Of a stretch of 64,000 bases of DNA, positions 1 to 64,000 are shown in pieces. Source of the DNA: Cohnella cholangitidis (GTDB lineage: Bacteria; Bacillota; Bacilli; Paenibacillales; Paenibacillaceae). The first letter of the stretch is position 1, and every line of letters begins with the position of its first letter. The notes under the pieces are model-generated. The model did not search any database and had not been told where the DNA came from. It saw nothing but the letters and a program-made list of their open reading frames with translations. The stretch covers positions 5,877,501 through 5,941,500 of the forward strand of contig NZ_CP041969.1 of NCBI RefSeq assembly GCF_014107495.1. The letters are read 5' to 3'. A program made the position numbers and the translations under genes.

Positions 1-207
1 AAGGTTCACTTGTGGCTTGCGCTGCTGTTGCCGATCGTTTGGCACGGAGCTTACGATTTCATGCTGATGACCGTACCGTCTACATGGATATGGCTGGCCG
101 TTCCTTTCATGTTCTTCTTATGGTTCAGAGGAATTCGAATGGTTAACAGCGCCAACGCGGTTTCGCCCTTTCGTTTCTTGAAGCGGGAGGAAGAGATTAA
201 ATCGTAA
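1..207 (+). CDS. prsW: PrsW-family intramembrane protease, C-terminal part
   Basis: Only the last ~68 codons lie in the window; the gene begins upstream. The visible part has two hydrophobic segments and the sequence LLLPIVWHGAYDFML, which resembles the last conserved His-containing helix of PrsW proteases. PrsW is known to make the site-1 cut in anti-sigma factor RsiW in Bacillus, in the cytoplasmic membrane. The position just before ypeB agrees with gene order around prsW-ypeB in related genomes. The tail after the last helix is short and basic (KREEEIKS). Family assignment rests on this short piece and on synteny, so the function of this copy is inferred. Confidence 0.7.
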   Translation, partial: KVHLWLALLLPIVWHGAYDFMLMTVPSTWIWLAVPFMFFLWFRGIRMVNSANAVSPFRFLKREEEIKS

Positions 208-260
208 CCGATCCGTCCATACTGGATGTGGGAATATCCGGTAAGGGGGAGAGATGCCCG

Positions 261-419
261 TTGTCGCAGCGGCTCAAAGTTACGATCAGGTGCAACCGGT
301 GCAACGAAAAGTTCATTCTCCGCGGACGCAAGGAAAGAGGTCGCGTGGACACCGGATTCAAGCAATGCTTGTGCAGCAATGCGGATGATTTCGAGATCGA
401 AGAGGAAGCGCTCATCTAA
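261..419 (+). CDS. Small Cys-rich (putative zinc-ribbon-like) protein
   Basis: A 52-residue basic protein with CNRC near the N-terminus and CLC near the middle, a spacing that could bind one metal ion. I chose the TTG at 261 because a purine-rich ribosome site (AAGGGGGAGAG, 243-253) sits a normal distance before it; an ATG at 228 in the same frame has no such site. The C-terminus is acidic (DDFEIEEE). It fills the space between prsW and ypeB where sleB might be expected. I do not know a function. The terminator overlaps its last codons, which supports a real gene end here. Confidence 0.5.
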   Translation: MSQRLKVTIRCNRCNEKFILRGRKERGRVDTGFKQCLCSNADDFEIEEEALI

Positions 420-440
420 GCGGATGAGGCTTCCTTTTCT
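404..440 (+). terminator. Rho-independent terminator after the small Cys protein
   Basis: GGAAGCGCTCATC (404-416) pairs with GATGAGGCTTCC (423-434) and is followed by a T-rich run. The stem includes the stop codon region of the upstream gene. It separates the prsW side from ypeB. Confidence 0.7.
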
Positions 441-537
441 TGTTTTGTCGTCGAGCGCCGAATGGCGCGCATAAAAGTGGAGCCATATTCCCACAATAAC
501 CGCATAACGTTTTGGGAATGAAAGGGGTCGGCTTTTC

Positions 538-1893
538 ATGTACGCTCGTTTAAGTTCCATTATGTTCCCGATTGCAACCTTGCTGTTTATCGGCGCCATC
601 GTTTGGGGGTATCAGGAGCATCAGGAGAAAAACTCCGTTCTGATTAAAGCGGAAAATCAATACCAGCGCGCGTTCCACGACTTGAGCCATCATATGGGAC
701 GATTGCACGACCAGCTCGGGCAAACGCTGGCCGTCTCCTCCTCGTCTCAGGGGATGCAGCGCAAAGGCTTGGTGAACGTGTGGAGATTGACCAGCCAAGC
801 GCAGAACGAGATTAACCAGCTGCCATTGGCGCTGTTGCCTTTCAACAAGGCGGAAGAGTTTCTTTCGAGGATCTCCAGCTTCGCATACCGGACGGCGGTA
901 CGCGATCTGAGCAAGCAACCGCTCACTCCCGCCGAAATGAAGACGATGAAGTCGTTGTACAAAACCGCCGAATCGGTCAATCTGGAGCTCGGCAAAGTAC
1001 AGGATGCCGTTATTTCCGATCATTTGCGTTGGATGGACGTCGAGGTGGCTATGGCCAGCGAGAACAATCCGCACGACAATACGATCATAGACGGCTTCAA
1101 GGCGATGGATAAGCAGATGGGAGCCTATCCCGAGGCGGACTGGGGACCGTCCGCGATGTCGGCGGACCGCAAGCTTTCGGCCGCGGGGTTAGAAGGCAAT
1201 GAAATGTCGAAAGAGGAAATCTGGAAGAAGGCGTTGGATTTTCTAGGTCCTCAGGCTGAAGGCGCGGACGCCAAAGTGACGGAGGATGGCAGCAAAACGG
1301 ACTTGCCTAGCTATTCCGTCTCCGTTAAAGGACATGAAGGGGTGAACATTCAGCTCGATTACACCCGCAAGGGCGGCCATCTGCTCTGGTTCATGAATCC
1401 GCGGGAAGTGCAGACCCGTAAGCTTAATTTCGATACGGCCCGCAATAAAGGATCGCAGTTCTTAGTCCGGCACGATTATAAGCAAATGACGCCGATTACT
1501 TACGATGAGTACGACCATGTGGCTGTGTTTACCTACGTCCATACAATCGACGGGGTTAAAATTTATCCGGATAAAGTGACGGTACGCGTCGCCCTCGATA
1601 ACGGGGAGGTCGTGGGATTGCAGGCATCGGATCATGTTTTCGCCGAGAAGTTGCTTGCCCCGGGCAAACCGAAGCTGACGAAGGAGCAAGCGCAAAAAGG
1701 TCTGAACCCCGACTTCCGGATTGAAGATTATTCTTTGGCCGTCGTCGAGAACGATATGCGCAAATCCGTCCTATGCCATGAATTCCTCGGCAAGATCAAC
1801 GACCATCGTTACCGGATCTTCATGAACGCTGAGACGGGAGAAGAAGAAAATATCGAAGAAATCCCGGAATCCGCTAAAGCCATATACAAATAA
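538..1893 (+). CDS. ypeB: Germination protein YpeB
   Basis: A 451-residue protein with one N-terminal membrane segment (about residues 7-24), a long helical middle part and C-terminal PepSY-type repeats (about 200-440), the known architecture and length of YpeB. In Bacillus, YpeB is made in the forespore and is needed for the cortex-lytic enzyme SleB to be incorporated and held inactive in the spore; the two are usually co-transcribed as sleB-ypeB. Here no sleB precedes it within the window. Start ATG at 538 has AAAGGGG about ten bases upstream. Identity is secure from sequence pattern and length; partner and timing are from family knowledge. Confidence 0.93.
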   Translation: MYARLSSIMFPIATLLFIGAIVWGYQEHQEKNSVLIKAENQYQRAFHDLSHHMGRLHDQLGQTLAVSSSSQGMQRKGLVNVWRLTSQAQNEINQLPLALLPFNKAEEFLSRISSFAYRTAVRDLSKQPLTPAEMKTMKSLYKTAESVNLELGKVQDAVISDHLRWMDVEVAMASENNPHDNTIIDGFKAMDKQMGAYPEADWGPSAMSADRKLSAAGLEGNEMSKEEIWKKALDFLGPQAEGADAKVTEDGSKTDLPSYSVSVKGHEGVNIQLDYTRKGGHLLWFMNPREVQTRKLNFDTARNKGSQFLVRHDYKQMTPITYDEYDHVAVFTYVHTIDGVKIYPDKVTVRVALDNGEVVGLQASDHVFAEKLLAPGKPKLTKEQAQKGLNPDFRIEDYSLAVVENDMRKSVLCHEFLGKINDHRYRIFMNAETGEEENIEEIPESAKAIYK

Positions 1894-1905
1894 CGTTGCC
1901 GCTGA

Positions 1906-1949
1906 ACATACACCATCGTCCGAAAGTAGTCCGGGGCGATGGTGTATGT
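1906..1949 (+). terminator. Hairpin after ypeB
   Basis: ACATACACCATCG (1906-1918) is a perfect inverted repeat of CGATGGTGTATGT (1937-1949), 18-base loop. There is no strong T-run behind it, so it may terminate weakly or act in both directions. Confidence 0.6.
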
Positions 1950-1972
1950 CATTCCCCAAACTTCTCCACGCA

Positions 1973-1981
1973 TGCTATAAT
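1973..1981 (+). promoter_or_regulatory. Extended -10 promoter before ypfA
   Basis: TGCTATAAT is a full extended -10 (TGn-TATAAT). No good -35 is visible 17-18 bases upstream, as is usual for extended -10 promoters. It would start transcription about 45 bases before the GTG start of ypfA. Confidence 0.5.
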
Positions 1982-2035
1982 AAGATGTACGAGCGGAAAT
2001 GTTTTCCGATCATGCTTCATGTGGAGGGTTTACTA

Positions 2036-2680
2036 GTGCTTCCGAAAATCAATCAAACGATGTACATACAGACAGAGACCGGTCCTGAGCCGTTAACGCT
2101 GCGGTCGCGCGTGGCGGATCAAGATGCTAACCGGATCTACATCGAAATTCCTCTGGACGAGAAGAGCCGCAAGTTATACCGCTCGCAAGAGGGAGAGCAA
2201 TTCCAGCTTTATTTCTTTACCGAAGACGGAGTGAAGCATTCCTTCCCGAGCGTGGTGACAGGATTTCGCAGGGATTCCGTGCCTCTGGTGGCGATTCGCA
2301 AGCCGGAGCTCGAAGAGATCATCAAAGATCAAAGAAGAAGTTTTCTTAGGGTGGAAGCCAACCTGGAGCTAGCGGTTAAGGTGGGCGAAAAGATGAGGTT
2401 CGTAGCCGTGACGGAAGATGTTGGCGGCGGCGGCATTTCTTTCACCTGCGATAGGAACAAACCGATCGTAACGAATGTCGTTCTGTCTTGTTGGCTATTA
2501 TTGAGTTATAAAGGCGGAACGGTCGCGCATGCCAAGTTCGAGGGCGAAGTCGTCAGAGTACTTCCTGTCGAGCCGGACAAGCATCTGATTATGATGCGGT
2601 TTTCGGAGATCGCGGATTCCGACCAACAGAAGATCATTCGATATTGCTTTGAGCGCCAATTGGACAAGCGGAAGGACTAA
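2036..2680 (+). CDS. ypfA: PilZ-domain cyclic-di-GMP-binding protein (YpfA/DgrA, YcgR-like)
   Basis: 214 residues from a GTG start chosen because GGAGGG (2023-2028) lies seven bases upstream; in-frame ATGs further up have no ribosome site. An N-terminal YcgR-type barrel (about 1-95) precedes a PilZ domain with the c-di-GMP motif RRSFLR at residues 100-105. The second PilZ motif, normally (D/N)xSxxG, reads DVGGGG here, with Gly in place of Ser. In Bacillus this protein brakes the flagellar motor when c-di-GMP is high. It is followed by ypfB and cmk as in Bacillus. Family is firm; full nucleotide binding is slightly uncertain because of the altered motif. Confidence 0.88.
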   Translation: MLPKINQTMYIQTETGPEPLTLRSRVADQDANRIYIEIPLDEKSRKLYRSQEGEQFQLYFFTEDGVKHSFPSVVTGFRRDSVPLVAIRKPELEEIIKDQRRSFLRVEANLELAVKVGEKMRFVAVTEDVGGGGISFTCDRNKPIVTNVVLSCWLLLSYKGGTVAHAKFEGEVVRVLPVEPDKHLIMMRFSEIADSDQQKIIRYCFERQLDKRKD

Positions 2681-2725
2681 CGCCTTGAAGGCCTCCTTTG
2701 TCCCGGCGACAACGGGAGGGCTACC

Positions 2726-2929
2726 ATGGGTGACAACGATAAAGAGAAGTATCGTTCCGACTTCGTCGCGTGGTCGGATCGCTTGGAAAAGCTTATATTG
2801 CGAAGTATTCTTGTATTAATCGTACTGTTAGGCTTAACGCAGCTCGCGTTGCAATATCCGGCGGCGCGGCACTGGCTCACGACGACGGACGATTCGGAAG
2901 GCGTGCCGTTTCATTATCAAGTTCGATAG
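2726..2929 (+). CDS. ypfB: YpfB family protein (DUF5359), small membrane protein
   Basis: 67 residues: a charged N-terminal part (about 1-24), one strongly hydrophobic segment (about 25-43) and a short polar tail. ATG at 2726 follows GGGAGGG with normal spacing. Size, single membrane helix and the position between ypfA and cmk match YpfB/DUF5359 of Bacilli. Function of the family is unknown to me. It lies 45 bases after ypfA, probably in one transcript. Confidence 0.75.
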   Translation: MGDNDKEKYRSDFVAWSDRLEKLILRSILVLIVLLGLTQLALQYPAARHWLTTTDDSEGVPFHYQVR

Positions 2930-2947
2930 CGCGCATCGATAGGATTT

Positions 2948-2976
2948 TTGCATCCCTAGGTGCTGTGTGGTATAAT
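2948..2976 (+). promoter_or_regulatory. Sigma-A promoter upstream of cmk
   Basis: TTGCAT (2948-2953), 17-base spacer, TATAAT (2971-2976). It precedes cmk by about 85 bases, but a terminator-like hairpin follows at once (2990-3016), so read-through into cmk may be limited. Confidence 0.6.
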
Positions 2977-2989
2977 TTTCTCGTTCCTC

Positions 2990-3016
2990 GCAGGCTTTGC
3001 CTGCCTTATTTTTTCT
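2990..3016 (+). terminator. Terminator-like hairpin between ypfB and cmk
   Basis: GCAGGC-TTT-GCCTGC followed by CTTATTTTTT. It probably ends the ypfA-ypfB transcript. Because it lies within about 10 bases of the start point expected from the 2948-2976 promoter, it could also act as an attenuator for cmk. Confidence 0.65.
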
Positions 3017-3060
3017 AATGACATCAGGTTGTTGGCGTGTAGGAGGCTAGTCTTTCTCTC

Positions 3061-3765
3061 ATGAATGGATCTCATGATCAACGAATCAATATTGCGATCG
3101 ACGGGCCGGCGGGAGCGGGTAAGAGTACGGTTGCCCGACTAGTTGCGAAGGCTCTTCAATATGTCTACGTCGACACTGGCGCCATGTACAGAGCGGTAAC
3201 GCTCAAAGCTCTCGAAGCCGGAATATCTACCGAGGATAACGAACTCGTTGGACGGTTAGTTAAACAACTGGATATCGTGTTGCTGCCGGGAGCGGATGCT
3301 CAGCTCGTATTAGTGAACGGCGAAGACGTTACCGCGCAGTTAAGATCGTTAGAGATTAACCGCAACGTATCTTATATCGCCCGTTTGGAAAGCGTCCGCA
3401 AAAGGATGTCCGAATTGCAACGCCGCATGGCCCACGAGAAAGGCGTCGTGATGGACGGGCGCGATATCGGAACCCATGTGCTTCCGGACGCCGAGTTGAA
3501 GATTTTTCTTACGGCAACGCCTAGGGAAAGAGCCAGCCGCCGATTTCTGGAGCTGGGCCCGAATGCGGGGATTACGCTGGAGCAATTGGAGTCGGAGATC
3601 ACCGAACGCGATCGATTGGATCAAGAACGGGAAATTGCTCCTCTTCTTCAAGCGCCGGACGCTCGCTTGCTGGATTCGACAGGGCGAACGGTGGACGAAG
3701 TGGCCGAAGAAATCGTACAATGGGGACTTGCCGCGACAAGAACCATTTTGGCGGAGGAGAAGTAG
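3061..3765 (+). CDS. cmk: Cytidylate kinase
   Basis: Phosphorylates CMP and dCMP with ATP in the cytoplasm for nucleotide recycling. The 234-residue protein has the P-loop GPAGAGKST at residues 15-23, the substrate-binding stretch VDTGAMYRA, and DGRDIGTHVLPDAELKIFLTA in the second half, all typical of bacterial Cmk. Length is normal. The downstream plsC and rpsA-type S1 gene follow as in Bacillus. plsC begins three bases after the stop, so the two are surely co-transcribed. Confidence 0.97.
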   Translation: MNGSHDQRINIAIDGPAGAGKSTVARLVAKALQYVYVDTGAMYRAVTLKALEAGISTEDNELVGRLVKQLDIVLLPGADAQLVLVNGEDVTAQLRSLEINRNVSYIARLESVRKRMSELQRRMAHEKGVVMDGRDIGTHVLPDAELKIFLTATPRERASRRFLELGPNAGITLEQLESEITERDRLDQEREIAPLLQAPDARLLDSTGRTVDEVAEEIVQWGLAATRTILAEEK

Positions 3766-3768
3766 ATT

Positions 3769-4356
3769 ATGTTATACCGTTTCGCCAGGATGATTCTCCG
3801 CGTTATTTACATGTTTCTTTACCGCTTGGAAGCCAGAGGGGTTTCCAACATCCCGCTGGAAGGTCCGGTCATTTTATGCAGCAATCATAGAAGTTTACAG
3901 GATCCCATTACTTTAGGGGTGTGGGTGCCCCGCAAAGTTCATTATATGGCAAAGGAAGAATTGTTCCGCATCCCTGTTTTCGGTTCATTGATCAAAGCCG
4001 TTGGCGCGTTTCCAGTCAAACGCGGAGGCGTGAGCAAGGAAGCGATCCGAACGGCGATAACGCTGTTGCAGGGCGGTAACGTAATGGGGATTTTCCCGGA
4101 AGGCACCCGCAACGAATCGGTAGGCATGGGCAAACGGGGAGCCGTTACGATGGCGATTCGTTCGAAAGCGATTGTCGTACCTGTCGCGTTAGTCGGTCAG
4201 TATCGTCCGTTTCGCAAGATGTTAGCGGTATATGGCGCACCCATCGATTTGACGCCGTATGCGGAGCAAGGGACTTCCGAGAGCATGGAAGAAGCGACGG
4301 AGCTTATTATGTCGCGAATCCGGGAAATGATGAAGACGAGTCAGCCTGCATCCTAA
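3769..4356 (+). CDS. plsC: 1-acyl-sn-glycerol-3-phosphate acyltransferase
   Basis: Transfers an acyl chain to the sn-2 position of lysophosphatidate at the membrane, giving phosphatidate. 195 residues with a hydrophobic N-terminal segment, the catalytic HX4D box NHRSLQD (His40, Asp45) and the substrate box FPEGTR (109-114). Length fits the short PlsC class. It starts three bases after cmk. plsY and gpsA, two other phosphatidate-pathway genes, lie about 5 kb downstream. Confidence 0.93.
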   Translation: MLYRFARMILRVIYMFLYRLEARGVSNIPLEGPVILCSNHRSLQDPITLGVWVPRKVHYMAKEELFRIPVFGSLIKAVGAFPVKRGGVSKEAIRTAITLLQGGNVMGIFPEGTRNESVGMGKRGAVTMAIRSKAIVVPVALVGQYRPFRKMLAVYGAPIDLTPYAEQGTSESMEEATELIMSRIREMMKTSQPAS

Positions 4357-4429
4357 CGATGCATGATTATGGCAATAATCCTTCATACTAGAGGTATTAT
4401 TTGGTTCTCATTATTGAGGGTAAGTAAGA

Positions 4430-4456
4430 TTTAAGCGCCGCTAGAAGCGGGTTTAA
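4430..4456 (+). promoter_or_regulatory. Hairpin in the leader of the S1-like gene
   Basis: TTTAA...CCGCT-AGA-AGCGG..TTTAAA forms a small stem-loop about 35 bases before the start codon. Ribosomal protein genes often carry leader structures for autoregulation; no specific family is recognised here, so this is only a candidate. Confidence 0.3.
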
Positions 4457-4490
4457 ATAAAGTTGGGGTAGAACTGAGGAGGTAATTTTC

Positions 4491-5714
4491 ATGTCTGAAG
4501 AAATCAACGTCCAGGAAACGGCGGCCGCCGAACCGGTCAGCCAGGATGCACTGGAAAATCTCGTAACCTTGAAGAAAGGGGACACCGTGAAAGGTACGGT
4601 AGTCAAAATCGAGGATAACCAAGCGTATGTAAGCCTTGGATATAAATACGACGGTGTCATCCCGCTACGCGAGCTTTCTTCCGTTAACCTGGAGAACGCT
4701 GCCGCAGCCGTGCAAATCGGCCAAGAAGTCGAAGCGAAAATCGTTAGCATCAACGATGCCAAAGAATCGCTCGTACTCTCTAAGCGCCAGATCGACAGCC
4801 CTCGCGCATGGGATGATCTGCAAGCGAAATTCGAAAGCGGAGAAGCGTTCGAAGTCGCGATTACCGATGTCGTCAAAGGCGGTCTGGTAGCCGACGTAGG
4901 CGTACGCGGATTCATTCCCGCCTCCATGGTCGAGCGTCATTTCGTCGAGGATTTCAGCTCTTACAAAGGCCGCACCTTAAAGGTGAAAGTGAAAGAAATC
5001 GACCGCGAGAACAACAAGGTCATTCTTTCCGCCAAAGACGTGCTCGATGCCGAATACGAAGCTCAAAAGCAACAAATCATGAGCTCCTTGCAGGTAGGTC
5101 AAGTTCTCGAAGGTAAAATCCAAAGATTGACGCCATTCGGCGCGTTCGTGGATATCGGCGGAATCGATGGACTCGTACATGTATCCGAAATGGCATGGCA
5201 GCACGTTGCCCATCCTGCGGATGTCGTAGCCGAAGGACAAAGCGTGAACGTTAAGGTTCTGAAAGTAGACCCTTCCCTGGGCAAAATTTCCCTCAGCATC
5301 AAAGCGGCACAACCAGGTCCTTGGGATACCGCTAACGGACAATTCAACGTCGGCGATATCGTTACGGGCGTCGTAAAACGTCTGGTTAACTTCGGCGCTT
5401 TCGTCGAGATCGCTCCTGGAGTTGAGGGTCTCGTTCACATCTCGCAAATCGCGCATCGCCACGTAGCGACGCCGTTTGAGGTGTTGAAGGAAGGTCAAGA
5501 AGTTCAAGCTAAAGTGCTTGACTTCAACCCTGCGGAGAAGCGCGTTTCCCTGTCCATCAAAGAAACGGAAGAAGCGCCCGCTCGTCCTGAGCGCGAGCAA
5601 CGCGAGCCGCGCGCTCCGCGTGCTCCAAGAGAAGAAACGAACCTTCCTCCAGCGGAAAGCATGAGCTTCAACCTTGGAGAAAGATTCGGCGACAAGCTGA
5701 GCAAATTCAAGTAA
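4491..5714 (+). CDS. rpsA: 30S ribosomal protein S1 homologue (four S1 domains)
   Basis: 407 residues with four S1 RNA-binding repeats at about 25-95, 110-178, 195-268 and 283-354, then a basic Arg/Pro/Glu-rich tail. Repeats 3 and 4 show the classic TPFGAFVDIG and VNFGAFVEI signatures. This is the Bacillota-type S1-like protein (YpfD in Bacillus), shorter than the six-repeat S1 of Escherichia coli; it binds mRNA or ribosomes. ATG at 4491 follows GAGGAGGT. It is closed by a strong terminator and probably transcribed with or after plsC. Confidence 0.92.
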   Translation: MSEEINVQETAAAEPVSQDALENLVTLKKGDTVKGTVVKIEDNQAYVSLGYKYDGVIPLRELSSVNLENAAAAVQIGQEVEAKIVSINDAKESLVLSKRQIDSPRAWDDLQAKFESGEAFEVAITDVVKGGLVADVGVRGFIPASMVERHFVEDFSSYKGRTLKVKVKEIDRENNKVILSAKDVLDAEYEAQKQQIMSSLQVGQVLEGKIQRLTPFGAFVDIGGIDGLVHVSEMAWQHVAHPADVVAEGQSVNVKVLKVDPSLGKISLSIKAAQPGPWDTANGQFNVGDIVTGVVKRLVNFGAFVEIAPGVEGLVHISQIAHRHVATPFEVLKEGQEVQAKVLDFNPAEKRVSLSIKETEEAPARPEREQREPRAPRAPREETNLPPAESMSFNLGERFGDKLSKFK

Positions 5715-5726
5715 TAATATTTGTCG

Positions 5727-5754
5727 TAAAACCCGCCCTCGTGGCGGGTTTTTT
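5727..5754 (+). terminator. Terminator after rpsA
   Basis: AAAACCCGCC (5728-5737) pairs with GGCGGGTTTT (5743-5752) and runs into T6. Classic intrinsic terminator. Confidence 0.9.
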
Positions 5755-5854
5755 GCGTTCTCGAGCGTTCTTCGGTTCCATCCTTACATTTATGCGATTT
5801 AATGGCATGGATTTCAATCCATACGGCGCATACTATCTCTATGGAGGTGAAGGT

Positions 5855-6484
5855 ATGCCGCCCGCTTATGGCGCCGCGTTCCTATGGCTGATGACGACGA
5901 TTCTCTGGTGGAGCGGCTGGAGGGAGGAAGCATCCGAGGGAATTCCGCATTGGGCCGTCGGGGCGTTCCTTGCCGTATGGCCTTTCGCTTGGTTAGGAAA
6001 TATTGCAGTAACTCCAAACTTCGCAGTCAATGGGGCGTGGATATGGACGTTCCTTGCTGGAGCGCTTCTGGCGCGGCGAACTCACGCCCCGCGAAGATGG
6101 ACCGCGATATCGGCGGGTCTATTGGTTGGCTCGATTTACGTGCTCGTTAGCCGGTTGGCACATTATCCGGCCGGTTTCTCGCATTTTTTAGATCCATGGG
6201 GCGCCGCGCTTATCGTTGGCTTATTAACGGCGCTTATCGTTCGCAGCGTCTCCGAGCAAGTTTTGGCGATCTCGACTGCACTGTACGTGAGTATGGGGAT
6301 TTATGCTTACTTACAGACGACTTCGGGTGCGATCTTCGAAGGCAAAGCTTCGGAATGGATGGCAGGGTGGTGGATCGCGGTGCTTTCCTCGAGATTCGCG
6401 TCTTTAACGGTTCGCGCGTTGGCGGATCTTGCGGGCAAGCGGACTTTCAAAGTAGGCGGGAAAAGGGGAGATCAGCATTCGTGA
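5855..6484 (+). CDS. yphA: YphA-like polytopic membrane protein
   Basis: About 209 residues with six or so hydrophobic segments and short loops; no catalytic motif seen. I chose ATG 5855 because GGAGGTGA (5842-5849) lies just before it; upstream in-frame starts run into the rpsA terminator. Position between the S1 gene and yphB/der and the size agree with YphA of Bacillus, whose function I do not know. The stop overlaps the GTG start of the next gene by four bases (GTGA), so translation is coupled. Confidence 0.65.
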   Translation: MPPAYGAAFLWLMTTILWWSGWREEASEGIPHWAVGAFLAVWPFAWLGNIAVTPNFAVNGAWIWTFLAGALLARRTHAPRRWTAISAGLLVGSIYVLVSRLAHYPAGFSHFLDPWGAALIVGLLTALIVRSVSEQVLAISTALYVSMGIYAYLQTTSGAIFEGKASEWMAGWWIAVLSSRFASLTVRALADLAGKRTFKVGGKRGDQHS

Positions 6485-7404
6485 TACTGAATTGGTTTGA
6501 CTCTCATAAAGATATCACTTGCGTGATCATGGGGACGGCTTTCGGAATGGCCGCAAGAATATTCATGCTTCGCAGCGACTATCGGCAATATCCGGCTTAC
6601 CCGCACGGTAAAATAATTCATCTTGCCCTGGGTTTAATAGCGGGAGCATTAGGATCCGTTGCCGTTCCGGCTTTGCATAACAAAGATTATACGGCAATTA
6701 CGTTTCTGTCGCTTGCCGCACAGCAGTTTCGGGAAGTCCGTAACATGGAGCGCAATACGTTAACCGCGATCGATCATTTCGAACTCGTTCCTAGGGGGGC
6801 GGCCTATATAGAGGGAATCGCCGTCGTGTTCGAGGGGAGAAACTATTTGGCCATATTTACCGCGTTCCTTTCGAGTCTCTTCGCGATGTGGATCGGGTGG
6901 TGGGGAGGTTTGGCGGCAGGCGTATCAGCGTTATTACTGGCGCATTACTTCATGCGCGGAAAGAAGATATCCCATATCGCCAACGTTGAAAGGGTACCGC
7001 TTAAGCTCGACGGGCCTGATTTATTCGTGGGCGACGTTTATATGATGAATGTTGGCCTAGACGAGAATAGGAAGATTATCGAGGAACAAGGAATCGGTTT
7101 TATACTGACTCCCAAGAACGATGACGCCAAAGTTACGATCGCCAATCTCGGCCAGAGGCAGGCTATCCTTCATGATGTTTCCACGCGTCTTGGCGTCTAT
7201 CGCGATGATGGGGATCCAGCTCTGTTGCCAATCGGGAAGCTTGGGCTGCGTACAGGGAAGTTAGGCCTTCTAGTTCTTCCGCGGGAGAAGGATATCGATA
7301 AGGCCTATCAGGCGGTCAGTAACGTGCCGCTTCTGGAGGCTGCGGTTCGAATGCCGACGGAAGCAAACCGCAAGAGTACGGAAGGGGCCAAGCAAGGTGG
7401 CTAA
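6481..7404 (+). CDS. yphB: YIEGIA-family membrane protein (YphB)
   Basis: 307 residues from GTG 6481. It contains the family hallmark YIEGIA (near residue 109), hydrophobic segments at the N-terminus and around residues 120-155, and a soluble C-terminal half. The family is common in endospore formers next to der; function is not established as far as I know. The GTG overlaps the stop of yphA and the downstream small gene overlaps its stop, so the three form a tightly coupled set. GGGGAGATC precedes the start. Confidence 0.8.
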   Translation: MILNWFDSHKDITCVIMGTAFGMAARIFMLRSDYRQYPAYPHGKIIHLALGLIAGALGSVAVPALHNKDYTAITFLSLAAQQFREVRNMERNTLTAIDHFELVPRGAAYIEGIAVVFEGRNYLAIFTAFLSSLFAMWIGWWGGLAAGVSALLLAHYFMRGKKISHIANVERVPLKLDGPDLFVGDVYMMNVGLDENRKIIEEQGIGFILTPKNDDAKVTIANLGQRQAILHDVSTRLGVYRDDGDPALLPIGKLGLRTGKLGLLVLPREKDIDKAYQAVSNVPLLEAAVRMPTEANRKSTEGAKQGG

Positions 7405-7575
7405 AATCGTAGGAGTAGTTACGACGGATCGGGAAAACGTAGGCGGCGCGCGCCGATCTTCTACGCGGCAAACCGGGAGCAACTGCAGACTATCGCTCAT
7501 CTGCTGGAGAAAATACTGGATTCGGCCGCGCATGAAATGAATGAGGATTTGTTCGTTATCGTGGATAGGCACTAG
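7397..7575 (+). pseudogene. Small partner protein of YIEGIA, interrupted by a 1-base deletion
   Basis: Starts at GTG 7397 inside the end of yphB. The first frame reads MAKIVGVVTTDRENVGG and then fails; a -1 shift at the GC repeat 7442-7454 (GGCGGCGCGCGCC) restores APIFYAANREQLQTIAHLL through to VDRH and the stop at 7573-7575, giving 59 residues. Such a small protein following YIEGIA genes is annotated in other genomes as the YIEGIA capping-complex subunit (from memory, not checked). One missing base in a GC repeat could be an assembly error, a real mutation or, less likely, programmed slippage. Confidence 0.65.
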
Positions 7576-7614
7576 AAGGTTTGGCAATATTCGTTAGCCA
7601 AGCCGGACAAATTT

Positions 7615-7623
7615 TGATATGAT
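7615..7623 (+). promoter_or_regulatory. Extended -10 promoter before der
   Basis: TGATATGAT fits an extended -10 (TGn-TATgAT), about 75 bases before der. A -35 match (TTAGCC) is weak. Confidence 0.4.
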
Positions 7624-7697
7624 GAAAGTTGTGAGTGTTTTTAATGACGTCGTCCTCGGGACGGCGAAGCTGGTTGAAATGTTGAGGAGTGGGAAAT

Positions 7698-9020
7698 ATG
7701 GCAAGACCCGTAATAGCCATCGTCGGAAGGCCAAATGTAGGCAAGTCCACGATTTTTAACCGGATCATCGGCGATCGGCTCGCGATTGTAGAAGATAAGC
7801 CGGGCGTTACACGCGACCGGATCTATGGGACAGGCGAATGGAATGGACGTTCTTTCAGCGTAATCGATACCGGAGGTATCGAGATCGACGGAGAAGACAG
7901 CTTGCTGCGTTCGGTTAGGACGCAAGCGGAGCTAGCCATCGAAGAAGCCGATGTCATTATATTCATGGTCGACGCCAAGGCAGGCGTCACGAACGCCGAC
8001 GAGGAAGTCGCGCAAATGCTATTCCGTTCCCATAAGCCTATCGTGCTTGGGGTTAACAAAGTGGATAACTTGCAACGGATGGACGATATTTACGAATTCT
8101 ACGTTCTCGGATTCGGCGATCCGGTACCGTTGTCGGGTTCGCACGGGATGGGAATCGGCGATTTGCTTGACGCCGCGGTCAACAAGCTGCCGGTTAAGGA
8201 AGATCAAGAGTATAATGACGACGTGATTAAGGTCGCCTTGATCGGCCGTCCGAATGTAGGCAAATCCTCGCTCGTGAACGCGATACTTGGGGAAGAGCGC
8301 GTTATCGTAAGCAATATCGCCGGTACGACGCGCGATGCGATCGATACGCCGTTCGAGAAGGATGGGCAGAAATACGTCCTCATCGACACTGCCGGGATGC
8401 GCAAACGCGGCAAAGTGTACGAAACGACGGAGAAATACAGCGTTATGAGAGCGATGCAGGCGATTGAACGCGCCGATGTCGTCCTTGTCGTCATTAACGG
8501 CGAAGAAGGCATTATCGATCAAGACAAGCATATTGCCGGATATGCCCATGAGAACGGCAAAGCGGCGATCTTCGTCGTCAATAAATGGGATGTCGTCGAG
8601 AAGAACGATAAAACGATGCAGCATTTTACGAACACGATCCGCGATCACTTCCTGTTCATGTCGTATGCGCCTGTCGTATTCTTGTCCGCTTTGACGAAAC
8701 ATCGTCTGACTAAGCTGTTCCCCGTCGTTAATCATGTTGCCGAGCAACATGCGCTGCGGGTACCTACCAATATCCTTAACGATATCATTTCGGATGCGGT
8801 AGCGATTAACCCTCCGCCTACGGACAAGGGACGCAGGCTGCGAATCAACTACGTTACGCAAGTCGCGGTCAAGCCGCCGACGTTGCTTATTTTCGTTAAC
8901 GACCCCGAATTGATGCATTTTTCTTACGAACGGTATTTGGAGAACAAAATTCGCGCGGCTTTCGCATTCGAAGGTACTCCGCTCAGATTGTTCACCCGTA
9001 AGAAATCGGATCAAGAATAG
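7698..9020 (+). CDS. der: Ribosome biogenesis GTPase Der (EngA)
   Basis: 440 residues with two tandem GTPase domains, each with a GRPNVGKS P-loop (about residues 10-17 and 183-190), DTGG or DTAG switch II and NKVD or NKWD base-recognition motifs, followed by a C-terminal KH-like domain. Der is essential for 50S subunit maturation. ATG 7698 is preferred to the in-frame GTG at 7689, which lies inside the ribosome site GAGGAGTGGG. The gene order yphA-yphB-der matches Bacillus. Confidence 0.97.
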
Positions 9021-9031
9021 GGGGAGCAAGG

Positions 9032-9646
9032 GTGTTGAATTCGATCATCGCGATAGTCATAAGCTACTTGTTAGGTTCGATATCTTTCAGCATATTATTT
9101 GCGCGTTGGCTTCGTAAAATCGATATTCGGGAACACGGGAGCGGAAATGCGGGAGCTACGAATACGCTGCGAGTCCTTGGCAAAGGACCCGCGATTGCGG
9201 TGTTCTTGCTCGATATCGCGAAAGGCTCCGCTGCGGTATTGATCGGGCTATGGATTGGAGACGGAAATAATTGGGTACCGGTTGCTTGCGGACTTGCGGC
9301 AATCGGAGGACATAACTGGCCGATCTATTTCCGCTTCAAGGGCGGTAAAGGAATCGCGTCGACGGTTGGAGCTTTAATCGTATGGGCGTTTTTGCCGACG
9401 TTAATCGCGGGAATCGTGGCGATTTTGATAATCGCTTTTACGCGATATGTATCGCTTGGTTCTATGGTATTCGCGGCTTTGCTTCCGATTTTGTTCTATC
9501 TATTCGGCTTGGAGCCTCCATATATCTGGGGAGCATTGATCGTGGCTGTACTAGCGATCGTCCGTCATCGCAAAAATATCGTGAAGCTGGTGAACGGTAC
9601 GGAAAATAAGCTGGGGAGCAAAAAGGGTGAACCTCATGGCGCATAA
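9032..9646 (+). CDS. plsY: Glycerol-3-phosphate acyltransferase PlsY
   Basis: Integral membrane enzyme that uses acyl-phosphate to acylate glycerol-3-phosphate, the first step of phospholipid synthesis. 204 residues with about five membrane helices and the three conserved loops: GSGNAGATNTLR (residues about 37-48), GHNWPIYFRFKGGKG (about 93-107), and the C-terminal HRKNIVKLVNGTENK. GTG at 9032 (or TTG 9035) follows GGGGAGCAAGG. It overlaps gpsA by 11 bases, and gpsA makes its substrate, so the pair forms a functional unit. Confidence 0.95.
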   Translation: MLNSIIAIVISYLLGSISFSILFARWLRKIDIREHGSGNAGATNTLRVLGKGPAIAVFLLDIAKGSAAVLIGLWIGDGNNWVPVACGLAAIGGHNWPIYFRFKGGKGIASTVGALIVWAFLPTLIAGIVAILIIAFTRYVSLGSMVFAALLPILFYLFGLEPPYIWGALIVAVLAIVRHRKNIVKLVNGTENKLGSKKGEPHGA

Positions 9647-10685
9647 GAAAATAGCGGTTCTTGTCGCGGGGAGCTGGGGGACGGCGTTGTCGCGGGTGTT
9701 GGCCGATAATGGACATTCGGTAACGCTTTGGACGCGCAAAGAAGCTCAAGCAAATGAAATCAATCAAGAGCGCCGCAACGAGAAGTTCCTTCCCGGCGCG
9801 AAGCTGCCGGAAGGGATTACGGCAACGACGGTAATGGCCGATGCCGTGAAGGAAGCCGAAGCGGTGCTGTTCGTCGCGCCATCGTCGGCTATGAGGGAAG
9901 TAGCGCGTCAAGCGGCTAGTTACTTACATAAAGACGCTTTGGTTATCCATGCCACTAAAGGATTCGAAAGCGACAGCCTCAAACGGATGTCTACGGTTCT
10001 AGCGGAGGAGCTTGGACGTTCGGAAGAGCAAATCGTCGTGCTATCCGGTCCGAGCCACGCGGAGGAAGTCATCAATCGCCATCCGACGACGATCGTCGTC
10101 GCCTCCAAGGAAATAGCCTGCGCTGAGGCGGCTCAAGACTTGTTCATGAACGAATCTTACTTCCGCGTATATACGAATCCGGATCTTATCGGAGTCGAGA
10201 CGGCTGGCGCGATCAAAAACATTATCGCTCTCGGAGCGGGATTGTCGGATGGGCTCGGCTTTGGCGATAATGCCAAAGCGGCTTTAATTACGCGAGGTTT
10301 AGCGGAGATAGCTAGGCTCGGCGCGGCCATGGGAGCGAATCCGTTGACATTCGCCGGACTTGCCGGCGTAGGGGATTTGATCGTAACCTGTACCAGCCAG
10401 CATAGCCGGAATTGGAGAGCGGGCTCCATGCTCGCTCAGGGACTTCCGCTGGCAGAGGTGCTAGAACGAATGGGAATGGTCGTAGAGGGCGTGCGGACGA
10501 CGAAAGCGGCGCATGCGCTTGCGGGCAATCACGACGTAGAGATGCCGATTACGGATCAACTGTACGCCGTTCTGTTCGAGGGGAAATCGCCGGAGAAAGC
10601 CGTAGGCGCGCTGATGGGACGGGTTCGTACGCATGAGATCGAGGAAATCGCGTCTACTGCCCAGGAAAAATGGTTTAAAGGCTAA
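9636..10685 (+). CDS. gpsA: NAD(P)H-dependent glycerol-3-phosphate dehydrogenase
   Basis: Reduces dihydroxyacetone phosphate to sn-glycerol-3-phosphate for phospholipids. About 349 residues; ATG 9636 is preferred over GTG 9627 because AAGGGTGA lies directly in front. The family stretch GAIKNIIALGAGLSDGLGFG with the catalytic Lys and TRGLAEIARLG are present, and the C-terminus is complete. The N-terminal Rossmann motif reads VLVAGSWG where most members have LGAGSWG: the first Gly of GxGxxG is Val (codon GTC). It overlaps plsY and precedes spoVIF. Confidence 0.94.
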   Translation: MAHKKIAVLVAGSWGTALSRVLADNGHSVTLWTRKEAQANEINQERRNEKFLPGAKLPEGITATTVMADAVKEAEAVLFVAPSSAMREVARQAASYLHKDALVIHATKGFESDSLKRMSTVLAEELGRSEEQIVVLSGPSHAEEVINRHPTTIVVASKEIACAEAAQDLFMNESYFRVYTNPDLIGVETAGAIKNIIALGAGLSDGLGFGDNAKAALITRGLAEIARLGAAMGANPLTFAGLAGVGDLIVTCTSQHSRNWRAGSMLAQGLPLAEVLERMGMVVEGVRTTKAAHALAGNHDVEMPITDQLYAVLFEGKSPEKAVGALMGRVRTHEIEEIASTAQEKWFKG

Positions 10686-10756
10686 TTGTAAACTAGCCCG
10701 CACGCATTAGCTCTTCTCCTCATAGGATGGATTGCAAACATCCGAGGAGGGGTAGC

Positions 10757-11029
10757 GTGGACAAATTTCCTAAAGATCTTCTTGGCGCCGTAAATAAAAA
10801 AGCCGGAAAAAATATTTCCGAAAGCTCGATCAAAAAAATCGCCAGCAACGTCAAACCGGGCACGTTGCAAAGCGAAGCTCAAATTAGAGCTTTAATTAAG
10901 CAAGTGTCTACAATGGCTAACGTTCCCGTATCGGAAGATACGGTAAAAGAAATCGTTGGCGCGGTCAAGAAGAGCGGCATGAACTTGAACAGTCTCGAGT
11001 CCCTGGTCAAAATGATGATCAAGAAATAA
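10757..11029 (+). CDS. spoVIF: Stage VI sporulation protein F
   Basis: 90 residues from GTG 10757, which follows GAGGAGGGG by five bases. The pattern of a first helical half, then QIRALIKQVSTMANVPVSED and a C-terminal LVKMMIKK, resembles SpoVIF (YjcC), a protein made in the mother cell that Bacillus needs for correct coat assembly. Its place after gpsA agrees with paenibacilli as I remember them. A strong terminator follows. Confidence 0.75.
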   Translation: MDKFPKDLLGAVNKKAGKNISESSIKKIASNVKPGTLQSEAQIRALIKQVSTMANVPVSEDTVKEIVGAVKKSGMNLNSLESLVKMMIKK

Positions 11030-11031
11030 CT

Positions 11032-11078
11032 AAAGATGCCCGACTGAAGCTAGATAGCTCAGTCGGGCATCTTTGTAC
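11032..11078 (+). terminator. Terminator after spoVIF
   Basis: AAAGATGCCCGACTGA (11032-11047) pairs perfectly with TCAGTCGGGCATCTTT (11059-11074). The symmetric A/T flanks allow action in both directions. Confidence 0.9.
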
Positions 11079-11093
11079 CGCCGACTGCCGATT

Positions 11094-11122
11094 TTGTCAT
11101 AATTCGCTGAGAATGGTATAAT
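11094..11122 (+). promoter_or_regulatory. Sigma-A promoter for yphE and following genes
   Basis: TTGTCA (11094-11099), 17-base spacer, TATAAT (11117-11122). It lies about 43 bases before the yphE start codon and right after a terminator, so it should open the yphE-ferredoxin cluster. Confidence 0.8.
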
Positions 11123-11164
11123 ACAATGCATTTGAGACAGTTGACGAGACGGAGGAAGACATAG

Positions 11165-11380
11165 ATGGACATGATGCTGCAATTGTATGCGGCGGCCAAG
11201 CTAAGCGCGATGAACAAAATGTGGGTTTCCATGATCGGGATCGGCTTAATGGTGTTGGCGGCACTCGTTATTACATACGCAAGAAACAAGACCAAGGGCT
11301 GGGTTCGTCTAGTTCTTACATTAGTCGCGATTGTTATGCTTATTTACGGAATGATTTGCGGTCTATTATCTCTAGTTTAA
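11165..11380 (+). CDS. yphE: DUF2768 family small membrane protein (YphE)
   Basis: 71 residues with two membrane segments (about 20-40 and 47-69) joined by the short basic turn ARNKTKGW. Size, topology and position between gpsA and yphF fit DUF2768/YphE of Bacillus, function unknown. It has its own good sigma-A promoter and a 24-base gap to the next gene. Confidence 0.75.
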   Translation: MDMMLQLYAAAKLSAMNKMWVSMIGIGLMVLAALVITYARNKTKGWVRLVLTLVAIVMLIYGMICGLLSLV

Positions 11381-11404
11381 CGAATCATAATGGAGGGCAT
11401 TTGC

Positions 11405-11698
11405 TTGATTACTTTAACTGGACGAACCCTCACGAAAACAGTCGAAGCCGTAATCGACCAAAGCTTGCTTGCGATAGCCCAGAAAGCGTCGATTGATTGG
11501 CAATTCAATTGCTCCCGGGGAACTTGCGCTAAATGCAGGTGCAAAATCATAGAAGGCTCAGAGCTGCTCTCGGAAGTAAACGACGCCGAATGGGACCGTC
11601 TGGGGCCGGATGAATTGGAAGCGGGATTCCGGTTAGGCTGTCAGGCTATCGTCGTCGCGGACGGGAATATTAAAGCGATGAATAAAACTTATTTTTGA
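11405..11698 (+). CDS. 2Fe-2S ferredoxin (first copy)
   Basis: 97 residues from TTG 11405, seven bases after GGAGGG. The cluster ligands are clear: CSRGTCAKCRC for the CX4CX2C core (x4 and x2 spacing) and a distal LGCQA Cys, as in plant-type [2Fe-2S] ferredoxins. It would carry electrons for an unknown partner in the cytoplasm. A second, different ferredoxin is encoded about 650 bases downstream; the two are only distantly alike. Confidence 0.85.
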   Translation: MITLTGRTLTKTVEAVIDQSLLAIAQKASIDWQFNCSRGTCAKCRCKIIEGSELLSEVNDAEWDRLGPDELEAGFRLGCQAIVVADGNIKAMNKTYF

Positions 11699-11745
11699 TC
11701 AATGAACCTAAAAGAACACTCACCTATAGAATGGAAGTGGCCCGT

Positions 11746-12327
11746 ATGCGGAGTGATTGGCCGGTTTCCGCGCTTGCGCAATTGGCGGCAATGCTGGGAA
11801 ACTGCGAAGCCCGTTGGGTTGTTGGAGGAAGCACGGGGTTAGCGCTTAGGGGAGCTCATCTGGATCGGGCTCCTCGGGATCTGGACATCTACGTGGATAA
11901 CGATACGGTTGATTTGGTGCATGAGAGATTGCAAGCTCTTGCATTGGACGGACCGGTGGAAAATACGACGGAACGATATTACTCTACGCTTTCCCATTAT
12001 CGAATCGACGATACGATGGTCGAACTGGTCGGGAGCTTTCGCGTATCGGCGTTGGAATGCTTGTATATAACGGAAGTGAACGGGTTCTTGTACCCCAACT
12101 GCGACAAGATAGACTTGGATGGGCATGAAGTCCCGCTCGTTCCGCTTGGCCATGAGCTTATTTTTAATTTGTTGCGTGAACGCCAAGATCGGGCGTTAGT
12201 CGCGGGAAAGTTAATTGCGGCGGACCCTTTGAGACATTTGCCGTTGCTTCAACGGTTAATTGGCAGAAATGCGATCTCGAATACAATTGCGGAAGAAGCT
12301 TTGAGGTTGGCGAGCTCCAATAGCTAA
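11746..12327 (+). CDS. Nucleotidyltransferase-like protein
   Basis: 193 residues from ATG 11746 (GGAAGTGG upstream); an earlier TTG at 11695 overlapping the ferredoxin stop and an ATG at 11731 are possible. The sequence WVVGGSTGLALRG, then PRDLDIYVD, is the GS...DxD signature of the nucleotidyltransferase (polymerase beta-like) fold; a further acidic strand appears as MVELVG. It resembles the AbiEii/MNT group in general layout but has no antitoxin-like neighbour. Substrate unknown. It sits between two ferredoxin genes in one probable operon. Confidence 0.6.
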   Translation: MRSDWPVSALAQLAAMLGNCEARWVVGGSTGLALRGAHLDRAPRDLDIYVDNDTVDLVHERLQALALDGPVENTTERYYSTLSHYRIDDTMVELVGSFRVSALECLYITEVNGFLYPNCDKIDLDGHEVPLVPLGHELIFNLLRERQDRALVAGKLIAADPLRHLPLLQRLIGRNAISNTIAEEALRLASSNS

Positions 12328-12347
12328 TTTTCGCGGAAGGAGCCCAT

Positions 12348-12713
12348 ATGACAAATCAACATTCGGTTACCTTTCGCCCCGATGGCCGCACCGTATCGGT
12401 AAGACCCGGGACAACGCTGTTGGAAGCTTCCCGCCGTGCCGGGGTAACGATACGAACTCGCTGCGGAGGCGTAGCGGGCTGCCTGATGTGCAAGGTGCAT
12501 GTGTCTGAAGATCAGTCGGAACGTCTGCAGCCGCCTACGCCGGCCGAGACGCGAAAGCTCGGCAGCAGTATGTTATCCGAAGGAGCGCGTCTTTCTTGCC
12601 AAGCCCGGACCAAAGGCAACGTTACGGTTACCGTGCCGGAGGATCCGTTAAAAGCGGCTATACGCAGGAGGTTAGCCGAGCAACAAGAAGACGACGAGGA
12701 CTGGTTGAAATGA
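12348..12713 (+). CDS. 2Fe-2S ferredoxin (second copy)
   Basis: 121 residues, ATG 12348 after AAGGAGCC. Cys ligands appear as CGGVAGCLMC and, near residue 86, LSCQAR, with the spacing of [2Fe-2S] ferredoxins. A charged C-terminal tail (EQQEDDEDWLK) extends beyond the fold. Partner unknown. The gene ends 20 bases before lipoprotein gene yphF. Confidence 0.85.
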   Translation: MTNQHSVTFRPDGRTVSVRPGTTLLEASRRAGVTIRTRCGGVAGCLMCKVHVSEDQSERLQPPTPAETRKLGSSMLSEGARLSCQARTKGNVTVTVPEDPLKAAIRRRLAEQQEDDEDWLK

Positions 12714-12733
12714 GCGTTACAGGAGGACTATTC

Positions 12734-13465
12734 ATGAAGATGCTACAAATAACTAGAACTCTGGGCTTAGGCTTGCTTGCCTTGATCATGATGTCGTTAG
12801 CCGGTTGCTTGTATCCGGAGGACCAGACGCCGGGCAATCAGGCTTCGGCAAGGGAAGCGGTGTTGACGGTACAGGATGCGATTGATCGTTACCAGCTGCA
12901 AACCGGGCTTCTCCCGATACAGAATGCCGGCGAGTCCGTGCCTATTTACGAGAAATATAAAGTGGATTTCGGGAAACTTAAGCGCATGGGCTTCATTGCT
13001 CAGATTCCGTCCGCGGCTTTCGAGAACGGCGGTTCCTTTCAGTTTTTGATCATCGACGAGGAAACGAAACCGCAGGTGAAGCTTTTGGATCTGGCAACGT
13101 TCCAGTCGATTAACGACATCCAGAAAAAAATCAACGAATATCGTGCCAGCCATGGCAATCGAAATCCAGTAGGAGACGAGGTATACCCGGGATTTCCGTC
13201 CGTCGATTTTAAGAAGCTAGGCATGAAAGCCCCGGACATCGTTAGCGTGTATTCGCGTCAGACATTAAATGTACTAGTTGACGAACGAGGACAAGCTTAC
13301 GTCGATTACGGAATCGATATTGCCACGGCGGTGAATAAGACGGAGAGTAAACCGCAGTCTGACGAAGATCTTAGAAGGGTGCTCATCGACGCCTCGTATT
13401 ACGTGCCGGTTCGTTCTCCGGTATACCATTGGATAGATGGAGAACCTCGCGCCGTTTCCAAGTAA
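12734..13465 (+). CDS. yphF: YphF-like lipoprotein
   Basis: 243 residues with a signal peptide ending in the lipobox LAGC (Cys25), so anchored to the outer face of the membrane. ATG 12734 follows AGGAGG. No enzymatic motif is visible; the mature part is mixed alpha/beta with the repeated segment QDAIDRYQ. Length (YphF is about 244 residues) and the position just before spoIVA match Bacillus yphF. Function unknown. Confidence 0.75.
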   Translation: MKMLQITRTLGLGLLALIMMSLAGCLYPEDQTPGNQASAREAVLTVQDAIDRYQLQTGLLPIQNAGESVPIYEKYKVDFGKLKRMGFIAQIPSAAFENGGSFQFLIIDEETKPQVKLLDLATFQSINDIQKKINEYRASHGNRNPVGDEVYPGFPSVDFKKLGMKAPDIVSVYSRQTLNVLVDERGQAYVDYGIDIATAVNKTESKPQSDEDLRRVLIDASYYVPVRSPVYHWIDGEPRAVSK

Positions 13466-13479
13466 TTTAAGCATTCGAA

Positions 13480-13528
13480 TAAAACCGTATTTCCGAGTGG
13501 TTACCACTATTCCGGGAATACGGTTTTT
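13480..13528 (+). terminator. Terminator after yphF
   Basis: AAAACCGTATTTCC (13481-13494) pairs with GGGAATACGGTTTT (13514-13527 region) and ends in T5; one GU-type pair. Isolates the spoIVA promoter region. Confidence 0.85.
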
Positions 13529-13671
13529 CATGGCGTACGGATTCTATTAAATTTTTCCTGAAAATATTAAAGGAGATGACATACGTCTCTCTCTTCTCTC
13601 ATATGCTCATGGGGGAAACAACAGGGGCACCGGCGGGCGTAAGTCGGCAGGGTAAACATTTTGCGCGGGGC

Positions 13672-13700
13672 GTCATAAACCGGGCGTTCGCACATACAAT
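13672..13700 (+). promoter_or_regulatory. Sigma-E-type promoter of spoIVA
   Basis: GTCATAAA (13672-13679) and CATACAAT (13693-13700) are separated by 13 bases, matching the known sigma-E consensus (kcATA at -35, CATACAnT at -10). spoIVA is a sigma-E gene in Bacillus. It lies about 80 bases before the start codon. Confidence 0.8.
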
Positions 13701-13782
13701 GTTACCAGTCCAAGTTCGTGTACGAGTTCCGCCCTCATGGCGGGTCACGAAAGTTTCGCGATTACGATGGGAGGGAATCTCA

Positions 13783-15261
13783 GTGGAAAAAGTGGACATT
13801 TTCAAGGATATCGCCGAACGCACCGGCGGTGATATCTACCTCGGGGTCGTGGGTGCCGTCCGCACGGGCAAATCGACCTTTATCAAACGGTTTATGGAAA
13901 CCGTTGTACTTCCTAATATTGCGCATGAAGCGGATAGGGTCCGCGCGATCGACGAGCTGCCGCAAAGCGCGGCAGGCCGCACGATCATGACGACGGAGCC
14001 TAAGTTCGTACCGAATAACGCCGTTCAGCTCAAGGTGGCAGAAGGGCTGGAAGTGAACGTTCGCCTTGTGGATTGCGTGGGATATACCGTCGACGGCGCC
14101 AAAGGCTTCGAAGACGAAGGCGGTCCCCGGATGATCACGACGCCTTGGTTCGAAGATCCGATACCGTTCCAGGAAGCCGCGGAGATCGGCACTCGCAAAG
14201 TCATTCAAGAGCATTCCACACTCGGCGTCGTCGTCACTACCGACGGAACGATCGCGGAGATTCCTCGCAGCTCCTATATCGATGCGGAGGAGCGGGTCGT
14301 TAACGAATTGAAAGAGGTTGGCAAACCTTTCGTATTAATCGTAAACTCCGCGCGGCCCAAGAGCGATGAGGCGCAAGCCCTTCGCAACGAGCTAGCCGCT
14401 AAATACGATATTCCCGTCATGGCGGTAAGCGCCGCTACGATGGGAGAAGAGGAAGTCATGGGCGTGCTTCGCGAGGTGCTGTATGAATTCCCCGTACATG
14501 AAGTGAATGTCAATCTGCCTAGCTGGGTAATGGTGCTGAACGAAGGACATTGGCTCCGTTCCAGCTACGAGAATTCCGTACGGGAAACCGTGAAGGACAT
14601 TCGCCGATTGCGCGACGTGGAACGGGTAGTCGCCCAATTCATGGAGTACGATTTCGTGGCACGCGCGGGTCTCAGCGGCATGAACATGGGGCAAGGCGTC
14701 GCGGAAATCGATCTGTACGCTCCCGACGAACTGTACGACAAGATCCTCATGGAGGTCGTCGGAACGGAGATTCGCGGCAAGGATCATCTTCTGCAGCTGA
14801 TGCAGGAGTTCTCCCACGCGAAGCGGGAATACGACCGGTTCGCGGAAGCGCTCGAAATGGTCAAGACGACCGGATACGGAATCGCGGCTCCCTCGCTTGC
14901 GGAGATGGTGCTCGACGAGCCTGAGCTTATCCGTCAAGGCTCTCGCTTCGGCGTGAGGCTGAAGGCTACGGCTCCTTCGATCCATATGATCCGGGTAGAC
15001 GTCGAATCCGAGTTCGCTCCGATTATCGGTACGGAGAAGCAAAGCGAGGAGCTCGTACGATATCTGATGCAAGATTTCGAGAAAGATCCGATCAAGATCT
15101 GGGAATCCGATATTTTCGGGCGCTCCTTGCACTCGATCGTCAGGGAAGGCATTCAAGGCAAAATCGCGATGATGCCTGACAATGCCAGATACAAGTTGCA
15201 GGAAACGCTGGGCCGTATAATCAACGAAGGCTCGGGTGGATTGATCGCGATAATATTGTAA
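13783..15261 (+). CDS. spoIVA: Stage IV sporulation protein A (coat ATPase)
   Basis: ATPase that polymerises on the forespore surface and forms the base of the spore coat. 492 residues from GTG 13783 (GGGAGGGA upstream), the same start and length as Bacillus SpoIVA, with Walker A GAVRTGKST (24-32), the TKLVDCVGYT-like stretch RLVDCVGYTV, and the near-invariant C-terminus INEGSGGLIAIIL that inserts at the forespore membrane. Upstream in-frame codons back to 13576 are not part of the gene. It stands alone between a sigma-E promoter and a terminator. Confidence 0.98.
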   Translation: MEKVDIFKDIAERTGGDIYLGVVGAVRTGKSTFIKRFMETVVLPNIAHEADRVRAIDELPQSAAGRTIMTTEPKFVPNNAVQLKVAEGLEVNVRLVDCVGYTVDGAKGFEDEGGPRMITTPWFEDPIPFQEAAEIGTRKVIQEHSTLGVVVTTDGTIAEIPRSSYIDAEERVVNELKEVGKPFVLIVNSARPKSDEAQALRNELAAKYDIPVMAVSAATMGEEEVMGVLREVLYEFPVHEVNVNLPSWVMVLNEGHWLRSSYENSVRETVKDIRRLRDVERVVAQFMEYDFVARAGLSGMNMGQGVAEIDLYAPDELYDKILMEVVGTEIRGKDHLLQLMQEFSHAKREYDRFAEALEMVKTTGYGIAAPSLAEMVLDEPELIRQGSRFGVRLKATAPSIHMIRVDVESEFAPIIGTEKQSEELVRYLMQDFEKDPIKIWESDIFGRSLHSIVREGIQGKIAMMPDNARYKLQETLGRIINEGSGGLIAIIL

Positions 15262-15267
15262 AAACAG

Positions 15268-15322
15268 CAAGCGTCGAGAGCAGAGCGGTGATAAGTGCCG
15301 TTTCTGCGCTTGGCGTTTTTTT
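15268..15322 (+). terminator. Terminator after spoIVA
   Basis: CAAGCG (15268-15273) pairs with CGCTTG (15307-15312), enclosing a second stem GCAGA..CGG/CCG..TCTGC; T7 follows. The remaining bases to 15551 hold only the cre-like site. Confidence 0.8.
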
Positions 15323-15391
15323 ATTGTCTTGAGTTGGGGATCTGGACATGAAAATAGTGAAGACCAAGATGAATGATTCCTATAGAAGGAA

Positions 15392-15406
15392 ATGTAAGCA
15401 TTTTCT
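15392..15406 (+). promoter_or_regulatory. CcpA (cre)-like site upstream of the sugar transporter
   Basis: ATGTAAGCATTTTCT matches the cre consensus WTGNAANCGNWNNCW at all but one fixed position (A for G). It lies about 160 bases before the promoter, far for simple repression, so its role is uncertain. Confidence 0.4.
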
Positions 15407-15551
15407 CGGTGTCAATTCTCGCAAAATCCTCGTTTTTTCTTGTCATTGCGGGGCAAATGTCCTAGAATGATGGATGGCGCACGAGCCCCGGTTTATTTCT
15501 GAAACTCTTAATTTATTTTCATAGACCAACCTTTTAATTCTTAAATACCGA

Positions 15552-15580
15552 TTGACATACTCGGATTAAGCGATTATAGT
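15552..15580 (+). promoter_or_regulatory. Sigma-A promoter of the sugar ABC transporter
   Basis: TTGACA (15552-15557), 17-base spacer, TATAGT (15575-15580), about 47 bases before the first gene. Strong match. Confidence 0.85.
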
Positions 15581-15627
15581 AATTTTATCATCAATATGCA
15601 AGAGATAAATGGGGAGGCAGAATTTAC

Positions 15628-16767
15628 ATGACACAAAGAAAATTCAAAGGAACATGGCTCGCATTGGCGCTCGTATTCGTACTGGTGCTTGCGGCTTGCG
15701 GCAATAAGGAAGAGAACAACGCCGGTAGTTCGGCTCTGGCTTCCTCGTCCGCTTCTGCATCCGCTTCTTCCGAACCATCGGAAAGCGCATCTTCGCTAGA
15801 AGCGTTGAAAGGCAAAAAGATCGCGCTCGTAATGCGTTTTAACACAGGTACTTTCTCCGCTCAATACGTAGACGGAGTCAAGAAACAAGTCGCCAAGTAC
15901 GGCGGAGAAGTTACCGTATTGGCTTCCGAGAACGATTTGGCGAAGATGTCCGCTAATTTGGATTCCGCGGTAAACCAGAAGTTCGATGGAATCCTAGTCG
16001 ACCACGGCGACGCCGCGGCGCTTACGAACGGACTAAATAAGGCGAAGGAAGCCGGCATTCCGATCGTTGCGTTCGACTCCGGCCTTCAAGCGTTCGAAGG
16101 AATCACTAACTTGGCGCAAAACGACCAACAACTGGCCGAGTTTACCTTGGAGAAGCTTGCTGAAGAAGCAGGCGGCAAAGGGAACATCGTTAAAGTATGG
16201 GTAGCGGGTTTCCCTCCGATGGAGAGCCGCCAAATTTCATACAAAGCATTCATCGAGAAATATCCCGACATTAAAGAAATCGCCGCTTTCGGCGATGCGA
16301 GCAACCCGCAATTGGACACGCAGAATAAACTGGAAGCGGTATTGAAACAATATCCGAACAAAGGCGATATTACTGCGGTTTGGGCATCTTGGGACGAGTT
16401 CGCTAAAGGCGCGGCCAACGCGATTAAACAAGCCGGCCGCGATGAAATCAAAGTATACGGAATCGACCTTAGCGATGAAGACTTGAAGATGATTCAGGAT
16501 CCGACTAGCCCATGGGTAGCATCCGCTGCCGTTGATCCGACTTCCATCGGAACCGTTCAAGTTAGATACTTGTACCAAAAGTTCAATGGCGACACGACCG
16601 AGCCGGTCGTACAACTTGAGCCGGTATTCGTTCACCGGGACGCTCTTCCTAAGGACAAAGTCATCACGACTGCAGAGCTTTCCCAATATGTCGAAGGTTG
16701 GGGCAGCAGCGACCTCGGAAACACGGATTACTTGAAAGAGCTCGAAGCTTCCGTTGGAGCGAAATAA
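15628..16767 (+). CDS. Sugar ABC transporter substrate-binding lipoprotein (RbsB-like)
   Basis: 379 residues. Signal peptide with lipobox LAAC (Cys24), then a low-complexity Ser/Ala/Glu linker (about 32-55), then a periplasmic-binding-protein type I domain (KIALVMRFNTGTFSAQYVDG onward) as in ribose, galactose or autoinducer-2 binding proteins. The DHGDAAALTNGLNKAKEAGIPIVAFDSG strand-turn is typical of this fold. It would capture a sugar outside the membrane and deliver it to the following ATPase and permease. Ribosome site GGGGAGG precedes ATG 15628. The sugar cannot be named from sequence alone. Confidence 0.9.
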   Translation: MTQRKFKGTWLALALVFVLVLAACGNKEENNAGSSALASSSASASASSEPSESASSLEALKGKKIALVMRFNTGTFSAQYVDGVKKQVAKYGGEVTVLASENDLAKMSANLDSAVNQKFDGILVDHGDAAALTNGLNKAKEAGIPIVAFDSGLQAFEGITNLAQNDQQLAEFTLEKLAEEAGGKGNIVKVWVAGFPPMESRQISYKAFIEKYPDIKEIAAFGDASNPQLDTQNKLEAVLKQYPNKGDITAVWASWDEFAKGAANAIKQAGRDEIKVYGIDLSDEDLKMIQDPTSPWVASAAVDPTSIGTVQVRYLYQKFNGDTTEPVVQLEPVFVHRDALPKDKVITTAELSQYVEGWGSSDLGNTDYLKELEASVGAK

Positions 16768-16791
16768 TCGGATAAATGCAGCTAAAGGTTA

Positions 16792-16831
16792 GGCATGGCA
16801 CGGCGCGGGGATTAACCGCGCCGTGCCATGC
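16792..16831 (+). repeat. Perfect 16-bp inverted repeat between binding-protein and ATPase genes
   Basis: GCATGGCACGGCGCGG (16793-16808) and CCGCGCCGTGCCATGC (16816-16831) form a GC-rich hairpin with a 7-base loop and no T-run. Hairpins at this place are known to protect the upstream message in binding-protein operons, so the ATPase and permease would be made at lower level. Partial termination is an alternative. Confidence 0.8.
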
Positions 16832-16881
16832 TGTCATTACCCCATCACATAAGGCTCCGTCCGGAAAGGAGACGTTCATCG

Positions 16882-18405
16882 ATGGCAACGAATCATAAGA
16901 TCTCTGAATTGAACATGAGGAACATTTCGAAGTCTTTTGCCGGCGTACCCGCTCTGAACAAAGTGGATTTTAACGTAAAAGGCGGCGAAATTCACGCTTT
17001 GCTCGGTGCCAATGGCGCAGGGAAAAGCACGTTGATGAAAATTTTATCGGGCGCGTACGAGACCGATGAAGGTTCGATCGATTTGGAAAGCGGTTCCCAT
17101 GTATTCCGTTCCCCGGCGGATTCCAAAGCCGCGGGCATTCATTGCGTCTATCAAGAGGTGGATACTTCCCTTGTTTCCCATCTCAGCGTGTCGGAAAATA
17201 TTTTCCTCGATCAGCTAGCGACTTCCAAAGGGAAAGCGTGGCTGAAGTGGGGGAGCCTGCATGAAGAAGCGAAAGCGGTTTTGAACCAAATCGGGTTGTC
17301 GCTGTCGCCTAGGGCATTGATCAGGGATTTGACTTTGTCCGAGAAGCAGTTGGTGCTCATCGCCAGGCTGCTTGCCGAGAAAGCCAAGTTCGTTATTCTC
17401 GACGAGCCGACAGCTCCTTTGAGTTTGGAGGAAGCCGATAAGCTGTTCGGAATTATGGAAGGCTTGAAAAACGCGGGTATCGGAGTCATCTTTATCTCCC
17501 ATCGCTTGCCGGAAGTTTTTCGGATCTGCGATCGGATAACGGTCATGCGCGACGGCGAACGGGTGCTCACCGAGCGCAAGGAAGATATCGACATGCAGGG
17601 AGTCGTAAGGGCGATGCTAGGCAGAAGCTTCGAGGACGAATTTCCGAAGCTGCCAGCCGACATCGGAGAGACGGTATTATCCGTTCAAGGCTTGGAAGCG
17701 GGAAGACGCGTTCGCGGCGTCGATCTGGAAGTTCGGCGCGGGGAGATCGTTGCGATCGTCGGCTTGGTCGGGGCGGGCAAATCGGAGTTGTCCAGAGTCT
17801 TGTTCGGGGCAGATCCCGCCGACCGGGGGACGGTAACCGTCGCCGGCAAACCTGCCACGCTGGGCAATCCGTCGGAAGCGGTGCAATCCGGCATTGCGCT
17901 TATCCCCGAGGAGAGACGCAAAGAAGGAATACTCGTCCGAGAGTCCGTTCTACATAATCTCAGCTTGCCGATTCTCAAGTCGATCAGCCGCTTGGGCTTC
18001 CTGTCAGGCAAGGCTGAGCGCGACTTCGCGAACGGGCAAATCGCCGGACTGGGGATCAAATCTTCATCCGTAAACCAACTGACCGCGTTCCTGAGCGGAG
18101 GGAACCAGCAGAAGGTCGCGATCGGCAAATGGCTCGGCACGGAAGCGGACGTGTATTTATTCGACGAGCCTACGAAAGGCGTGGACGTCGGGGCGAAGAG
18201 CGATATTTTCCGTATCATCGGCAAGCTCGCCCAGCAAGGCAAAGGCATTGTTTACTTGACCTGCGAGTTCGCCGAAGCGCTTGGGCTGGCGGATCGAATT
18301 CTGGTCATGTGCGACGGAGCCATCGTAAAATCATTCAACCGCGGCGAAGCGACGCAAGAGGACTTATTGTTGTATGCCAGCGCGGGTCGGGAGGAATTAG
18401 CGTGA
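16882..18405 (+). CDS. Sugar ABC transporter ATP-binding protein (RbsA-like, two ATPase domains)
   Basis: 507 residues from ATG 16882 (AAAGGAGACG upstream). Two ATPase halves: the first with Walker A GANGAGKST (about 47) and Walker B VILDEPTAPLS, the second with GLVGAGKSE and signature LSGGNQQK plus VYLFDEPTKGVD. The first-half signature is weak (LSEKQLVLIA), as is normal in the RbsA/MglA class. It powers carbohydrate import with the permease that follows; their frames overlap by four bases (GTGA). Confidence 0.93.
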   Translation: MATNHKISELNMRNISKSFAGVPALNKVDFNVKGGEIHALLGANGAGKSTLMKILSGAYETDEGSIDLESGSHVFRSPADSKAAGIHCVYQEVDTSLVSHLSVSENIFLDQLATSKGKAWLKWGSLHEEAKAVLNQIGLSLSPRALIRDLTLSEKQLVLIARLLAEKAKFVILDEPTAPLSLEEADKLFGIMEGLKNAGIGVIFISHRLPEVFRICDRITVMRDGERVLTERKEDIDMQGVVRAMLGRSFEDEFPKLPADIGETVLSVQGLEAGRRVRGVDLEVRRGEIVAIVGLVGAGKSELSRVLFGADPADRGTVTVAGKPATLGNPSEAVQSGIALIPEERRKEGILVRESVLHNLSLPILKSISRLGFLSGKAERDFANGQIAGLGIKSSSVNQLTAFLSGGNQQKVAIGKWLGTEADVYLFDEPTKGVDVGAKSDIFRIIGKLAQQGKGIVYLTCEFAEALGLADRILVMCDGAIVKSFNRGEATQEDLLLYASAGREELA

Positions 18406-19388
18406 AAAAACATCTTCTGCCGTTCACGTTCAAATACGGCGCTCTCGTGTTCATCGGGCTGGTCATTTTGTTTTTCTCGATCAGAAACGAGTACTTTTTC
18501 ACTTACAGCAATCTTACGGACATCCTTCGCTCCATTTCCATCGTTACATTCGTTGCAATAGGAGTTACGATATCGCTGACCGTCGATGGCTTCGATCTTT
18601 CCGTCGGATCTACCGTATCGTTATCGACCGTTCTTACGGCTACGATGATGGTGTGGTTCGAAATGCCGCTTATCGTCGTTCTGATCGTTCCGATCGCCGT
18701 CGGCGCGATAGTCGGCTTGCTGAACGCTCTGTTAATCGTGAAGATCCGCATACCGGATTTGCTGGCGACGTTAGCGGTCATGTACATCGTTAACGGAATT
18801 CATAAAACCTACACCAAAGGTTATTCGATCTATAACAATATGCCATTGCCCGACGGCACTACCGCCCCTGGCGTCATGAGCAAGGAGTTCTTATGGATCG
18901 GGCAAGGAAAGCTGCTAGGCGTTCCTTTCCCCGTTATTCTGATGCTGCTGGCCGTCATTGCCGCGCACGTGTTCTTCAAGTATACCCGCTGGGGTCGACA
19001 GATGATTATGACCGGCGGCAACGAAGAGGCCGCGCGCCTGTCCGGCCTCAAGGTCAAGAGAGTCCGCACGCTTGCTTACGTCGCTTCCGGTATTTTCGCC
19101 TCGATCGGCGGTATCTTGTTCGCTTCGCGGATCGGTTCCGGCCAGATCGACGCGGGGGCGCCGATGCTCATGGAGTCCGTTGCCGCGGTGTTCGTAGGTT
19201 ATTCGGTGTTCGCGGCGGGGCGGCCCAACATCATCGGTACGTTTTTCGGGGCGGTACTCATGGGCGTGCTCGTTAACGGATTAACGATGATGAACGTGCA
19301 ATATTACACGAACGATATTATCAAAGGCGCGGTATTGGTTCTTGCCCTTGCCGTCACTTTCATCCATCTCAACCGCCGAAAAGCATGA
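18402..19388 (+). CDS. Sugar ABC transporter permease (RbsC-like)
   Basis: 328 residues from GTG 18402, which overlaps the ATPase stop and follows GGGAGGAATT. Eight to ten hydrophobic helices, and the family stretch GFDLSVGSTVSLSTVLTA early in the protein, identify the BPD_transp_2 permease family of ribose-type importers. One permease gene implies a homodimeric channel. With the two preceding genes it completes a three-gene importer placed between spoIVA and hbs, which are neighbours in Bacillus. Confidence 0.93.
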   Translation: MKKHLLPFTFKYGALVFIGLVILFFSIRNEYFFTYSNLTDILRSISIVTFVAIGVTISLTVDGFDLSVGSTVSLSTVLTATMMVWFEMPLIVVLIVPIAVGAIVGLLNALLIVKIRIPDLLATLAVMYIVNGIHKTYTKGYSIYNNMPLPDGTTAPGVMSKEFLWIGQGKLLGVPFPVILMLLAVIAAHVFFKYTRWGRQMIMTGGNEEAARLSGLKVKRVRTLAYVASGIFASIGGILFASRIGSGQIDAGAPMLMESVAAVFVGYSVFAAGRPNIIGTFFGAVLMGVLVNGLTMMNVQYYTNDIIKGAVLVLALAVTFIHLNRRKA

Positions 19389-19503
19389 CGAATCGCCCGA
19401 AAATCGCGCCACGCTTGAAACTTCGCGGTAGGCAAGTGTATAATTTCTGATGAAACGGATAAACAGATACTATGCCATTGTGCCGTAATGGGAGGTGAAT
19501 GCA

Positions 19504-19776
19504 ATGAATAAAACCGAATTGATCTCCAAAGTGGCCGAATTGGCCGACTTGTCCAAGAAGGACGCGACTCAAGCGGTTGACGCTGTTTTTGACGTTATTT
19601 CCGAGGCTCTTCAGAACGGAGATAAAGTACAACTCGTAGGGTTTGGTAACTTCGAGGTTCGCGAACGCTCCGCTCGTAAAGGACGTAACCCGCAAACGGG
19701 TGTCGAAATCGAAATTCCGGCCGGGAAAATCCCCGCATTCAAGCCGGGTAAAGCGCTTAAAGACGGCATCAAGTAA
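19504..19776 (+). CDS. hbs: HU-type DNA-binding protein
   Basis: 90 residues; ATG 19504 after GGAGGTGA. Contains the HU signature [21 protein letters not shown] and the beta-arm sequence [17 protein letters not shown] nucleoid protein, abundant and essential in Bacillus. It stands alone with a very strong terminator. Position between spoIVA and mtrB follows Bacillus order except for the inserted transporter. Confidence 0.97.
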
Positions 19777-19813
19777 GGAGTCGTCTAGTCCTGAACATTC
19801 GTGATATACGATA

Positions 19814-19850
19814 GGGTGCATTCCTAGCTTGCTAGGAATGCACCCTTTTT
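19814..19850 (+). terminator. Terminator after hbs
   Basis: GGGTGCATTCCTAGC-TT-GCTAGGAATGCACCC, a perfect 15-bp stem, followed by T5. Confidence 0.95.
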
Positions 19851-19874
19851 CGTTGCCAATCCGGACGGCGAATC

Positions 19875-19904
19875 TTGCGAGGGTAAACGGCGATATGCTA
19901 TAAT
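19875..19904 (+). promoter_or_regulatory. Promoter of tRNA-Pro
   Basis: TTGCGA (19875-19880), 18-base spacer, TATAAT (19899-19904), about 54 bases before the mature tRNA. Confidence 0.65.
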
Positions 19905-19957
19905 AGCGCAAGCAGCGAGCATGCTAGGCATACATAAGTTGGCGAGCCGCCTTAAAT

Positions 19958-20034
19958 CGGGACGTGGCGCAGCCTGGTAGCGCGCACCCTTGGGGTGGGT
20001 GAGGTCGAGAGTTCGAATCTCTCCGTTCCGACCA
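19958..20034 (+). tRNA. tRNA-Pro (anticodon GGG)
   Basis: 77 bases including an encoded CCA. The acceptor stem CGGGACG pairs with CGTTCCG (one GU pair). The D arm is GCGC...GCGC. The anticodon stem CACCC/GGGTG holds the loop TTGGGGT, whose middle triplet is GGG and reads CCC/CCU proline codons. The T arm is GAGAG-TTCGAAT-CTCTC. It lies between hbs and mtrB, where Bacillus has folE (mtrA). Confidence 0.97.
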
Positions 20035-20147
20035 TTACATAACCGTAGACCGCTTTCTCGCACGGATGATGTGAGGAAGCTGTTTTTATCTGGCGGCAAT
20101 CTATTTTATCCTTCCGCAGGAATTCTAAGAAGGAGGTTCGATAAGCT

Positions 20148-20369
20148 ATGAGTTCGGAACAACAAGAATATATCGTAATCAAGGCTAAAGATAGCGGAGT
20201 GCAAGTCATCGGATTAACCCGCGGCCAAGATACCAAATTTCATCATACGGAGAAGCTGGATAAGGGCGAAGTGATGATCGTTCAATTCACCGACCACACG
20301 TCCGCCATGAAAATCAGAGGCAAAGCGACGATCCTGACAAAACACGGAACGATCGATACCGACGCGTAA
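20148..20369 (+). CDS. mtrB: Tryptophan RNA-binding attenuation protein (TRAP)
   Basis: 73 residues matching TRAP throughout: [20 protein letters not shown] at the N-terminus (tryptophan pocket) and [14 protein letters not shown], holding the Lys/Arg residues that contact GAG triplets. The known protein is an 11-subunit ring that, with tryptophan, wraps trp leader RNA. The matching six-GAG target lies upstream of trpE in this window (31659-31686). In Bacillus mtrB follows folE; here it stands after a tRNA without folE. Ribosome site AGGAGG (20131-20136). Confidence 0.97.
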
Positions 20370-20373
20370 AGCG

Positions 20374-20412
20374 GACTTTTTGAACAACCTTTTGTCGCAA
20401 GAGTTCAAAAAG
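20374..20412 (+). terminator. Hairpin after mtrB
   Basis: CTTTTTGAAC and GTTCAAAAAG form a 10-bp stem just past the stop codon. A second terminator follows at 20433. Confidence 0.6.
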
Positions 20413-20432
20413 GATCAACCTCTTCAAGGAGT

Positions 20433-20455
20433 GCAGGCATAGCCTGCCCTTTTTA
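20433..20455 (+). terminator. Second terminator after mtrB
   Basis: GCAGGC-ATA-GCCTGC followed by CCTTTTTATTT. Together with the preceding hairpin it should end the mtrB transcript. Confidence 0.7.
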
Positions 20456-20502
20456 TTTGTACAATGGGTAAGGAGGAGCCTCTCGCGAAAGGGGAAATCG
20501 CC

Positions 20503-21035
20503 ATGCCCATGTTTCCGATCAGACAATGGGGAGTTATGATTGTCGTTGGCATTGTAGTCGTCTTGTTGTTAAGCCGGATTCCGTCCTTGGAACAAGCGCT
20601 TCAAGAGCGTCGGCAAACCGTTGCCGTATTTCAGCCGTCTCAAGCGAAATGGTTAACGGACGACAATATGGTAGACAGGTTGGCCCGGCTGCCGTTACAG
20701 GATCGATTGGTGAAGGTCGGTTGGGATCACGCGATTCTGACGATCGACATGCAAGGAGCGATCCCGGAGGAAGTGTGGGCGGATATCGGCCGATTGATTA
20801 TTTTTCCTATTCGGAAGTCAATAATGTCAAACAAGTGCTTATTAGGGTGTTCTCGGAAACCGAGAGTCGCCGTCTGCTGCTTACGGCGGAGACCCGAAAG
20901 GCCGATTGGACGGATAAAGAATTAGCCGAGATGGAGGGAATCCCATTCCATATCGGATCCGAAACGAACGCGAACCTGCGTCTTTCGATGACTTCTGCCG
21001 GAAGGCGTTGGATCGCAAATTTTGCAAATTCATGA
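20503..21035 (+). pseudogene. Membrane-anchored protein of unknown function, interrupted by a 1-base deletion
   Basis: ATG 20503 follows AAAGGGGA. The first frame gives an N-terminal membrane anchor (VMIVVGIVVVLLLS) and a soluble domain up to DIGRLI; a -1 shift at the T-run 20801-20805 then continues with YSEVNNVKQVLIRVFSETE to the stop at 21035, about 177 residues in all. Both parts have normal codon use and fit end to end, so the intact gene is inferred. It lies between mtrB and hepS. I do not recognise the family. The break has the same sign as other apparent base losses in the window. Confidence 0.6.
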
Positions 21036-21071
21036 ACAAAGTCCTAGGCTTATGCGAGCCCATCTCGGTTA

Positions 21072-21080
21072 TGTTATAAT
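21072..21080 (+). promoter_or_regulatory. Extended -10 promoter before hepS
   Basis: TGTTATAAT (TGn-TATAAT) about 58 bases before hepS; no clear -35. It would drive the menaquinone cluster. Confidence 0.5.
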
Positions 21081-21137
21081 AATTGAAATGACCCTTGGTA
21101 GATAAGGTGCCTGGCAGCGTGTTCGGAGGCGGAAGCA

Positions 21138-22015
21138 ATGAATAGATTACGGATTACACAGATGGCCAACAAATACATGAATCACGAAATGATCAGTCTT
21201 CATACGGAATTGCCGGAATTTCCCGATGGCAGGATTTCTTTGTTATATACGGTTCTTAGCCATCAACCGGGTGCGGTTCCGCATAAAGACCTGCTCTCGA
21301 TCGTGACCTCTCTCGTTCAAATGGGGTTAGACACCCATGACATGGTCGAGAATGAGACGAACCCGGCGCAAAAAGGGATGTTAAGCATGCGCGCGCAGCA
21401 GTTGAAGGTGCTCGCCGGAGATTATTTCAGCAGCCGCTTCTATCATCTGTTGTCGCAAGCGGGCAGATCGAGACGATTCGCCATCTTAGCGAAGCCGTAT
21501 GCAACATCAACCGGGCCAAGATGAGCTTGTATGGCAAAATGAAGCAAATGAAATTAAACGCTGAAGAATATATCCATTACGGCGCAGAACTTAAATCTGG
21601 GCTTTTCCTCTCGTTTACGGGTTTTATGAGCGGCTTGTACGAACGGTTATGGCCGGAGCTCGTCGAACGCTTCAGCCGGTGCGAAGTATTGCTTCAAGAG
21701 CTTCGCAAACTCGACGAAAAAACTTCGCTCGACAGCAGTTGGGGCGTATGGCATATTCTTCATGAAGGCGCGGAAGAAGATCGGCGGATTCTCGCCGATC
21801 GCCGGGAAGATCCTAACTTGATCGTCAGCATGCTGAACAAATATGACATCGCGGAAAAATTAGGCGGCTTGTTGCGCCAATCGACCGGACAACTGCAAAC
21901 GTTGCTTCAGAAACTTCAATCGGACAAGTTGCTGCGCGAGCTGCAGCCTTTGCTTGAGCCGTTCCTGCAAGCAACGGGACAGCAAAGGGCAACCGCATTG
22001 AAGGAGCTGGGATAA
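21138..22015 (+). pseudogene. hepS: Heptaprenyl diphosphate synthase component 1, interrupted by a 1-base deletion
   Basis: The small, non-catalytic subunit that pairs with HepT (25123) to make the C35 menaquinone side chain. The frame from ATG 21138 runs to LLSQAG; at GGG 21461-21463 a -1 shift is needed to continue as QIETIRHLSEAVCNINRAK and on to KELG at 22015. Restored length is 292 residues, compatible with HepS-like proteins of paenibacilli. Loss of HepS would stop menaquinone synthesis in an organism that keeps qcr genes, so an assembly error (one G lost) is the likeliest cause. It begins the hepS-menG-mqnP-ubiX-mqnA-hepT cluster. Confidence 0.75.
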
Positions 22016-22020
22016 CGATC

Positions 22021-22743
22021 ATGATGGATGCGGAATCGAAAACGAAGCACGTGCACGAGGTGTTCGAGAGTATCGCGCCTAAGTACGATATGATGAATGA
22101 CATCATCAGCTTCAGAAGACATAAAGCTTGGCGTCGGTTTACGATGCGCAAGATGGACGTACAGCCGGGGCAAACTTCGCTTGATCTTTGCTGCGGAACG
22201 TGCGATTGGACGATCGCGCTCGCTAAAGCGAGCGTCAAGGGCAAGACGGTCGGCCTTGACTTCAGCCGCAACATGCTCGACATCGGACAAGTCAAAGTAG
22301 ATAAACTGGGCTTAAGCTCGCAAATTACTTTGGTACAGGGTAACGCGATGGAATTGCCATTCAAGGACAATTCGTTCGACTTCGTAACGATCGGATTCGG
22401 GCTTAGAAATATACCTGATATCGTCCAGACGCTTAAGGAAATGAAACGGGTAGTCAAGCCGGGCGGGAAAATCGTATGCATCGATATGTCCAAGCCGACT
22501 TGGCAGCCGTTCAAAGGCATATATTATTTTTATTTCGAGAAAGTCATGCCGTTATTCGGGAAATGGTTTGTTAAAAGTTATGAGCAATATCGCTGGCTGC
22601 CTGAGTCTTTGAAGACATTCCCTGACTTGCAGGAACTCGCAGAGCTATTTCGCACCGTCGGAATGCGTAACGTGAAAGCATATCCGTTTGCGGGCGGAGT
22701 CGCGGCGTTGCACATCGGAACGAAGGGAAATGAAGGTCAATGA
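22021..22743 (+). CDS. menG: Demethylmenaquinone methyltransferase
   Basis: SAM-dependent C-methylation, last step of menaquinone synthesis. 240 residues with the methyltransferase fold motif [15 protein letters not shown] (about 55-69), GLDFSRNML, and the UbiE/MenG signatures YDMMNDIIS and FGLRNI. It lies between hepS and mqnP and overlaps mqnP by four bases (ATGA). ATG 22021 (or the next codon) is preceded by a purine-rich GGAGCTGGGATAACG stretch. Confidence 0.95.
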
Positions 22744-23615
22744 TTTCAAAGCTTCGCGTTTTTCTAGAAATGATTAAATTCGAACATACTTTGTTCGCAT
22801 TGCCATTCGCATTTGTCGGGGCGATCCTCGGCGCGGTTACGGTCGAAGGACGATTGCCGGAATGGAGCGAATGCGGATGGATTTTGCTAGCCATGGTCGG
22901 CGCGCGGACGGCGGCTATGGGACTGAACCGCGTCATCGACAAAGCGATCGACGGGCGTAATCCAAGAACGGCCATGAGGGCGATTCCCGCAGGACTGTTA
23001 AAATCCAAAGACGTACTGATCTTCATTATAATTTCTTTCGTCTTGCTGTTTTGGGCCGCAGCCCAACTAAATAGCCTTGCCGTCAAATTATTGCCGCTTG
23101 CCGTGTTTATGATGGTCATCTATTCTTACACCAAAAGATTTACTTGGGCGTGCCATCTCGTGCTAGGGTTGACGATCGGTCTTGCGCCGCTTGGAGGCTG
23201 GGTAGCGGTTACGGGCGGCATGACGTGGACGGCCATCATTCTGTATATTACCGTTGCGTTATGGACGGCGGGTTTCGACGTTATCTATGCTTGCCAAGAC
23301 GTTGAATTCGACCGTAAGGAGGGCTTGCATTCCATTCCGGCGAAATTCGGAATTTCGCGCGCGTTAGGAATCGCTCGTTCACTTCATGCCCTTACGGCTG
23401 CCGGGTTCGCCCTGTTGCTCGTTCTGACGGATTTAAGCTGGTGGTATTTCGCCGGTACGATCGTAGCGGCCGGGTTGTTGCTATACGAACATAGGCTTGT
23501 GAAACCTAACGACTTAAGCAAGTTGAATGCGGCGTTTTTCACGATGAACGGTATTCTTAGCGCCGTCATTTTCGTCTTCACTTTCATTGATCTGGTGGTG
23601 GTGAGGTCGTGGTAA
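22740..23615 (+). CDS. mqnP: UbiA-family prenyltransferase, menaquinone (MqnP type)
   Basis: 291 residues with about eight membrane helices and both Asp-rich prenyltransferase motifs: [18 protein letters not shown] and [19 protein letters not shown]. These match the UbiA-like enzyme of the futalosine menaquinone route, which attaches the polyprenyl chain to the naphthoate precursor. Neighbours ubiX and mqnA support that reading; 4-hydroxybenzoate polyprenyltransferase is the generic name often applied. It overlaps menG at the start and ubiX at the end. Confidence 0.85.
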
Positions 23616-24250
23616 CGAGAACGGCCGAAGCCGGGAAACAAGCTCAATTTCCTAGGTGGGTCGTCGGTATTACCGGCGCCAGCGGCGCCGTATATGGAAT
23701 TACATTATGCCGGCAATTGCTTCATGCCGGTTTTCATCTTCACCTCGTCATATCCGATGCGGGTTGGCGTGTCCTGAAAGAAGAGCTAGGTTGGAATGTT
23801 TCCCGCAGGGCAGACTGTTTAAACCACGCTTTCGAACATGCGTTGGAAGAAGGGCGGATGACTTATCATCCGCTTAATGACATTGGAGCGAGTATTGCAA
23901 GCGGATCGTTCCTTTGCGAGGGTATGGTCGTTATTCCTTGCTCCATGGGCTCGCTGTCCGCGATCGCGAACAGCGCATCGACGAATTTGCTTACCCGAGC
24001 TGCGGATGTCATGCTTAAGGAAGGTCGCCCATTGCTTATCGTTCCAAGAGAGACTCCGCTTCATGCGATACATCTGGAGAACATGCTTAAGCTTGCCCGG
24101 CTCGGAGTACGGATTATTCCGGCAATGCCGGCTTTCTATCAAGGCCCGCAAACGTTGGAGGACATTGTATCCTTCATGGTCGGCAAAGTAATGGATAGCA
24201 TGGGCATCGAACATAATCTATACAAAAGATGGGGACAACCCAATGAATAA
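23609..24250 (+). CDS. ubiX: UbiX-family flavin prenyltransferase
   Basis: 213 residues from GTG 23609, overlapping mqnP. It has the N-terminal FMN-binding GITGASGAVYG, the central CSMGSLSAIANSASTNLLTRAADV and PRETPLHAIHLENML, all typical of UbiX/Pad1. The enzyme makes prenylated FMN, the cofactor of UbiD-type decarboxylases; in the futalosine route such a decarboxylase acts late. No ubiD lies in the window, so the partner must be elsewhere. Confidence 0.92.
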   Translation: MVTRTAEAGKQAQFPRWVVGITGASGAVYGITLCRQLLHAGFHLHLVISDAGWRVLKEELGWNVSRRADCLNHAFEHALEEGRMTYHPLNDIGASIASGSFLCEGMVVIPCSMGSLSAIANSASTNLLTRAADVMLKEGRPLLIVPRETPLHAIHLENMLKLARLGVRIIPAMPAFYQGPQTLEDIVSFMVGKVMDSMGIEHNLYKRWGQPNE

Positions 24251-25118
24251 TGAATACGAACGGCCGATTAAGCTTGGCCGAATTTCTTATACGAATGCTT
24301 GGCCCGTATTCCACCATTTCGATCCAGCAGCGCTCTCTTTTCCAACGGAGATTCACTCCGATATGCCCGCAACCTTGAATCGCAAGCTAAGGGCCGGGGA
24401 GATAGACATGGCCGCCATATCCTCATATGCATATGGCATTTCGTCCGACACCTATTATTTGCTTCCCAATCTGTCCGTGAGCTCCAACGGAAGGGTTCAA
24501 TCGATCCTGCTATTTCTGAAATCCCCGTTGGAAGAGGTCATTCACGGGAAAATCGCGTTAACGACCACCTCGGCAACATCCGTTAACTTACTGAAGATTA
24601 TCATGGAGAAATTTTACGGCGGCAAACCGACTTATGAAGACGCGGAGCCTTCTCTGGAAAAAATGCTGGAAAACGCGGATGCGGCCCTATTAATCGGAGA
24701 TCATGCGATTCGGGCTTCCTGGACGAAACACGGATATCGCGTGTTGGATTTGGGAGAGGTTTGGAACGTATGGACCGGGCATTGGATGACATACGCGGTA
24801 TGGGCCGTTCATAAGAAAACCGCGAATCGTTACCCTGATGCGATTCATCATATTTACGAGCATCTGCTCGAGAGCAAAAATAAATCGTATCGCAACATGG
24901 AACCGATCGTCGCCAAAGCGTTGAGTCAAATCGGAGGTACTTCCGAATATTGGCACAACTATTTCGCTACTTTATGTCATGATTTCGGGCCGGAACAGAA
25001 AGCCGGGCTGCAATTATATTTCCGGTACGCTAGAGAACTAGGACTTATGGCCAACGATGTCGAGCTTCTGGAATTGCCAGTCCAACGCGTAATAGATAAC
25101 CTTCCAAACTGCAGGTGA
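24243..25118 (+). CDS. mqnA: Menaquinone biosynthesis protein MqnA (chorismate dehydratase)
   Basis: 291 residues beginning KLGRISYTNAWPVFHHFDP, the MqnA/MqnD-type substrate-binding fold signature. MqnA removes water from chorismate (3-[(1-carboxyvinyl)oxy]benzoate product), first step of the futalosine route, so it competes with trpE and aroH for chorismate. It overlaps ubiX by eight bases. mqnB, mqnC and mqnD are not in the window. MqnA versus MqnD is decided from the N-terminal motif and the neighbours and is likely, not certain. Confidence 0.85.
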   Translation: MNNEYERPIKLGRISYTNAWPVFHHFDPAALSFPTEIHSDMPATLNRKLRAGEIDMAAISSYAYGISSDTYYLLPNLSVSSNGRVQSILLFLKSPLEEVIHGKIALTTTSATSVNLLKIIMEKFYGGKPTYEDAEPSLEKMLENADAALLIGDHAIRASWTKHGYRVLDLGEVWNVWTGHWMTYAVWAVHKKTANRYPDAIHHIYEHLLESKNKSYRNMEPIVAKALSQIGGTSEYWHNYFATLCHDFGPEQKAGLQLYFRYARELGLMANDVELLELPVQRVIDNLPNCR

Positions 25119-25122
25119 ACTA

Positions 25123-26097
25123 ATGAAATTATTACAGCTCTATGCCGCAATGAAATCGGATTTACAAGCGATAGAAGACCAAATGGCCCAAACGGTTACC
25201 TCCGATCTGCCTATTCTAAGCGAAACTTCGTTACATTTGCTTAAGGCGGGTGGTAAGCGTATTCGGCCCGTATTAGTGTTGCTGGCAGGCAAGTTCGGCA
25301 ATTACTCGATGGAGTCGCTCAAAAAAGTCGCCGTTCCGCTCGAACTCATTCATATGGCTACGTTGGTGCACGATGATGTCATCGATGACGCGGAAACCCG
25401 CCGCGGACAACTAACCGTCAAGTCGAAGTGGGATAATCGGATCGCTATGTTCACTGGCGATTATATCTATGCGAAAGCATTGACGGTCATTACGGAGTTG
25501 GACAAGCCGCGCATTCACCAAATCTTGTCCGGTGCCATCGTACAGATGTGTATCGGTGAAATGGAACAAATACGCGATTTCTTCAACGTAGATCAAAGCA
25601 TTCGTAATTATTTGCGTCGGATCAGAAGAAAAACGGCATTGCTCATCGCGATTAGCTGCCAGCTCGGCGCGATGGCGGCGGATGCCCCTGCGCGCACGAG
25701 CCATGCCTTGTACAGATTCGGTTATAACGTCGGAATGCTGTTTCAGATTACGGATGATCTTCTCGATCTATGCGGCACGGAGAAAGCGATCGGCAAACCG
25801 CCGGGAAGCGATCTTCGGCAAGGCAATATTACGTTGCCGGTATTGTATGCCCTTCAGGAGGATTCGATAAGAGAGCAACTTTTGAAGGAAATCGCGTTAA
25901 TCCGCGAGAGCGAGGGAACCGCGAATTCCGCCGTCGCCGTTAAGCTCGTGCGCTCCAGCCGCGGAATCAAAACCGCGGAAAATATGGCCGAACGATATTT
26001 AGCGAAAGCTTTGAAAGCCCTGGATTCGTTGCCTGACATTCCGGCAAAGCGCAATTTAACGGATATTGCCCGGTTTGTGGCGAAACGAAGTTATTAA
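25123..26097 (+). CDS. hepT: Heptaprenyl diphosphate synthase component 2
   Basis: Catalytic polyprenyl synthase subunit. 324 residues with the two Asp-rich motifs DDVIDD (about residue 85) and DDLLD (about 210), plus GGKRIRPVL. It starts four bases after mqnA and completes the prenyl chain synthase with hepS. In Bacillus hepS-menG-hepT are adjacent; here mqnP-ubiX-mqnA are inserted between menG and hepT. Confidence 0.95.
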   Translation: MKLLQLYAAMKSDLQAIEDQMAQTVTSDLPILSETSLHLLKAGGKRIRPVLVLLAGKFGNYSMESLKKVAVPLELIHMATLVHDDVIDDAETRRGQLTVKSKWDNRIAMFTGDYIYAKALTVITELDKPRIHQILSGAIVQMCIGEMEQIRDFFNVDQSIRNYLRRIRRKTALLIAISCQLGAMAADAPARTSHALYRFGYNVGMLFQITDDLLDLCGTEKAIGKPPGSDLRQGNITLPVLYALQEDSIREQLLKEIALIRESEGTANSAVAVKLVRSSRGIKTAENMAERYLAKALKALDSLPDIPAKRNLTDIARFVAKRSY

Positions 26098-26179
26098 GGT
26101 TGTTCATTTATGCTAAAATAACAGATACGGTAGCGTTACATAATTTTGCAAAAATGCAGAGATGGAAGGGGAGAACGTA

Positions 26180-26623
26180 ATGGAAAGAACCTACTTAATG
26201 GTCAAACCCGACGGAGTGCAGCGGGGATTGATCGGCGAAATCGTCAGCCGTTTCGAACGCAAAGGGTTAAAGCTCGTCGGCGCCAAGCTGATGAACGTTT
26301 CGTTGGAGCGCGCCGAGAAACATTACGCGGAACATAAAGGCAAAGATTTCTACGATAGGCTGCTTGATTTCATTACCGCCGGTCCCGTTTTCGCGATGGT
26401 TTGGGAGGGCGATCAAGCCGTAGGATTATGCCGCGCGCTAATCGGCAAGACCAATGCGCTGGAGGCTGCTCCGGGAACGATTCGCAGCGATTTCGCTATA
26501 CATACGAATTTCAATCTCATTCACGGCTCCGATTCTCACGATAACGCGGAGCGTGAAATCGGCATTTTCTTCACCGAAGAGGAACTCGTTTCATACGACA
26601 AAGCGATACAGGTGTGGATTTAA
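26180..26623 (+). CDS. ndk: Nucleoside diphosphate kinase
   Basis: 147 residues; ATG 26180 after GGAAGGGGAG. Contains the active-site sequence [13 protein letters not shown] with the phosphorylated His on the strand before it, and GVQRGLIG at the N-terminus. Balances NTP pools. A -10-like TAAAAT lies about 60 bases upstream. Followed by cheR as in Bacillus. Confidence 0.97.
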
Positions 26624-26677
26624 CGGATTTGCATTCCAGTACACATCATGATAGAGTCCGGGGGAGAACAGAACGTC

Positions 26678-27499
26678 ATGGGAGACAACCTTTCCAGTTT
26701 GAATGCAAGTTCTAACTTTTCCGAGGATGAGGATTTTGCCCGGTTCATCGTCAATATTAAGCGTTTGACGTCGATCGACCTTTCGCAATACAAGGAAAAC
26801 CAGATGCGTCGACGTTTGACGACCTTGCGGATGAAATACGGGTACAAATCCTTTAACGATTATTTCTCGGCTTTGTCCGGAGACGCGCGGCTACGGAATG
26901 AATTTCTCGATCGGATGACGATCAACGTTTCTGAATTTTGGCGTAACCCTAACCGTTGGCAAGTGCTGAAGGATAAATTTCTTCCGGAACTTATGAAAGC
27001 CTCTCCACGGCTGAGCATCTGGAGCGCCGCCTGTTCGACTGGGGAAGAACCGTATACGCTAGCGATGATCTTGGATTCCTTGAATGCTTTGGATCGGACT
27101 TCCTTGATCGCGACGGATATCGACGAAGGAGTGCTTGGGAAAGCGAAGGAAGGCATCTACTTGGAGAGATCCTTGCGGGATGTGCCCGTCGCTTTCAAGA
27201 ACAATTATTTCACGGAAGCGGACGGCGCCTTTAAGGTTGCCGACAAGCTGAAAAAAGCGGTAAAGTATCAAAAGCAAAATCTGCTTCTGGACAAGTTCGG
27301 CGACAAATACGATTTGATCGTATGCCGCAACGTGATGATTTATTTCACGGAAGACGCCAAGCATATTCTGTACGGCAAGTTCGCCCAAGCGCTTAAACCC
27401 GGCGGATTGCTGTTCGTGGGCAGTACGGAACAGATTTTTTCGCCTGGACAATACGGCTTGGAAACGGCCGATACTTTTTTTTACCGCCGCGTGATTTAA
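26678..27499 (+). CDS. cheR: Chemotaxis protein methyltransferase CheR
   Basis: Methylates glutamates of chemoreceptors using SAM. 273 residues from ATG 26678 (an upstream in-frame ATG at 26648 has no ribosome site, while GGGGGAG precedes the chosen region). N-terminal CheR helical domain with RRRLTTLRMKYG, then the methyltransferase domain with SAACSTGEEPYTLAM and VCRNVMIYF. Order ndk-cheR-aroC matches Bacillus. No other chemotaxis gene is nearby. Confidence 0.95.
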   Translation: MGDNLSSLNASSNFSEDEDFARFIVNIKRLTSIDLSQYKENQMRRRLTTLRMKYGYKSFNDYFSALSGDARLRNEFLDRMTINVSEFWRNPNRWQVLKDKFLPELMKASPRLSIWSAACSTGEEPYTLAMILDSLNALDRTSLIATDIDEGVLGKAKEGIYLERSLRDVPVAFKNNYFTEADGAFKVADKLKKAVKYQKQNLLLDKFGDKYDLIVCRNVMIYFTEDAKHILYGKFAQALKPGGLLFVGSTEQIFSPGQYGLETADTFFYRRVI

Positions 27500-27560
27500 G
27501 CGTATGTTGACTAGGCTCCCAACCGATAATAAGGCTATTCAAGCCCACACGGAGGGAACC

Positions 27561-27722
27561 ATGGACAAACGCAAAGTCATTGCCGCATATAGGCGAGGGT
27601 TGATTTCCGTGCAGGAATGCGCGCAAATATTAGGTTTGGACAACGTTGAGTTGCTCGGATATATGAGGGAATCGAGAGGGGTTCGCTCGAAAACCAATAA
27701 GAAACAGTCCGTCCGCACATGA
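27561..27722 (+). CDS. Small helix-turn-helix-like hypothetical protein
   Basis: 53 residues starting MDKRKVIAAYRRGLISVQEC with AQILGLDNVELLGYM, which looks like a short HTH of the small YlaC/sporulation-phosphorelay type; basic C-terminal tail. GGAGGGAACC precedes ATG 27561, a normal site. The stop codon lies inside a terminator. It lies between cheR and aroC. Family not recognised. Confidence 0.5.
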   Translation: MDKRKVIAAYRRGLISVQECAQILGLDNVELLGYMRESRGVRSKTNKKQSVRT

Positions 27723-27738
27723 CGGGCTGTTTTCTTGT
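27712..27738 (+). terminator. Terminator overlapping the end of the small HTH-like gene
   Basis: AACAGTCCGTC pairs with GACGGGCTGTT and is followed by TTCTTG; the loop contains the stop codon. The downstream aroC promoter overlaps its tail. Confidence 0.75.
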
Positions 27739-27764
27739 CAAACGCTTTAACGCTGTACTATAAT
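27735..27764 (+). promoter_or_regulatory. Sigma-A promoter of aroC
   Basis: TTGTCA (27735-27740), 18-base spacer, TATAAT (27759-27764), about 60 bases before the aroC start. Confidence 0.75.
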
Positions 27765-27824
27765 GGTCAAAGATGTTCACGGCTTGCGTGGCTAATAGAG
27801 GCATACAATTGGGAGGAACCGAAA

Positions 27825-28994
27825 TTGAGTTTACGTTACTTAACCGCGGGGGAAACGCACGGCCCGCAGCTTACTGCCATTATCGAAGGATTGCCGAGTA
27901 ATCTGGAGCTTGATTTCGAAGCTTTGAATTTCCAATTGCAACGACGCCAGAAGGGGCATGGACGCGGCCGTCGCATGCAGATCGAGACGGATACCGCGCA
28001 GATCGTCGGAGGAGTCCGACATGGACGTACGACAGGAGCGCCGGTGGCGGTCGTCGTCGAGAACAAAGATTGGAAGCATTGGACTTCCGTAATGAACGTT
28101 GAACCTATCGAAGGCAGCGACGAGGCGAAGCGCCGCGTTTTTCGCCCGCGTCCCGGTCATGCCGATCTGAACGGCGGCTTGAAATATAATCTTAAAGACT
28201 TGCGCAACGTGCTAGAGCGTTCAAGCGCTCGTGAGACCGCCGCGCGCGTAGCCGTCGGCGCGATCGCATGCCAGTTGTTGGCGAAATTCGGCATTAAAGT
28301 GGCGGGACATGTCGTCTCTATAGGCGGAATCGTTGCTGAAACTCCGAATTTGCCGATCGACGAGCTTATCGCGGTTACCGAGGAGTCTCCCGTTAGAGTA
28401 GCTGACAAAGACGCGGAGCAAAAAATGATTGAGCTAATCGATCGCATGAAAGCGGAAGGCGATACGATAGGCGGCGTCGTAGAATGTATCATAACGGGAT
28501 TGCCGGTCGGACTCGGTAGCCACGTACAATGGGATCGCAAGCTGGACGGAAGAATCGCGCAAGCGGTCGTGTCGATCAACGCGTTCAAAGGAGTCGAAGT
28601 CGGTATCGGTTTCGAAGCCGCGCGCATTCCGGGCTCCAAAGTGCATGACGAGATTTTGCATACCGCGGACAAAGGCTTTCATCGCGCGTCTAACCGCGCA
28701 GGCGGATTCGAAGGCGGAATGACGACCGGCGAGCCGATCGTCGTTCGCGGCGTAATGAAACCTATCCCGACGCTCTATAAACCGCTCGCGAGCGTAGACA
28801 TCGATACGAAGGAAGCTTTTACCGCCCAGGTTGAGCGTTCCGATGCGTGCGCGGTGCCTGCGGCAAGCGTCGTCATGGAGCATGTCGTTGCCTGGGAAGT
28901 CGCCCAAGCGTTCTTGGAAAAATTCGGCGGAGATTCGATCGACGAGATTCAAAGAAACTTGGACAGCTACCTTAGTCAAGTGGAGGCTTACTGA
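27825..28994 (+). CDS. aroC: Chorismate synthase
   Basis: Last step of the shikimate pathway, FMNH2-dependent. 389 residues from TTG 27825, which follows GGGAGGAACC; the in-frame codons upstream are in the promoter region. N-terminal [11 protein letters not shown], the FMN-binding region with [13 protein letters not shown] and the C-terminal [17 protein letters not shown] are typical of AroC. The stop overlaps the aroB start by one base (TGATG). Confidence 0.97.
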
Positions 28995-30109
28995 TGGCGG
29001 GCGGAACGAGAGAGCTTACGGTCGATCTCGGAGAACGTTCCTATCCTATCTACATCGGTACGGGATTGATCTCGCGGACCGGACAGTATTTTACGGAGCA
29101 TGGATTTCCCGTTAAGTCGCCGATATTGTTGGTTACGGACAATTCGGTAGTGGATTTGTATGCGGAGAAGGTAGAGGAATCTCTAGCCCGGGCCGGATAC
29201 AAAGTGACGACGGCCGTCGTTCCATCCGGCGAAACTTCCAAATCGCTGGAGATGCTAGACGAGCTTGTCGGCGCGGCTTTGGAAGCCGGTCTCGATCGCA
29301 AATCTACCGTCATCGCTTTGGGCGGGGGTGTGGTCGGCGATCTCGCTGGGTTTGTTGCGGCCTCATATATGAGGGGCGTTCGTTTCGTCCAAATTCCGAC
29401 GACGATATTAGCGCATGATAGCAGCGTTGGCGGTAAAGTCGCTGTTAACCATCGCTTGGCTAAAAATATAATCGGTGCTTTCCATCAGCCGGATTTTGTG
29501 TTGTACGATATCGATACGCTGGCTAGCCTCTCGATGCGGGAAGTCCGCGCAGGGTTGTCCGAAGTGATCAAACACGGACTCATCTGGAATAAGGAGTTCG
29601 TGGCTTGGTGCGACACGAATTCGGAGAAGCTGCTTGCCTTGGATCCGGAAGCGTTAGGTTACGCGTTATATGAAGGCTGCAAGGTGAAGTCCATCGTCGT
29701 CTCGCGCGACGAACGCGAGAACGATCTGCGGGCGATCCTTAACTTAGGACATACGATCGGACATGCGCTTGAAGCCGTTGCGGGTTACGGAGAACTGGTT
29801 CATGGAGAAGCGATTGCCATAGGGATGGTCGGTTCTGCCCGTTTGGCCGCGAAGTTCGGTTATTCAGGGGACATTGCCGTAGAAACGGAGCGTTTATTCC
29901 GGAAATTCGGACTTCCCGTCCGCATTCCGGCAAGCTGCCCTACGGATGAAATCATGAATGCCATGTTGCATGATAAGAAATTCGCGGAAGGTAACATGGT
30001 ATTCATTGTACCAACCGCGATCGGAAGCGTGGAAATTCGCAATGACGTGCCTACGGAGTGGGTTACGGACATTGTCGACGGATTAAGAGAGGGGAATGAA
30101 CATCCATGA
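28994..30109 (+). CDS. aroB: 3-dehydroquinate synthase
   Basis: Second step of aromatic synthesis, NAD- and Zn-dependent. 371 residues with PSGETSKSLEMLDELV, ALGGGVVGDLAGFVAASYMRG and the zinc ligands in NLGHTIGHALE. It is tightly coupled at both ends (one-base overlap with aroC, four with aroH), so aroCBH is one operon. Confidence 0.97.
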   Translation: MAGGTRELTVDLGERSYPIYIGTGLISRTGQYFTEHGFPVKSPILLVTDNSVVDLYAEKVEESLARAGYKVTTAVVPSGETSKSLEMLDELVGAALEAGLDRKSTVIALGGGVVGDLAGFVAASYMRGVRFVQIPTTILAHDSSVGGKVAVNHRLAKNIIGAFHQPDFVLYDIDTLASLSMREVRAGLSEVIKHGLIWNKEFVAWCDTNSEKLLALDPEALGYALYEGCKVKSIVVSRDERENDLRAILNLGHTIGHALEAVAGYGELVHGEAIAIGMVGSARLAAKFGYSGDIAVETERLFRKFGLPVRIPASCPTDEIMNAMLHDKKFAEGNMVFIVPTAIGSVEIRNDVPTEWVTDIVDGLREGNEHP

Positions 30110-30474
30110 GCGTCAGGGGAATCCGTGGAGCCATAACGGTAGAATTAAATGAAGAAGGTCCGATCTTGGACGCGACAATCGAACTATTGAACGGAATCGT
30201 CGAAGTGAATCGCTTCGAGCCGGATGACATTGCCAGCGTGTTCATTACGGTAACGCAGGATCTGGACGCAACTTTCCCTGCTCGCGCCATTCGCCAGATG
30301 GCCGGCTGGGAGCTGGTGCCACTCATGTGTTCCGTGGAAGTGCCGGTCAAAGGCAGCCTGGAAAAGTGCATTCGCCTGATGGTGCTCGTGAATACGGAAG
30401 TTTCCCAGAAGGAAATCCGCCACGTCTACCTCAACAGAGCTCAGGCTCTTCGCCCGGATCTGGCAGCTAAGTAA
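30106..30474 (+). CDS. aroH: Chorismate mutase (AroH type)
   Basis: Turns chorismate into prephenate for Phe/Tyr. 122 residues, monofunctional trimeric AroH fold with RGIRGAITVE at the start and PLMCSVEVPVKGSL in the middle. Length is that of Bacillus AroH. It overlaps aroB by four bases. In Bacillus trpE follows directly; here an accessory gene and repeats separate them. Confidence 0.95.
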   Translation: MSVRGIRGAITVELNEEGPILDATIELLNGIVEVNRFEPDDIASVFITVTQDLDATFPARAIRQMAGWELVPLMCSVEVPVKGSLEKCIRLMVLVNTEVSQKEIRHVYLNRAQALRPDLAAK

Positions 30475-30559
30475 TCTGGGGATCATTGACCCGTACGCAC
30501 CGCACCGACAAGTCAAGCGCACTTATCAATTTTTTCTATGCGATAGCCATGCGTGAAGC

Positions 30560-30601
30560 ACACGCCGTTTCTCTCCTTGGAGAGGATGGCGTGTTTTTTT
30601 T
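30560..30601 (+). terminator. Terminator after aroH
   Basis: ACACGCC...GGCGTGT with an inner CTCTCC-TT-GGAGAG stem and T8. Shows that aroCBH is not normally read through into trp. Confidence 0.9.
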
Positions 30602-30631
30602 GTTTAACTAAATCTTTGAGGAGGGGTTGCC

Positions 30632-31306
30632 ATGTCGAAGTCTTTGGCGGAACGGGAGTATATGCAGCTATTGGAGGTTCAGATGAGCCAAGCCCAAGGT
30701 ATGCGATTAGAGCAACTGAAGAAACAAGGCGAGGGAGAAAGAAAACTATTGGTTGATATAATTTGGCCGGTTCGCAAGTCGTTTCATGGAATTACTCTGG
30801 AGAAGGAAATCGTAACTTTATCCGGAGTGAAGGCTTATATCGATGCTTTTGACGACTCATTCCGATTCGGGTTTGAAGCCGAGGGCTTTGTGCCGCATGC
30901 AGAGAATATAACCCGTCCCCGTTTTGACTTCGAGAAACAGAAGGTTAGATCAATGCCGGCAACCTTTATTAAATACATCCCATTCACCTTTGACGAGATG
31001 GACAAAAAACCGGATATGTGCCGAAGGACATTGTACGAGCTTTATGGTCGGTATGGCGCTAATGCGAAGGGGGCGACTTATCATTCGCTCTCGCTATACG
31101 AGCGGGAAGTGATAAGATATGCCATATACTTGTGCCGACCTATACGTATGGCGGATATTCGTGATTGTTTGCAGAAGAATCAAGATACTTGTCGCATCAT
31201 TATTCGTCAGCTAATAGAAAAAAGGTTCATGAGACCACGATACGATGGATTGAAACGCAACCACGAATACGTTCTAGAGGAAGATGCATACAAGATTCTA
31301 TATTAG
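30632..31306 (+). CDS. Accessory protein, possible nuclease-like domain plus C-terminal winged helix
   Basis: 224 residues, ATG 30632 after GAGGAGGGG. The N-terminal third is coiled and charged. The middle (about 50-110) has alternating strands with GFEAEGFVPHAENITRPRFDFEKQKV, which could be a PD-(D/E)XK-like core, though no clear active-site set can be proved. The C-terminal half (about 135-224), with RMADIRDCLQKNQDTCRIII, looks like a winged helix. It splits the aroH-trpE order known from Bacillus and is followed by tandem repeats, so it may be acquired. Alternatives: a transcription factor or a replication-type DNA-binding protein. Function not assigned. Confidence 0.55.
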   Translation: MSKSLAEREYMQLLEVQMSQAQGMRLEQLKKQGEGERKLLVDIIWPVRKSFHGITLEKEIVTLSGVKAYIDAFDDSFRFGFEAEGFVPHAENITRPRFDFEKQKVRSMPATFIKYIPFTFDEMDKKPDMCRRTLYELYGRYGANAKGATYHSLSLYEREVIRYAIYLCRPIRMADIRDCLQKNQDTCRIIIRQLIEKRFMRPRYDGLKRNHEYVLEEDAYKILY

Positions 31307-31310
31307 AGAT

Positions 31311-31497
31311 CACATAGCACTAGCCAATCGTGTTAAATCACCCAAAGTAGCGGAATGAACAGAAATAACACTAGCCAGTCGTGTTAAATCGCCGAAAGTA
31401 GCAGAATTTACAGATTAACACGAGTCAGTCGTGTTAAATCGCTAAAGAAGCTGATTGAACAGAAATAACACGAGCAATTCGTGTTAATCGGCTAGTT
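31311..31497 (+). repeat. Four tandem ~50-bp units with a palindromic core
   Basis: TCGTGTTA recurs at 31328, 31379, 31429 and 31479, i.e. periods of 51, 50 and 50 bases. Each unit starts with an AACAC(G/T)A..TCGTGTT inverted repeat; the fourth (AACACGAGCAATTCGTGTT) is a perfect 7-bp palindrome around a 5-base loop. Between the cores lies a conserved AAATC(G/A)C..AAAG stretch. No ORF. It occupies much of the gap between the accessory gene and trpE. Confidence 0.9.
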
Positions 31498-31569
31498 TCC
31501 AATGACTGGTAAGCAGAGTGGGGAATCCAGGTAGAGGAAGGACGGGATATGCTTTTTCCAATTTGTGTG

Positions 31570-31599
31570 TTGACGGAAGAAGAGGCGGAGTGCTATATT
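31570..31599 (+). promoter_or_regulatory. Sigma-A promoter of the trp operon
   Basis: TTGACG (31570-31575), 18-base spacer, TATATT (31594-31599). It gives a leader of nearly 290 bases before trpE, holding the TRAP element and terminator. Confidence 0.8.
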
Positions 31600-31658
31600 A
31601 GATGAATATTACGCATCGCGGAACGGTCGGCCACAGGGACGACAACTTACGCGGATGC

Positions 31659-31686
31659 GAGCCGAGTAGAGATGAGATGAGCGGAG
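31659..31686 (+). promoter_or_regulatory. TRAP-binding element in the trp leader
   Basis: Six GAG triplets start at 31659, 31664, 31669, 31674, 31679 and 31684, exactly five bases apart, i.e. separated by two bases each (GAGCCGAGTAGAGATGAG for the first four). This is the known TRAP target pattern. GTAGAGATG (31666-31674) can pair with CATCTCTGC (31755-31763), the 5' arm of the downstream terminator, giving an antiterminator that TRAP would block. Confidence 0.93.
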
Positions 31687-31753
31687 TTGCCGTATCCTTC
31701 GTGCAGATGATCTGCATTGTGATAGAGGCCTAACTTAACTTATCGAATTACGC

Positions 31754-31782
31754 GCATCTCTGCGGAGCAGAGGTGCTTTTTT
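31754..31782 (+). terminator. trp leader attenuator terminator
   Basis: GCATCTCTGC-GGA-GCAGAGGTGC, 10-bp stem with one GU pair, then T6. It lies between the TRAP element and trpE. Confidence 0.93.
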
Positions 31783-31893
31783 AATGGCATAATCCCGCAT
31801 ATGAGTTTGGAACCACGACGATAAAACGAGATCAACATCATACACGGACCGACATCGAAGCGCATTAGATCGTCTACAAAGGAGAGATGTACG

Positions 31894-33474
31894 ATGGACC
31901 AGCAAGAGCTCCAGGGAATCAAGCAAATGGCAGAACAATATAACGTCATACCGGTGGTTCGGAGACTGCTCGCGGATACGGAAACTCCGATTCGGGTGTT
32001 CCAGCATCTGAGCCGCGATAAGCGCGCGTTCTTGCTTGAAAGCGTAGAGGGCGGCGTGAAATGGGCTAGATATTCTTTTATCGGGACGGATCCGTTTCTC
32101 GTATTGAAACTGAAAAAAAACGAGCTCACTCTCGAGCAGAACGGCAAGTCGGAGTCCCACGCGACGACCGAGCCGCTGCAGCTATTGCGAGACAAGCTTC
32201 GTTCCTACCGCAGCCCGGCGCTGCCTGAGCTTCCTCCTTTTACCGGGGGGGCGATCGGATTTTTCGGTTACGATCTGTTGCAATACTACGAGAAGAAGCT
32301 TCCTCCGCACAAGAAAGACGATTTGAATATGGATGACATGCAGTTCATGTTCTGCGACTTGGTCATCGTATTCGATCATTTCAAGCAGCAGGTGCTCGTC
32401 ATTGGCAACGTGCATATTCCGGAAGACGCGAATGAGGCTAATATCGAAGCAGCTTATCGGGAGACGTTGAACGCCATCGACGATACGATCCGCAGAATCC
32501 AGCAGCCGATTCCGGTTCAACCGTCCAGAGGCGCGCCGCCGCAAGATCCGGAGCTCGGAGAAATATCCTCTAACTTGACCAAACAACAATTCATAGACAA
32601 CGTCAACCAAGCGAAGGAGTACATTCGCGCGGGCGATATTTTCCAAGTCGTGCTGTCCCAGCGTTTCCATATCGAAACCGATGTAGATCCGCTTCATGTG
32701 TACCGAGTGCTGAGAACGATGAATCCGTCGCCGTATATGTACGTGCTTAAATTGGACGACGAGGTTGTCGTAGGCACGTCGCCTGAGCTTTTGGTCAAAG
32801 TCGATAACGGCAAAGTCGAGACTCGTCCGATCGCCGGGACCAGGCCAAGGGGGAAAACGCCGGAGGAAGATCTGGCGCTCGAGAAGGAATTGCTGGCCGA
32901 CAAAAAGGAGCGCGCGGAGCACGTCATGCTAGTGGATCTTGGCCGGAACGATATAGGTCGGGTGTCCACTTACGGATCCGTTAAATGCGATAGCTACATG
33001 GAAATCGAACGTTACTCGCACGTCATGCACATCGTGTCGAACGTGACCGGCCAACTGCGTCCGGATAAAGACTTCTACGACGCGTTCCTAAGTTGCCTTC
33101 CGGCGGGAACGGTATCGGGAGCTCCGAAGCTACGGGCGATGGAGATTATTGCCGAATTGGAAAACGAGGCAAGGGGCGCCTACGCGGGCGCGATCGGTTA
33201 CCTCGGTTTTTCGGGCAATCTGAATACGTGCATTACGATTAGGACGATTATTTTCAAGCATGGCAAAGCGTACGTGCAAGCCGGCGCGGGAATCGTCTGG
33301 GATTCCGTACCGGAGAACGAATACGAAGAAACGGTGAACAAGGCCAAAGGGATGCTTAAAGCGATTCGCGCCGCGGAAGCGGCTTTCCCTCCGGCAGGCT
33401 CCGTTAAGCGTAGCTCGTCCGACTTTTCGGCCGTTTTAGCAGGAGACCGCCGTACGAATTTGGATTATGATTAA
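31894..33474 (+). CDS. trpE: Anthranilate synthase component I
   Basis: Chorismate plus glutamine to anthranilate; needs a glutaminase subunit (TrpG/PabA), which is not in this window. 526 residues; ATG 31894 after AAAGGAGAG. Feedback region LLESVEGGVKWARYSF near the N-terminus; catalytic C-terminal half with AGDIFQVVLSQRF, MNPSPYMYVL, HVMLVDLGRNDIGRVS and GTVSGAPKLRAME. First gene of the trpEDCFBA operon. Confidence 0.97.
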   Translation: MDQQELQGIKQMAEQYNVIPVVRRLLADTETPIRVFQHLSRDKRAFLLESVEGGVKWARYSFIGTDPFLVLKLKKNELTLEQNGKSESHATTEPLQLLRDKLRSYRSPALPELPPFTGGAIGFFGYDLLQYYEKKLPPHKKDDLNMDDMQFMFCDLVIVFDHFKQQVLVIGNVHIPEDANEANIEAAYRETLNAIDDTIRRIQQPIPVQPSRGAPPQDPELGEISSNLTKQQFIDNVNQAKEYIRAGDIFQVVLSQRFHIETDVDPLHVYRVLRTMNPSPYMYVLKLDDEVVVGTSPELLVKVDNGKVETRPIAGTRPRGKTPEEDLALEKELLADKKERAEHVMLVDLGRNDIGRVSTYGSVKCDSYMEIERYSHVMHIVSNVTGQLRPDKDFYDAFLSCLPAGTVSGAPKLRAMEIIAELENEARGAYAGAIGYLGFSGNLNTCITIRTIIFKHGKAYVQAGAGIVWDSVPENEYEETVNKAKGMLKAIRAAEAAFPPAGSVKRSSSDFSAVLAGDRRTNLDYD

Positions 33475-33495
33475 GGGGAAGGGGAATCAAGCGAT

Positions 33496-34542
33496 ATGAG
33501 CGACACCCTCACGATAAGCTTGCCTCAAGCATTGGCCAAACTTACGAGCAGCATCGATCTTACGCGCGACGAAGCATACGGCGTTATGTCGACGATCATG
33601 AAAGGCGAGGCGACTCCCGCCCAGATCGGCGCAACAGCCATCGCCCTCCGAATGAAAGGGGAGACGGTTGACGAAATCACGGGTTTCGCGGAAGCGATGC
33701 GCGCGTTCTCCAACCACGTCGTCACGGAAAATCATGATCTGCTCGATACGTGCGGCACGGGCGGTTCCGGCATCCATAAGTTCAATATCTCGACGGCTTC
33801 GGCTATTATTTCCGCGGCCGCGGGCGTACGGGTAGCCAAACACGGCAATCGGGCGATGTCCGGCAAGGCCGGAAGCGCGGACGTGCTGGAAGCGCTTGGC
33901 GTTAACATTAATCTTACGGCCGAACAGGCCGCGGTTTGCCTCGAGCGTACGGACATTTGCTTTATGTTCGCCCAGCTCTACCATCCGGCATTGAAGCATG
34001 CCGCGGCTCCTAGGCGAGAACTGGGAATCCGGACGATTTTTAACATGCTCGGACCTTTGACGAATCCGGCGAACGCGGATCTTCAACTAATCGGCCTATA
34101 CGACCGTACGCGCACGGATACCGTTGCGGAAGTGTTATCGCGGCTTGGCTTGAAGAGAGCGATGGTCGTAGGCAGCCACGACGGGTTGGACGAAATCAGT
34201 CTGTCCGCGCCAACGCGAGTATCCGAACTTAAGAACGGGGAAGTCGTTACTTACGACATCACTCCCGAGTCGCTCGGCTTGACGACCGTGTCCCTGGGAG
34301 CGGTGCAAGGCGGAAACGCGGAGGAGAACGCGCAGATCATACGCAGAGTTCTTGGCGGAGAGAAGAGCGCGTACCGAGACGTCGTGCTCGCGAACGCGGG
34401 AGCCTGCATTTACGTCGCGGGCCGCGCGGATTCCTTGCATGAAGGCGTCGCAATCGCCGCGCAAACGATAGATTCCGGCGCTGCCGCGGATAAACTGCAG
34501 CATTGGATTACAACGACGGGAGAAGTGAGCCATGTTTCTTGA
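33496..34542 (+). CDS. trpD: Anthranilate phosphoribosyltransferase
   Basis: Second step of tryptophan synthesis. 348 residues with the PRPP-binding DTCGTGGSGIHKFNIST and NRAMSGKAGSADVLEALG, and GPLTNPA. Overlaps trpC by 11 bases, so the two are translationally coupled. Confidence 0.97.
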   Translation: MSDTLTISLPQALAKLTSSIDLTRDEAYGVMSTIMKGEATPAQIGATAIALRMKGETVDEITGFAEAMRAFSNHVVTENHDLLDTCGTGGSGIHKFNISTASAIISAAAGVRVAKHGNRAMSGKAGSADVLEALGVNINLTAEQAAVCLERTDICFMFAQLYHPALKHAAAPRRELGIRTIFNMLGPLTNPANADLQLIGLYDRTRTDTVAEVLSRLGLKRAMVVGSHDGLDEISLSAPTRVSELKNGEVVTYDITPESLGLTTVSLGAVQGGNAEENAQIIRRVLGGEKSAYRDVVLANAGACIYVAGRADSLHEGVAIAAQTIDSGAAADKLQHWITTTGEVSHVS

Positions 34543-35335
34543 TCGCATCGTCGCCACCAAGAAGGAAGAGGTAACGGCGCTTAAACAAACTTTATCCATT
34601 AACGAAGCCGAGAAGACGATCGCGGACCTACAGCCGTGCCGCGGCTTCGAGCAAGCCTTGATCGGACGCAACCGTCCCGTCGGCCTGATCGCGGAAGTGA
34701 AGAAGGCGAGTCCGTCCAAAGGGCTCATCCGCCCGGACTTCCATCCGGTCAGCTTGGCGCAAGCGTACGAACAAGCGGGCACGGATTGTATTTCCGTGCT
34801 GACGGATACCGATTATTTTCAAGGCAGCAACGAATATTTGAAGCAAATACGCGAGCAAGTCAAAGTGCCTCTATTGCGCAAGGATTTCACGATCGATGAA
34901 CGCCAAATTTACGAAGCTCGGTTGATCGGCGCGGACGCGATTCTCCTCATCGCCGCGATTTTGACGAAAAGCCAGATTTCATCGTTCTATACGCTCGCGC
35001 GCGACCTGGGGTTGGACGTGCTGGTCGAGGTCCACAACCGCCCGGAGCTGGAAACGGTGCTCGAGATCGGCAAGGCATCGCTAATCGGCGTAAACAATCG
35101 CGACCTGAAAACGTTCGTGACGGATCTGAATGTGACCGAGCAACTGATCGGCCTTATGCCGAAAGATGTCGTGGCGGTAAGCGAGAGCGCGATCTCGACG
35201 ACGGATGACATCGCATTCGTTCGCCAAGCCGGGGCGCAAGCCGTGTTAGTCGGCGAGCATTTCATGCGTCAAGCTAACGTTCAAGACGCGGTTCATGATT
35301 TGCTTGGTCCCGTGACGAAAGAAGGCGCACGATAA
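34532..35335 (+). CDS. trpC: Indole-3-glycerol phosphate synthase
   Basis: 267 residues, TIM barrel with LIAEVKKASPSKGLI, LLRKDFTID, LIGVNNRDLKTF and VSESAIS. Fourth step of the pathway. The frame of trpF starts within its stop codon (TAATG). Confidence 0.97.
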   Translation: MFLDRIVATKKEEVTALKQTLSINEAEKTIADLQPCRGFEQALIGRNRPVGLIAEVKKASPSKGLIRPDFHPVSLAQAYEQAGTDCISVLTDTDYFQGSNEYLKQIREQVKVPLLRKDFTIDERQIYEARLIGADAILLIAAILTKSQISSFYTLARDLGLDVLVEVHNRPELETVLEIGKASLIGVNNRDLKTFVTDLNVTEQLIGLMPKDVVAVSESAISTTDDIAFVRQAGAQAVLVGEHFMRQANVQDAVHDLLGPVTKEGAR

Positions 35336-36018
35336 TGGCGAATTCCGTGTCCGGGTCCTCCATGGTGAAAATATGCGGAATTAAGCAAGAAGACACGTTA
35401 ATCGGGATGAGCGGCCTCTCGGTTGAATACATTGGCTTCGTTTTCGCGAAGAGCCGGAGACAAGTATCTCCGGAGCGCGCCGCCGAGCTTCTCGCGGTCG
35501 CGCGGCAGACTCCGATGGCTAACGGAAAACCTCCCCGTGCCGTAGGCGTATTCGTAGATCCGACTATGGAACAGTTAGCGGAGACGTTGTCCATCGTACC
35601 GCTGGATGTCGTTCAGTTGCACGGGGACGAGACTCCGGAATTTTGTCGCCGGGCGGGAGAACGGTTCGAGGTCGAGGTATGGCGGGCGCTGCCCGTGACC
35701 GAAGAAGACGGGGATCCGATCGAAGGTCCCGCGAGGCTCGATGCTTACCGGGGTGCGGTGTCGACTATTCTGCTCGATACCGCCGGCGGCGGTACGGGGA
35801 AAGCTTTCCGTTGGGAAGTTATCCCTGCCTATCAGGAGGCGGCGCTCCGAAACGGGTTGCAGCTATTCATTGCCGGCGGATTAAGCCCCGATAACGCGGA
35901 TCAATTAATTAAAACCTATCATCCGGTCGGCGTAGATATCTCCAGCGGCGTGGAGACGGACGGGGTGAAGGATCAGCATAAAATCGCCGCATTCGTAGAA
36001 AGGGTGAAAAGCTCATGA
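35335..36018 (+). CDS. trpF: Phosphoribosylanthranilate isomerase
   Basis: 227 residues, TIM barrel with [33 protein letters not shown] and the C-terminal [17 protein letters not shown] 35335 overlaps trpC by one base; a second in-frame ATG at 35362 (MVKICGIK) is an alternative start. Overlaps trpB by four bases. Confidence 0.95.
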
Positions 36019-37223
36019 GTCAAGTAGTACCTGATCAACACGGACGCTTTGGTCCTTTCGGCGGGAAATACGTCCCGGAAACGTTGATGAACGCGTTAAT
36101 CGAGCTCGAGGAAGCATACCTGAAATATAAGGACGACCCGGAATTCCTAGAGGAAGTCCGTTATTTGCTAAAGCAATATTCCGGACGTCCGACTCCGCTC
36201 TATTACGCGGAAAGACTGTCCCAGCATTTGGGCGGCGCCAAAATTTACCTCAAACGCGAGGATCTCAACCATACGGGCGCGCACAAAATCAACAATACGA
36301 TCGGACAAGCCGTGCTTGCGAAGCGTATGGGCAAGAAAAAAGTGATCGCGGAAACCGGAGCGGGGCAGCACGGGGTTGCCTCGGCGACGGTAGCGGCGCT
36401 GATGGGGTTGGAATGCAAAGTGTTCATGGGGGAAGAGGATACGAAGCGCCAGCAGCTCAACGTATTCCGCATGAAGCTGCTCGGTTCCGAGGTCATCCCG
36501 GTCACGTCGGGAACCCGTACGTTGAAGGACGCCTGCAACGAAACGCTTCGTTACTGGGTTAGCCACGTCGACGATACGTACTACATTCTCGGTTCGGTTA
36601 CGGGCCCGCATCCGTATCCGATGATGGTTCGCGATTTCCAACGAATTATCGGCTTGGAAGCGAGAGAGCAAATTCAAGAAGCCGAAGGGCGTCTGCCGGA
36701 CGTCGTCGTGGCTGCCGTTGGCGGAGGCAGCAACGCGATCGGTATTTTCCATCCGTTCATCGGGGATACGGGCGTGCGCTTGGTCGGCGTCGAAGCCGCC
36801 GGAAGAGGGGTAGAGACGGAGGAGCATGCCGCGACCATGACGAAAGGGCGTCCGGGTGTCTTCCAAGGCTCCATGAGCTACGTGCTTCAGGACGAAGGCG
36901 GACAAGTGTTGCCTGCCCACTCGATATCCGCGGGGCTTGACTACCCGGGGATCGGCCCCGAGCATGCCTACTTAAAAGACATTAAACGCGCGGAGTACGT
37001 GCCGATTACGGATCAAGAAGCGTTGGATGCCCTCGGAATGCTGTCCCGAATGGAAGGGATTATTCCGGCGCTGGAATCCGCGCATGCCATCGCGCAAGTG
37101 CTGAAGATTGCTCCGACGATGAAGAAGGACGAAATCATCGTGGTTAGTCTGTCGGGACGCGGGGATAAAGACGTGGAATCCATTATGTCTTATCTGGCTG
37201 AAGAGGAGGGGCAGCAACGATGA
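36015..37223 (+). CDS. trpB: Tryptophan synthase beta chain
   Basis: Condenses indole and serine using PLP. 402 residues with [20 protein letters not shown] (the Lys that binds PLP), [11 protein letters not shown], and GGGSNAIG for the phosphate. Works with TrpA (next gene, four-base overlap) as an alpha2beta2 complex. Confidence 0.98.
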
Positions 37224-38065
37224 GCACGACACTAGCACCTAACGCGATCGATACCGTGTTCGCGGAACTGAAAGCCAAAGGCGAAACGGCTCTCATCCCG
37301 TTCATGACGATGGGCGATCCCGACTTGGAAACGTCGGTCGATCTCGTGCAAGCCGCAGAAGCCGCGGGCGCGCATATGATCGAGCTCGGCGTTCCTTATT
37401 CCGATCCGCTGGCGGACGGGCCTGTCATTCAACGCGCCTCCGAGCGCGCGCTTAAGAACAAGATTAGCCTTACCGATTGCATGGCGGTCGCTTCCAAAGC
37501 GAGAGACAGAGGCGTTAAAATGCCTTTTATCTTGTTCAGCTATTTCAATCCGGCGCTTCAATTGGGCTTGGAACGATTTTTCGACTTGCTGAAGCAACAC
37601 GGCTTTAGCGGGGTCATTATCCCCGATCTGCCTCTAGAGGAAGATTCGGAGACGCGGGCGCTCGCGGAAGCGAACGGCATTCATCTGATCCCGTTGGTCG
37701 CGCCGACATCCGAAGCTCGAGTGGAACGGATAGCCGCTAACGCCAAAGGCTTCGTCTATTGCGTTTCCTCGTTAGGGGTGACCGGCGTGCGATCCACTTT
37801 CCATGATGGGATCGACGCTTTCCTCGGCACCGTACGCAGAGCGGCTTCCGTACCGATCTGCGTAGGTTTCGGAATTTCTTCCCGCGAGCACGCGGAACGA
37901 TTTGCCGGACAATGCGACGGGGTTATCGTCGGAAGCGCGATCGTGCGCCAAGTGGAAGAAGCTTTGCCACTGCTTAGCTCCTCCGTTTCTTCGGAACGCG
38001 AACAAGGCATTCAAGCCGTTCAGCGTTTTATAGCGGGATTAAAGCCTCGCAAGCCGTCTGCCTAA
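37220..38065 (+). CDS. trpA: Tryptophan synthase alpha chain
   Basis: Cleaves indole-3-glycerol phosphate. 281 residues with the catalytic Glu and Asp in [14 protein letters not shown], and [14 protein letters not shown] plus [10 protein letters not shown]. Last gene of the trp operon proper; hisC follows after 147 bases. Confidence 0.97.
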
Positions 38066-38140
38066 GAGACTTTCTTCCTAATTCATCTTAATGCTGTACA
38101 GTGACGCGTTGATGTGTCACAATAGAATACACATATCCAT

Positions 38141-38192
38141 ACGGAGCGAATAAGTTCCGCCTTCGGGCGGAGCGCTTAACGCTCCGTTTGTC
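38141..38192 (+). promoter_or_regulatory. Two competing hairpins before hisC
   Basis: CGGAGCG occurs twice (38142-38148 and 38168-38174), and either copy can pair with CGCTCCG (38180-38186). One fold also holds TCCGCC-TTCG-GGCGGA; the other is a compact CGGAGCG-CTTAA-CGCTCCG stem followed by TTTG. The T-run is short, so attenuation is possible but not shown. Just upstream GTGAC..GTCAC (38101-38120) is a small inverted repeat. Confidence 0.5.
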
Positions 38193-38212
38193 GTATCACA
38201 GGAGGGAATTAT

Positions 38213-39310
38213 ATGCAACCGAAACCGAATATTGTTCATTTGCCCGTATACCAACCCGGCAAGCCCGTAGAAGACGTTAAACGGGAGCTTGGCTTAACCG
38301 AAGTCATTAAGCTGGCCTCCAACGAGAATCCGTTCGGCAGCTCTCCGAAAGCGAAGGAAGCCATCGCTCGCGAGATGGAGAATATTAGCATATATCCGGA
38401 CGGCGCGGCAGTCGAGCTGACGAATGCCATTGCCAAACGCTTTGGCGTGAACACCGATCAAGTGATTTTCGGCGCTGGCTCCGACGAAATCATTCTTATG
38501 ATCGCCCGCGCGTTCCTCGTTCCCGGGGACGAGACGATCATGGCAGACCAGACGTTCCCGCAGTACAAACATAACGTGCAAATCGAGAACGCTACGATCA
38601 TCGAGGTTCCGCTTAAAGATGGAACGCATGATCTTAAGGCGATGGGCGAGCGCGTGACGGACAAAACGAAAGTCGTCTGGGTGTGCAACCCGAATAACCC
38701 GACCGGAACGATCAACACCGCGGACGAAGTTGAACAATTCCTGTCGGAAATACCAAGCCATGTTCTCGTCGTATTGGACGAAGCTTATTGCGAGTATATC
38801 GACGATCCGTCGTTTCCGGACGGTTTGAAGCTGCTGGCTAAATACCCGAATGTTATCCTGCTGAGGACGTTCTCGAAAATTTACGGCTTGGCATCTCTGC
38901 GCATCGGTTACGGAATCGGCCGTCCGGACGTGATCCGCAGCATCAATCAGGTCAGGGAGCCGTTCAATACGTCAAGATTCGGCCAAGCGGCCGCGTTGGC
39001 CGCTTTGCAGGACGACGAATTCATCGCTTTCTGCCGCGAAGAGAACAAGAAAGGCTTAGCTTACTTTAATCGCTCCTTCGCGGAGTTGGGGCTGCAAGCA
39101 TTCCCGGCTTACGGCAATTTCATCATGGTGGACGTGAAGAGATCCGGGCAGGAAGTGTTCGACGCGCTGCTGCGCAAGGGCGTTATCGTAAGGGCGGGCC
39201 ATAAGCTGTATCCGACTTATGTTCGCATCACGGTCGGAAGCCAAGAGCAGAACGAAAAAGTCATCGCCGCGCTGACGACCGTGCTGCAAGAACTCGCGGT
39301 AAAGGTGTGA
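38213..39310 (+). CDS. hisC: Histidinol-phosphate (and aromatic) aminotransferase
   Basis: PLP enzyme used for histidine and, in Bacillus, for Phe/Tyr. 365 residues with VWVCNPNNPTGT, the aspartate in LVVLDEAYCEYID and the PLP-Lys in RTFSKIYGLASLRIGYG. ATG 38213 after AGGAGGG. The placement between trpA and tyrA is the Bacillus aromatic supraoperon arrangement. Confidence 0.95.
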   Translation: MQPKPNIVHLPVYQPGKPVEDVKRELGLTEVIKLASNENPFGSSPKAKEAIAREMENISIYPDGAAVELTNAIAKRFGVNTDQVIFGAGSDEIILMIARAFLVPGDETIMADQTFPQYKHNVQIENATIIEVPLKDGTHDLKAMGERVTDKTKVVWVCNPNNPTGTINTADEVEQFLSEIPSHVLVVLDEAYCEYIDDPSFPDGLKLLAKYPNVILLRTFSKIYGLASLRIGYGIGRPDVIRSINQVREPFNTSRFGQAAALAALQDDEFIAFCREENKKGLAYFNRSFAELGLQAFPAYGNFIMVDVKRSGQEVFDALLRKGVIVRAGHKLYPTYVRITVGSQEQNEKVIAALTTVLQELAVKV

Positions 39311-39314
39311 AGGC

Positions 39315-40451
39315 ATGAGCGGAGAGTTTAGCGACTTTAAACCATTCAACGAATCAAATCCGATTAAAATCGCCATATTCGGAGTCGGCCTTATCGGAGG
39401 CTCCTTGGCGTTATGTTTCAAAGGCAAACCCGGCGTCGAGGTGGTAGGACATTCCGTCAACCAGTCGTCAACGGAGAAGTACGTAGCCCGCGGGGTCGTG
39501 GACTGGGCAACGACTTCTATCGCGGAAGCGGCTAAGGACGCGGACTTCTTGTTCCTATGCGTGCCCGTAGGGCGCCTGGAGGAGTACGTAGACGAGCTTT
39601 CCCGATTGCCGCTCAAACCGGGATGCATTATTACGGACGTGGGCAGCACGAAAGCGTCCGTCGTCCATCATGCGGATAAGCTCGCGCTGCAAGGGGCCGT
39701 ATTTATCGGCGGTCATCCGATGGCGGGCTCGGAGCGTTCGGGGGTGGAGGCGGCAAGCCTTCATTTGCTGGAAAATGCTTTCTACGTGCTCACGCCTATG
39801 GAAAGGACGCCTGTAGAGTACGTAGAGAAGCTGGAGCGATTGCTGAAATGGACGCGGGCCCACGTCGTGAAGACGGATGCCGTTCAGCATGACGTCATCG
39901 TGGGAGCGATTAGCCACCTGCCCCACCTGATTGCCGTAGCCCTCGTCAACCAAATAGCCGGATACAACGAGCAGAACGAATTGTACCGCAGATTGGCGGC
40001 GGGCGGATTCCGGGATATTACCCGAATCGCTTCGAGCGATCCTCTCATTTGGCGGGACATTCTGCTCAGCAATAGAGAAGTCGTGCTAAAGCTCGTGAAA
40101 GATTGGCAAGCGGAGATGGACCGGTTCGCGAAATTGTTGGAGGATGAGGACGGCGAAGGGATCGAGGAGCAGTTCCGCCTTTCCGGCCGGTTCCGCAGCC
40201 AGCTACCCGAGCGTCGCAAAGGGATGATTACTTCCCTGTACGAATGTTACGTCGACGTTCCCGACCATCCGGGCATCATCGGCAAGATCGCTACCGAGCT
40301 AGGCCAAGCCCAAATCAACTTAAGCAACCTGCAGATCATCGAGAGCAGGGAGGACGTTCCGGGAATATTGAGATTGTCTTTCCAGCAGTCCGAAGATTTG
40401 GACAAAGCGACGGCTTTATTGAAATCATTGCAATATGCTGTTCATATGTGA
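39315..40451 (+). CDS. tyrA: Prephenate dehydrogenase with C-terminal ACT domain
   Basis: Oxidises prephenate to 4-hydroxyphenylpyruvate for tyrosine. 378 residues: NAD-binding IAIFGVGLIGGSLAL near residue 20, TDVGSTKASVV, GGHPMAGSERSG, then an ACT regulatory domain (about 305-378) with DVPDHPGIIGKIATELG. Starts four bases after hisC. The aroE/aroA gene that follows tyrA in Bacillus is not here; a candidate small RNA lies next. Confidence 0.95.
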   Translation: MSGEFSDFKPFNESNPIKIAIFGVGLIGGSLALCFKGKPGVEVVGHSVNQSSTEKYVARGVVDWATTSIAEAAKDADFLFLCVPVGRLEEYVDELSRLPLKPGCIITDVGSTKASVVHHADKLALQGAVFIGGHPMAGSERSGVEAASLHLLENAFYVLTPMERTPVEYVEKLERLLKWTRAHVVKTDAVQHDVIVGAISHLPHLIAVALVNQIAGYNEQNELYRRLAAGGFRDITRIASSDPLIWRDILLSNREVVLKLVKDWQAEMDRFAKLLEDEDGEGIEEQFRLSGRFRSQLPERRKGMITSLYECYVDVPDHPGIIGKIATELGQAQINLSNLQIIESREDVPGILRLSFQQSEDLDKATALLKSLQYAVHM

Positions 40452-40459
40452 GAAAGATG

Positions 40460-40490
40460 GGGAGGCGCGCCAATGGCGTGCCTCTCTCTT
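40460..40490 (+). terminator. Terminator after tyrA
   Basis: GGAGGCGCGCC-AAT-GGCGTGCCTC with a CTCTCTTG tail; one GU pair. Tail is pyrimidine-rich, not pure T. Confidence 0.65.
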
Positions 40491-40522
40491 GCATATTTAA
40501 TGCCTAGTGAGGATAAGGATGG

Positions 40523-40558
40523 TTGTAAACGCTTTAAAATAAAATGTAAACGCTTATT
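40523..40558 (+). promoter_or_regulatory. Two tandem CcpA (cre) sites
   Basis: TGTAAACGCTTTAA (from 40524) and TGTAAACGCTTATT (from 40545) each match the cre consensus TGWAARCGYTWNCW except for one position. They are 21 bases apart, two helical turns, and the second overlaps the -35 of the following promoter, which suggests repression by CcpA in rich sugar. Confidence 0.75.
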
Positions 40559-40585
40559 GACAAAATGAAAACGGATACATATAAT
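40557..40585 (+). promoter_or_regulatory. Strong sigma-A promoter of the small RNA
   Basis: TTGACA (40557-40562), 17-base spacer, TATAAT (40580-40585): both hexamers are perfect. Expected start about 40592. Confidence 0.9.
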
Positions 40586-40591
40586 AAAAGT

Positions 40592-40664
40592 ACAGTATGG
40601 TTTCTCTCCACTCCTATCCAATACTTGCACAATGTGCGACCACCCTTCGGGGTGGATTTTTTTT
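40592..40664 (+). ncRNA. Candidate small regulatory RNA (~73 nt) under CcpA control
   Basis: A perfect sigma-A promoter with two cre sites is followed, after about 73 bases and no usable ORF, by a perfect terminator (CCACCC-TTCG-GGGTGG, T8, 40640-40664). The RNA would have a C/U-rich single-stranded 5' part, CUCUCCACUCCU (40604-40615), complementary to ribosome-binding sites, a small GCAC-AAU-GUGC hairpin and the terminator. That is the usual layout of Bacillota regulatory RNAs of the RoxS/RsaE/RsaI kind, but I do not recognise it as any of them. Start point and expression are inferred. Confidence 0.7.
40640..40664 (+). terminator. Terminator of the small RNA
   Basis: CCACCC-TTCG-GGGTGG with a stable UUCG loop, then A and T8. 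Confidence 0.92.
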
Positions 40665-40666
40665 GT

Positions 40667-40753
40667 CTATGTGCCGATACGGACAAATATAACGATTAAA
40701 ATGACAATACCCAATAAAAATTGAATAATATTTGAGAAATTTTTAAGCTCCAA
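40667..40753 (-). CDS. Possible 28-residue membrane peptide, convergent with the small RNA
   Basis: From a TTG at 40753 (minus strand) the frame reads MELKNFSNIIQFLLG and ends in a very hydrophobic helix closing with RIGT; stop is three bases from the small-RNA terminator. A purine patch AGGAATGGG precedes the start. The same frame is open further up (to an ATG at 40876), but that part looks random. Very small hydrophobic proteins next to a convergent RNA can be type I toxins; nothing more supports this. The rest of 40754-41016 holds no gene I can support. Confidence 0.2.
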   Translation of the reverse strand: MELKNFSNIIQFLLGIVILIVIFVRIGT

Positions 40754-41016
40754 AAGCCCATTCCTGTGATACAATAGCATATAGCATTTGTAAAATACTG
40801 GGCTTCCAAGCGAAGATGGAATCCAACACCGCAAGGGATTGTAGGAAAACGTTTTATTGCGTCCGGTTTTCAGCAATGTCCAATGGAGTTAATCTTCCTG
40901 AATTCGCTATAAAAAACAATGCGCCTTTGAGCGCAACTTTTTCGTTTTTGGCCGGTACAATTAAGTAGTCTGCCGGCTGCGAACGTTCACCCTGACATGG
41001 GGGGAGGGTCGCGGAT

Positions 41017-41616
41017 ATGATGACCGATTCCCAATTAATACGGGAAATCAAAGACGGAAACGTAGAATTGTATTCTACGCTTATGGGACGATATCAGAAG
41101 AAGATTCTGTCCTTCGTATACCATATGCTGAAAAGCGCCAAACTGGAAATATTGGCCGAGGATATGAGCTCCGAAACCTTTTATAAAGCTTACCGCAGTT
41201 TGCATTCCTTTAGGGAAGTAGACGCGTCCTTTTCTACTTGGTTATATACGATTGCACGTAATACGGTTCTCAGTGAATTGCGTAAACAGAAAGCGGCGCA
41301 TCTTTCACTCGACGACTCCACATACATACCAGCCGCCCCTCCAGAAGAGGCACCCGAGCAGCGTCTGCTGCGCAACGAGAAGGTTTCCATGGTGAGAGAC
41401 GCCATCAACAGCTTGCCCGAGAAACAGCGTTCCGCGCTTATTCTAAGGGAGTACGATGGAATGGACTACCAAGAGATCGCTAACATATTAGGACAGACGG
41501 TCAGTTCCGTCAAATCGTTGTTATTCCGGGCCAGGGCCAGTGTGAAAACACAATTGGAATCGTACTTTACCGAACCGGCCATGATGAAGGAGTACGAGGA
41601 GATGAAGCTGCGATGA
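41017..41616 (+). CDS. ECF-type RNA polymerase sigma factor
   Basis: 199 residues; ATG 41017 after GGGAGGG. Region 2 (about 20-90) with AEDMSSETFYKAYRSL and FSTWLYTIARN, then a linker and region 4 (about 130-185) with LPEKQRSALILREYDGMDYQEIA. It lacks regions 1.1 and 3, as ECF factors do. The stop overlaps the anti-sigma start by four bases, so it forms a coupled sigma/anti-sigma pair. Target genes and inducing stress unknown. Confidence 0.92.
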   Translation: MMTDSQLIREIKDGNVELYSTLMGRYQKKILSFVYHMLKSAKLEILAEDMSSETFYKAYRSLHSFREVDASFSTWLYTIARNTVLSELRKQKAAHLSLDDSTYIPAAPPEEAPEQRLLRNEKVSMVRDAINSLPEKQRSALILREYDGMDYQEIANILGQTVSSVKSLLFRARASVKTQLESYFTEPAMMKEYEEMKLR

Positions 41617-42206
41617 AATGCGAAGAAGCAGTAGAATGGTTTGGAATCTATCGGGATTTGCCCGGCGATTCCGCGGACAGGATTGCCGTCGATCTGCACG
41701 TTCAGAGCTGCAGCGAATGCGCGGAAGAATTTCGCATGTGGGAAGAAAGCGCGGAGCTCATTCATGAACTGCCGTTCAATGAAGCGGATACGGACAACGA
41801 ACGCGTCGCTTCGGCATGGCTGAACCAGAATGTAATGAATCGCATATATGCCGAACAGAAGTGGTATATGCCGACCGTGCGTCGGACGTATTCTTTTTCA
41901 TTCGGCTTTAGAAGGAAAATAGCGCTAGTCCTTGCGGCTATGTTCACGCTATTCGTTTGCGGTTTTCTGTATACGGTATTTAGTCCCGACGGAGGCGTCA
42001 GCAACAAGAGATCGGGAGCCGATGCCTTTGCGGTTAGCCATCAATACGGTGACAGCATTCACCTCGACGTTCCCGTCGCCAGCCTAAGCGATCCGATTAT
42101 GCTTAACGTCTCGCCCGCCATGCCTGAATATTGGGTTGCCCTCTCCATTGTCGGCATGGTTATGACGTTGCTTATCCTGAATTGGTTTTCCCGGGTTCGC
42201 TCATGA
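41613..42206 (+). CDS. Anti-sigma factor with zinc-finger (ZAS) domain
   Basis: 197 residues. N-terminal ZAS motif LHVQSCSECAEEF (His/Cys/Cys), one membrane helix at about 100-120, an external or linker part and a second hydrophobic segment near the C-terminus. It should hold the preceding ECF sigma factor at the membrane until a signal triggers release. Released sigma often controls its own operon; no promoter pair can be proved here. Overlaps the next gene by four bases. Confidence 0.88.
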   Translation: MKCEEAVEWFGIYRDLPGDSADRIAVDLHVQSCSECAEEFRMWEESAELIHELPFNEADTDNERVASAWLNQNVMNRIYAEQKWYMPTVRRTYSFSFGFRRKIALVLAAMFTLFVCGFLYTVFSPDGGVSNKRSGADAFAVSHQYGDSIHLDVPVASLSDPIMLNVSPAMPEYWVALSIVGMVMTLLILNWFSRVRS

Positions 42207-42811
42207 CGTTGGCGACTCGTATAGGATGGGTGCGGCATGGGATTACGGAATGGAATCAACTGGGCAAAATCCAAGGCGTAACCGATATCCCATTAAGCGC
42301 GGAAGGTTTGCGACAGGCGCGTTTGCTTGCCGATAGGCTGATCAATGAAGAATTGAAGTGGACCGGCATTTACACCAGCGATCTGCAGCGCGCGAGGCAG
42401 ACGGCTCAAATCTTGGCAGAACGATTAGAGCTTCCGTTAGTCGTGGACCCAAGAATAAGAGAGCGTTCTTTCGGCGCCGCCGAAGGAACGACGGAACCGG
42501 AGCGTTTGGCCCGTTGGGGAGCCGAATGGCGCCGTCTCGTTCCCGATCAGGAATCCGATGAACAGATTCGCGTCCGCGGACATGAATTCGTTAACGAGTT
42601 CGCTAGAAAGCATGAGGGAGAAGCTTGGCTTATCGTCACGCACGGCAGCTTTCTCGCTAGAATGCTACAATCTCTGTGCGGGGATTTGGATAACGCGCAT
42701 TTACTTAATATGTCGTTAACGGTTCTAGAGCGGCAACAAGCAGGTTGGGAGCTGTTGCTTCATAATTGCACGAGGCATCTGTCCGATGCGGAGATCAAGA
42801 CCACCCCTTAA
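42203..42811 (+). CDS. Histidine phosphatase family protein
   Basis: 202 residues from ATG 42203. The active-site WVRHGITEWN (RHG) near residue 9 and the second catalytic His in VTHGSFLARML match phosphoglycerate-mutase-like phosphatases. Substrate unknown. It follows the anti-sigma gene without a gap and is closed by a terminator, so it is likely in the sigma operon. Confidence 0.85.
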   Translation: MTLATRIGWVRHGITEWNQLGKIQGVTDIPLSAEGLRQARLLADRLINEELKWTGIYTSDLQRARQTAQILAERLELPLVVDPRIRERSFGAAEGTTEPERLARWGAEWRRLVPDQESDEQIRVRGHEFVNEFARKHEGEAWLIVTHGSFLARMLQSLCGDLDNAHLLNMSLTVLERQQAGWELLLHNCTRHLSDAEIKTTP

Positions 42812-42842
42812 AGATCCGGGATACGTTCCCGGATCTTTACTA
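42810..42842 (+). terminator. Terminator after the sigma operon
   Basis: AAAGATCCGGGA...TCCCGGATCTTT, 12-bp stem, short loop, then ACTATTTT. Confidence 0.85.
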
Positions 42843-42940
42843 TTTTCGCGCAGCAATCGGAACAAAAAACGGCTAACGTTTAAGACCGGCTTCCCGCGCC
42901 CATACTGTACAATAAATCCTCCATAAAGCGGGGTGTGCCG

Positions 42941-44155
42941 ATGAATTTAGCCGACATGCTCGTGTATGCGGACATTGCCGAATTGACGACCATTGCCGAA
43001 ACGTACGAATGCACCTGCAGCAGCCACTCTAAGAACGAATTGATTCAGTCTATTCTTTCGACCTTGCAACGGCGGGAAGTCTTGGAATCCAGGGTGAGCG
43101 AAATGACGGGAAACGACTTGCGTTTCTTGAATTCTCTTCTGTTCGAGAACCGGTCGGCTTACAGCTTGGAAGAGTTGAAGGCGAGAGCCCTAAGCGGAGA
43201 TTCCAAGGCTAACGAGACTTCGTCTTCGACCGGCGGCAATCTCGCCCCGATGAAAGCCGAAACCCGCGTCCGTAAAGGGAAGAACGCGGCACCTGTACCG
43301 CCTCCAAGTCCGGATGAGTCCGCTAGGCATTCCATCTCGAGATTCAAGAGATTCGGATGGTTGTTCAACGGTTTCTCGCAACAGACCCGCTTGTTGTATC
43401 AAGTGCCGGAAGACGTGAAGCTGCGATTGCGCGACGCGCTTGAAAAGCGATATCGCTCATCGCTGGTCGTGGTCGACGAGCCGGCGGCTTATCGGGACGA
43501 GAGGAGTTTGTTCGCGGAAGACATCGTTCATTTTCTTCGATTCGTACGGGATAACGAGCTGCCATTAACTTCGGAAGGGGTTATGTATAAGCGGCAGATT
43601 CAGCAAGCTTTAGAGCTTTTATCCGTGCATGAGGAGCTCCCTTCCAGAGGGGGGTGGAGGTTTGGCTACGGCCGTAGATTCCGCGACTATCCCGACAGGT
43701 TCTCTCTTCTGTATGACTTCGTATTCTACGAAGGTTATATCGCGGAACAATCGGACCGACTCATGCTGAGCGAAGAAGGCCGCAACATAGCAGATGGTTT
43801 TGCCAAGCCCGACCCGACTAAACTGTATCGATTCTGGCTTCGCCTGTATAAGGGAGCCATTCCCAACTTGAATACGCTGACGCAGTGGATTATGCGATTG
43901 TCGGCAGATTGGGTGACCGTGGATTCGATCTATGAGATTTTGCAGCCGATCGTTCGTTCCTATTATTACGACACCCAGAAAGATGTTCTCGAACGACGGG
44001 TATTGGTCATGCTTATGCATCTAGGCGTGATCCGATGGGGCGAGACGGCTGAAGGGAACAGCGTAGTGATCATGACCCCGCAAGGAAAACTGCTTGTCTC
44101 CGGAAATACGCTCGCTTTCGAAGATGCGATAAATCTAGGGAAACCGCCGGTTTAA
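42941..44155 (+). CDS. Hypothetical protein, helicase-associated-like N-terminus
   Basis: 404 residues. ATG 42941 is favoured (a GTG two codons earlier is possible); GCGGGGTG lies before. N-terminal helices (ADIAELTTIAETYEC, residues about 10-75) followed by a Ser/Lys/Pro-rich linker (about 85-130), then a long helical part with winged-helix-like elements, e.g. LTSEGVMYKRQIQQALELL. The arrangement recalls N-terminal domains of XPB-like helicases, but no ATPase motif exists. Function unknown. It lies between the sigma operon and ypiB. Confidence 0.6.
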   Translation: MNLADMLVYADIAELTTIAETYECTCSSHSKNELIQSILSTLQRREVLESRVSEMTGNDLRFLNSLLFENRSAYSLEELKARALSGDSKANETSSSTGGNLAPMKAETRVRKGKNAAPVPPPSPDESARHSISRFKRFGWLFNGFSQQTRLLYQVPEDVKLRLRDALEKRYRSSLVVVDEPAAYRDERSLFAEDIVHFLRFVRDNELPLTSEGVMYKRQIQQALELLSVHEELPSRGGWRFGYGRRFRDYPDRFSLLYDFVFYEGYIAEQSDRLMLSEEGRNIADGFAKPDPTKLYRFWLRLYKGAIPNLNTLTQWIMRLSADWVTVDSIYEILQPIVRSYYYDTQKDVLERRVLVMLMHLGVIRWGETAEGNSVVIMTPQGKLLVSGNTLAFEDAINLGKPPV

Positions 44156-44291
44156 GGCGTTTTATCGCCGATTGCCATAAACTCCAATAATCGATGCACG
44201 GTTGAACGATAGGCAAGGGCACATTGATCGGCAGGGGGGCTATCGTCTTGAACGGGGCTGAAAACGATGAATATGCTTTAGTGGGAGGCCG

Positions 44292-44495
44292 GTGCGCTCA
44301 TTACAGTTAGATCAGTTTACGCTTAGGATCTCCAGCATAGGTTATCCGGCAATTAACGGAGGAAATCTCGCGGCGAATGCGGCGAACGGCAGACGGTTAC
44401 GTAAGCAAAGGCGAGAAATAAAGGAATCCTTAAGAGGGGTCCTAACGCCGGATTTCGGAGGTGCAACGAATGGACAACATGAAAGTCGCCTATGA
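44292..44495 (+). CDS. Doubtful small basic ORF upstream of ypiB
   Basis: 67 codons from GTG, overlapping the ypiB start by 26 bases. A GGGAGG lies very close before the start. The protein is basic in the middle (GRRLRKQRREIK). No family recognised; codon use is only fair. The 314-base gap between 44155 and 44470 otherwise shows nothing to me. Confidence 0.2.
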   Translation: MRSLQLDQFTLRISSIGYPAINGGNLAANAANGRRLRKQRREIKESLRGVLTPDFGGATNGQHESRL

Positions 44496-44652
44496 GACGA
44501 TGCTGGGATTGGCGGCAGAAATGGTCCTGGACGAAGCGCTGCGCAATTACCGGACGGAGAAGCTCTATCATGCGATCGATGATGCGCTTGCGCAAGGAGA
44601 TGTAGAATCGTTTCGGCGTTTGACGGATGAATTAAAAACGATGCAGCGCTAG
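44470..44652 (+). CDS. IDEAL-domain protein (YpiB-like)
   Basis: 60 residues from ATG 44470, seven bases after GGAGGTG. Nearly the whole protein is the IDEAL domain: MVLDEALRNYRTEKLYHAI with ALAQGDVESFRRLT. In Bacillus a longer YpiB precedes ypiF and qcrABC; here only the IDEAL part is present. Function unclear. A terminator follows at 44703. Confidence 0.75.
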   Translation: MDNMKVAYETMLGLAAEMVLDEALRNYRTEKLYHAIDDALAQGDVESFRRLTDELKTMQR

Positions 44653-44702
44653 AGGCCGCGGACGTTTCCCTCTTCGAAGGTTATGATCCGAAGTTCTATG
44701 GT

Positions 44703-44731
44703 GACCCGGTCGGAAGAGACCGGGTTTTTTG
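44703..44731 (+). terminator. Terminator after the IDEAL-domain gene
   Basis: ACCCGGTC-GGAAGA-GACCGGGT followed by TTTTT. Confidence 0.88.
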
Positions 44732-44850
44732 CATGTTAAGAAAGCGCCGCTGCGTTAGAAATGACGCTTTAATTGTTTATCGTTTTGGAGTACGATAATG
44801 AAGCGATGGAAGAGATTTATAGGAACCTAGCGAAAGGAAGTTAGACAAGC

Positions 44851-45813
44851 ATGCCACAAATCGATTTACCTTTAGAGAAGCTATTCGCTTATGAAGGGAT
44901 CAGTCCGAAGCCGGCGGATTTCGATGAGTACTGGGAGAGAGCTATCGCCGAGATGAGAAGCGTCGACCCTCAGATCGAGCTGGTGCCCGCGCAGTTTCAG
45001 GTTCCATTCGCGGAATGTTTCCATCTTTTTTTTACAGGAGTGCGGGGAGCGCGAATACACGCTAAGTACATACGGCCCAAAGAAGGGAAAAAACCTCATC
45101 CGGCTATTCTTCAATTTCACGGCTTATCGATGGATTCGGGGGATTGGCAAGACAAAGTCGCATATGCCGCTCTCGGAGTGAGCGTGATCTCCATGGATTG
45201 CCGCGGACAAGGCGGACTATCGGAAGATGTCGGAGCAGTTAAAGGCAATACGCTTCGCGGACATATTATTCGCGGCATCGACAATCATCCGGATGATTTG
45301 TTGTATCGCCATATGTTCCTGGACGCGGCCCAATTGGCGGGTATCGTCATGGAGATGCCGGAAGTCGATCCGGCTAGAGTAGCGGCCATCGGCATCTCCC
45401 AAGGCGGCGGACTGACGCTAGCTTGCGGTGCGCTAGAGCCCCGCATAGCGAAGCTTGCTCCCGTTTATCCGTTCCTAAGCGATTATTTACGGGTATGGGA
45501 GATGGATCTGGACGTTGGCGCGTATGAGGACCTTAGAACTTACTTCCGTAAATTCGATCCGCAGCACAAGCGGAAGAACGAAGTGTTCGAGAAGCTCGGC
45601 TATATCGACGTGCAGCACCTGGCTCCTAGGATTAAAGGCGAGGTCATGATGGCAACCGGTTTAATGGATACCGTAACTCCGCCTTCCACTCAATTCGCGG
45701 CATATAACAAAATCGCTTCGCCGAAGCGCGTCGAGATTTATCCCGATTTCGCTCACGAGTGGTTACCCGGTTTCGCGGATATGACGATGACGTTCATCGC
45801 CGAATGGTTGTAA
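44851..45813 (+). CDS. Acetyl xylan / cephalosporin-C deacetylase-type esterase (CE7)
   Basis: 320 residues, alpha/beta hydrolase of carbohydrate esterase family 7. Catalytic Ser in GISQGGGL (about residue 185), Asp in GLMDTVTPP and His in DFAHEW; N-terminal PADFDEYWERAIAEM and RIHAKYIRP are family signatures. Members remove acetyl groups from xylo-oligosaccharides or cephalosporins, inside the cell. No signal peptide. It sits between ypiB and ypiF, where Bacillus has no gene, and is not linked to sugar genes. Confidence 0.9.
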   Translation: MPQIDLPLEKLFAYEGISPKPADFDEYWERAIAEMRSVDPQIELVPAQFQVPFAECFHLFFTGVRGARIHAKYIRPKEGKKPHPAILQFHGLSMDSGDWQDKVAYAALGVSVISMDCRGQGGLSEDVGAVKGNTLRGHIIRGIDNHPDDLLYRHMFLDAAQLAGIVMEMPEVDPARVAAIGISQGGGLTLACGALEPRIAKLAPVYPFLSDYLRVWEMDLDVGAYEDLRTYFRKFDPQHKRKNEVFEKLGYIDVQHLAPRIKGEVMMATGLMDTVTPPSTQFAAYNKIASPKRVEIYPDFAHEWLPGFADMTMTFIAEWL

Positions 45814-45839
45814 AGAAGTACAAGGAGAGTGCGCGCATT

Positions 45840-46262
45840 ATGAAATTCAGCGAAATCGATGAAAATAGCTGGCCGGAACTGCAGCCATACTTAGATACGT
45901 GCCTTATTCCGATATCCGGCCTGACGGGGGAGGAAACCCCGTGGGAAGCAACGGAGAAGGTCGCGCGCGCAGGACAATGGCTGGCGCCTTTGGAGCAAGC
46001 TTTTCGCGGGCGGACGGTGACGATGCCCGCTTATCATTATGAAGCGGGCGAAGCAGAGGACGCGGATAGAATCAATCGGTTGATCGGCCAATGGAGGGGA
46101 ATCGGCTTTCGTTTCGTCGTCGTAGTTAGCGGACAGGCTACATTAGCGGGCGAACGGCTGAATGCGGATCTAGTCATTCAACCGGGTCCGGGGGAAGAAG
46201 AGCCGAACGCCGAGAGGATCAGCAAGTCCGTGGCGGCGCTCTGGCGTAAGCCCCAGGCTTAA
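45840..46262 (+). CDS. ypiF: DUF2487 family protein (YpiF)
   Basis: 140 residues; ATG 45840 after AAGGAGAG. N-terminal KFSEIDENSWPELQPYLDTCLIP and RFVVVVSG strand are the features I recognise from YpiF/DUF2487, encoded directly before qcrABC in Bacillus. Function unknown. It may be transcribed with the CE7 gene (26-base gap). Confidence 0.7.
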   Translation: MKFSEIDENSWPELQPYLDTCLIPISGLTGEETPWEATEKVARAGQWLAPLEQAFRGRTVTMPAYHYEAGEAEDADRINRLIGQWRGIGFRFVVVVSGQATLAGERLNADLVIQPGPGEEEPNAERISKSVAALWRKPQA

Positions 46263-46419
46263 CGGAACCATCAATAATCCGTAAATCCGCCGGAACTACG
46301 CATAAGCTTAGATATAAAGAGTAAACAATAGGCAGACACGACCCACGGTGAAATGTGACAATTTGAGAACATTTTAGTTGTGCGATTCCCGTCGAGGAAG
46401 GAAAGTCTCGACCCTATTC

Positions 46420-46448
46420 TTGACGCTCCATAGCGCGTGGGCTATTAT
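46420..46448 (+). promoter_or_regulatory. Sigma-A promoter of qcrABC
   Basis: TTGACG (46420-46425), 17-base spacer, TATTAT (46443-46448). Downstream TTGTGAACAAAATGTTAA (46459-46476) keeps one half-site of a Rex-type operator, the other half is poor. Confidence 0.75.
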
Positions 46449-46521
46449 AGTTATGTCCTTGTGAACAAAATGTTAAGTCCGTATCGGACGCGAGATTGGT
46501 GTGGCAAAGGGGGTAGAACGA

Positions 46522-47055
46522 ATGGACCACAATAAGCAGCAAGAAACCACGCACAAACCGGTTAAGCGCAAAGAAATGTCAAGACGTCAATTTTTGTCTT
46601 ACACGCTTGGCGGAGCAGGAGCCTTCATGGCCGGCGGGGCCATTTTACCAATGATCCGCTTTGCCGTAGATCCTATATTGCAGAAGAAAGAAAAGGCCGG
46701 CTTCGTTAAAGTCATCGAAGAGAGCAAGGTGACGAACGAGCCAACCGAAGTGAAGTTCAAAATTCACCAGGTTGACGGCTGGTACGAAAGCGACCCGAAG
46801 CTTGCGGCATGGATCACGAAAGGCGACGACGGCAAAATTTTCGCGCTTTCGCCCGTATGTAAGCATCTCGGCTGCATGGTAAGCTGGGGCGGAGCGGAAA
46901 CACCGAACGAGTATCACTGCCCATGCCATGGCGCACGTTATACGAAAGACGGCAAACACATCGTAGTAGCTCCTAAGTCGCTCGATGAGTATGAAGTCAA
47001 AATAGAAAACGGTTGGGTTTATCTTGGACCGATAGAGCCGAATAGTCGCGCATAG
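46522..47055 (+). CDS. qcrA: Menaquinol-cytochrome c reductase Rieske subunit
   Basis: 177 residues from ATG 46522 (AAGGGGGT eight bases before; the in-frame GTG 46501 is less likely). Twin-Arg-like SRRQFL near residue 26, one membrane helix, then the Rieske cluster boxes CKHLGC and CPCHG. Carries electrons from menaquinol to cytochrome. First gene of qcrABC. Confidence 0.95.
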   Translation: MDHNKQQETTHKPVKRKEMSRRQFLSYTLGGAGAFMAGGAILPMIRFAVDPILQKKEKAGFVKVIEESKVTNEPTEVKFKIHQVDGWYESDPKLAAWITKGDDGKIFALSPVCKHLGCMVSWGGAETPNEYHCPCHGARYTKDGKHIVVAPKSLDEYEVKIENGWVYLGPIEPNSRA

Positions 47056-47074
47056 AAGGAGGGCGTTTCGTTCC

Positions 47075-47746
47075 ATGTTCAAAAACATGTACAACTGGAT
47101 CGATGAACGTCTTGATATTACGCCGATGTGGAGAGATATCGCCGATCACGAGGTGCCTGAGCACGTTAACCCGGCGCATCACTTCTCCGCTTTTGTTTAT
47201 TGCTTCGGCGGATTGACGTTCTTCATCACCGTCATACAAATCCTCTCGGGGATGTTCTTGACGATGTATTACGTCCCAGACATAATCAACGCCTATTACA
47301 GCGTTGATTATCTGCAGCATCAAGTCGCTTTCGGAGCGATCGTGCGCGGAATGCATCACTGGGGAGCAAGCTTGGTTATCGTAATGATGTTCCTACATAC
47401 TCTTCGCGTGTTTTTCACCGGGTCTTACAAAGCGCCTCGTGAGATGAACTGGGTAGTCGGAATGTTGATTTTCTTCGTCATGTTGGGTCTTGGATTCACG
47501 GGTTACCTGCTTCCTTGGGACAACAAAGCGTATTACGCGACGAAGGTCGGTTTGGAAATTGCGGGTGCCGTACCATTCCTCGGTGAGTACATCAAGGAAC
47601 TAATGAACGGCGGAACGATCGTCGGCGCGCAAACGCTGACGCGGTTCTTCGCGATCCACGTGTTCTTCTTGCCTGGAGCGTTGTTGGCATTGCTTGCGGG
47701 ACACTTCTTTATGATTCGAAAACAGGGCATTTCCGGGCCGCTGTAA
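47075..47746 (+). CDS. qcrB: Menaquinol-cytochrome c reductase cytochrome b subunit
   Basis: 223 residues with four membrane helices and the heme His pairs (HHWGASLVIVMMFLH and the H residues in FFAIHVFFLPG), plus the b6-type GYLLPW. Length is that of Bacillus QcrB (b6-like). Between qcrA and qcrC. Confidence 0.96.
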   Translation: MFKNMYNWIDERLDITPMWRDIADHEVPEHVNPAHHFSAFVYCFGGLTFFITVIQILSGMFLTMYYVPDIINAYYSVDYLQHQVAFGAIVRGMHHWGASLVIVMMFLHTLRVFFTGSYKAPREMNWVVGMLIFFVMLGLGFTGYLLPWDNKAYYATKVGLEIAGAVPFLGEYIKELMNGGTIVGAQTLTRFFAIHVFFLPGALLALLAGHFFMIRKQGISGPL

Positions 47747-47765
47747 GAGAGGGGAGTGACTAGCG

Positions 47766-48644
47766 ATGGCACATAAACATGATCCGAACGAAAAAATTGT
47801 ATTTATCGGCGATTCTCGCGTGCGCAAACGCGATTACTCGAATGTGACGCCTCCGGATTACACCTCTTTCCCCGGCAAGTCGGAAGCGTTTATTCCGAAC
47901 TTCTTGCTGAAGGAATGGATGGTCGGAGTCGTCGTTTTGATCGGGTTCTTGACTCTGGTCATAGCCGAACCGGCACCGCTCGGATATCCGGCGGATCCGC
48001 TTAACAGCGCGTTCATTCCGATGCCGGACTGGTACTTCTTGTTCCTGTACCAGCTACTGAAATATCCGTACGCTTCGGGAGATTTTATCGTACTAGGGGT
48101 ACTAGGGTTATCCGGTATTCCATTTATCGCATTGTTGCTCGCTCCGTTCCTGGATACGGGCAAAGAGCGTCGCTTTTATCGCCGTCCGATCGCTTCCTCG
48201 CTAATGATCGTATCATTAGTGGCCGTAGCCTACCTGACTTGGGTATCTTGGGACCACTACCAGCATGAGCTGGAAGCAAACGGCCAAACGCCTGAGCATA
48301 TCGAACGGGAAATCAAAGCGGAAGAAGCCGTCGAGAAAGGCTTGCCGCGTCCGGTACCGGGCAAAGAAAAGATTCCTGCTATGGTAGCAGCGGATGATCC
48401 GGCATTCACCGAAACGATGACTCAAGCGCAATGTATCGCATGCCACGGCGCTGAGCTCGAAGGCGGCGGCGCTCCGGCGCTTCGCGGAATCGGCGACGTG
48501 CTTAGCAAGGAAGAGCTTGTCGAGATCGTTACGAACGGTAAGAACAATGGGGCAATGCCATCGTTCAAGGATAGCTTATCGGCGGAGCAAATCGACCAAA
48601 TCGCGACATGGCTTTCCAGTCAAAAAGCAGGAGCGGCGGAGTAA
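47766..48644 (+). CDS. qcrC: Menaquinol-cytochrome c reductase cytochrome b/c subunit
   Basis: 292 residues: three membrane helices of subunit-IV type (PDWYFLFLYQLLKY is the Qo-site loop), then a C-terminal cytochrome c domain (about 215-290) with heme motif CIACHG and axial Met in GAMPSF. This fusion is the Bacillota arrangement. ATG 47766 after GAGGGGAGTG. Ends the qcr operon. Confidence 0.96.
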   Translation: MAHKHDPNEKIVFIGDSRVRKRDYSNVTPPDYTSFPGKSEAFIPNFLLKEWMVGVVVLIGFLTLVIAEPAPLGYPADPLNSAFIPMPDWYFLFLYQLLKYPYASGDFIVLGVLGLSGIPFIALLLAPFLDTGKERRFYRRPIASSLMIVSLVAVAYLTWVSWDHYQHELEANGQTPEHIEREIKAEEAVEKGLPRPVPGKEKIPAMVAADDPAFTETMTQAQCIACHGAELEGGGAPALRGIGDVLSKEELVEIVTNGKNNGAMPSFKDSLSAEQIDQIATWLSSQKAGAAE

Positions 48645-48659
48645 TCCGCGCCCTGCTGT

Positions 48660-48690
48660 AAACCTGACCGTAAATGGTCAGGTTTTTTTA
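48660..48690 (+). terminator. Terminator after qcrC
   Basis: AACCTGACC-GTAAAT-GGTCAGGTT with T7. Confidence 0.92.
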
Positions 48691-48722
48691 ATAAAGGTAC
48701 GACTTGGAAAGGAGTAGTCGAC

Positions 48723-49370
48723 ATGAGTTGGCTGAAATGGCTGCTTTCGCGCAGCGTACTGCTTCATCCGACGACCTTGTGGTTGATGATGCTCATCTAC
48801 ATACCGGGAACGATCTACGGATATTATTGGTACAAAGGCCAATTGGAGAGCACTTGGGAGAACAATCCGCATTGGCAAATTCCGTTCGTTCCGGATAGTC
48901 CGACCGCATCTTTGTTCTTCGCGCTTGCCGTGCTCTGGTTGTGGATTTCGCCGGGACGTTCGCGGCGGGGCTGGGTCAACGGGGTTCGAGGAGTCGTGGA
49001 GACATTGGGCGTCGTAACGTCGGTCAAATACGGAATTTGGGCAACGGCGGTCATCTTCGCCGGACAAGCTCAGGGAGACGTCTTGCAATGGGATCATTGG
49101 ATGCTAATTATCGGCCATACGGCGATGGCGATCGTAGCCTTGCTCTATGCGAGATTCTTCACTTTCGGCGGCTTGGCGCTGTTAGCGGCAGCCGCATGGA
49201 CTTTCTTGAACGACACGGTGGATTATACGTTCGGCGTATACCCGTATTTGCCGACTCAATTGGATGACGATTTGTTCTATGTCGGCCTATTTACGTTTAT
49301 ATTAACGGCGCTTAGCGTCTTATCCGCGGCAATCGCGAAATTCGCCTTCGTTACCCGCGACAGTAACTGA
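48723..49370 (+). CDS. ypjA: DUF1405 membrane protein (YpjA)
   Basis: 215 residues, five to six membrane helices. PHWQIPFVPDSPTASLFF and HMMLIIGHTAM-like loop (LIIGHTAMAIVALLY) resemble DUF1405/YpjA. It follows qcrC as in Bacillus. No function known to me. ATG 48723 after GAAAGGAG. Confidence 0.75.
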   Translation: MSWLKWLLSRSVLLHPTTLWLMMLIYIPGTIYGYYWYKGQLESTWENNPHWQIPFVPDSPTASLFFALAVLWLWISPGRSRRGWVNGVRGVVETLGVVTSVKYGIWATAVIFAGQAQGDVLQWDHWMLIIGHTAMAIVALLYARFFTFGGLALLAAAAWTFLNDTVDYTFGVYPYLPTQLDDDLFYVGLFTFILTALSVLSAAIAKFAFVTRDSN

Positions 49371-49426
49371 ATAGGTGATGTCGTTCTAAACGCGGACAAC
49401 CTCTCATATCCATGGGGTAGGAGGGG

Positions 49427-50380
49427 ATGTCCGTGTTTTCGTTCAAGACTAAAGTTCGCCGAGGCTATAGGCTTCGCTTGACATGGATCGTCGTAACGTG
49501 TCTGCTTGCGCCGTTAGCGTTCGCACCGGCGCCCGTTTGGGGCAGCACCAAGGTTGCGGGAAGCGGCTCGGGCTCGCCTGCCATAGATAAGTTCCTAGCG
49601 GCTTCGGAAGCGTTGTATCAAGCCGTGAATAAAGGCAACCTGGAAGCAGCTCTTGGCGGATTAGAGGAGATCGAACTCCGATTCCGCAATCTTCCGATGA
49701 AAGCAATCGGGACTGCCGAGGGCATACATGCCCTAGCAAACAGCATTACCGAGTTGAAACGTACGTCGGCAGCGCTTCGTCCCGATGAACGGAAATGGAA
49801 GTCCGGAGCGGCAGCTCTTAGATTGGCTGCCGATGCGTTGGCACATCCGGATAAACCGATCTGGCACCAATACCGGGCGGTAATAGAGGACGATATCGTA
49901 AAAATCCATAAAGCTATGCCGCAGGCAACATCCGTTACCTCTCCGGTCTCTAGCAGCGTTCGAGCTGCCTTCGATCAACTGACGGAGCATTACCGCTTGA
50001 TCCGCACGGCGGCTATGCTTCAATCCGAACCTTGGAAAGTCGAGCGCAGCGATTCCGTCGTGCGTTATGCGGGTCGTATCTATGATGCGGATTCTCCCTC
50101 GGCTGAATTGCTGCTCGGAACGATCCCGCCGTTGCGGGAGGCTTTGAACGGTTTGTTTCCCGGCAAAGAAGCGTCGACAGCTATTGTGCCTCCGGTCAAC
50201 GTAGTTCCCCCGTCTTGGGGTTGGTCGGCCATGATGGGTTCTTTTATCGTCACCATTCTTACATGGGTCGGTTGGAGACGTTACAAGGTCGACGAGTATG
50301 CGGGCAAAGACCGACGGACATCGGCTAAACGGGAGGATGCCGCGCAAAAATGGCTGAATAAGTGGAAAAACAATCCGTAA
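49427..50380 (+). CDS. ypjB: Sporulation protein YpjB
   Basis: 317 residues with an N-terminal signal-like segment (about 14-34), a helical soluble region and a C-terminal membrane helix (about 268-285, SAMMGSFIVTILTWVGW). Size, topology and place between ypjA and the YitT gene match YpjB, which has been linked to sporulation in Bacillus; mechanism unclear. ATG 49427 follows TAGGAGGGG. Confidence 0.75.
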   Translation: MSVFSFKTKVRRGYRLRLTWIVVTCLLAPLAFAPAPVWGSTKVAGSGSGSPAIDKFLAASEALYQAVNKGNLEAALGGLEEIELRFRNLPMKAIGTAEGIHALANSITELKRTSAALRPDERKWKSGAAALRLAADALAHPDKPIWHQYRAVIEDDIVKIHKAMPQATSVTSPVSSSVRAAFDQLTEHYRLIRTAAMLQSEPWKVERSDSVVRYAGRIYDADSPSAELLLGTIPPLREALNGLFPGKEASTAIVPPVNVVPPSWGWSAMMGSFIVTILTWVGWRRYKVDEYAGKDRRTSAKREDAAQKWLNKWKNNP

Positions 50381-50393
50381 GGAACTCGCTTAG

Positions 50394-51263
50394 TTACTCG
50401 TCGCGGAAACCTTCCCCTAAGACGTCATGCACATCGTTTATTACAATAAAAGCCCTCCGGTCATGTTGACGGACGAGGCTTTTTAATTTGCGTATTTCGA
50501 AGCGGCTGACGACGCAATAGACAATGGTTTTATTTTCGCCCGAGTAAGCCCCGATCGCCGGCATCAGCGTTACGCCGCGATCAAGCTCAAGAGTGATGAC
50601 TTTGGCGAGTTTGTCCGGAGCTTGGCACAGAATCGTGAACGCTTTTGCCGAATAGGCCCCCTCTTGGATGAAATCGATGATTTTCGAGGCGATAAATACG
50701 CTGACGAGCGTATAAAGAACTTTTTCTTTCGGAATAAAGAGAAGGGACACGCCAAGGATAAGCACATCCAAGGACAGAATAATCTGTCCCATGCTCCAGC
50801 CTCTCGCTCTGTGCAATATTCTTGCAACGATGTCTACCCCTCCCGTCGTTCCTCCCGCGCGAAAGACGAGACCCAGCCCGATTCCAAGCGTCACTCCCGC
50901 ATACAGCACGACAAGGATGAAATCTTGCTCCGACTTGAACGGGGTAAGCCATCCGCGAGCAACGAGCGTCTCAGCAATCCAAAGGAAGAAGGATAACAGC
51001 ACCGTGCCCGCAAAGGTATAGATCATCGCGCCTTTGCCAAGCTGGCGCCAACCGAGTATGAATAACGGAAGGTTGATGAGCAGGGAGCTTAACCAGACGG
51101 GGAAGTCTAATGCATAATTAAGGAGAACGGCGACTCCGGTTACTCCTCCTTCCATAAGGAGGTTGGGAATGATGAAATATTGCAAACCGAAAGCATATAA
51201 GGCTGTGCCTGCGAGAAGTAAGCTCCAAGATCTGATGCTGCTCCATAGGTTAGATCGACTCAT
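50394..51263 (-). CDS. YitT family membrane protein (YpjC position)
   Basis: 289 residues on the minus strand; start at 51263 chosen because GGAGG lies nine bases upstream, while a start at 51287 has none. Five N-terminal membrane helices with GGVTGVAVLLNY and FRAGGTTGGVDIVARI, then a C-terminal DUF2179-type domain (about 215-289). The family is common in Bacillota with no proved function. It is convergent with ypjB, 13 bases between stops, and divergent from mazG. The same class of gene occupies this place in Bacillus. Confidence 0.85.
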   Translation of the reverse strand: MSRSNLWSSIRSWSLLLAGTALYAFGLQYFIIPNLLMEGGVTGVAVLLNYALDFPVWLSSLLINLPLFILGWRQLGKGAMIYTFAGTVLLSFFLWIAETLVARGWLTPFKSEQDFILVVLYAGVTLGIGLGLVFRAGGTTGGVDIVARILHRARGWSMGQIILSLDVLILGVSLLFIPKEKVLYTLVSVFIASKIIDFIQEGAYSAKAFTILCQAPDKLAKVITLELDRGVTLMPAIGAYSGENKTIVYCVVSRFEIRKLKSLVRQHDRRAFIVINDVHDVLGEGFRDE

Positions 51264-51348
51264 AGGACAATACCTCCAAAATTGCATTTGTTTTCGTATA
51301 CGTCTTACGCTAACATAGGAGAGAAACCTTCACGAAAGGATATGGACG

Positions 51349-51717
51349 ATGGGAGAGTCACGCATAGCCGATCTAGCGTTAACGGAAAGGACGCTGGCCG
51401 ACATCCAACGCGACGTGGATGCTTACATTTCGCAATTCAAAGAAGGATACTTTTCGCCGCTGTCCATGCTCGCCCGAATGTCGGAAGAAGTAGGGGAATT
51501 AGCCCGCGAAGTGAATCACCGATTCGGCGAGAAGCCGAAGAAGAGGGATGAAGCCGACAATTCCATCGAGCTGGAGCTTGGCGATATTTTATTTATTGTG
51601 ACCTGTTTCGCGAATTCATTAGGGATCGATTTAACGGAAGCTCATCGCAAGGTGATGCATAAATTCAATACCCGCGACGCCGACAGGTGGACGAAGAAGC
51701 ACACCGATAATCCCTAG
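51349..51717 (+). CDS. ypjD: MazG-like nucleotide pyrophosphohydrolase (YpjD)
   Basis: 122 residues, MazG fold with metal-binding motif RMSEEVGELAREV and ELELGDILFIV (EExxE...E..D). Hydrolyses non-canonical or excess NTPs. Own start after AAAGGATATGG-type site. Followed at once by the TPR gene and dapB. Confidence 0.9.
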   Translation: MGESRIADLALTERTLADIQRDVDAYISQFKEGYFSPLSMLARMSEEVGELAREVNHRFGEKPKKRDEADNSIELELGDILFIVTCFANSLGIDLTEAHRKVMHKFNTRDADRWTKKHTDNP

Positions 51718-51763
51718 TTTTCATATGCTGAACTATCCCCTCATGGAAAGGAGGATGGTCGGC

Positions 51764-52312
51764 ATGGACGGGGAAGAGTGCCTCCGGCAGGCATATGAAG
51801 CCATCTTTGAAGGGGATTTCGAGTCGGCGGTGCACTGGTTCGGGCAAGCGATTGCGATCGAACCGGATAATGCGGCGTATTATTATAGCGGGTCCATTAC
51901 TTGCGCAAGAAGCGGCAAGCTTTCGATGGCGATGGCATATGCCCTGAAAGCCGTCGAGCTGAGTCCGGATGATCAGGCCTATCGTCTTAATCTTCGGATG
52001 ATCGTGTCCCGGCAGAAAATTGCCGAAGCCAGACATTATCTATCTATGGTATCGCCGGACGTCGAGAAGAGCGTCTCGCTGCTGAAGGAGGCCGCGAATC
52101 TCGATCCGCTGTCGGCGGAAGCGCGATTTATGCTAGGGGCGCTCTATCGGTTGCAGAGGGATTACAAGCTTGCCATCGAATCCTTACGGGATGCGCTTCA
52201 ACTGGAACCGCAACACGAGGAAGCCAAACGCATGCTGCATGAAGTCCGCTCCGAGAGGAGACGCCTTCTTAAACAACAATATTCACATTATCATTCGAAA
52301 AGGAATAGGTGA
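51764..52312 (+). CDS. TPR-repeat protein
   Basis: 182 residues from ATG 51764, nine bases after AAAGGAGG. Three or four tetratricopeptide repeats, e.g. AVHWFGQAIAIEPDNAAYYY, AMAYALKAVELSPDDQAYRL, AIESLRDALQLEPQHEEAKR; basic tail (HSKRNR). Probably binds a protein partner. Not in the Bacillus order between ypjD and dapB as I remember it. Confidence 0.75.
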   Translation: MDGEECLRQAYEAIFEGDFESAVHWFGQAIAIEPDNAAYYYSGSITCARSGKLSMAMAYALKAVELSPDDQAYRLNLRMIVSRQKIAEARHYLSMVSPDVEKSVSLLKEAANLDPLSAEARFMLGALYRLQRDYKLAIESLRDALQLEPQHEEAKRMLHEVRSERRRLLKQQYSHYHSKRNR

Positions 52313-52316
52313 TCGC

Positions 52317-53120
52317 ATGTCGCAGAAAATTACCGTAGCCGTAGCAGGAGCAACCGGTCGCATGGGCCGCGAAGTCGTCAGAATGGTATTGGAAGATCCG
52401 GAGCTGGAATTGGTCGCGGCCATAGCTACGTCATCGGGTCCTATTGACGCCGGCACGCTTGTCGGAAAGCCTAATACCGGCGTCATCGTTTCCCCCGTGT
52501 TAGCGGATGCGTTGTCGTCTACCCGGCCTGACGTGCTTGTAGACTTCACGAATCCTAAATCCGCGATGCCGAATACGGAAACGGCGCTGGCATACGGCGT
52601 TCGTCCCGTAATAGGAACGACGGGCTTTACTCCGGAGCAGATAGCCGATCTGGACAAGCAATGCCGCGAGCTCGGCATCGGCGGTCTCATCGCGCCTAAC
52701 TTCTCGATCGGGGCGATCCTGATGATGAAGTTCTCGGCGATGGCTGCAAAGTATTTTCCCCATGTGGAAATCATTGAATACCACGGCGACCAAAAATTAG
52801 ACGCCCCTTCGGGAACTTCCGTTAAGACGGCGGAGTGGATATCGGAAGCGCGGCAAGAGCTGCGTCAAGGCAATCCGAACGAGGAAGAGCTTATCGAAGG
52901 CGCAAGAGGCGGCTATTATAACGGTTTCCGCATACATAGCGTTAGGTTGCCTGGAGTATTCGCACAGCAAGAGGTGGTGTTCGGAGCATTCGGCCAAACT
53001 TTGAAAATCCGTCACGATTCCTACGATCGTGCAGGGTATATGCCCGGCGTAAACACGGCGATCAAGAAGATCATGAACGTGACCGGCATGGTATACGGTT
53101 TCGAGCATTTCTTGGATTAG
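52317..53120 (+). CDS. dapB: 4-hydroxy-tetrahydrodipicolinate reductase
   Basis: Lysine/diaminopimelate pathway. 267 residues from ATG 52317. NAD(P) motif VAGATGRMGREV and catalytic region EYHGDQKLDAPSGTSVKTA, where the common HH pair is His-Gly (first His kept). DPA for spores also comes from this branch. Order ypjD-dapB-mgsA as in Bacillus. Confidence 0.95.
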   Translation: MSQKITVAVAGATGRMGREVVRMVLEDPELELVAAIATSSGPIDAGTLVGKPNTGVIVSPVLADALSSTRPDVLVDFTNPKSAMPNTETALAYGVRPVIGTTGFTPEQIADLDKQCRELGIGGLIAPNFSIGAILMMKFSAMAAKYFPHVEIIEYHGDQKLDAPSGTSVKTAEWISEARQELRQGNPNEEELIEGARGGYYNGFRIHSVRLPGVFAQQEVVFGAFGQTLKIRHDSYDRAGYMPGVNTAIKKIMNVTGMVYGFEHFLD

Positions 53121-53144
53121 CATACGACGAGAGGATGACCAACG

Positions 53145-53567
53145 ATGATAGATATCGCACTTATCGCGCATGACCGCAAAAAAGACGAAATGGTTAATTT
53201 TGCGATCGCATACGAGCATGTATTGCAACATCACCGCTTATACGCCACGGGTACGACGGGCACGCGAATTATGGAGAACACCTCGCTGCAGGTACATAGA
53301 TTCATGTCGGGACCGCTTGGCGGGGACCAGCAAATCGGAGCGAGAGTCGCGGAAAATACGATGGACCTTATTTTATTTTTCAGGGATCCGTTAATGGCGC
53401 AGCCTCATGAGCCGGACATTATCGCGCTGTTGCGGTTATGCGACGTTCAAGGCATTCCGGTCGCGACGAACGTCGCCACGGGCGAATTGCTCGTGAAGGC
53501 GCTGGAGCGCGGAGACTTCGCTTGGCGCGAGCTTGTACATAAATATAAGCCTGGACTAGAAGGATGA
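53145..53567 (+). CDS. mgsA: Methylglyoxal synthase
   Basis: Turns dihydroxyacetone phosphate into methylglyoxal, a bypass under phosphate shortage. 140 residues with [42 protein letters not shown] and the catalytic Asp in FFRDPL. Starts 24 bases after dapB. Neighbouring bacillithiol genes detoxify its product. Confidence 0.96.
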
Positions 53568-53574
53568 CGGCGAG

Positions 53575-54284
53575 ATGAACGTGAACGGGCAAGATCAATT
53601 GGATATTCTCATATTCGCAGCGCACCCCGACGACGCGGAGATCGGCATGGGCGGAACGATCGCCAAACATGCGGGAGCAGGCCTAAAGGTCGGCATCGTC
53701 GATCTTACGTACGCCGAAATGTCTTCCAACGGCAACGTCGACACTCGTCAAAGGGAAGCCGCAGAAGCCTCCGCCGTGCTCGGTTTGGCCGTTCGCGACA
53801 ACTTAGGCTTGCCCGACAGAGGCTTGGCCGTTAGCTCCGAGCAGACGGATAAATTGGTTGCATGTATTCGTAAATACCGGCCTCGACTCGTATTCGCTCC
53901 CTATTTCTTGGATCGGCATCCCGACCATATTACGTGCAGCCGAATGGCAGAAGAAGCGGTATTCAACGCGAAACTCAGAAGATATATGCCTGAGCTGCCG
54001 CTTGGACGATAGAGCAGTTATTTTTCTATTTTATTAACGACGCGCATACTCCGCAGCTGTTAACGGACATAAGCGACGTTCACGAGACGAAAATGAATGC
54101 TTTGAGAGCATACCGCTCGCAATTTATGCCGGAGAGCGGCGGAGACGATTGGGTAGAGACGCCACTTACCGGAGCTTATCTGGACAATATCGTGGCAAGA
54201 GACCGTCTGCTTGGACAAGCTAAGAAATACGGGTACGCGGAAGGCTTTATCGCCAAGGGGCCGATTTCGCTCGATCGCTTCTAA
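53575..54284 (+). pseudogene. bshB1: Bacillithiol GlcNAc-malate deacetylase BshB1, interrupted by a 1-base deletion
   Basis: Removes the acetyl group in bacillithiol synthesis. First frame: zinc site AAHPDDAEIGMGG and RHPDHITCSRMAEEAVFNAK up to MPELPL, then a stop. A -1 shift near 54000 gives WTIEQLFFYF and later MNALRAYRSQFMPESGGDDW to the end at 54284. Restored length 236 residues, that of BshB1. Either an assembly error or a true break; it is the first gene of the bshB1-bshA pair. Confidence 0.8.
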
Positions 54285-54341
54285 TGGCGAATCCTAGGGG
54301 AATATATTAACGTAAGGCGCAACAAGATGGGAGGGATTGTC

Positions 54342-55505
54342 ATGAACCGTCCGCTTAAAATCGGCATCACTTGCTACCCTTCGCTTGGAGGCTCGGGCGT
54401 AGTCGCGACGGAACTCGGCAAGCTGCTGGCGGAGAAAGGCCACGAAATACATTTTATTACGCATAGCATGCCGTTCAGGTTAGGCAAATTTCGCCGCAAC
54501 ATCTTCTATCACGAGGTGGAAGTGTCGGATTATTACGTGTTTCGTTATCCGCCGTACGATTTGTCGTTAGCCAGCAAAATGAATCAAGTCGCAAGGCTGC
54601 AGAAGCTCGACTTGCTTCACGTACATTACGCCGTGCCTCATGCGATCTGCGCGATTCTGGCGAAGCAGATGGCAGGAGACGATCTTAAGGTCGTTACGAC
54701 GCTGCATGGAACGGATATCACCGTATTGGCGCAGGATGAGACGCTAAAAGATATCATTCGGTTAGGCATTCGCCAGAGCGACGCGGTAACCGCGGTAAGC
54801 CGCGATTTGATTAAAGAAACGCGCGAGCTGTTAGATATACAAGAACCAATCGATTTAACCTACAATTTCGTGGACAAACGAATCTATTATCCGCGCGAGT
54901 GCACGGATTTGCGCCGAGATTACGCCGATCCTCACGAAAAAGTATTGATGCATATTTCAAATTTCAGGCCCGTTAAACGTACGGCCGACGTCGTCGATAT
55001 TTTCGCCAAAGTTAACGAAAAAACCCCTTCAAAGCTGCTGCTCGTAGGGGAGGGGCCCGATTTGCCGAAAATACAGACGAAAATCCAAGCGATGGGTCTT
55101 GCGGAACGCGTTCGCTTTTTGGGAAAACAGGACGATGTGGCGCAGGTCATCTCCATAGCGGACTTATTGCTGCTCCCTTCGGAGAAAGAAAGCTTCGGGC
55201 TCGTCGCTTTGGAGGCGATGGCATGCGGAGTGCCTACGATCGGATCCGTGGCCGGCGGCATTCCCGAGCTGGTGCAGCACGGGAAGACCGGATTCCTGTC
55301 GGCAATCGGCAATACCGGTGAAATGGCGGATAACGCGTTGAAGTTGTTGTCGAACGAGAAGTTGTACGCGGATTTCCGGGAAGCGTGCATCCAGCGGGCT
55401 CATAACGTCTTCTGCGACAAGCTGATTACCGCGCAATACGAGGAAATCTATTATCGCGTGCTCGGTATGCCTCTTCCGGCCCAAGTACCTGTCTGCAACG
55501 TTTAA
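54342..55505 (+). CDS. bshA: N-acetyl-alpha-D-glucosaminyl L-malate synthase BshA
   Basis: First step of bacillithiol: UDP-GlcNAc plus malate. 387 residues, GT-B glycosyltransferase (family 4) with ITCYPSLGGSGVVATELG and EKESFGLVALEAMACGVP near the C-terminal nucleotide site. ATG 54342 after GGGAGGG. Follows bshB1 as in Bacillus. Confidence 0.95.
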   Translation: MNRPLKIGITCYPSLGGSGVVATELGKLLAEKGHEIHFITHSMPFRLGKFRRNIFYHEVEVSDYYVFRYPPYDLSLASKMNQVARLQKLDLLHVHYAVPHAICAILAKQMAGDDLKVVTTLHGTDITVLAQDETLKDIIRLGIRQSDAVTAVSRDLIKETRELLDIQEPIDLTYNFVDKRIYYPRECTDLRRDYADPHEKVLMHISNFRPVKRTADVVDIFAKVNEKTPSKLLLVGEGPDLPKIQTKIQAMGLAERVRFLGKQDDVAQVISIADLLLLPSEKESFGLVALEAMACGVPTIGSVAGGIPELVQHGKTGFLSAIGNTGEMADNALKLLSNEKLYADFREACIQRAHNVFCDKLITAQYEEIYYRVLGMPLPAQVPVCNV

Positions 55506-55549
55506 GATGCGGATCGCGCAAGCGGCCGCGTAACCGGAGGAACGAGAGC

Positions 55550-56865
55550 ATGTTAGAAACGCAAGACGATTCGTTATGGGCCGAGGGGCTGGAAATCGTC
55601 CGTCGCATCGAGGCGGGCGGCTATCAAGCCTACATGGTCGGAGGCTGCGTGAGAGACCGGTTGATCGGTAGGCCGATTCGCGATATCGATATCGCGACCT
55701 CCGCGACCCAGAACAAGTGATGGCCTTGTTTTCGAGAACTTTGCCTACCGGAATCAAGCATGGCACGGTAACCGTCATGGAAGGCGACCGCCCTTTCGAG
55801 GTGACGACTTTCCGCCGGGAATCCGGCTATTCCGATTCCCGCAGGCCGGACGAAGTCGCGTTCGTGCTTGACGTTCGCGAAGATTTGGCTAGGCGGGACT
55901 TTACGTTTAACGCGATGGCCATCGGCTCCGACGGCATAGTCGTAGACCCTTTCGGCGGGCAGGACGCTTTGCGCGCCGGGGTCGTGGCATGCGTCGGAGA
56001 GCCGTCGGAACGCTTCGGCGAGGATGCGCTGAGGATGCTTCGGGCGATCCGCTTCGCGGCCGAGTTCGATTTCGATTTGCTGCCCGAAGTATGGCAGGCA
56101 GTCGTATCGCATCGGGAAAACCTGAAGCATGTTGCGATAGAACGGGTTGCGGCGGAATGGGATAAGATGATGGCGGGATGCGGTCCGGATCAAGCTTGTC
56201 ATTATTTATTCAAAAGCGGTCTTCTCGAGCATGCGATAGAGCCGTTGCCCGAAGCTTTCAAGGCGGCAGCGGAGAGATATCGGTTCAACAGGCTCTCTTG
56301 GGAATGGGATCGGTGGGGCATGGCCTACTCCGATGAAGCGACGATGGGTAACCTTTCGCAGCTTCCCGCGATTTCCGATCCGGATTTACGGTGGGCCGCT
56401 TTGCTTACGGGAATGGCTTTGAGCGAGAAGGATTGCGCGGAGTTATTCCGTACGTTGCGCATTAGCGGCAGACGGTCAACGCGGATCGCGGGAATCGTAG
56501 GCATGAGCGAGCAGTTAAACGAATATGACGATCATTCGTTCCGGGAGGGCTGGACCCTCGCCGTTCTGCAACGCGGCCGCACGCTTTCCGAGGACTGGAT
56601 CGAGATGAACGAGGCATGCGGCAATGGATCCGCGGCCGATTGCATGGATTGGCTGGAACAATTGCCGGTAACCTCGATCTCGGATTTGAACGTTCGCGGA
56701 GACGAAATGACGCGCGCGTTAGGCAGGCGGCCGGGACCGTGGATTACGGAAATGCTTCAACGATTGCTGGAGGCGGTGGCTTTCGGAATCGTTCCGAACG
56801 ACAAAAGCGCACTGCTCTCGGTAGCGGCCAAAGAGAGCGCGGAAAGCAGGGAAGAGGAAAGATGA
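55550..56865 (+). pseudogene. cca: CCA tRNA nucleotidyltransferase, interrupted by a 1-base deletion
   Basis: Adds or repairs tRNA 3' CCA. ATG 55550 after GGAGGAACG. First frame has MVGGCVRDRLIGRPIRDIDIATSA; a -1 shift at CCC 55707-55709 is needed to enter EQVMALFSRTLPTGIKHGTV, FRRESGYSD, LARRDFTFNAMA and the C-terminal domain. Restored length 438 residues, in line with class II CCA enzymes. The nucleotide-binding DxD (RDIDIA) lies just before the break. Ends four bases into birA. Since genes such as tRNA-Pro here encode CCA, loss might be tolerated, but the pattern suggests a sequence error. Confidence 0.8.
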
Positions 56866-57848
56866 GCAACGATAGCTTGTTAAGTCTATTAGAGGCCGAG
56901 GCAGGCGAATACGTCTCCGGCGAGGAGATCAGCCGCAAGCTTAACGTCAGCCGGACGGCCATATGGAAGCAGGTACGCAAGCTGGAAGCTAAGGGGTACC
57001 ATATCGAAGCCGTCCCCCGTCTCGGTTATCGCTTGACCGGGAAACCTTCGCGGTTGTCGATCCAAGAACTGCTGCCTAAGCTCAAGACAAATCTGTTCGG
57101 ACGGCAATTGCATGTTCTTGACGTCGTGCCTTCGACTCAAGATGAGCTACGTCGGTTAGCGGAGCAAGGGGCGCCAGAGGGTACGCTCGTTATCGCCGAA
57201 CAACAAACGAACGGAAGAGGCAGAATGGGGCGCCATTGGGTATCCCCTGCCGGCAAAGGGGTATGGATGAGCTTGCTGCTTCGTCCTCCTGTGCCTTTGC
57301 AATTAACGCCGCAATTGACTTTGCTGGCGGCGGTTGCGTTGAGCAGGGCGATCTCCCGCGAAGTCCCGGTCGAAATCGGAATCAAATGGCCTAACGACCT
57401 TCTTGTCGGCGGCAAAAAAATAAGCGGAATTTTGCTGGAATCGGCAGCGGAAGACGAGAGACTGCGGTATGTCGTCGTCGGGCTCGGAATATCCGTTAAT
57501 CTGGAAGAGGAAGACTATCCTCCCGAGTTGTTGGAGAAGGCAATCTCGCTCAAGATGTCGTCGGGTAACGCGGTCAATCGCAGCGAGTTGATCGCAACCA
57601 TACTCGAGGAATTCGAGCGTCTCTACGGTTTGTATTTAGAGCAAGGGTTCGCGCCGATCCGTTCGCTATGGGAGGCGCATTCCGTCACGTTGAACAACGA
57701 GACGTTGCTCTATACGCCGCAAGGTTCCGTTAAAGGAATACCGAGAGAGTTGGATGAGACGGGCGGTTTAAAAGTCGAGTTGCCGGACGGAACCTATCGA
57801 ACGATCTATTCGGCGGAAATCGGGGAAGCTAAGGTTGGCGGTTCGTAG
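56862..57848 (+). CDS. birA: Biotin ligase and biotin operon repressor BirA
   Basis: 328 residues. N-terminal winged helix (about 1-65, SGEEISRKLNVSRTAIWKQV), central ligase with EQQTNGRGRMGRHW and IKWPNDLLVGGKKISG, C-terminal SH3-like domain. Attaches biotin to carboxylases and represses biotin genes. ATG 56862 overlaps cca (ATGA); GAAGAGGAAAG precedes. Confidence 0.95.
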   Translation: MSNDSLLSLLEAEAGEYVSGEEISRKLNVSRTAIWKQVRKLEAKGYHIEAVPRLGYRLTGKPSRLSIQELLPKLKTNLFGRQLHVLDVVPSTQDELRRLAEQGAPEGTLVIAEQQTNGRGRMGRHWVSPAGKGVWMSLLLRPPVPLQLTPQLTLLAAVALSRAISREVPVEIGIKWPNDLLVGGKKISGILLESAAEDERLRYVVVGLGISVNLEEEDYPPELLEKAISLKMSSGNAVNRSELIATILEEFERLYGLYLEQGFAPIRSLWEAHSVTLNNETLLYTPQGSVKGIPRELDETGGLKVELPDGTYRTIYSAEIGEAKVGGS

Positions 57849-57868
57849 ACGGCGAACCCGAATTCTGT

Positions 57869-57874
57869 TATAAT
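57869..57874 (+). promoter_or_regulatory. -10 element at the start of the pan leader
   Basis: TATAAT at 57869; a -35 is not clear. It would start a leader of about 240 bases before panB. Confidence 0.45.
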
Positions 57875-57879
57875 CTGTG

Positions 57880-58048
57880 TGCGAGGTGGTATTGCCGGAT
57901 TGGTGAACCGCACTTGCCCCAATGCGTAATACATGTTAACGAAGAATGCAATGCAATCGAATACCGTCAAATGATTCGCGGCGGATTCTGCTCTGAGCCG
58001 AAAGGACCGAGACAGAAGGACGTGAAGGACGTTCTATGTTGAATGGAG
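57880..58048 (+). ncRNA. Structured leader upstream of panB (candidate cis-regulator)
   Basis: The 272-base gap between birA and panB has no ORF but many pairings: GTGCG/CGCAC near 57880, a long-range GGTATT/AATACC pair, TTCTG..CAGAA enclosing CC-GAAA-GG, and a 9-base direct repeat GAAGGACGT twice (58015-58032). It ends in a terminator. Candidate riboswitch classes near panB include the pan motif, but I cannot match its consensus. A T-box is rejected (see rejected list). Confidence 0.45.
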
Positions 58049-58083
58049 ACCTTTTTTGCTCATGGGCAAATTAGGTTTTTTTT
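58049..58083 (+). terminator. Terminator-like hairpin at the end of the pan leader
   Basis: ACCTTTTTTGC (58049-58059) pairs with GCAAATTAGGT (58066-58076), two mismatches, then T8. With the leader it forms a possible attenuator for panBCD. Confidence 0.65.
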
Positions 58084-58120
58084 GTTGTTATATCCTGTAA
58101 CTTATAGGAGGATGTTCCCC

Positions 58121-58982
58121 ATGAAACAAGCATTGACCCTTCCGCGGCTTAAAGCGATGAAAGCCCAAAACAAGCCGATCGCGATGTTGACGGCTTACGA
58201 TTATCCATCGGCGATGCTCGCGGAGGAAGCCGGCGTCGATATGATCCTGGTCGGCGATTCGTTAGGCAACGTGGTGCTCGGATACGATACGACGGTTCCC
58301 GTTAAGCTGGAAGACATGATCTATCATTCTCGCGCCGTCGTACGGGGAGCGCCGGGAACGATGGTCGTGACGGATATGCCTTTCGCTACGTACCGGCTCG
58401 GACCGGAAGCCACGCTGCGAAATGCGGCTCGGCTGATGCAGGAAGGCGGCGCGCACGCGGTCAAGCTTGAAGGCGGAGCGGAGTTGGCCGAGGAAATCAG
58501 GCTGCTCACGTCCGCGGGAATTCCCGTTCTCGGACACATCGGATTAACGCCTCAGTCGGTACATCAGATCGGCGGCTATCGGGTACAGGGCAAGAGCAGC
58601 GAAGAGGCGGAGAAGATGCTGCAGGACGCCAAGCGCTCGAGCAAGCCGGAGCATTCGGCATCGTGCTGGAACTCGTTACGGAGGAGCTGGCGGCGGCCGT
58701 GACGCATTCGATCGGCATTCCGACGATCGGGATCGGCGCCGGCAGAGGCTGCGACGGCCAAGTGCTCGTGTTTCACGATATCCTGCGTTTCGGTTCGGGA
58801 ATCCGCGACAAAAAATGGTAAAGACCTACGCGAATATCGGAGATACGATCCGTTCCGCGATTACCCAATACGTAGACGACGTAAAAACGAAGGCATTTCC
58901 CGAAGAAAAGCATTCCTTTCCGTTAAACCAATCCTCTACGCATAGCGCTATGAACAAATTGTATGGAGGAGAAGGAAAATGA
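58121..58982 (+). pseudogene. panB: 3-methyl-2-oxobutanoate hydroxymethyltransferase, two 1-base deletions
   Basis: First step of pantothenate synthesis. ATG 58121 after AGGAGG. Clear PanB motifs [20 protein letters not shown] and MPFATYRLG; frame fails at 58631 (AAGCG where AAGGCG is expected), resumes in -1 frame with [11 protein letters not shown] and [19 protein letters not shown], fails again at the A-run 58810-58815 (A6 where A7 is needed for KKMVKTYA), and ends at 58982. With two bases restored it has 287 residues. Overlaps panC by four bases. Two breaks in one gene favour sequencing error. Confidence 0.85.
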
Positions 58983-59887
58983 CCCCTAAGATTATACGGA
59001 CCATAGCCGAATTGAGAGAGGAAATCGCCGCCCGCAAATCGGCGATGACGGGTAACCCGACGGTCGGATTCGTGCCGACGATGGGTTATCTGCATGATGG
59101 CCATGCGAGCTTGCTGCGCCAATCTTCATCGGACAATGGCTTAACCGTATTAAGCATATTCGTCAATCCGACCCAATTCGGGCCCGGCGAAGATCTGGAC
59201 AAATACCCGCGCGACGAGCAACGCGATTTGAACGTTGCGGCACGATCCGGCGCCGATCTCGTCTTTATTCCTTCCGTAGAGGAAATGTATCCTCGCAGGC
59301 GGGCAACAAGCGTCACCGTCTCGGACGTAACCGAACGGTTGTGCGGAGCGAGCCGACCCGGCCATTTTGACGGAGTCGCTTTGGTCGTTACGAAGCTGTT
59401 TAATATCGTGCAGCCGGATCGCGCATATTTTGGAATGAAGGATGCCCAACAGATCGCCGTCATTGCCACGATGGTGAGGGATCTGAACATTCCCGTCGAA
59501 ATCGTTCCTTGTCCGATCGTACGCGAGCAGGATGGATTGGCGCTTAGCTCGAGGAACGTCTATTTGGCACCGGAGGAAAGAAAACAAGCGCTAGTTCTAT
59601 CCCAATCGTTATCTAGGGTCACGGAATGGATTCGCGGAGGCATGACGCCGCAACAGACCATTCAACGCCTTCAAGAGGAAATTCGGCGCGCTCCGCTCGC
59701 GGATATTGATTACGTGGACGTTCTGAAGTATCCTGATCTAGTCCCTGCGGAAGCGGATCGGCCGCTCAGCGAGGCGGATGGTCGCTTGTTAATCGCGGTA
59801 GCCGTACGATTCGGAAAAACTCGTCTTATCGATAATAGGCTGATTAATCCAGCGGAAGTAGGTGCAGATATATGTTTCGCCAAATGA
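58979..59887 (+). CDS. panC: Pantothenate synthetase
   Basis: Joins pantoate and beta-alanine with ATP. 302 residues with [31 protein letters not shown] and FGMKDAQQ, and the KMSKS-like [10 protein letters not shown]. Intact, overlapping panB at the start (ATGA) and panD at its end by 16 bases. Confidence 0.96.
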
Positions 59888-60254
59888 TGAAAGCCAAAAT
59901 ACACCGCGCAACGGTAACGGAAGCGAATTTGAATTACGTCGGCAGCGTGACCATCGACCAGGATTTACTTGAATTGGTCGATATTTTGCCCGATGAGAAA
60001 GTTCAGATCGTCAACAATAATAACGGAGCGCGCTTCGAGACATACGCTATCCCGGGACGCGCGGTTCGGGCGTTATTTGCTTGAACGGCGCAGCCGCAAG
60101 GCTCGTGCAACCGGGAGATCAAGTCATCATCATCAATTACGGTCTCATGAGCGATGAAGAAGCACGTCGGCACCATCCAAGGGTAGCGATTATGGATGAG
60201 CGCAATCAAGTTGTCAAATTGTTGGCGGAAGAACCGCATTCGACCGTTTTGTAA
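59872..60254 (+). pseudogene. panD: Aspartate 1-decarboxylase precursor, interrupted by a 1-base deletion
   Basis: Makes beta-alanine; pyruvoyl enzyme. [16 protein letters not shown] followed by YVGSVTID, with the self-cleavage Gly24-Ser25. Frame fails at 60056-60064 (GGACGCGCGGT); a -1 shift restores [19 protein letters not shown] to the end at 60254. Restored length is 127 residues, exactly usual. Likely an error in a GC repeat. Confidence 0.83.
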
Positions 60255-60361
60255 CACGTATGAAACCCTAGCCGGAGACGCAGAATGAGCAGTACAGTTT
60301 CACTGCGAAGCTGGTGCTTACGAGGCCGATTGTTTACACAATCGTGTAGGGGGACGATTTT

Positions 60362-61000
60362 ATGATTCGACAATGGTTCGCGACGATGAACGATATGCTC
60401 GACGACCTTATCGTGCGCTATCCGCACGCGTCCGGGGAAGAAAAAAACGACCTTAAGCAACAATTGGACATGCTCAAATCGTTAAGTGATGATATTATTG
60501 AGTCATGGTTACAGTTCGAAGACAAGATGGGTTTATTCCGGGATATCCAGCAACAGACTTCATCCATCGCTCCCGAACCGCATAAATTTCTGGCATCGTT
60601 CGTTAAAGGGCAAGGTTACTTCAAGCTTCACATGTTCAAGCATGCTTCGGATCAATTGGAAGACGCCGTTGCTTCTTATCCGGACTTCGTGTGCGCGCGA
60701 TTGTTCTTGGCTATGTCGCGGATGCACCTCAAGCAGTGGAACGAAGCGCAAAGGCATTTTCAATTGATTGCGGCTATAGCGGAAGAAAGCAGATTACGGG
60801 CGATCGCGTATAATGCGCTTGGTTGCATACAAGCTATCTACGCTCACTTGGAGCAAGCTCAATGTTACTTTCATAAAGCGTTGGAAGCCGATCCCGCTTT
60901 CATGGATCCCAAAATGAACCTGGAGTCGGTACAGCAAGGAAACGGTCAACTACAGCTTCAATTCGGCAGCGCGGAGTTACAAACGTTAGTTCAAGTGTAA
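60362..61000 (+). CDS. TPR-repeat protein, unknown role
   Basis: 212 residues; ATG 60362 after AGGGGGACG. N-terminal helical part (about 1-75) then TPR-like pairs, e.g. HASDQLEDAVASYPDF, RMHLKQWNEAQRHFQL, HLEQAQCYFHKALEADP. No signal peptide. Between panD and dinG, a place with no matching gene in Bacillus as I know it. Role unknown. Confidence 0.65.
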   Translation: MIRQWFATMNDMLDDLIVRYPHASGEEKNDLKQQLDMLKSLSDDIIESWLQFEDKMGLFRDIQQQTSSIAPEPHKFLASFVKGQGYFKLHMFKHASDQLEDAVASYPDFVCARLFLAMSRMHLKQWNEAQRHFQLIAAIAEESRLRAIAYNALGCIQAIYAHLEQAQCYFHKALEADPAFMDPKMNLESVQQGNGQLQLQFGSAELQTLVQV

Positions 61001-61030
61001 TCCGCCTTACGGAAGGAAAGGAAGTCGGGA

Positions 61031-63928
61031 ATGAAATTTGCCGTGCTCGATTTTGAAACAACGGGCATGTCGTCCGATAAAGATGAAATCATACAAACGG
61101 GACTCGCGCTTATCGACGAAGCGGGTGCCGTTTGTTCCACGTATGCAAGCTTTGTGCGGCCGAGCAAACCGGTTCCCGCGGAAATCACGCGCCTGACCGG
61201 GATACGAGACGATGACGTTAAGGAATCGCCGGAGCTTGAAGATGTGCTAAACGATATTGTCCCTATGTTGCAGAATGTTATACTTGTCGGCCATAACATA
61301 GAATTCGATGCGCATTTCCTCCAGGCTGCCTTAGACAAGTGCGGCTATTTACCGTTCACGGGCAGAATGCTGGATACGGTGGAGCTGGCCAAACTGCTCT
61401 ATCCGACGCTGCCTTCGTTCTCTTTGACTTCGCTTACCCAATCCCTGAACATCGAGCATGAGCGTCCCCATCAGGCGGATAGCGACGCTCTTGCGACAGC
61501 CGAGTTGTTTCTACTATGCTTGAATAAGCTTCGCAAACTTCCCCTTTTCACCTTGCAAAGGTTAAGCGCTATGTTTGATCCCGATCGTAACGATCTAGGC
61601 TGGCTTATCGCGGATGCATTGTCGTGGCGGGAGACGCAACCGATGCTATCGGAGGACGGAATTCACCATTTCCGCCAATTCGCCATGAACGTGGGGGATT
61701 GGGGAGAAGAGTCGGCGATGAACAGCCCCGATGTAGAGAGCGAAGCGTCGGAACTGCTTAAAGATATGGATTTCGAGCATTACTTAACGGCGGTTCAAGA
61801 CAATTTGAAGACGATGTTTCCTGCTTATGAAACAAGGGAAGGGCAGGACATCATGTTTCAGCAAGTATTCGGCGCACTGCGAGACGATTCGCATCTGTTA
61901 GTAGAAGCCGGTACCGGAACAGGCAAATCGTTAGGATACTTACTTCCTTCTCTCTATTACGGTTTGAAGGAAAACAAAAAGGTCGTCGTAAGCACGCACA
62001 CGATTCAGCTGCAAGAGCAGTTGCGGGAACGCGACTTGCCCTTGCTGCACAATGCGATACCGGTTCCTTTTCGCGCTTCCGTGTTCAAAGGGCGAAGCAA
62101 CTACCTCTGCTTGAGGAAGTTCGAGAACCGGCAGCAAATTCCCGAATATGCCATGAGCAGGGAAGAAGCGGTTACTCGCGGAGGCATGACGGTATGGCTT
62201 GGGGAAACGACTAGAGGCGAATCCGAAGAGCTGAACGTCGGGGGACGCAATAAAGACGAATGGGATGCGGTTTCCAGCGACGCGGCATCCTGTCTGAACC
62301 GTGCCTGCCCTTGGTTCAGAAGATGCTTCTATCATCGCGCGCGGCAAGAAGCGGGCAAATCGGATTTGATTATTACGAACCACGCTCTATTGTTTACGGA
62401 TTTGCGCGCGGAGCATAGACTTCTGCCCTCCTACGACCGATTGGTCGTAGACGAAGCCCACCATCTTGAAGAGGTGGCCAGCCACCATCTCGGACAGAAG
62501 ACGGGACATTCCTCTCTGGCAGTCCCCCTGCAGCGAATCTGGAAGGACGCGAGAACGGGATTGCTCCCTCAGCTCATCGGCTCGGTTGCGGCCATGGGAA
62601 CCGGTCATTCGAGCGCGTGGGCGGAGAAGCTGGACGTTCTCGTTCCTACGGTTCAGGAGATCCGGGAAGCATGGGAACGATGGATGGAGGCGTTGTATCA
62701 ACTGCTAGCCGCCAACGCGGCCGCCGATGAAACGGGTAATCTCACTTTGAGGCTTAAGCCGAACGATTTGCCCGAATCTTGGGATAGCTTATCCGTTGAT
62801 GGCAACAACGTCATCCAGCTCTTATCGGATCTCATTCGGCCTCTGGAGAAATTAACGGCGGAGATTCGGGAAGAGGCGGACGAGCTCAGCCTGCAAGGGA
62901 TGCTGACCGATTTAAGCGGCGTAGTGAAAGATTTGGCGAACGTAAGGGCGGATACGCAATCGTTCGTGACGTTAGGCAAGCCGGAGTTCGTCTATTGGGT
63001 AGAAGGGCATTCGCAATACCGGGGGAGATCGGTTTGGATCTACGGAGTGCCTGCGGACGTAAGCGAACTTCTCAGGGAAGGCGTGTTCGAGCGCAAAGCT
63101 AGCGTTATAATGACCTCGGCTACGTTAACGATCGACAAATCGTTCCGTTACGTGACGGAACAGCTCGGCCTTGACGAAGCGGACAAAGGCGGACGGCTCA
63201 AAACCGCGATGCTGCCATCTCCGTTCCGATATAGGGATCAAGCGCTCGTGCTGATTCCTAGAGATTTTCCCGGCATAAAAGGCAGAGACGGCGAAACGGT
63301 ATTCTTGAACGCGTTAATCGATTCTTTGCAGGAAACGGCCAAGACCGTCGGCGGTCGGATGCTCGTTCTGTTCACCTCTCACCGAATGCTCAAGACCGTC
63401 TACGGGCCGCTCAAAGAACGGCTTGTGGATAGCGGCATTCAAGTGTTGGGCCAAGGAATGGACGGAGGCAGCCGCAGCAGATTAACCCAGCAATTCGTAA
63501 AACAGCCCTCGTCCGTCTTGCTCGGGACGAGCAGCTTCTGGGAGGGAATCGACCTTCCGGGAGACGCGCTGACATGCCTTGTGATCGTACGACTTCCCTT
63601 CCAACCGCCGAATCATCCGGTTGCCGAAGCGAAGTCGGAGAAATTGCTGTCGGAGAACAAAAACCCGTTCATGAAGCTCTCGCTCCCTCAAGCGGTTATC
63701 CGGTTTAAACAAGGCTTCGGTCGGCTCGTGCGAACGGCGACCGATCGCGGAATCGTAATCATATACGACACCAGAGTCATTGACACGAATTACGGTAAAT
63801 ATTTTTTGTATTCCTTACCCGGTCCCAAAATGGAACACCTACCGACTGCGGCGATGTCCGCAAGAATCGATTCCTGGTTAAAGCCCGTTGCCGCTCAAGA
63901 AGAGGGAGAGACGCATGAAACCCATTAA
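61031..63928 (+). CDS. dinG: DinG-family helicase with N-terminal 3'-5' exonuclease
   Basis: 965 residues. N-terminal DEDDh exonuclease (about 1-165): FAVLDFETTGMSSDKDEIIQ and HNIEFDAHFL with HQADSDA. Then an XPD-like helicase: EAGTGTGKSLGYLLPS (Walker A, about 293), VVDEAHHLEE, and the C-terminal SFWEGIDLPGD with QGFGRLVR. Four Cys, one in NYLCLRKF and three in CLNRACPWFRRC (spacing x60, x4, x5), look like the Fe-S set of XPD/DinG. Repairs DNA or resolves unusual structures. Ends 14 bases into rex. Confidence 0.93.
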   Translation: MKFAVLDFETTGMSSDKDEIIQTGLALIDEAGAVCSTYASFVRPSKPVPAEITRLTGIRDDDVKESPELEDVLNDIVPMLQNVILVGHNIEFDAHFLQAALDKCGYLPFTGRMLDTVELAKLLYPTLPSFSLTSLTQSLNIEHERPHQADSDALATAELFLLCLNKLRKLPLFTLQRLSAMFDPDRNDLGWLIADALSWRETQPMLSEDGIHHFRQFAMNVGDWGEESAMNSPDVESEASELLKDMDFEHYLTAVQDNLKTMFPAYETREGQDIMFQQVFGALRDDSHLLVEAGTGTGKSLGYLLPSLYYGLKENKKVVVSTHTIQLQEQLRERDLPLLHNAIPVPFRASVFKGRSNYLCLRKFENRQQIPEYAMSREEAVTRGGMTVWLGETTRGESEELNVGGRNKDEWDAVSSDAASCLNRACPWFRRCFYHRARQEAGKSDLIITNHALLFTDLRAEHRLLPSYDRLVVDEAHHLEEVASHHLGQKTGHSSLAVPLQRIWKDARTGLLPQLIGSVAAMGTGHSSAWAEKLDVLVPTVQEIREAWERWMEALYQLLAANAAADETGNLTLRLKPNDLPESWDSLSVDGNNVIQLLSDLIRPLEKLTAEIREEADELSLQGMLTDLSGVVKDLANVRADTQSFVTLGKPEFVYWVEGHSQYRGRSVWIYGVPADVSELLREGVFERKASVIMTSATLTIDKSFRYVTEQLGLDEADKGGRLKTAMLPSPFRYRDQALVLIPRDFPGIKGRDGETVFLNALIDSLQETAKTVGGRMLVLFTSHRMLKTVYGPLKERLVDSGIQVLGQGMDGGSRSRLTQQFVKQPSSVLLGTSSFWEGIDLPGDALTCLVIVRLPFQPPNHPVAEAKSEKLLSENKNPFMKLSLPQAVIRFKQGFGRLVRTATDRGIVIIYDTRVIDTNYGKYFLYSLPGPKMEHLPTAAMSARIDSWLKPVAAQEEGETHETH

Positions 63929-64000
63929 AATTTCCGAAGCAGTCGTGAGAAGGCTACCGATTTATTTACGTTTTCTGAACGAGTTAAGCCTGAGCAACAT
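63915..64000 (+). CDS. rex: Redox-sensing repressor Rex, N-terminal part
   Basis: Only the first 28 codons are in the window. MKPIKISEAVVRRLPIYLRF matches the N-terminal winged helix of Rex, which senses NADH/NAD+ and represses respiratory and fermentation genes. It overlaps dinG by 14 bases, so the two may be translated together. The place after dinG is not the usual Bacillus position. Possible target: the half Rex-like site near qcrA. Confidence 0.75.
   Translation, partial: MKPIKISEAVVRRLPIYLRFLNELSLSN

Follow-up and report, generated by a model that had tools for sequence, protein, structure and literature searches.

What lies between tyrA and a sigma-70 family gene of Cohnella cholangitidis, and whether it is a gene in its own right, is the question raised by the locus considered here, which was analysed within a 64,000-nucleotide stretch of contig NZ_CP041969.1 (the window). 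The original prediction had placed a small regulatory RNA with a C/U-rich stretch at this position, and the two flanking genes are confirmed by Pfam. The features to which the following refers are:

39315–40451, + strand: tyrA (prephenate dehydrogenase, Pfam PF02153/PF20463), a frequent neighbour of the RNA
40523–40537, + strand: cre-like site 1, TTGTAAACGCTTTAA, one mismatch, found mainly in near relatives
40544–40558, + strand: cre-like site 2, ATGTAAACGCTTATT, one mismatch, widespread in the genus
40557–40562, + strand: -35 hexamer TTGACA, sequence match
40565–40579, + strand: cre site 3, ATGAAAACGGATACA, no mismatches, the most conserved of the three
40580–40585, + strand: -10 hexamer TATAAT, sequence match
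40592–40664, + strand: predicted small RNA of about 73 nt, from fold and covariance model, 5' end inferred from promoter spacing
40596–40619, + strand: near-invariant single-stranded C/U-rich core UAUGGUUUCUCUCCACUCCUAUCC, from conservation and fold
40627–40637, + strand: small hairpin GCAC-AAU-GUGC, from fold and covariation
40640–40664, + strand: intrinsic terminator, covarying stem plus T8, from sequence and covariation
41017–41616, + strand: sigma-70 family gene, downstream, from Pfam; not a neighbour in all lineages

The promoter, announced as a perfect TTGACA-17-TATAAT, matches at 12 of 12 hexamer positions with a 17-bp spacer, and the terminator is likewise present as described, with CCACCC-TTCG-GGGTGG at 40640–40655 followed by T8 at 40657–40664. 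Folding predicts two hairpins and an unpaired core for the 73-nt RNA, at -18.7 kcal/mol (z -2.5), an energy matched by 1 of 200 shuffles; the C/U-rich stretch, CUCUCCACUCCU, is unpaired in this predicted fold and would thus lie in a single-stranded part, as had been supposed. The claimed absence of a reading frame is borne out, as none of 60 or more amino acids starts within the RNA on the + strand, while reading of the sequence finds an ATG at 40597 that opens a short frame not conserved across 50 aligned loci. No Rfam family passes its cut-off at the locus, and none of six sub-threshold matches in 40450–40750 is convincing: Arrc14, the best of them over the RNA, reaches 20.7 bits against a cut-off of 99, and PYLIS_2 (23.1 bits against 36, E 0.002) lies at 40454–40522, ahead of the RNA.

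Two one-mismatch cre-like sites 21 bp apart had been reported, the second lying over the -35. Sites and spacing are confirmed, but the count is not, as a third site with a perfect consensus match fills most of the -35/-10 spacer, so that three cre-like sites follow each other at exact 21-bp intervals, about two helical turns; the overlap of the second with the -35 is real but extends over just two bases (40557–40558). Scored with the pattern WTGNAANCGNWNNCW, which is the consensus form of cre, matches at one mismatch are common in the window, with 32 counted where 29.3 would be expected, and the weight of the cre assignment is therefore carried by the clustering, the exact third site and conservation. 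The form TGTAAACGCTT occurs exactly twice in the window, both times at this locus; with one mismatch allowed, chance would give 0.9 matches, and two are reached in 18 of 100 shuffles.

Genome comparison strongly supports a discrete small RNA whose promoter, cre, loop and terminator are conserved, as originally proposed. All 60 genomes searched by BLASTN with a 166-base query, which represent 11 families of the order, contain a match, and in 48 of the 50 loci read from these genomes the 21-nt core GGTTTCTCTCCACTCCTATCC is exact, the two exceptions, L045 and L050, carrying one and four mismatches respectively. At the level of the class, the 21-base core pattern is exact in 132 of 398 genomes (reversed control 0), and allowing up to three mismatches in a 24-base core gives 161 (reversed control 1), in part of which the sequence was inspected; the match in G368, counted among these, lies in a coding sequence and was set aside. 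About 30 of the 59 sampled families of the class carry the core, named carriers being at least Cohnella, Paenibacillus, Saccharibacillus, Thermobacillus, Brevibacillus, Aneurinibacillus, Ammoniphilus, Fictibacillus, Halalkalibacter, Shouchella, Alkalihalobacterium, Pseudalkalibacillus, Caldalkalibacillus, Alteribacillus, Marinococcus, Geomicrobium, Thermoactinomyces and Melghirimyces. Promoter-like hexamers occur in 192 of 195 distinct loci, 155 in strict form (counted without a shuffled control), and a terminator in 192, against 14.5 in shuffles; these 195, to which 212 loci were reduced, include the 50 model-building loci as far as their flanks allowed. With promoter and terminator both kept in relatives, the small RNA reading stands.

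The covariance model built from the 50 loci recovers the full RNA structure in 100 of 100 other loci picked by the core alone (E ≤ 8.7e-7), some of them from species also represented in the model. When run over 398 genomes of the phylum, it gave seven strong matches, all in Cohnella's own family; ten weak matches outside the class (23.5–29.7 bits) were taken as chance. Among 95 distinct sequences 97.1% of cells pair compared with 67.2% after shuffling, both-side changes occur at all 10 pairs compared with 7.8, and the covariation score of 0.654 compares with 0.153 for shuffled (0/500) and at most 0.092 for slid alignments. This holds for both hairpins, the terminator stem included, and although the result leans towards the model because the alignment was fitted to it, the margin is large. 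Conservation in 60 of 60 genomes together with covariation rules out a chance match, and on this comparative evidence the locus encodes a real, deeply conserved and undescribed small RNA without an Rfam family. No publication on this RNA was found in the literature searched, where a set from Paenibacillus riograndensis possibly includes it: RNA-seq of that species is described to have yielded 27 intergenic small RNAs, 3 of them named through Rfam (PMC5670726), and the RNA may be among these 27.

The constancy of the core directs attention to its partners. Pairing with mRNAs is likely, yet target prediction, to which the original prediction had looked for support, gave no excess over controls in pattern and duplex screens covering parts of two genomes. 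Eight genomes contain 53 places complementary to a 12-mer of the core, with G-U allowed, a count that includes the RNA gene itself 8 times; the reversed control gives 40, and the 30 complement loci read disclose no orthologous target. Over 1454 start regions (1.6 Mb, one third of the Cohnella genome G010) the duplex screen likewise shows no excess, duplexes below -16 numbering 404 with the actual core, 446 with its reverse and 225–557 with six shuffles, and in 121 orthologue pairs the core pairs no better than controls do. A GH15 gene and glgC, which belong to one cluster of this genome (L315:3293–9007), are among the five strongest of the 1454 duplexes, ranking first and fifth respectively. 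Reading 30 orthologues did not bear out glgC as a target, pairing being moderately kept within Cohnella and weak in five loci outside, and the same goes for gnd, whose energies in 30 orthologues range from -8.6 to -23.2 with no pattern.

The original prediction had also named der, ahead of which AGGAGTGG is indeed present at 7685–7692, but the 8-mer is kept in just 7 of 30 orthologues read out of 40 found (L432–L461). The shorter 7-mer AGGAGTG serves as der ribosome site in 29 of these 30 despite diverging upstream sequence and stands ahead of only 26 of the 1454 genes in the G010 stretch, which makes der a fair first candidate; from these sequences we infer that der may be a target, the ribosome site of which would be blocked.

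A near-invariant core together with failed mRNA screens is also what would be seen if the core paired not with mRNAs, but with one invariant partner such as another small RNA, rRNA or a protein, for example an RNA chaperone. A single partner of this kind would explain why about 20 letters barely change across the class. Against it stands that RsaE/RoxS is described as acting through a C-rich or UCCC core that pairs with Shine-Dalgarno sequences (PMC9266662, PMC8464778), and we consider a sole invariant partner unlikely.

RsaE/RoxS resembles the RNA discussed here in just this respect, an unpaired C/U-rich core that, judged by its sequence, would be able to pair with Shine-Dalgarno sequences. 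Could the two share an ancestor, the RNA of Cohnella and its relatives having lost the 5' half? The RsaE stretch UUUCUCCCAUCC (UUUCUC-CCA-UCC) aligns with UUUCUCUCCACUCC of the core at 12 identities in 14 columns with two one-base gaps, and this stretch, at about nt 50–63 of the L462 RsaE (numbered by hand from where the model begins), overlaps C-rich region 3 (CRR3, nt 51–64), which is reported as decisive for target pairing of RoxS (PMC8464778). The similarity has a p of only about 0.045 against shuffles of the C/U-rich core and of 0.09–0.13 against the whole of RsaE. The RsaE model (RF01820) finds no match in 40450–40750 even at E 10, and none in 40 relatives at E 0.001, the B. subtilis control being positive. 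The 5' hairpin motif ACCCCUUUGUUUGA, present in 12 of 12 RsaE loci, and the central C-rich motif UUUCUCCCAUCCCC, exact in 11 of 12, are both found at none of 185 core loci within 200 nt. Membership in the RsaE family is consequently rejected, and divergent homology is judged quite improbable, while the likeness between the core and the C-rich segment of RoxS suggests, at the level of sequence, a shared seed logic.

Divergent homology could also draw on the distribution of the two RNAs. With E 0.001 as threshold, a search whose filters lose weak matches detects RsaE in 112 of the 398 class genomes, in 82 of which it exceeds the curated cut-off; in this filtered search no genome of the 398 holds both RNAs, with the coding match of G368 set aside. 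Counted by hand from the two tables, the RNA described here is present in 30 families, RsaE in 17, neither in 12 and both in none. P would be 1.9e-7 for independent families, but families are not independent; as the exclusivity follows phylogeny, it may reflect one or few events. Control may differ as well: RoxS is described as controlled by Rex and ResD/SrrAB, whereas cre boxes are found here. In B. subtilis CcpA acts on RoxS via the sponge RNA RosA (PMC8216469); on the C/U-rich RNA of Cohnella the action of CcpA would be direct and opposite in sign to the RosA-RoxS route.

The genomic neighbourhood bears on whether the RNA could act in cis, as a leader or attenuator of the downstream sigma gene or as a 3' element of tyrA, as its position between the two might invite one to think. 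Among the matches listed, tyrA lies within 4 kb of the RNA in 96 of 117 loci from named genomes, hisC in 86 and a sigma gene in 77, and 9 of the 117, several with short flanks, show none of six tested neighbours. Of the 96 loci with tyrA (again among the matches listed), 13 have it on the other strand, and there the RNA cannot be part of the tyrA message. The leader of a longer mRNA, named from the outset as what would speak against a small RNA, does not fit either, since the RNA is flanked by different genes in different lineages and possesses a promoter and a terminator of its own; a leader of the sigma mRNA is thus rejected, and we regard a cis-acting element of either kind as very unlikely. 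That a tiny peptide is encoded from the ATG which starts the core in the 50 aligned loci is hardly credible, as third codon positions of the core are invariant too, indels shift the frame past the core and the frame enters the terminator (as read from the 50-locus alignment), and variant loci without the ATG exist.

Promoter, spacer cre, terminator and the tyrA-aroA neighbourhood are widely kept, the aroA neighbour being called by a PGDKSISHR signature. While cre sites 1 and 2 are variable among relatives, the spacer cre is retained in most, and an exact forward cre is found upstream in 130 of the 195 distinct loci (shuffles 0.1), with 121 exact sites at the place that corresponds to the spacer cre (offset -30 or -31 relative to the core). 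A CcpA orthologue above the curated cut-off was found in 20 of 21 genomes, that of Cohnella cholangitidis included:

G000:C1:618978–619964: CcpA orthologue, 485.7 bits, cut-off 442.35

A cre over a promoter is the arrangement of repression. As the spacer cre overlaps the promoter, repression with sugar and release without it would be expected in most carriers, and CcpA probably represses the RNA gene directly in most of them. Catabolite control as first proposed is in this respect supported by the conserved promoter cre and the CcpA orthologue in the genome, but it is not universal among carriers of the RNA. Among 29 variant loci an exact upstream cre is present in 8 and a cre with at most one mismatch in 14, and 15 have no upstream cre even with one mismatch allowed. 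A tested neighbour of the region is kept in 19 of these 29, L392 keeping just a more distant one, and the variant loci L394–L404 lie downstream of tyrA or of a relative of the aroA-like neighbour. The retention of neighbours in variant loci points to one old locus with changed promoter control in most lineages.

Within L394–L404 (families f23, f38, f45, f46 and f53) an exact cre was seen in 2 of 11 loci, L398 and L399, in both of which it is upstream of the -35. L394–L397 and L402 share a stretch resembling ACCGGTCGTTCGGTA between their promoter hexamers, which would fit a takeover by a different regulator, and in L400–L402 a cre-like TTTGTAAGCGTTTTCTGAAA directly follows the T-run of the terminator. 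Within 110 nt 3' of the core an exact cre occurs in 9 of the 195 loci and one with at most one mismatch in 54, for which shuffled upstream stretches, with 0.1 and 7.35 respectively, serve as comparison. Second copies of the RNA were noticed in four genomes of family f37 and in two of f32 (G264, G300). The promoters differ between the copies (L383–L385 and L405–L407 in f37; L387/L408 and L388/L409 in f32), and a cre with at most one mismatch is present at 6 of 6 loci read in f37 and 0 of 4 in f32. A degenerate second copy is found in Paenibacillus luteus about 260 bases past the first (L094:2739–2813, 28.1 bits).

Other small RNAs connected with CcpA provide partial parallels. RsaI of Staphylococcus aureus is repressed by CcpA in glucose and pairs with the Shine-Dalgarno sequences of its targets (PMC9266662), two traits which the RNA of Cohnella would share. 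RsaI has G-rich regions in addition to a C-rich one and is described as conserved in Staphylococcus and not in Bacilli (PMC8216469); these regions and its range in Staphylococcus set it apart, and no Rfam family was matched at the Cohnella locus. RosA of Bacillus subtilis is a stand-alone small RNA repressed by CcpA via a site at the transcription start (PMC8216469), a likeness that extends to the CcpA repression proposed here; however, RosA is a G-rich sponge of RoxS, whereas the RNA reported here is C/U-rich and occurs in genomes in which RsaE was not found. Under glycolytic conditions SR1 of B. subtilis is repressed, in part through CcpA (PMC8464778), and comparable sugar repression may apply to the Cohnella RNA. 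SR1 encodes a conserved small protein, for which the 50 aligned loci offer no conserved frame, and it is mainly under CcpN control with a cre about 260 bp upstream, in contrast to the cre inside the promoter here.

The reading that we prefer, and hold to be probable, is that a stand-alone gene here encodes a small RNA acting in trans by base pairing, which is repressed by CcpA, silences mRNAs and stands in the place of RsaE/RoxS. An own promoter and terminator, a covarying structure and no conserved ORF, all of them found here, are features of trans-acting small RNAs. With a preferred sugar present, CcpA bound to the spacer cre would block RNA polymerase, and upon exhaustion of the sugar the RNA would be made. 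Translation of several metabolic mRNAs would then be lowered through pairing of the core with their G-rich ribosome-binding regions (AGGAG, GGAGAG). In this manner the RNA would fill the place of RsaE/RoxS, coupled to CcpA directly and not through a sponge RNA; taken by itself, a role in place of RsaE/RoxS is possible.

A more far-reaching scenario, which we offer tentatively and consider doubtful, is that the RNA served as a riboregulator of carbon control already in the ancestor of the Bacilli and was lost in lineages such as those of B. subtilis and Staphylococcus, where RsaE/RoxS with a seed of the same kind would be found instead. The wiring to CcpA would have moved from direct repression to sponge RNAs, and elsewhere the core would have been kept downstream of tyrA-aroA under other promoters.

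An RNA gene with a near-invariant core spans about 30 of 59 sampled families, soil and industrial bacteria included. If it is a counterpart of RsaE/RoxS, it would provide a natural test of how a regulatory role passes between small RNAs, and if the proposed mechanism is true, the sensing of sugar by CcpA would be linked directly to the control of translation in Paenibacillus, Brevibacillus, Cohnella and their relatives.
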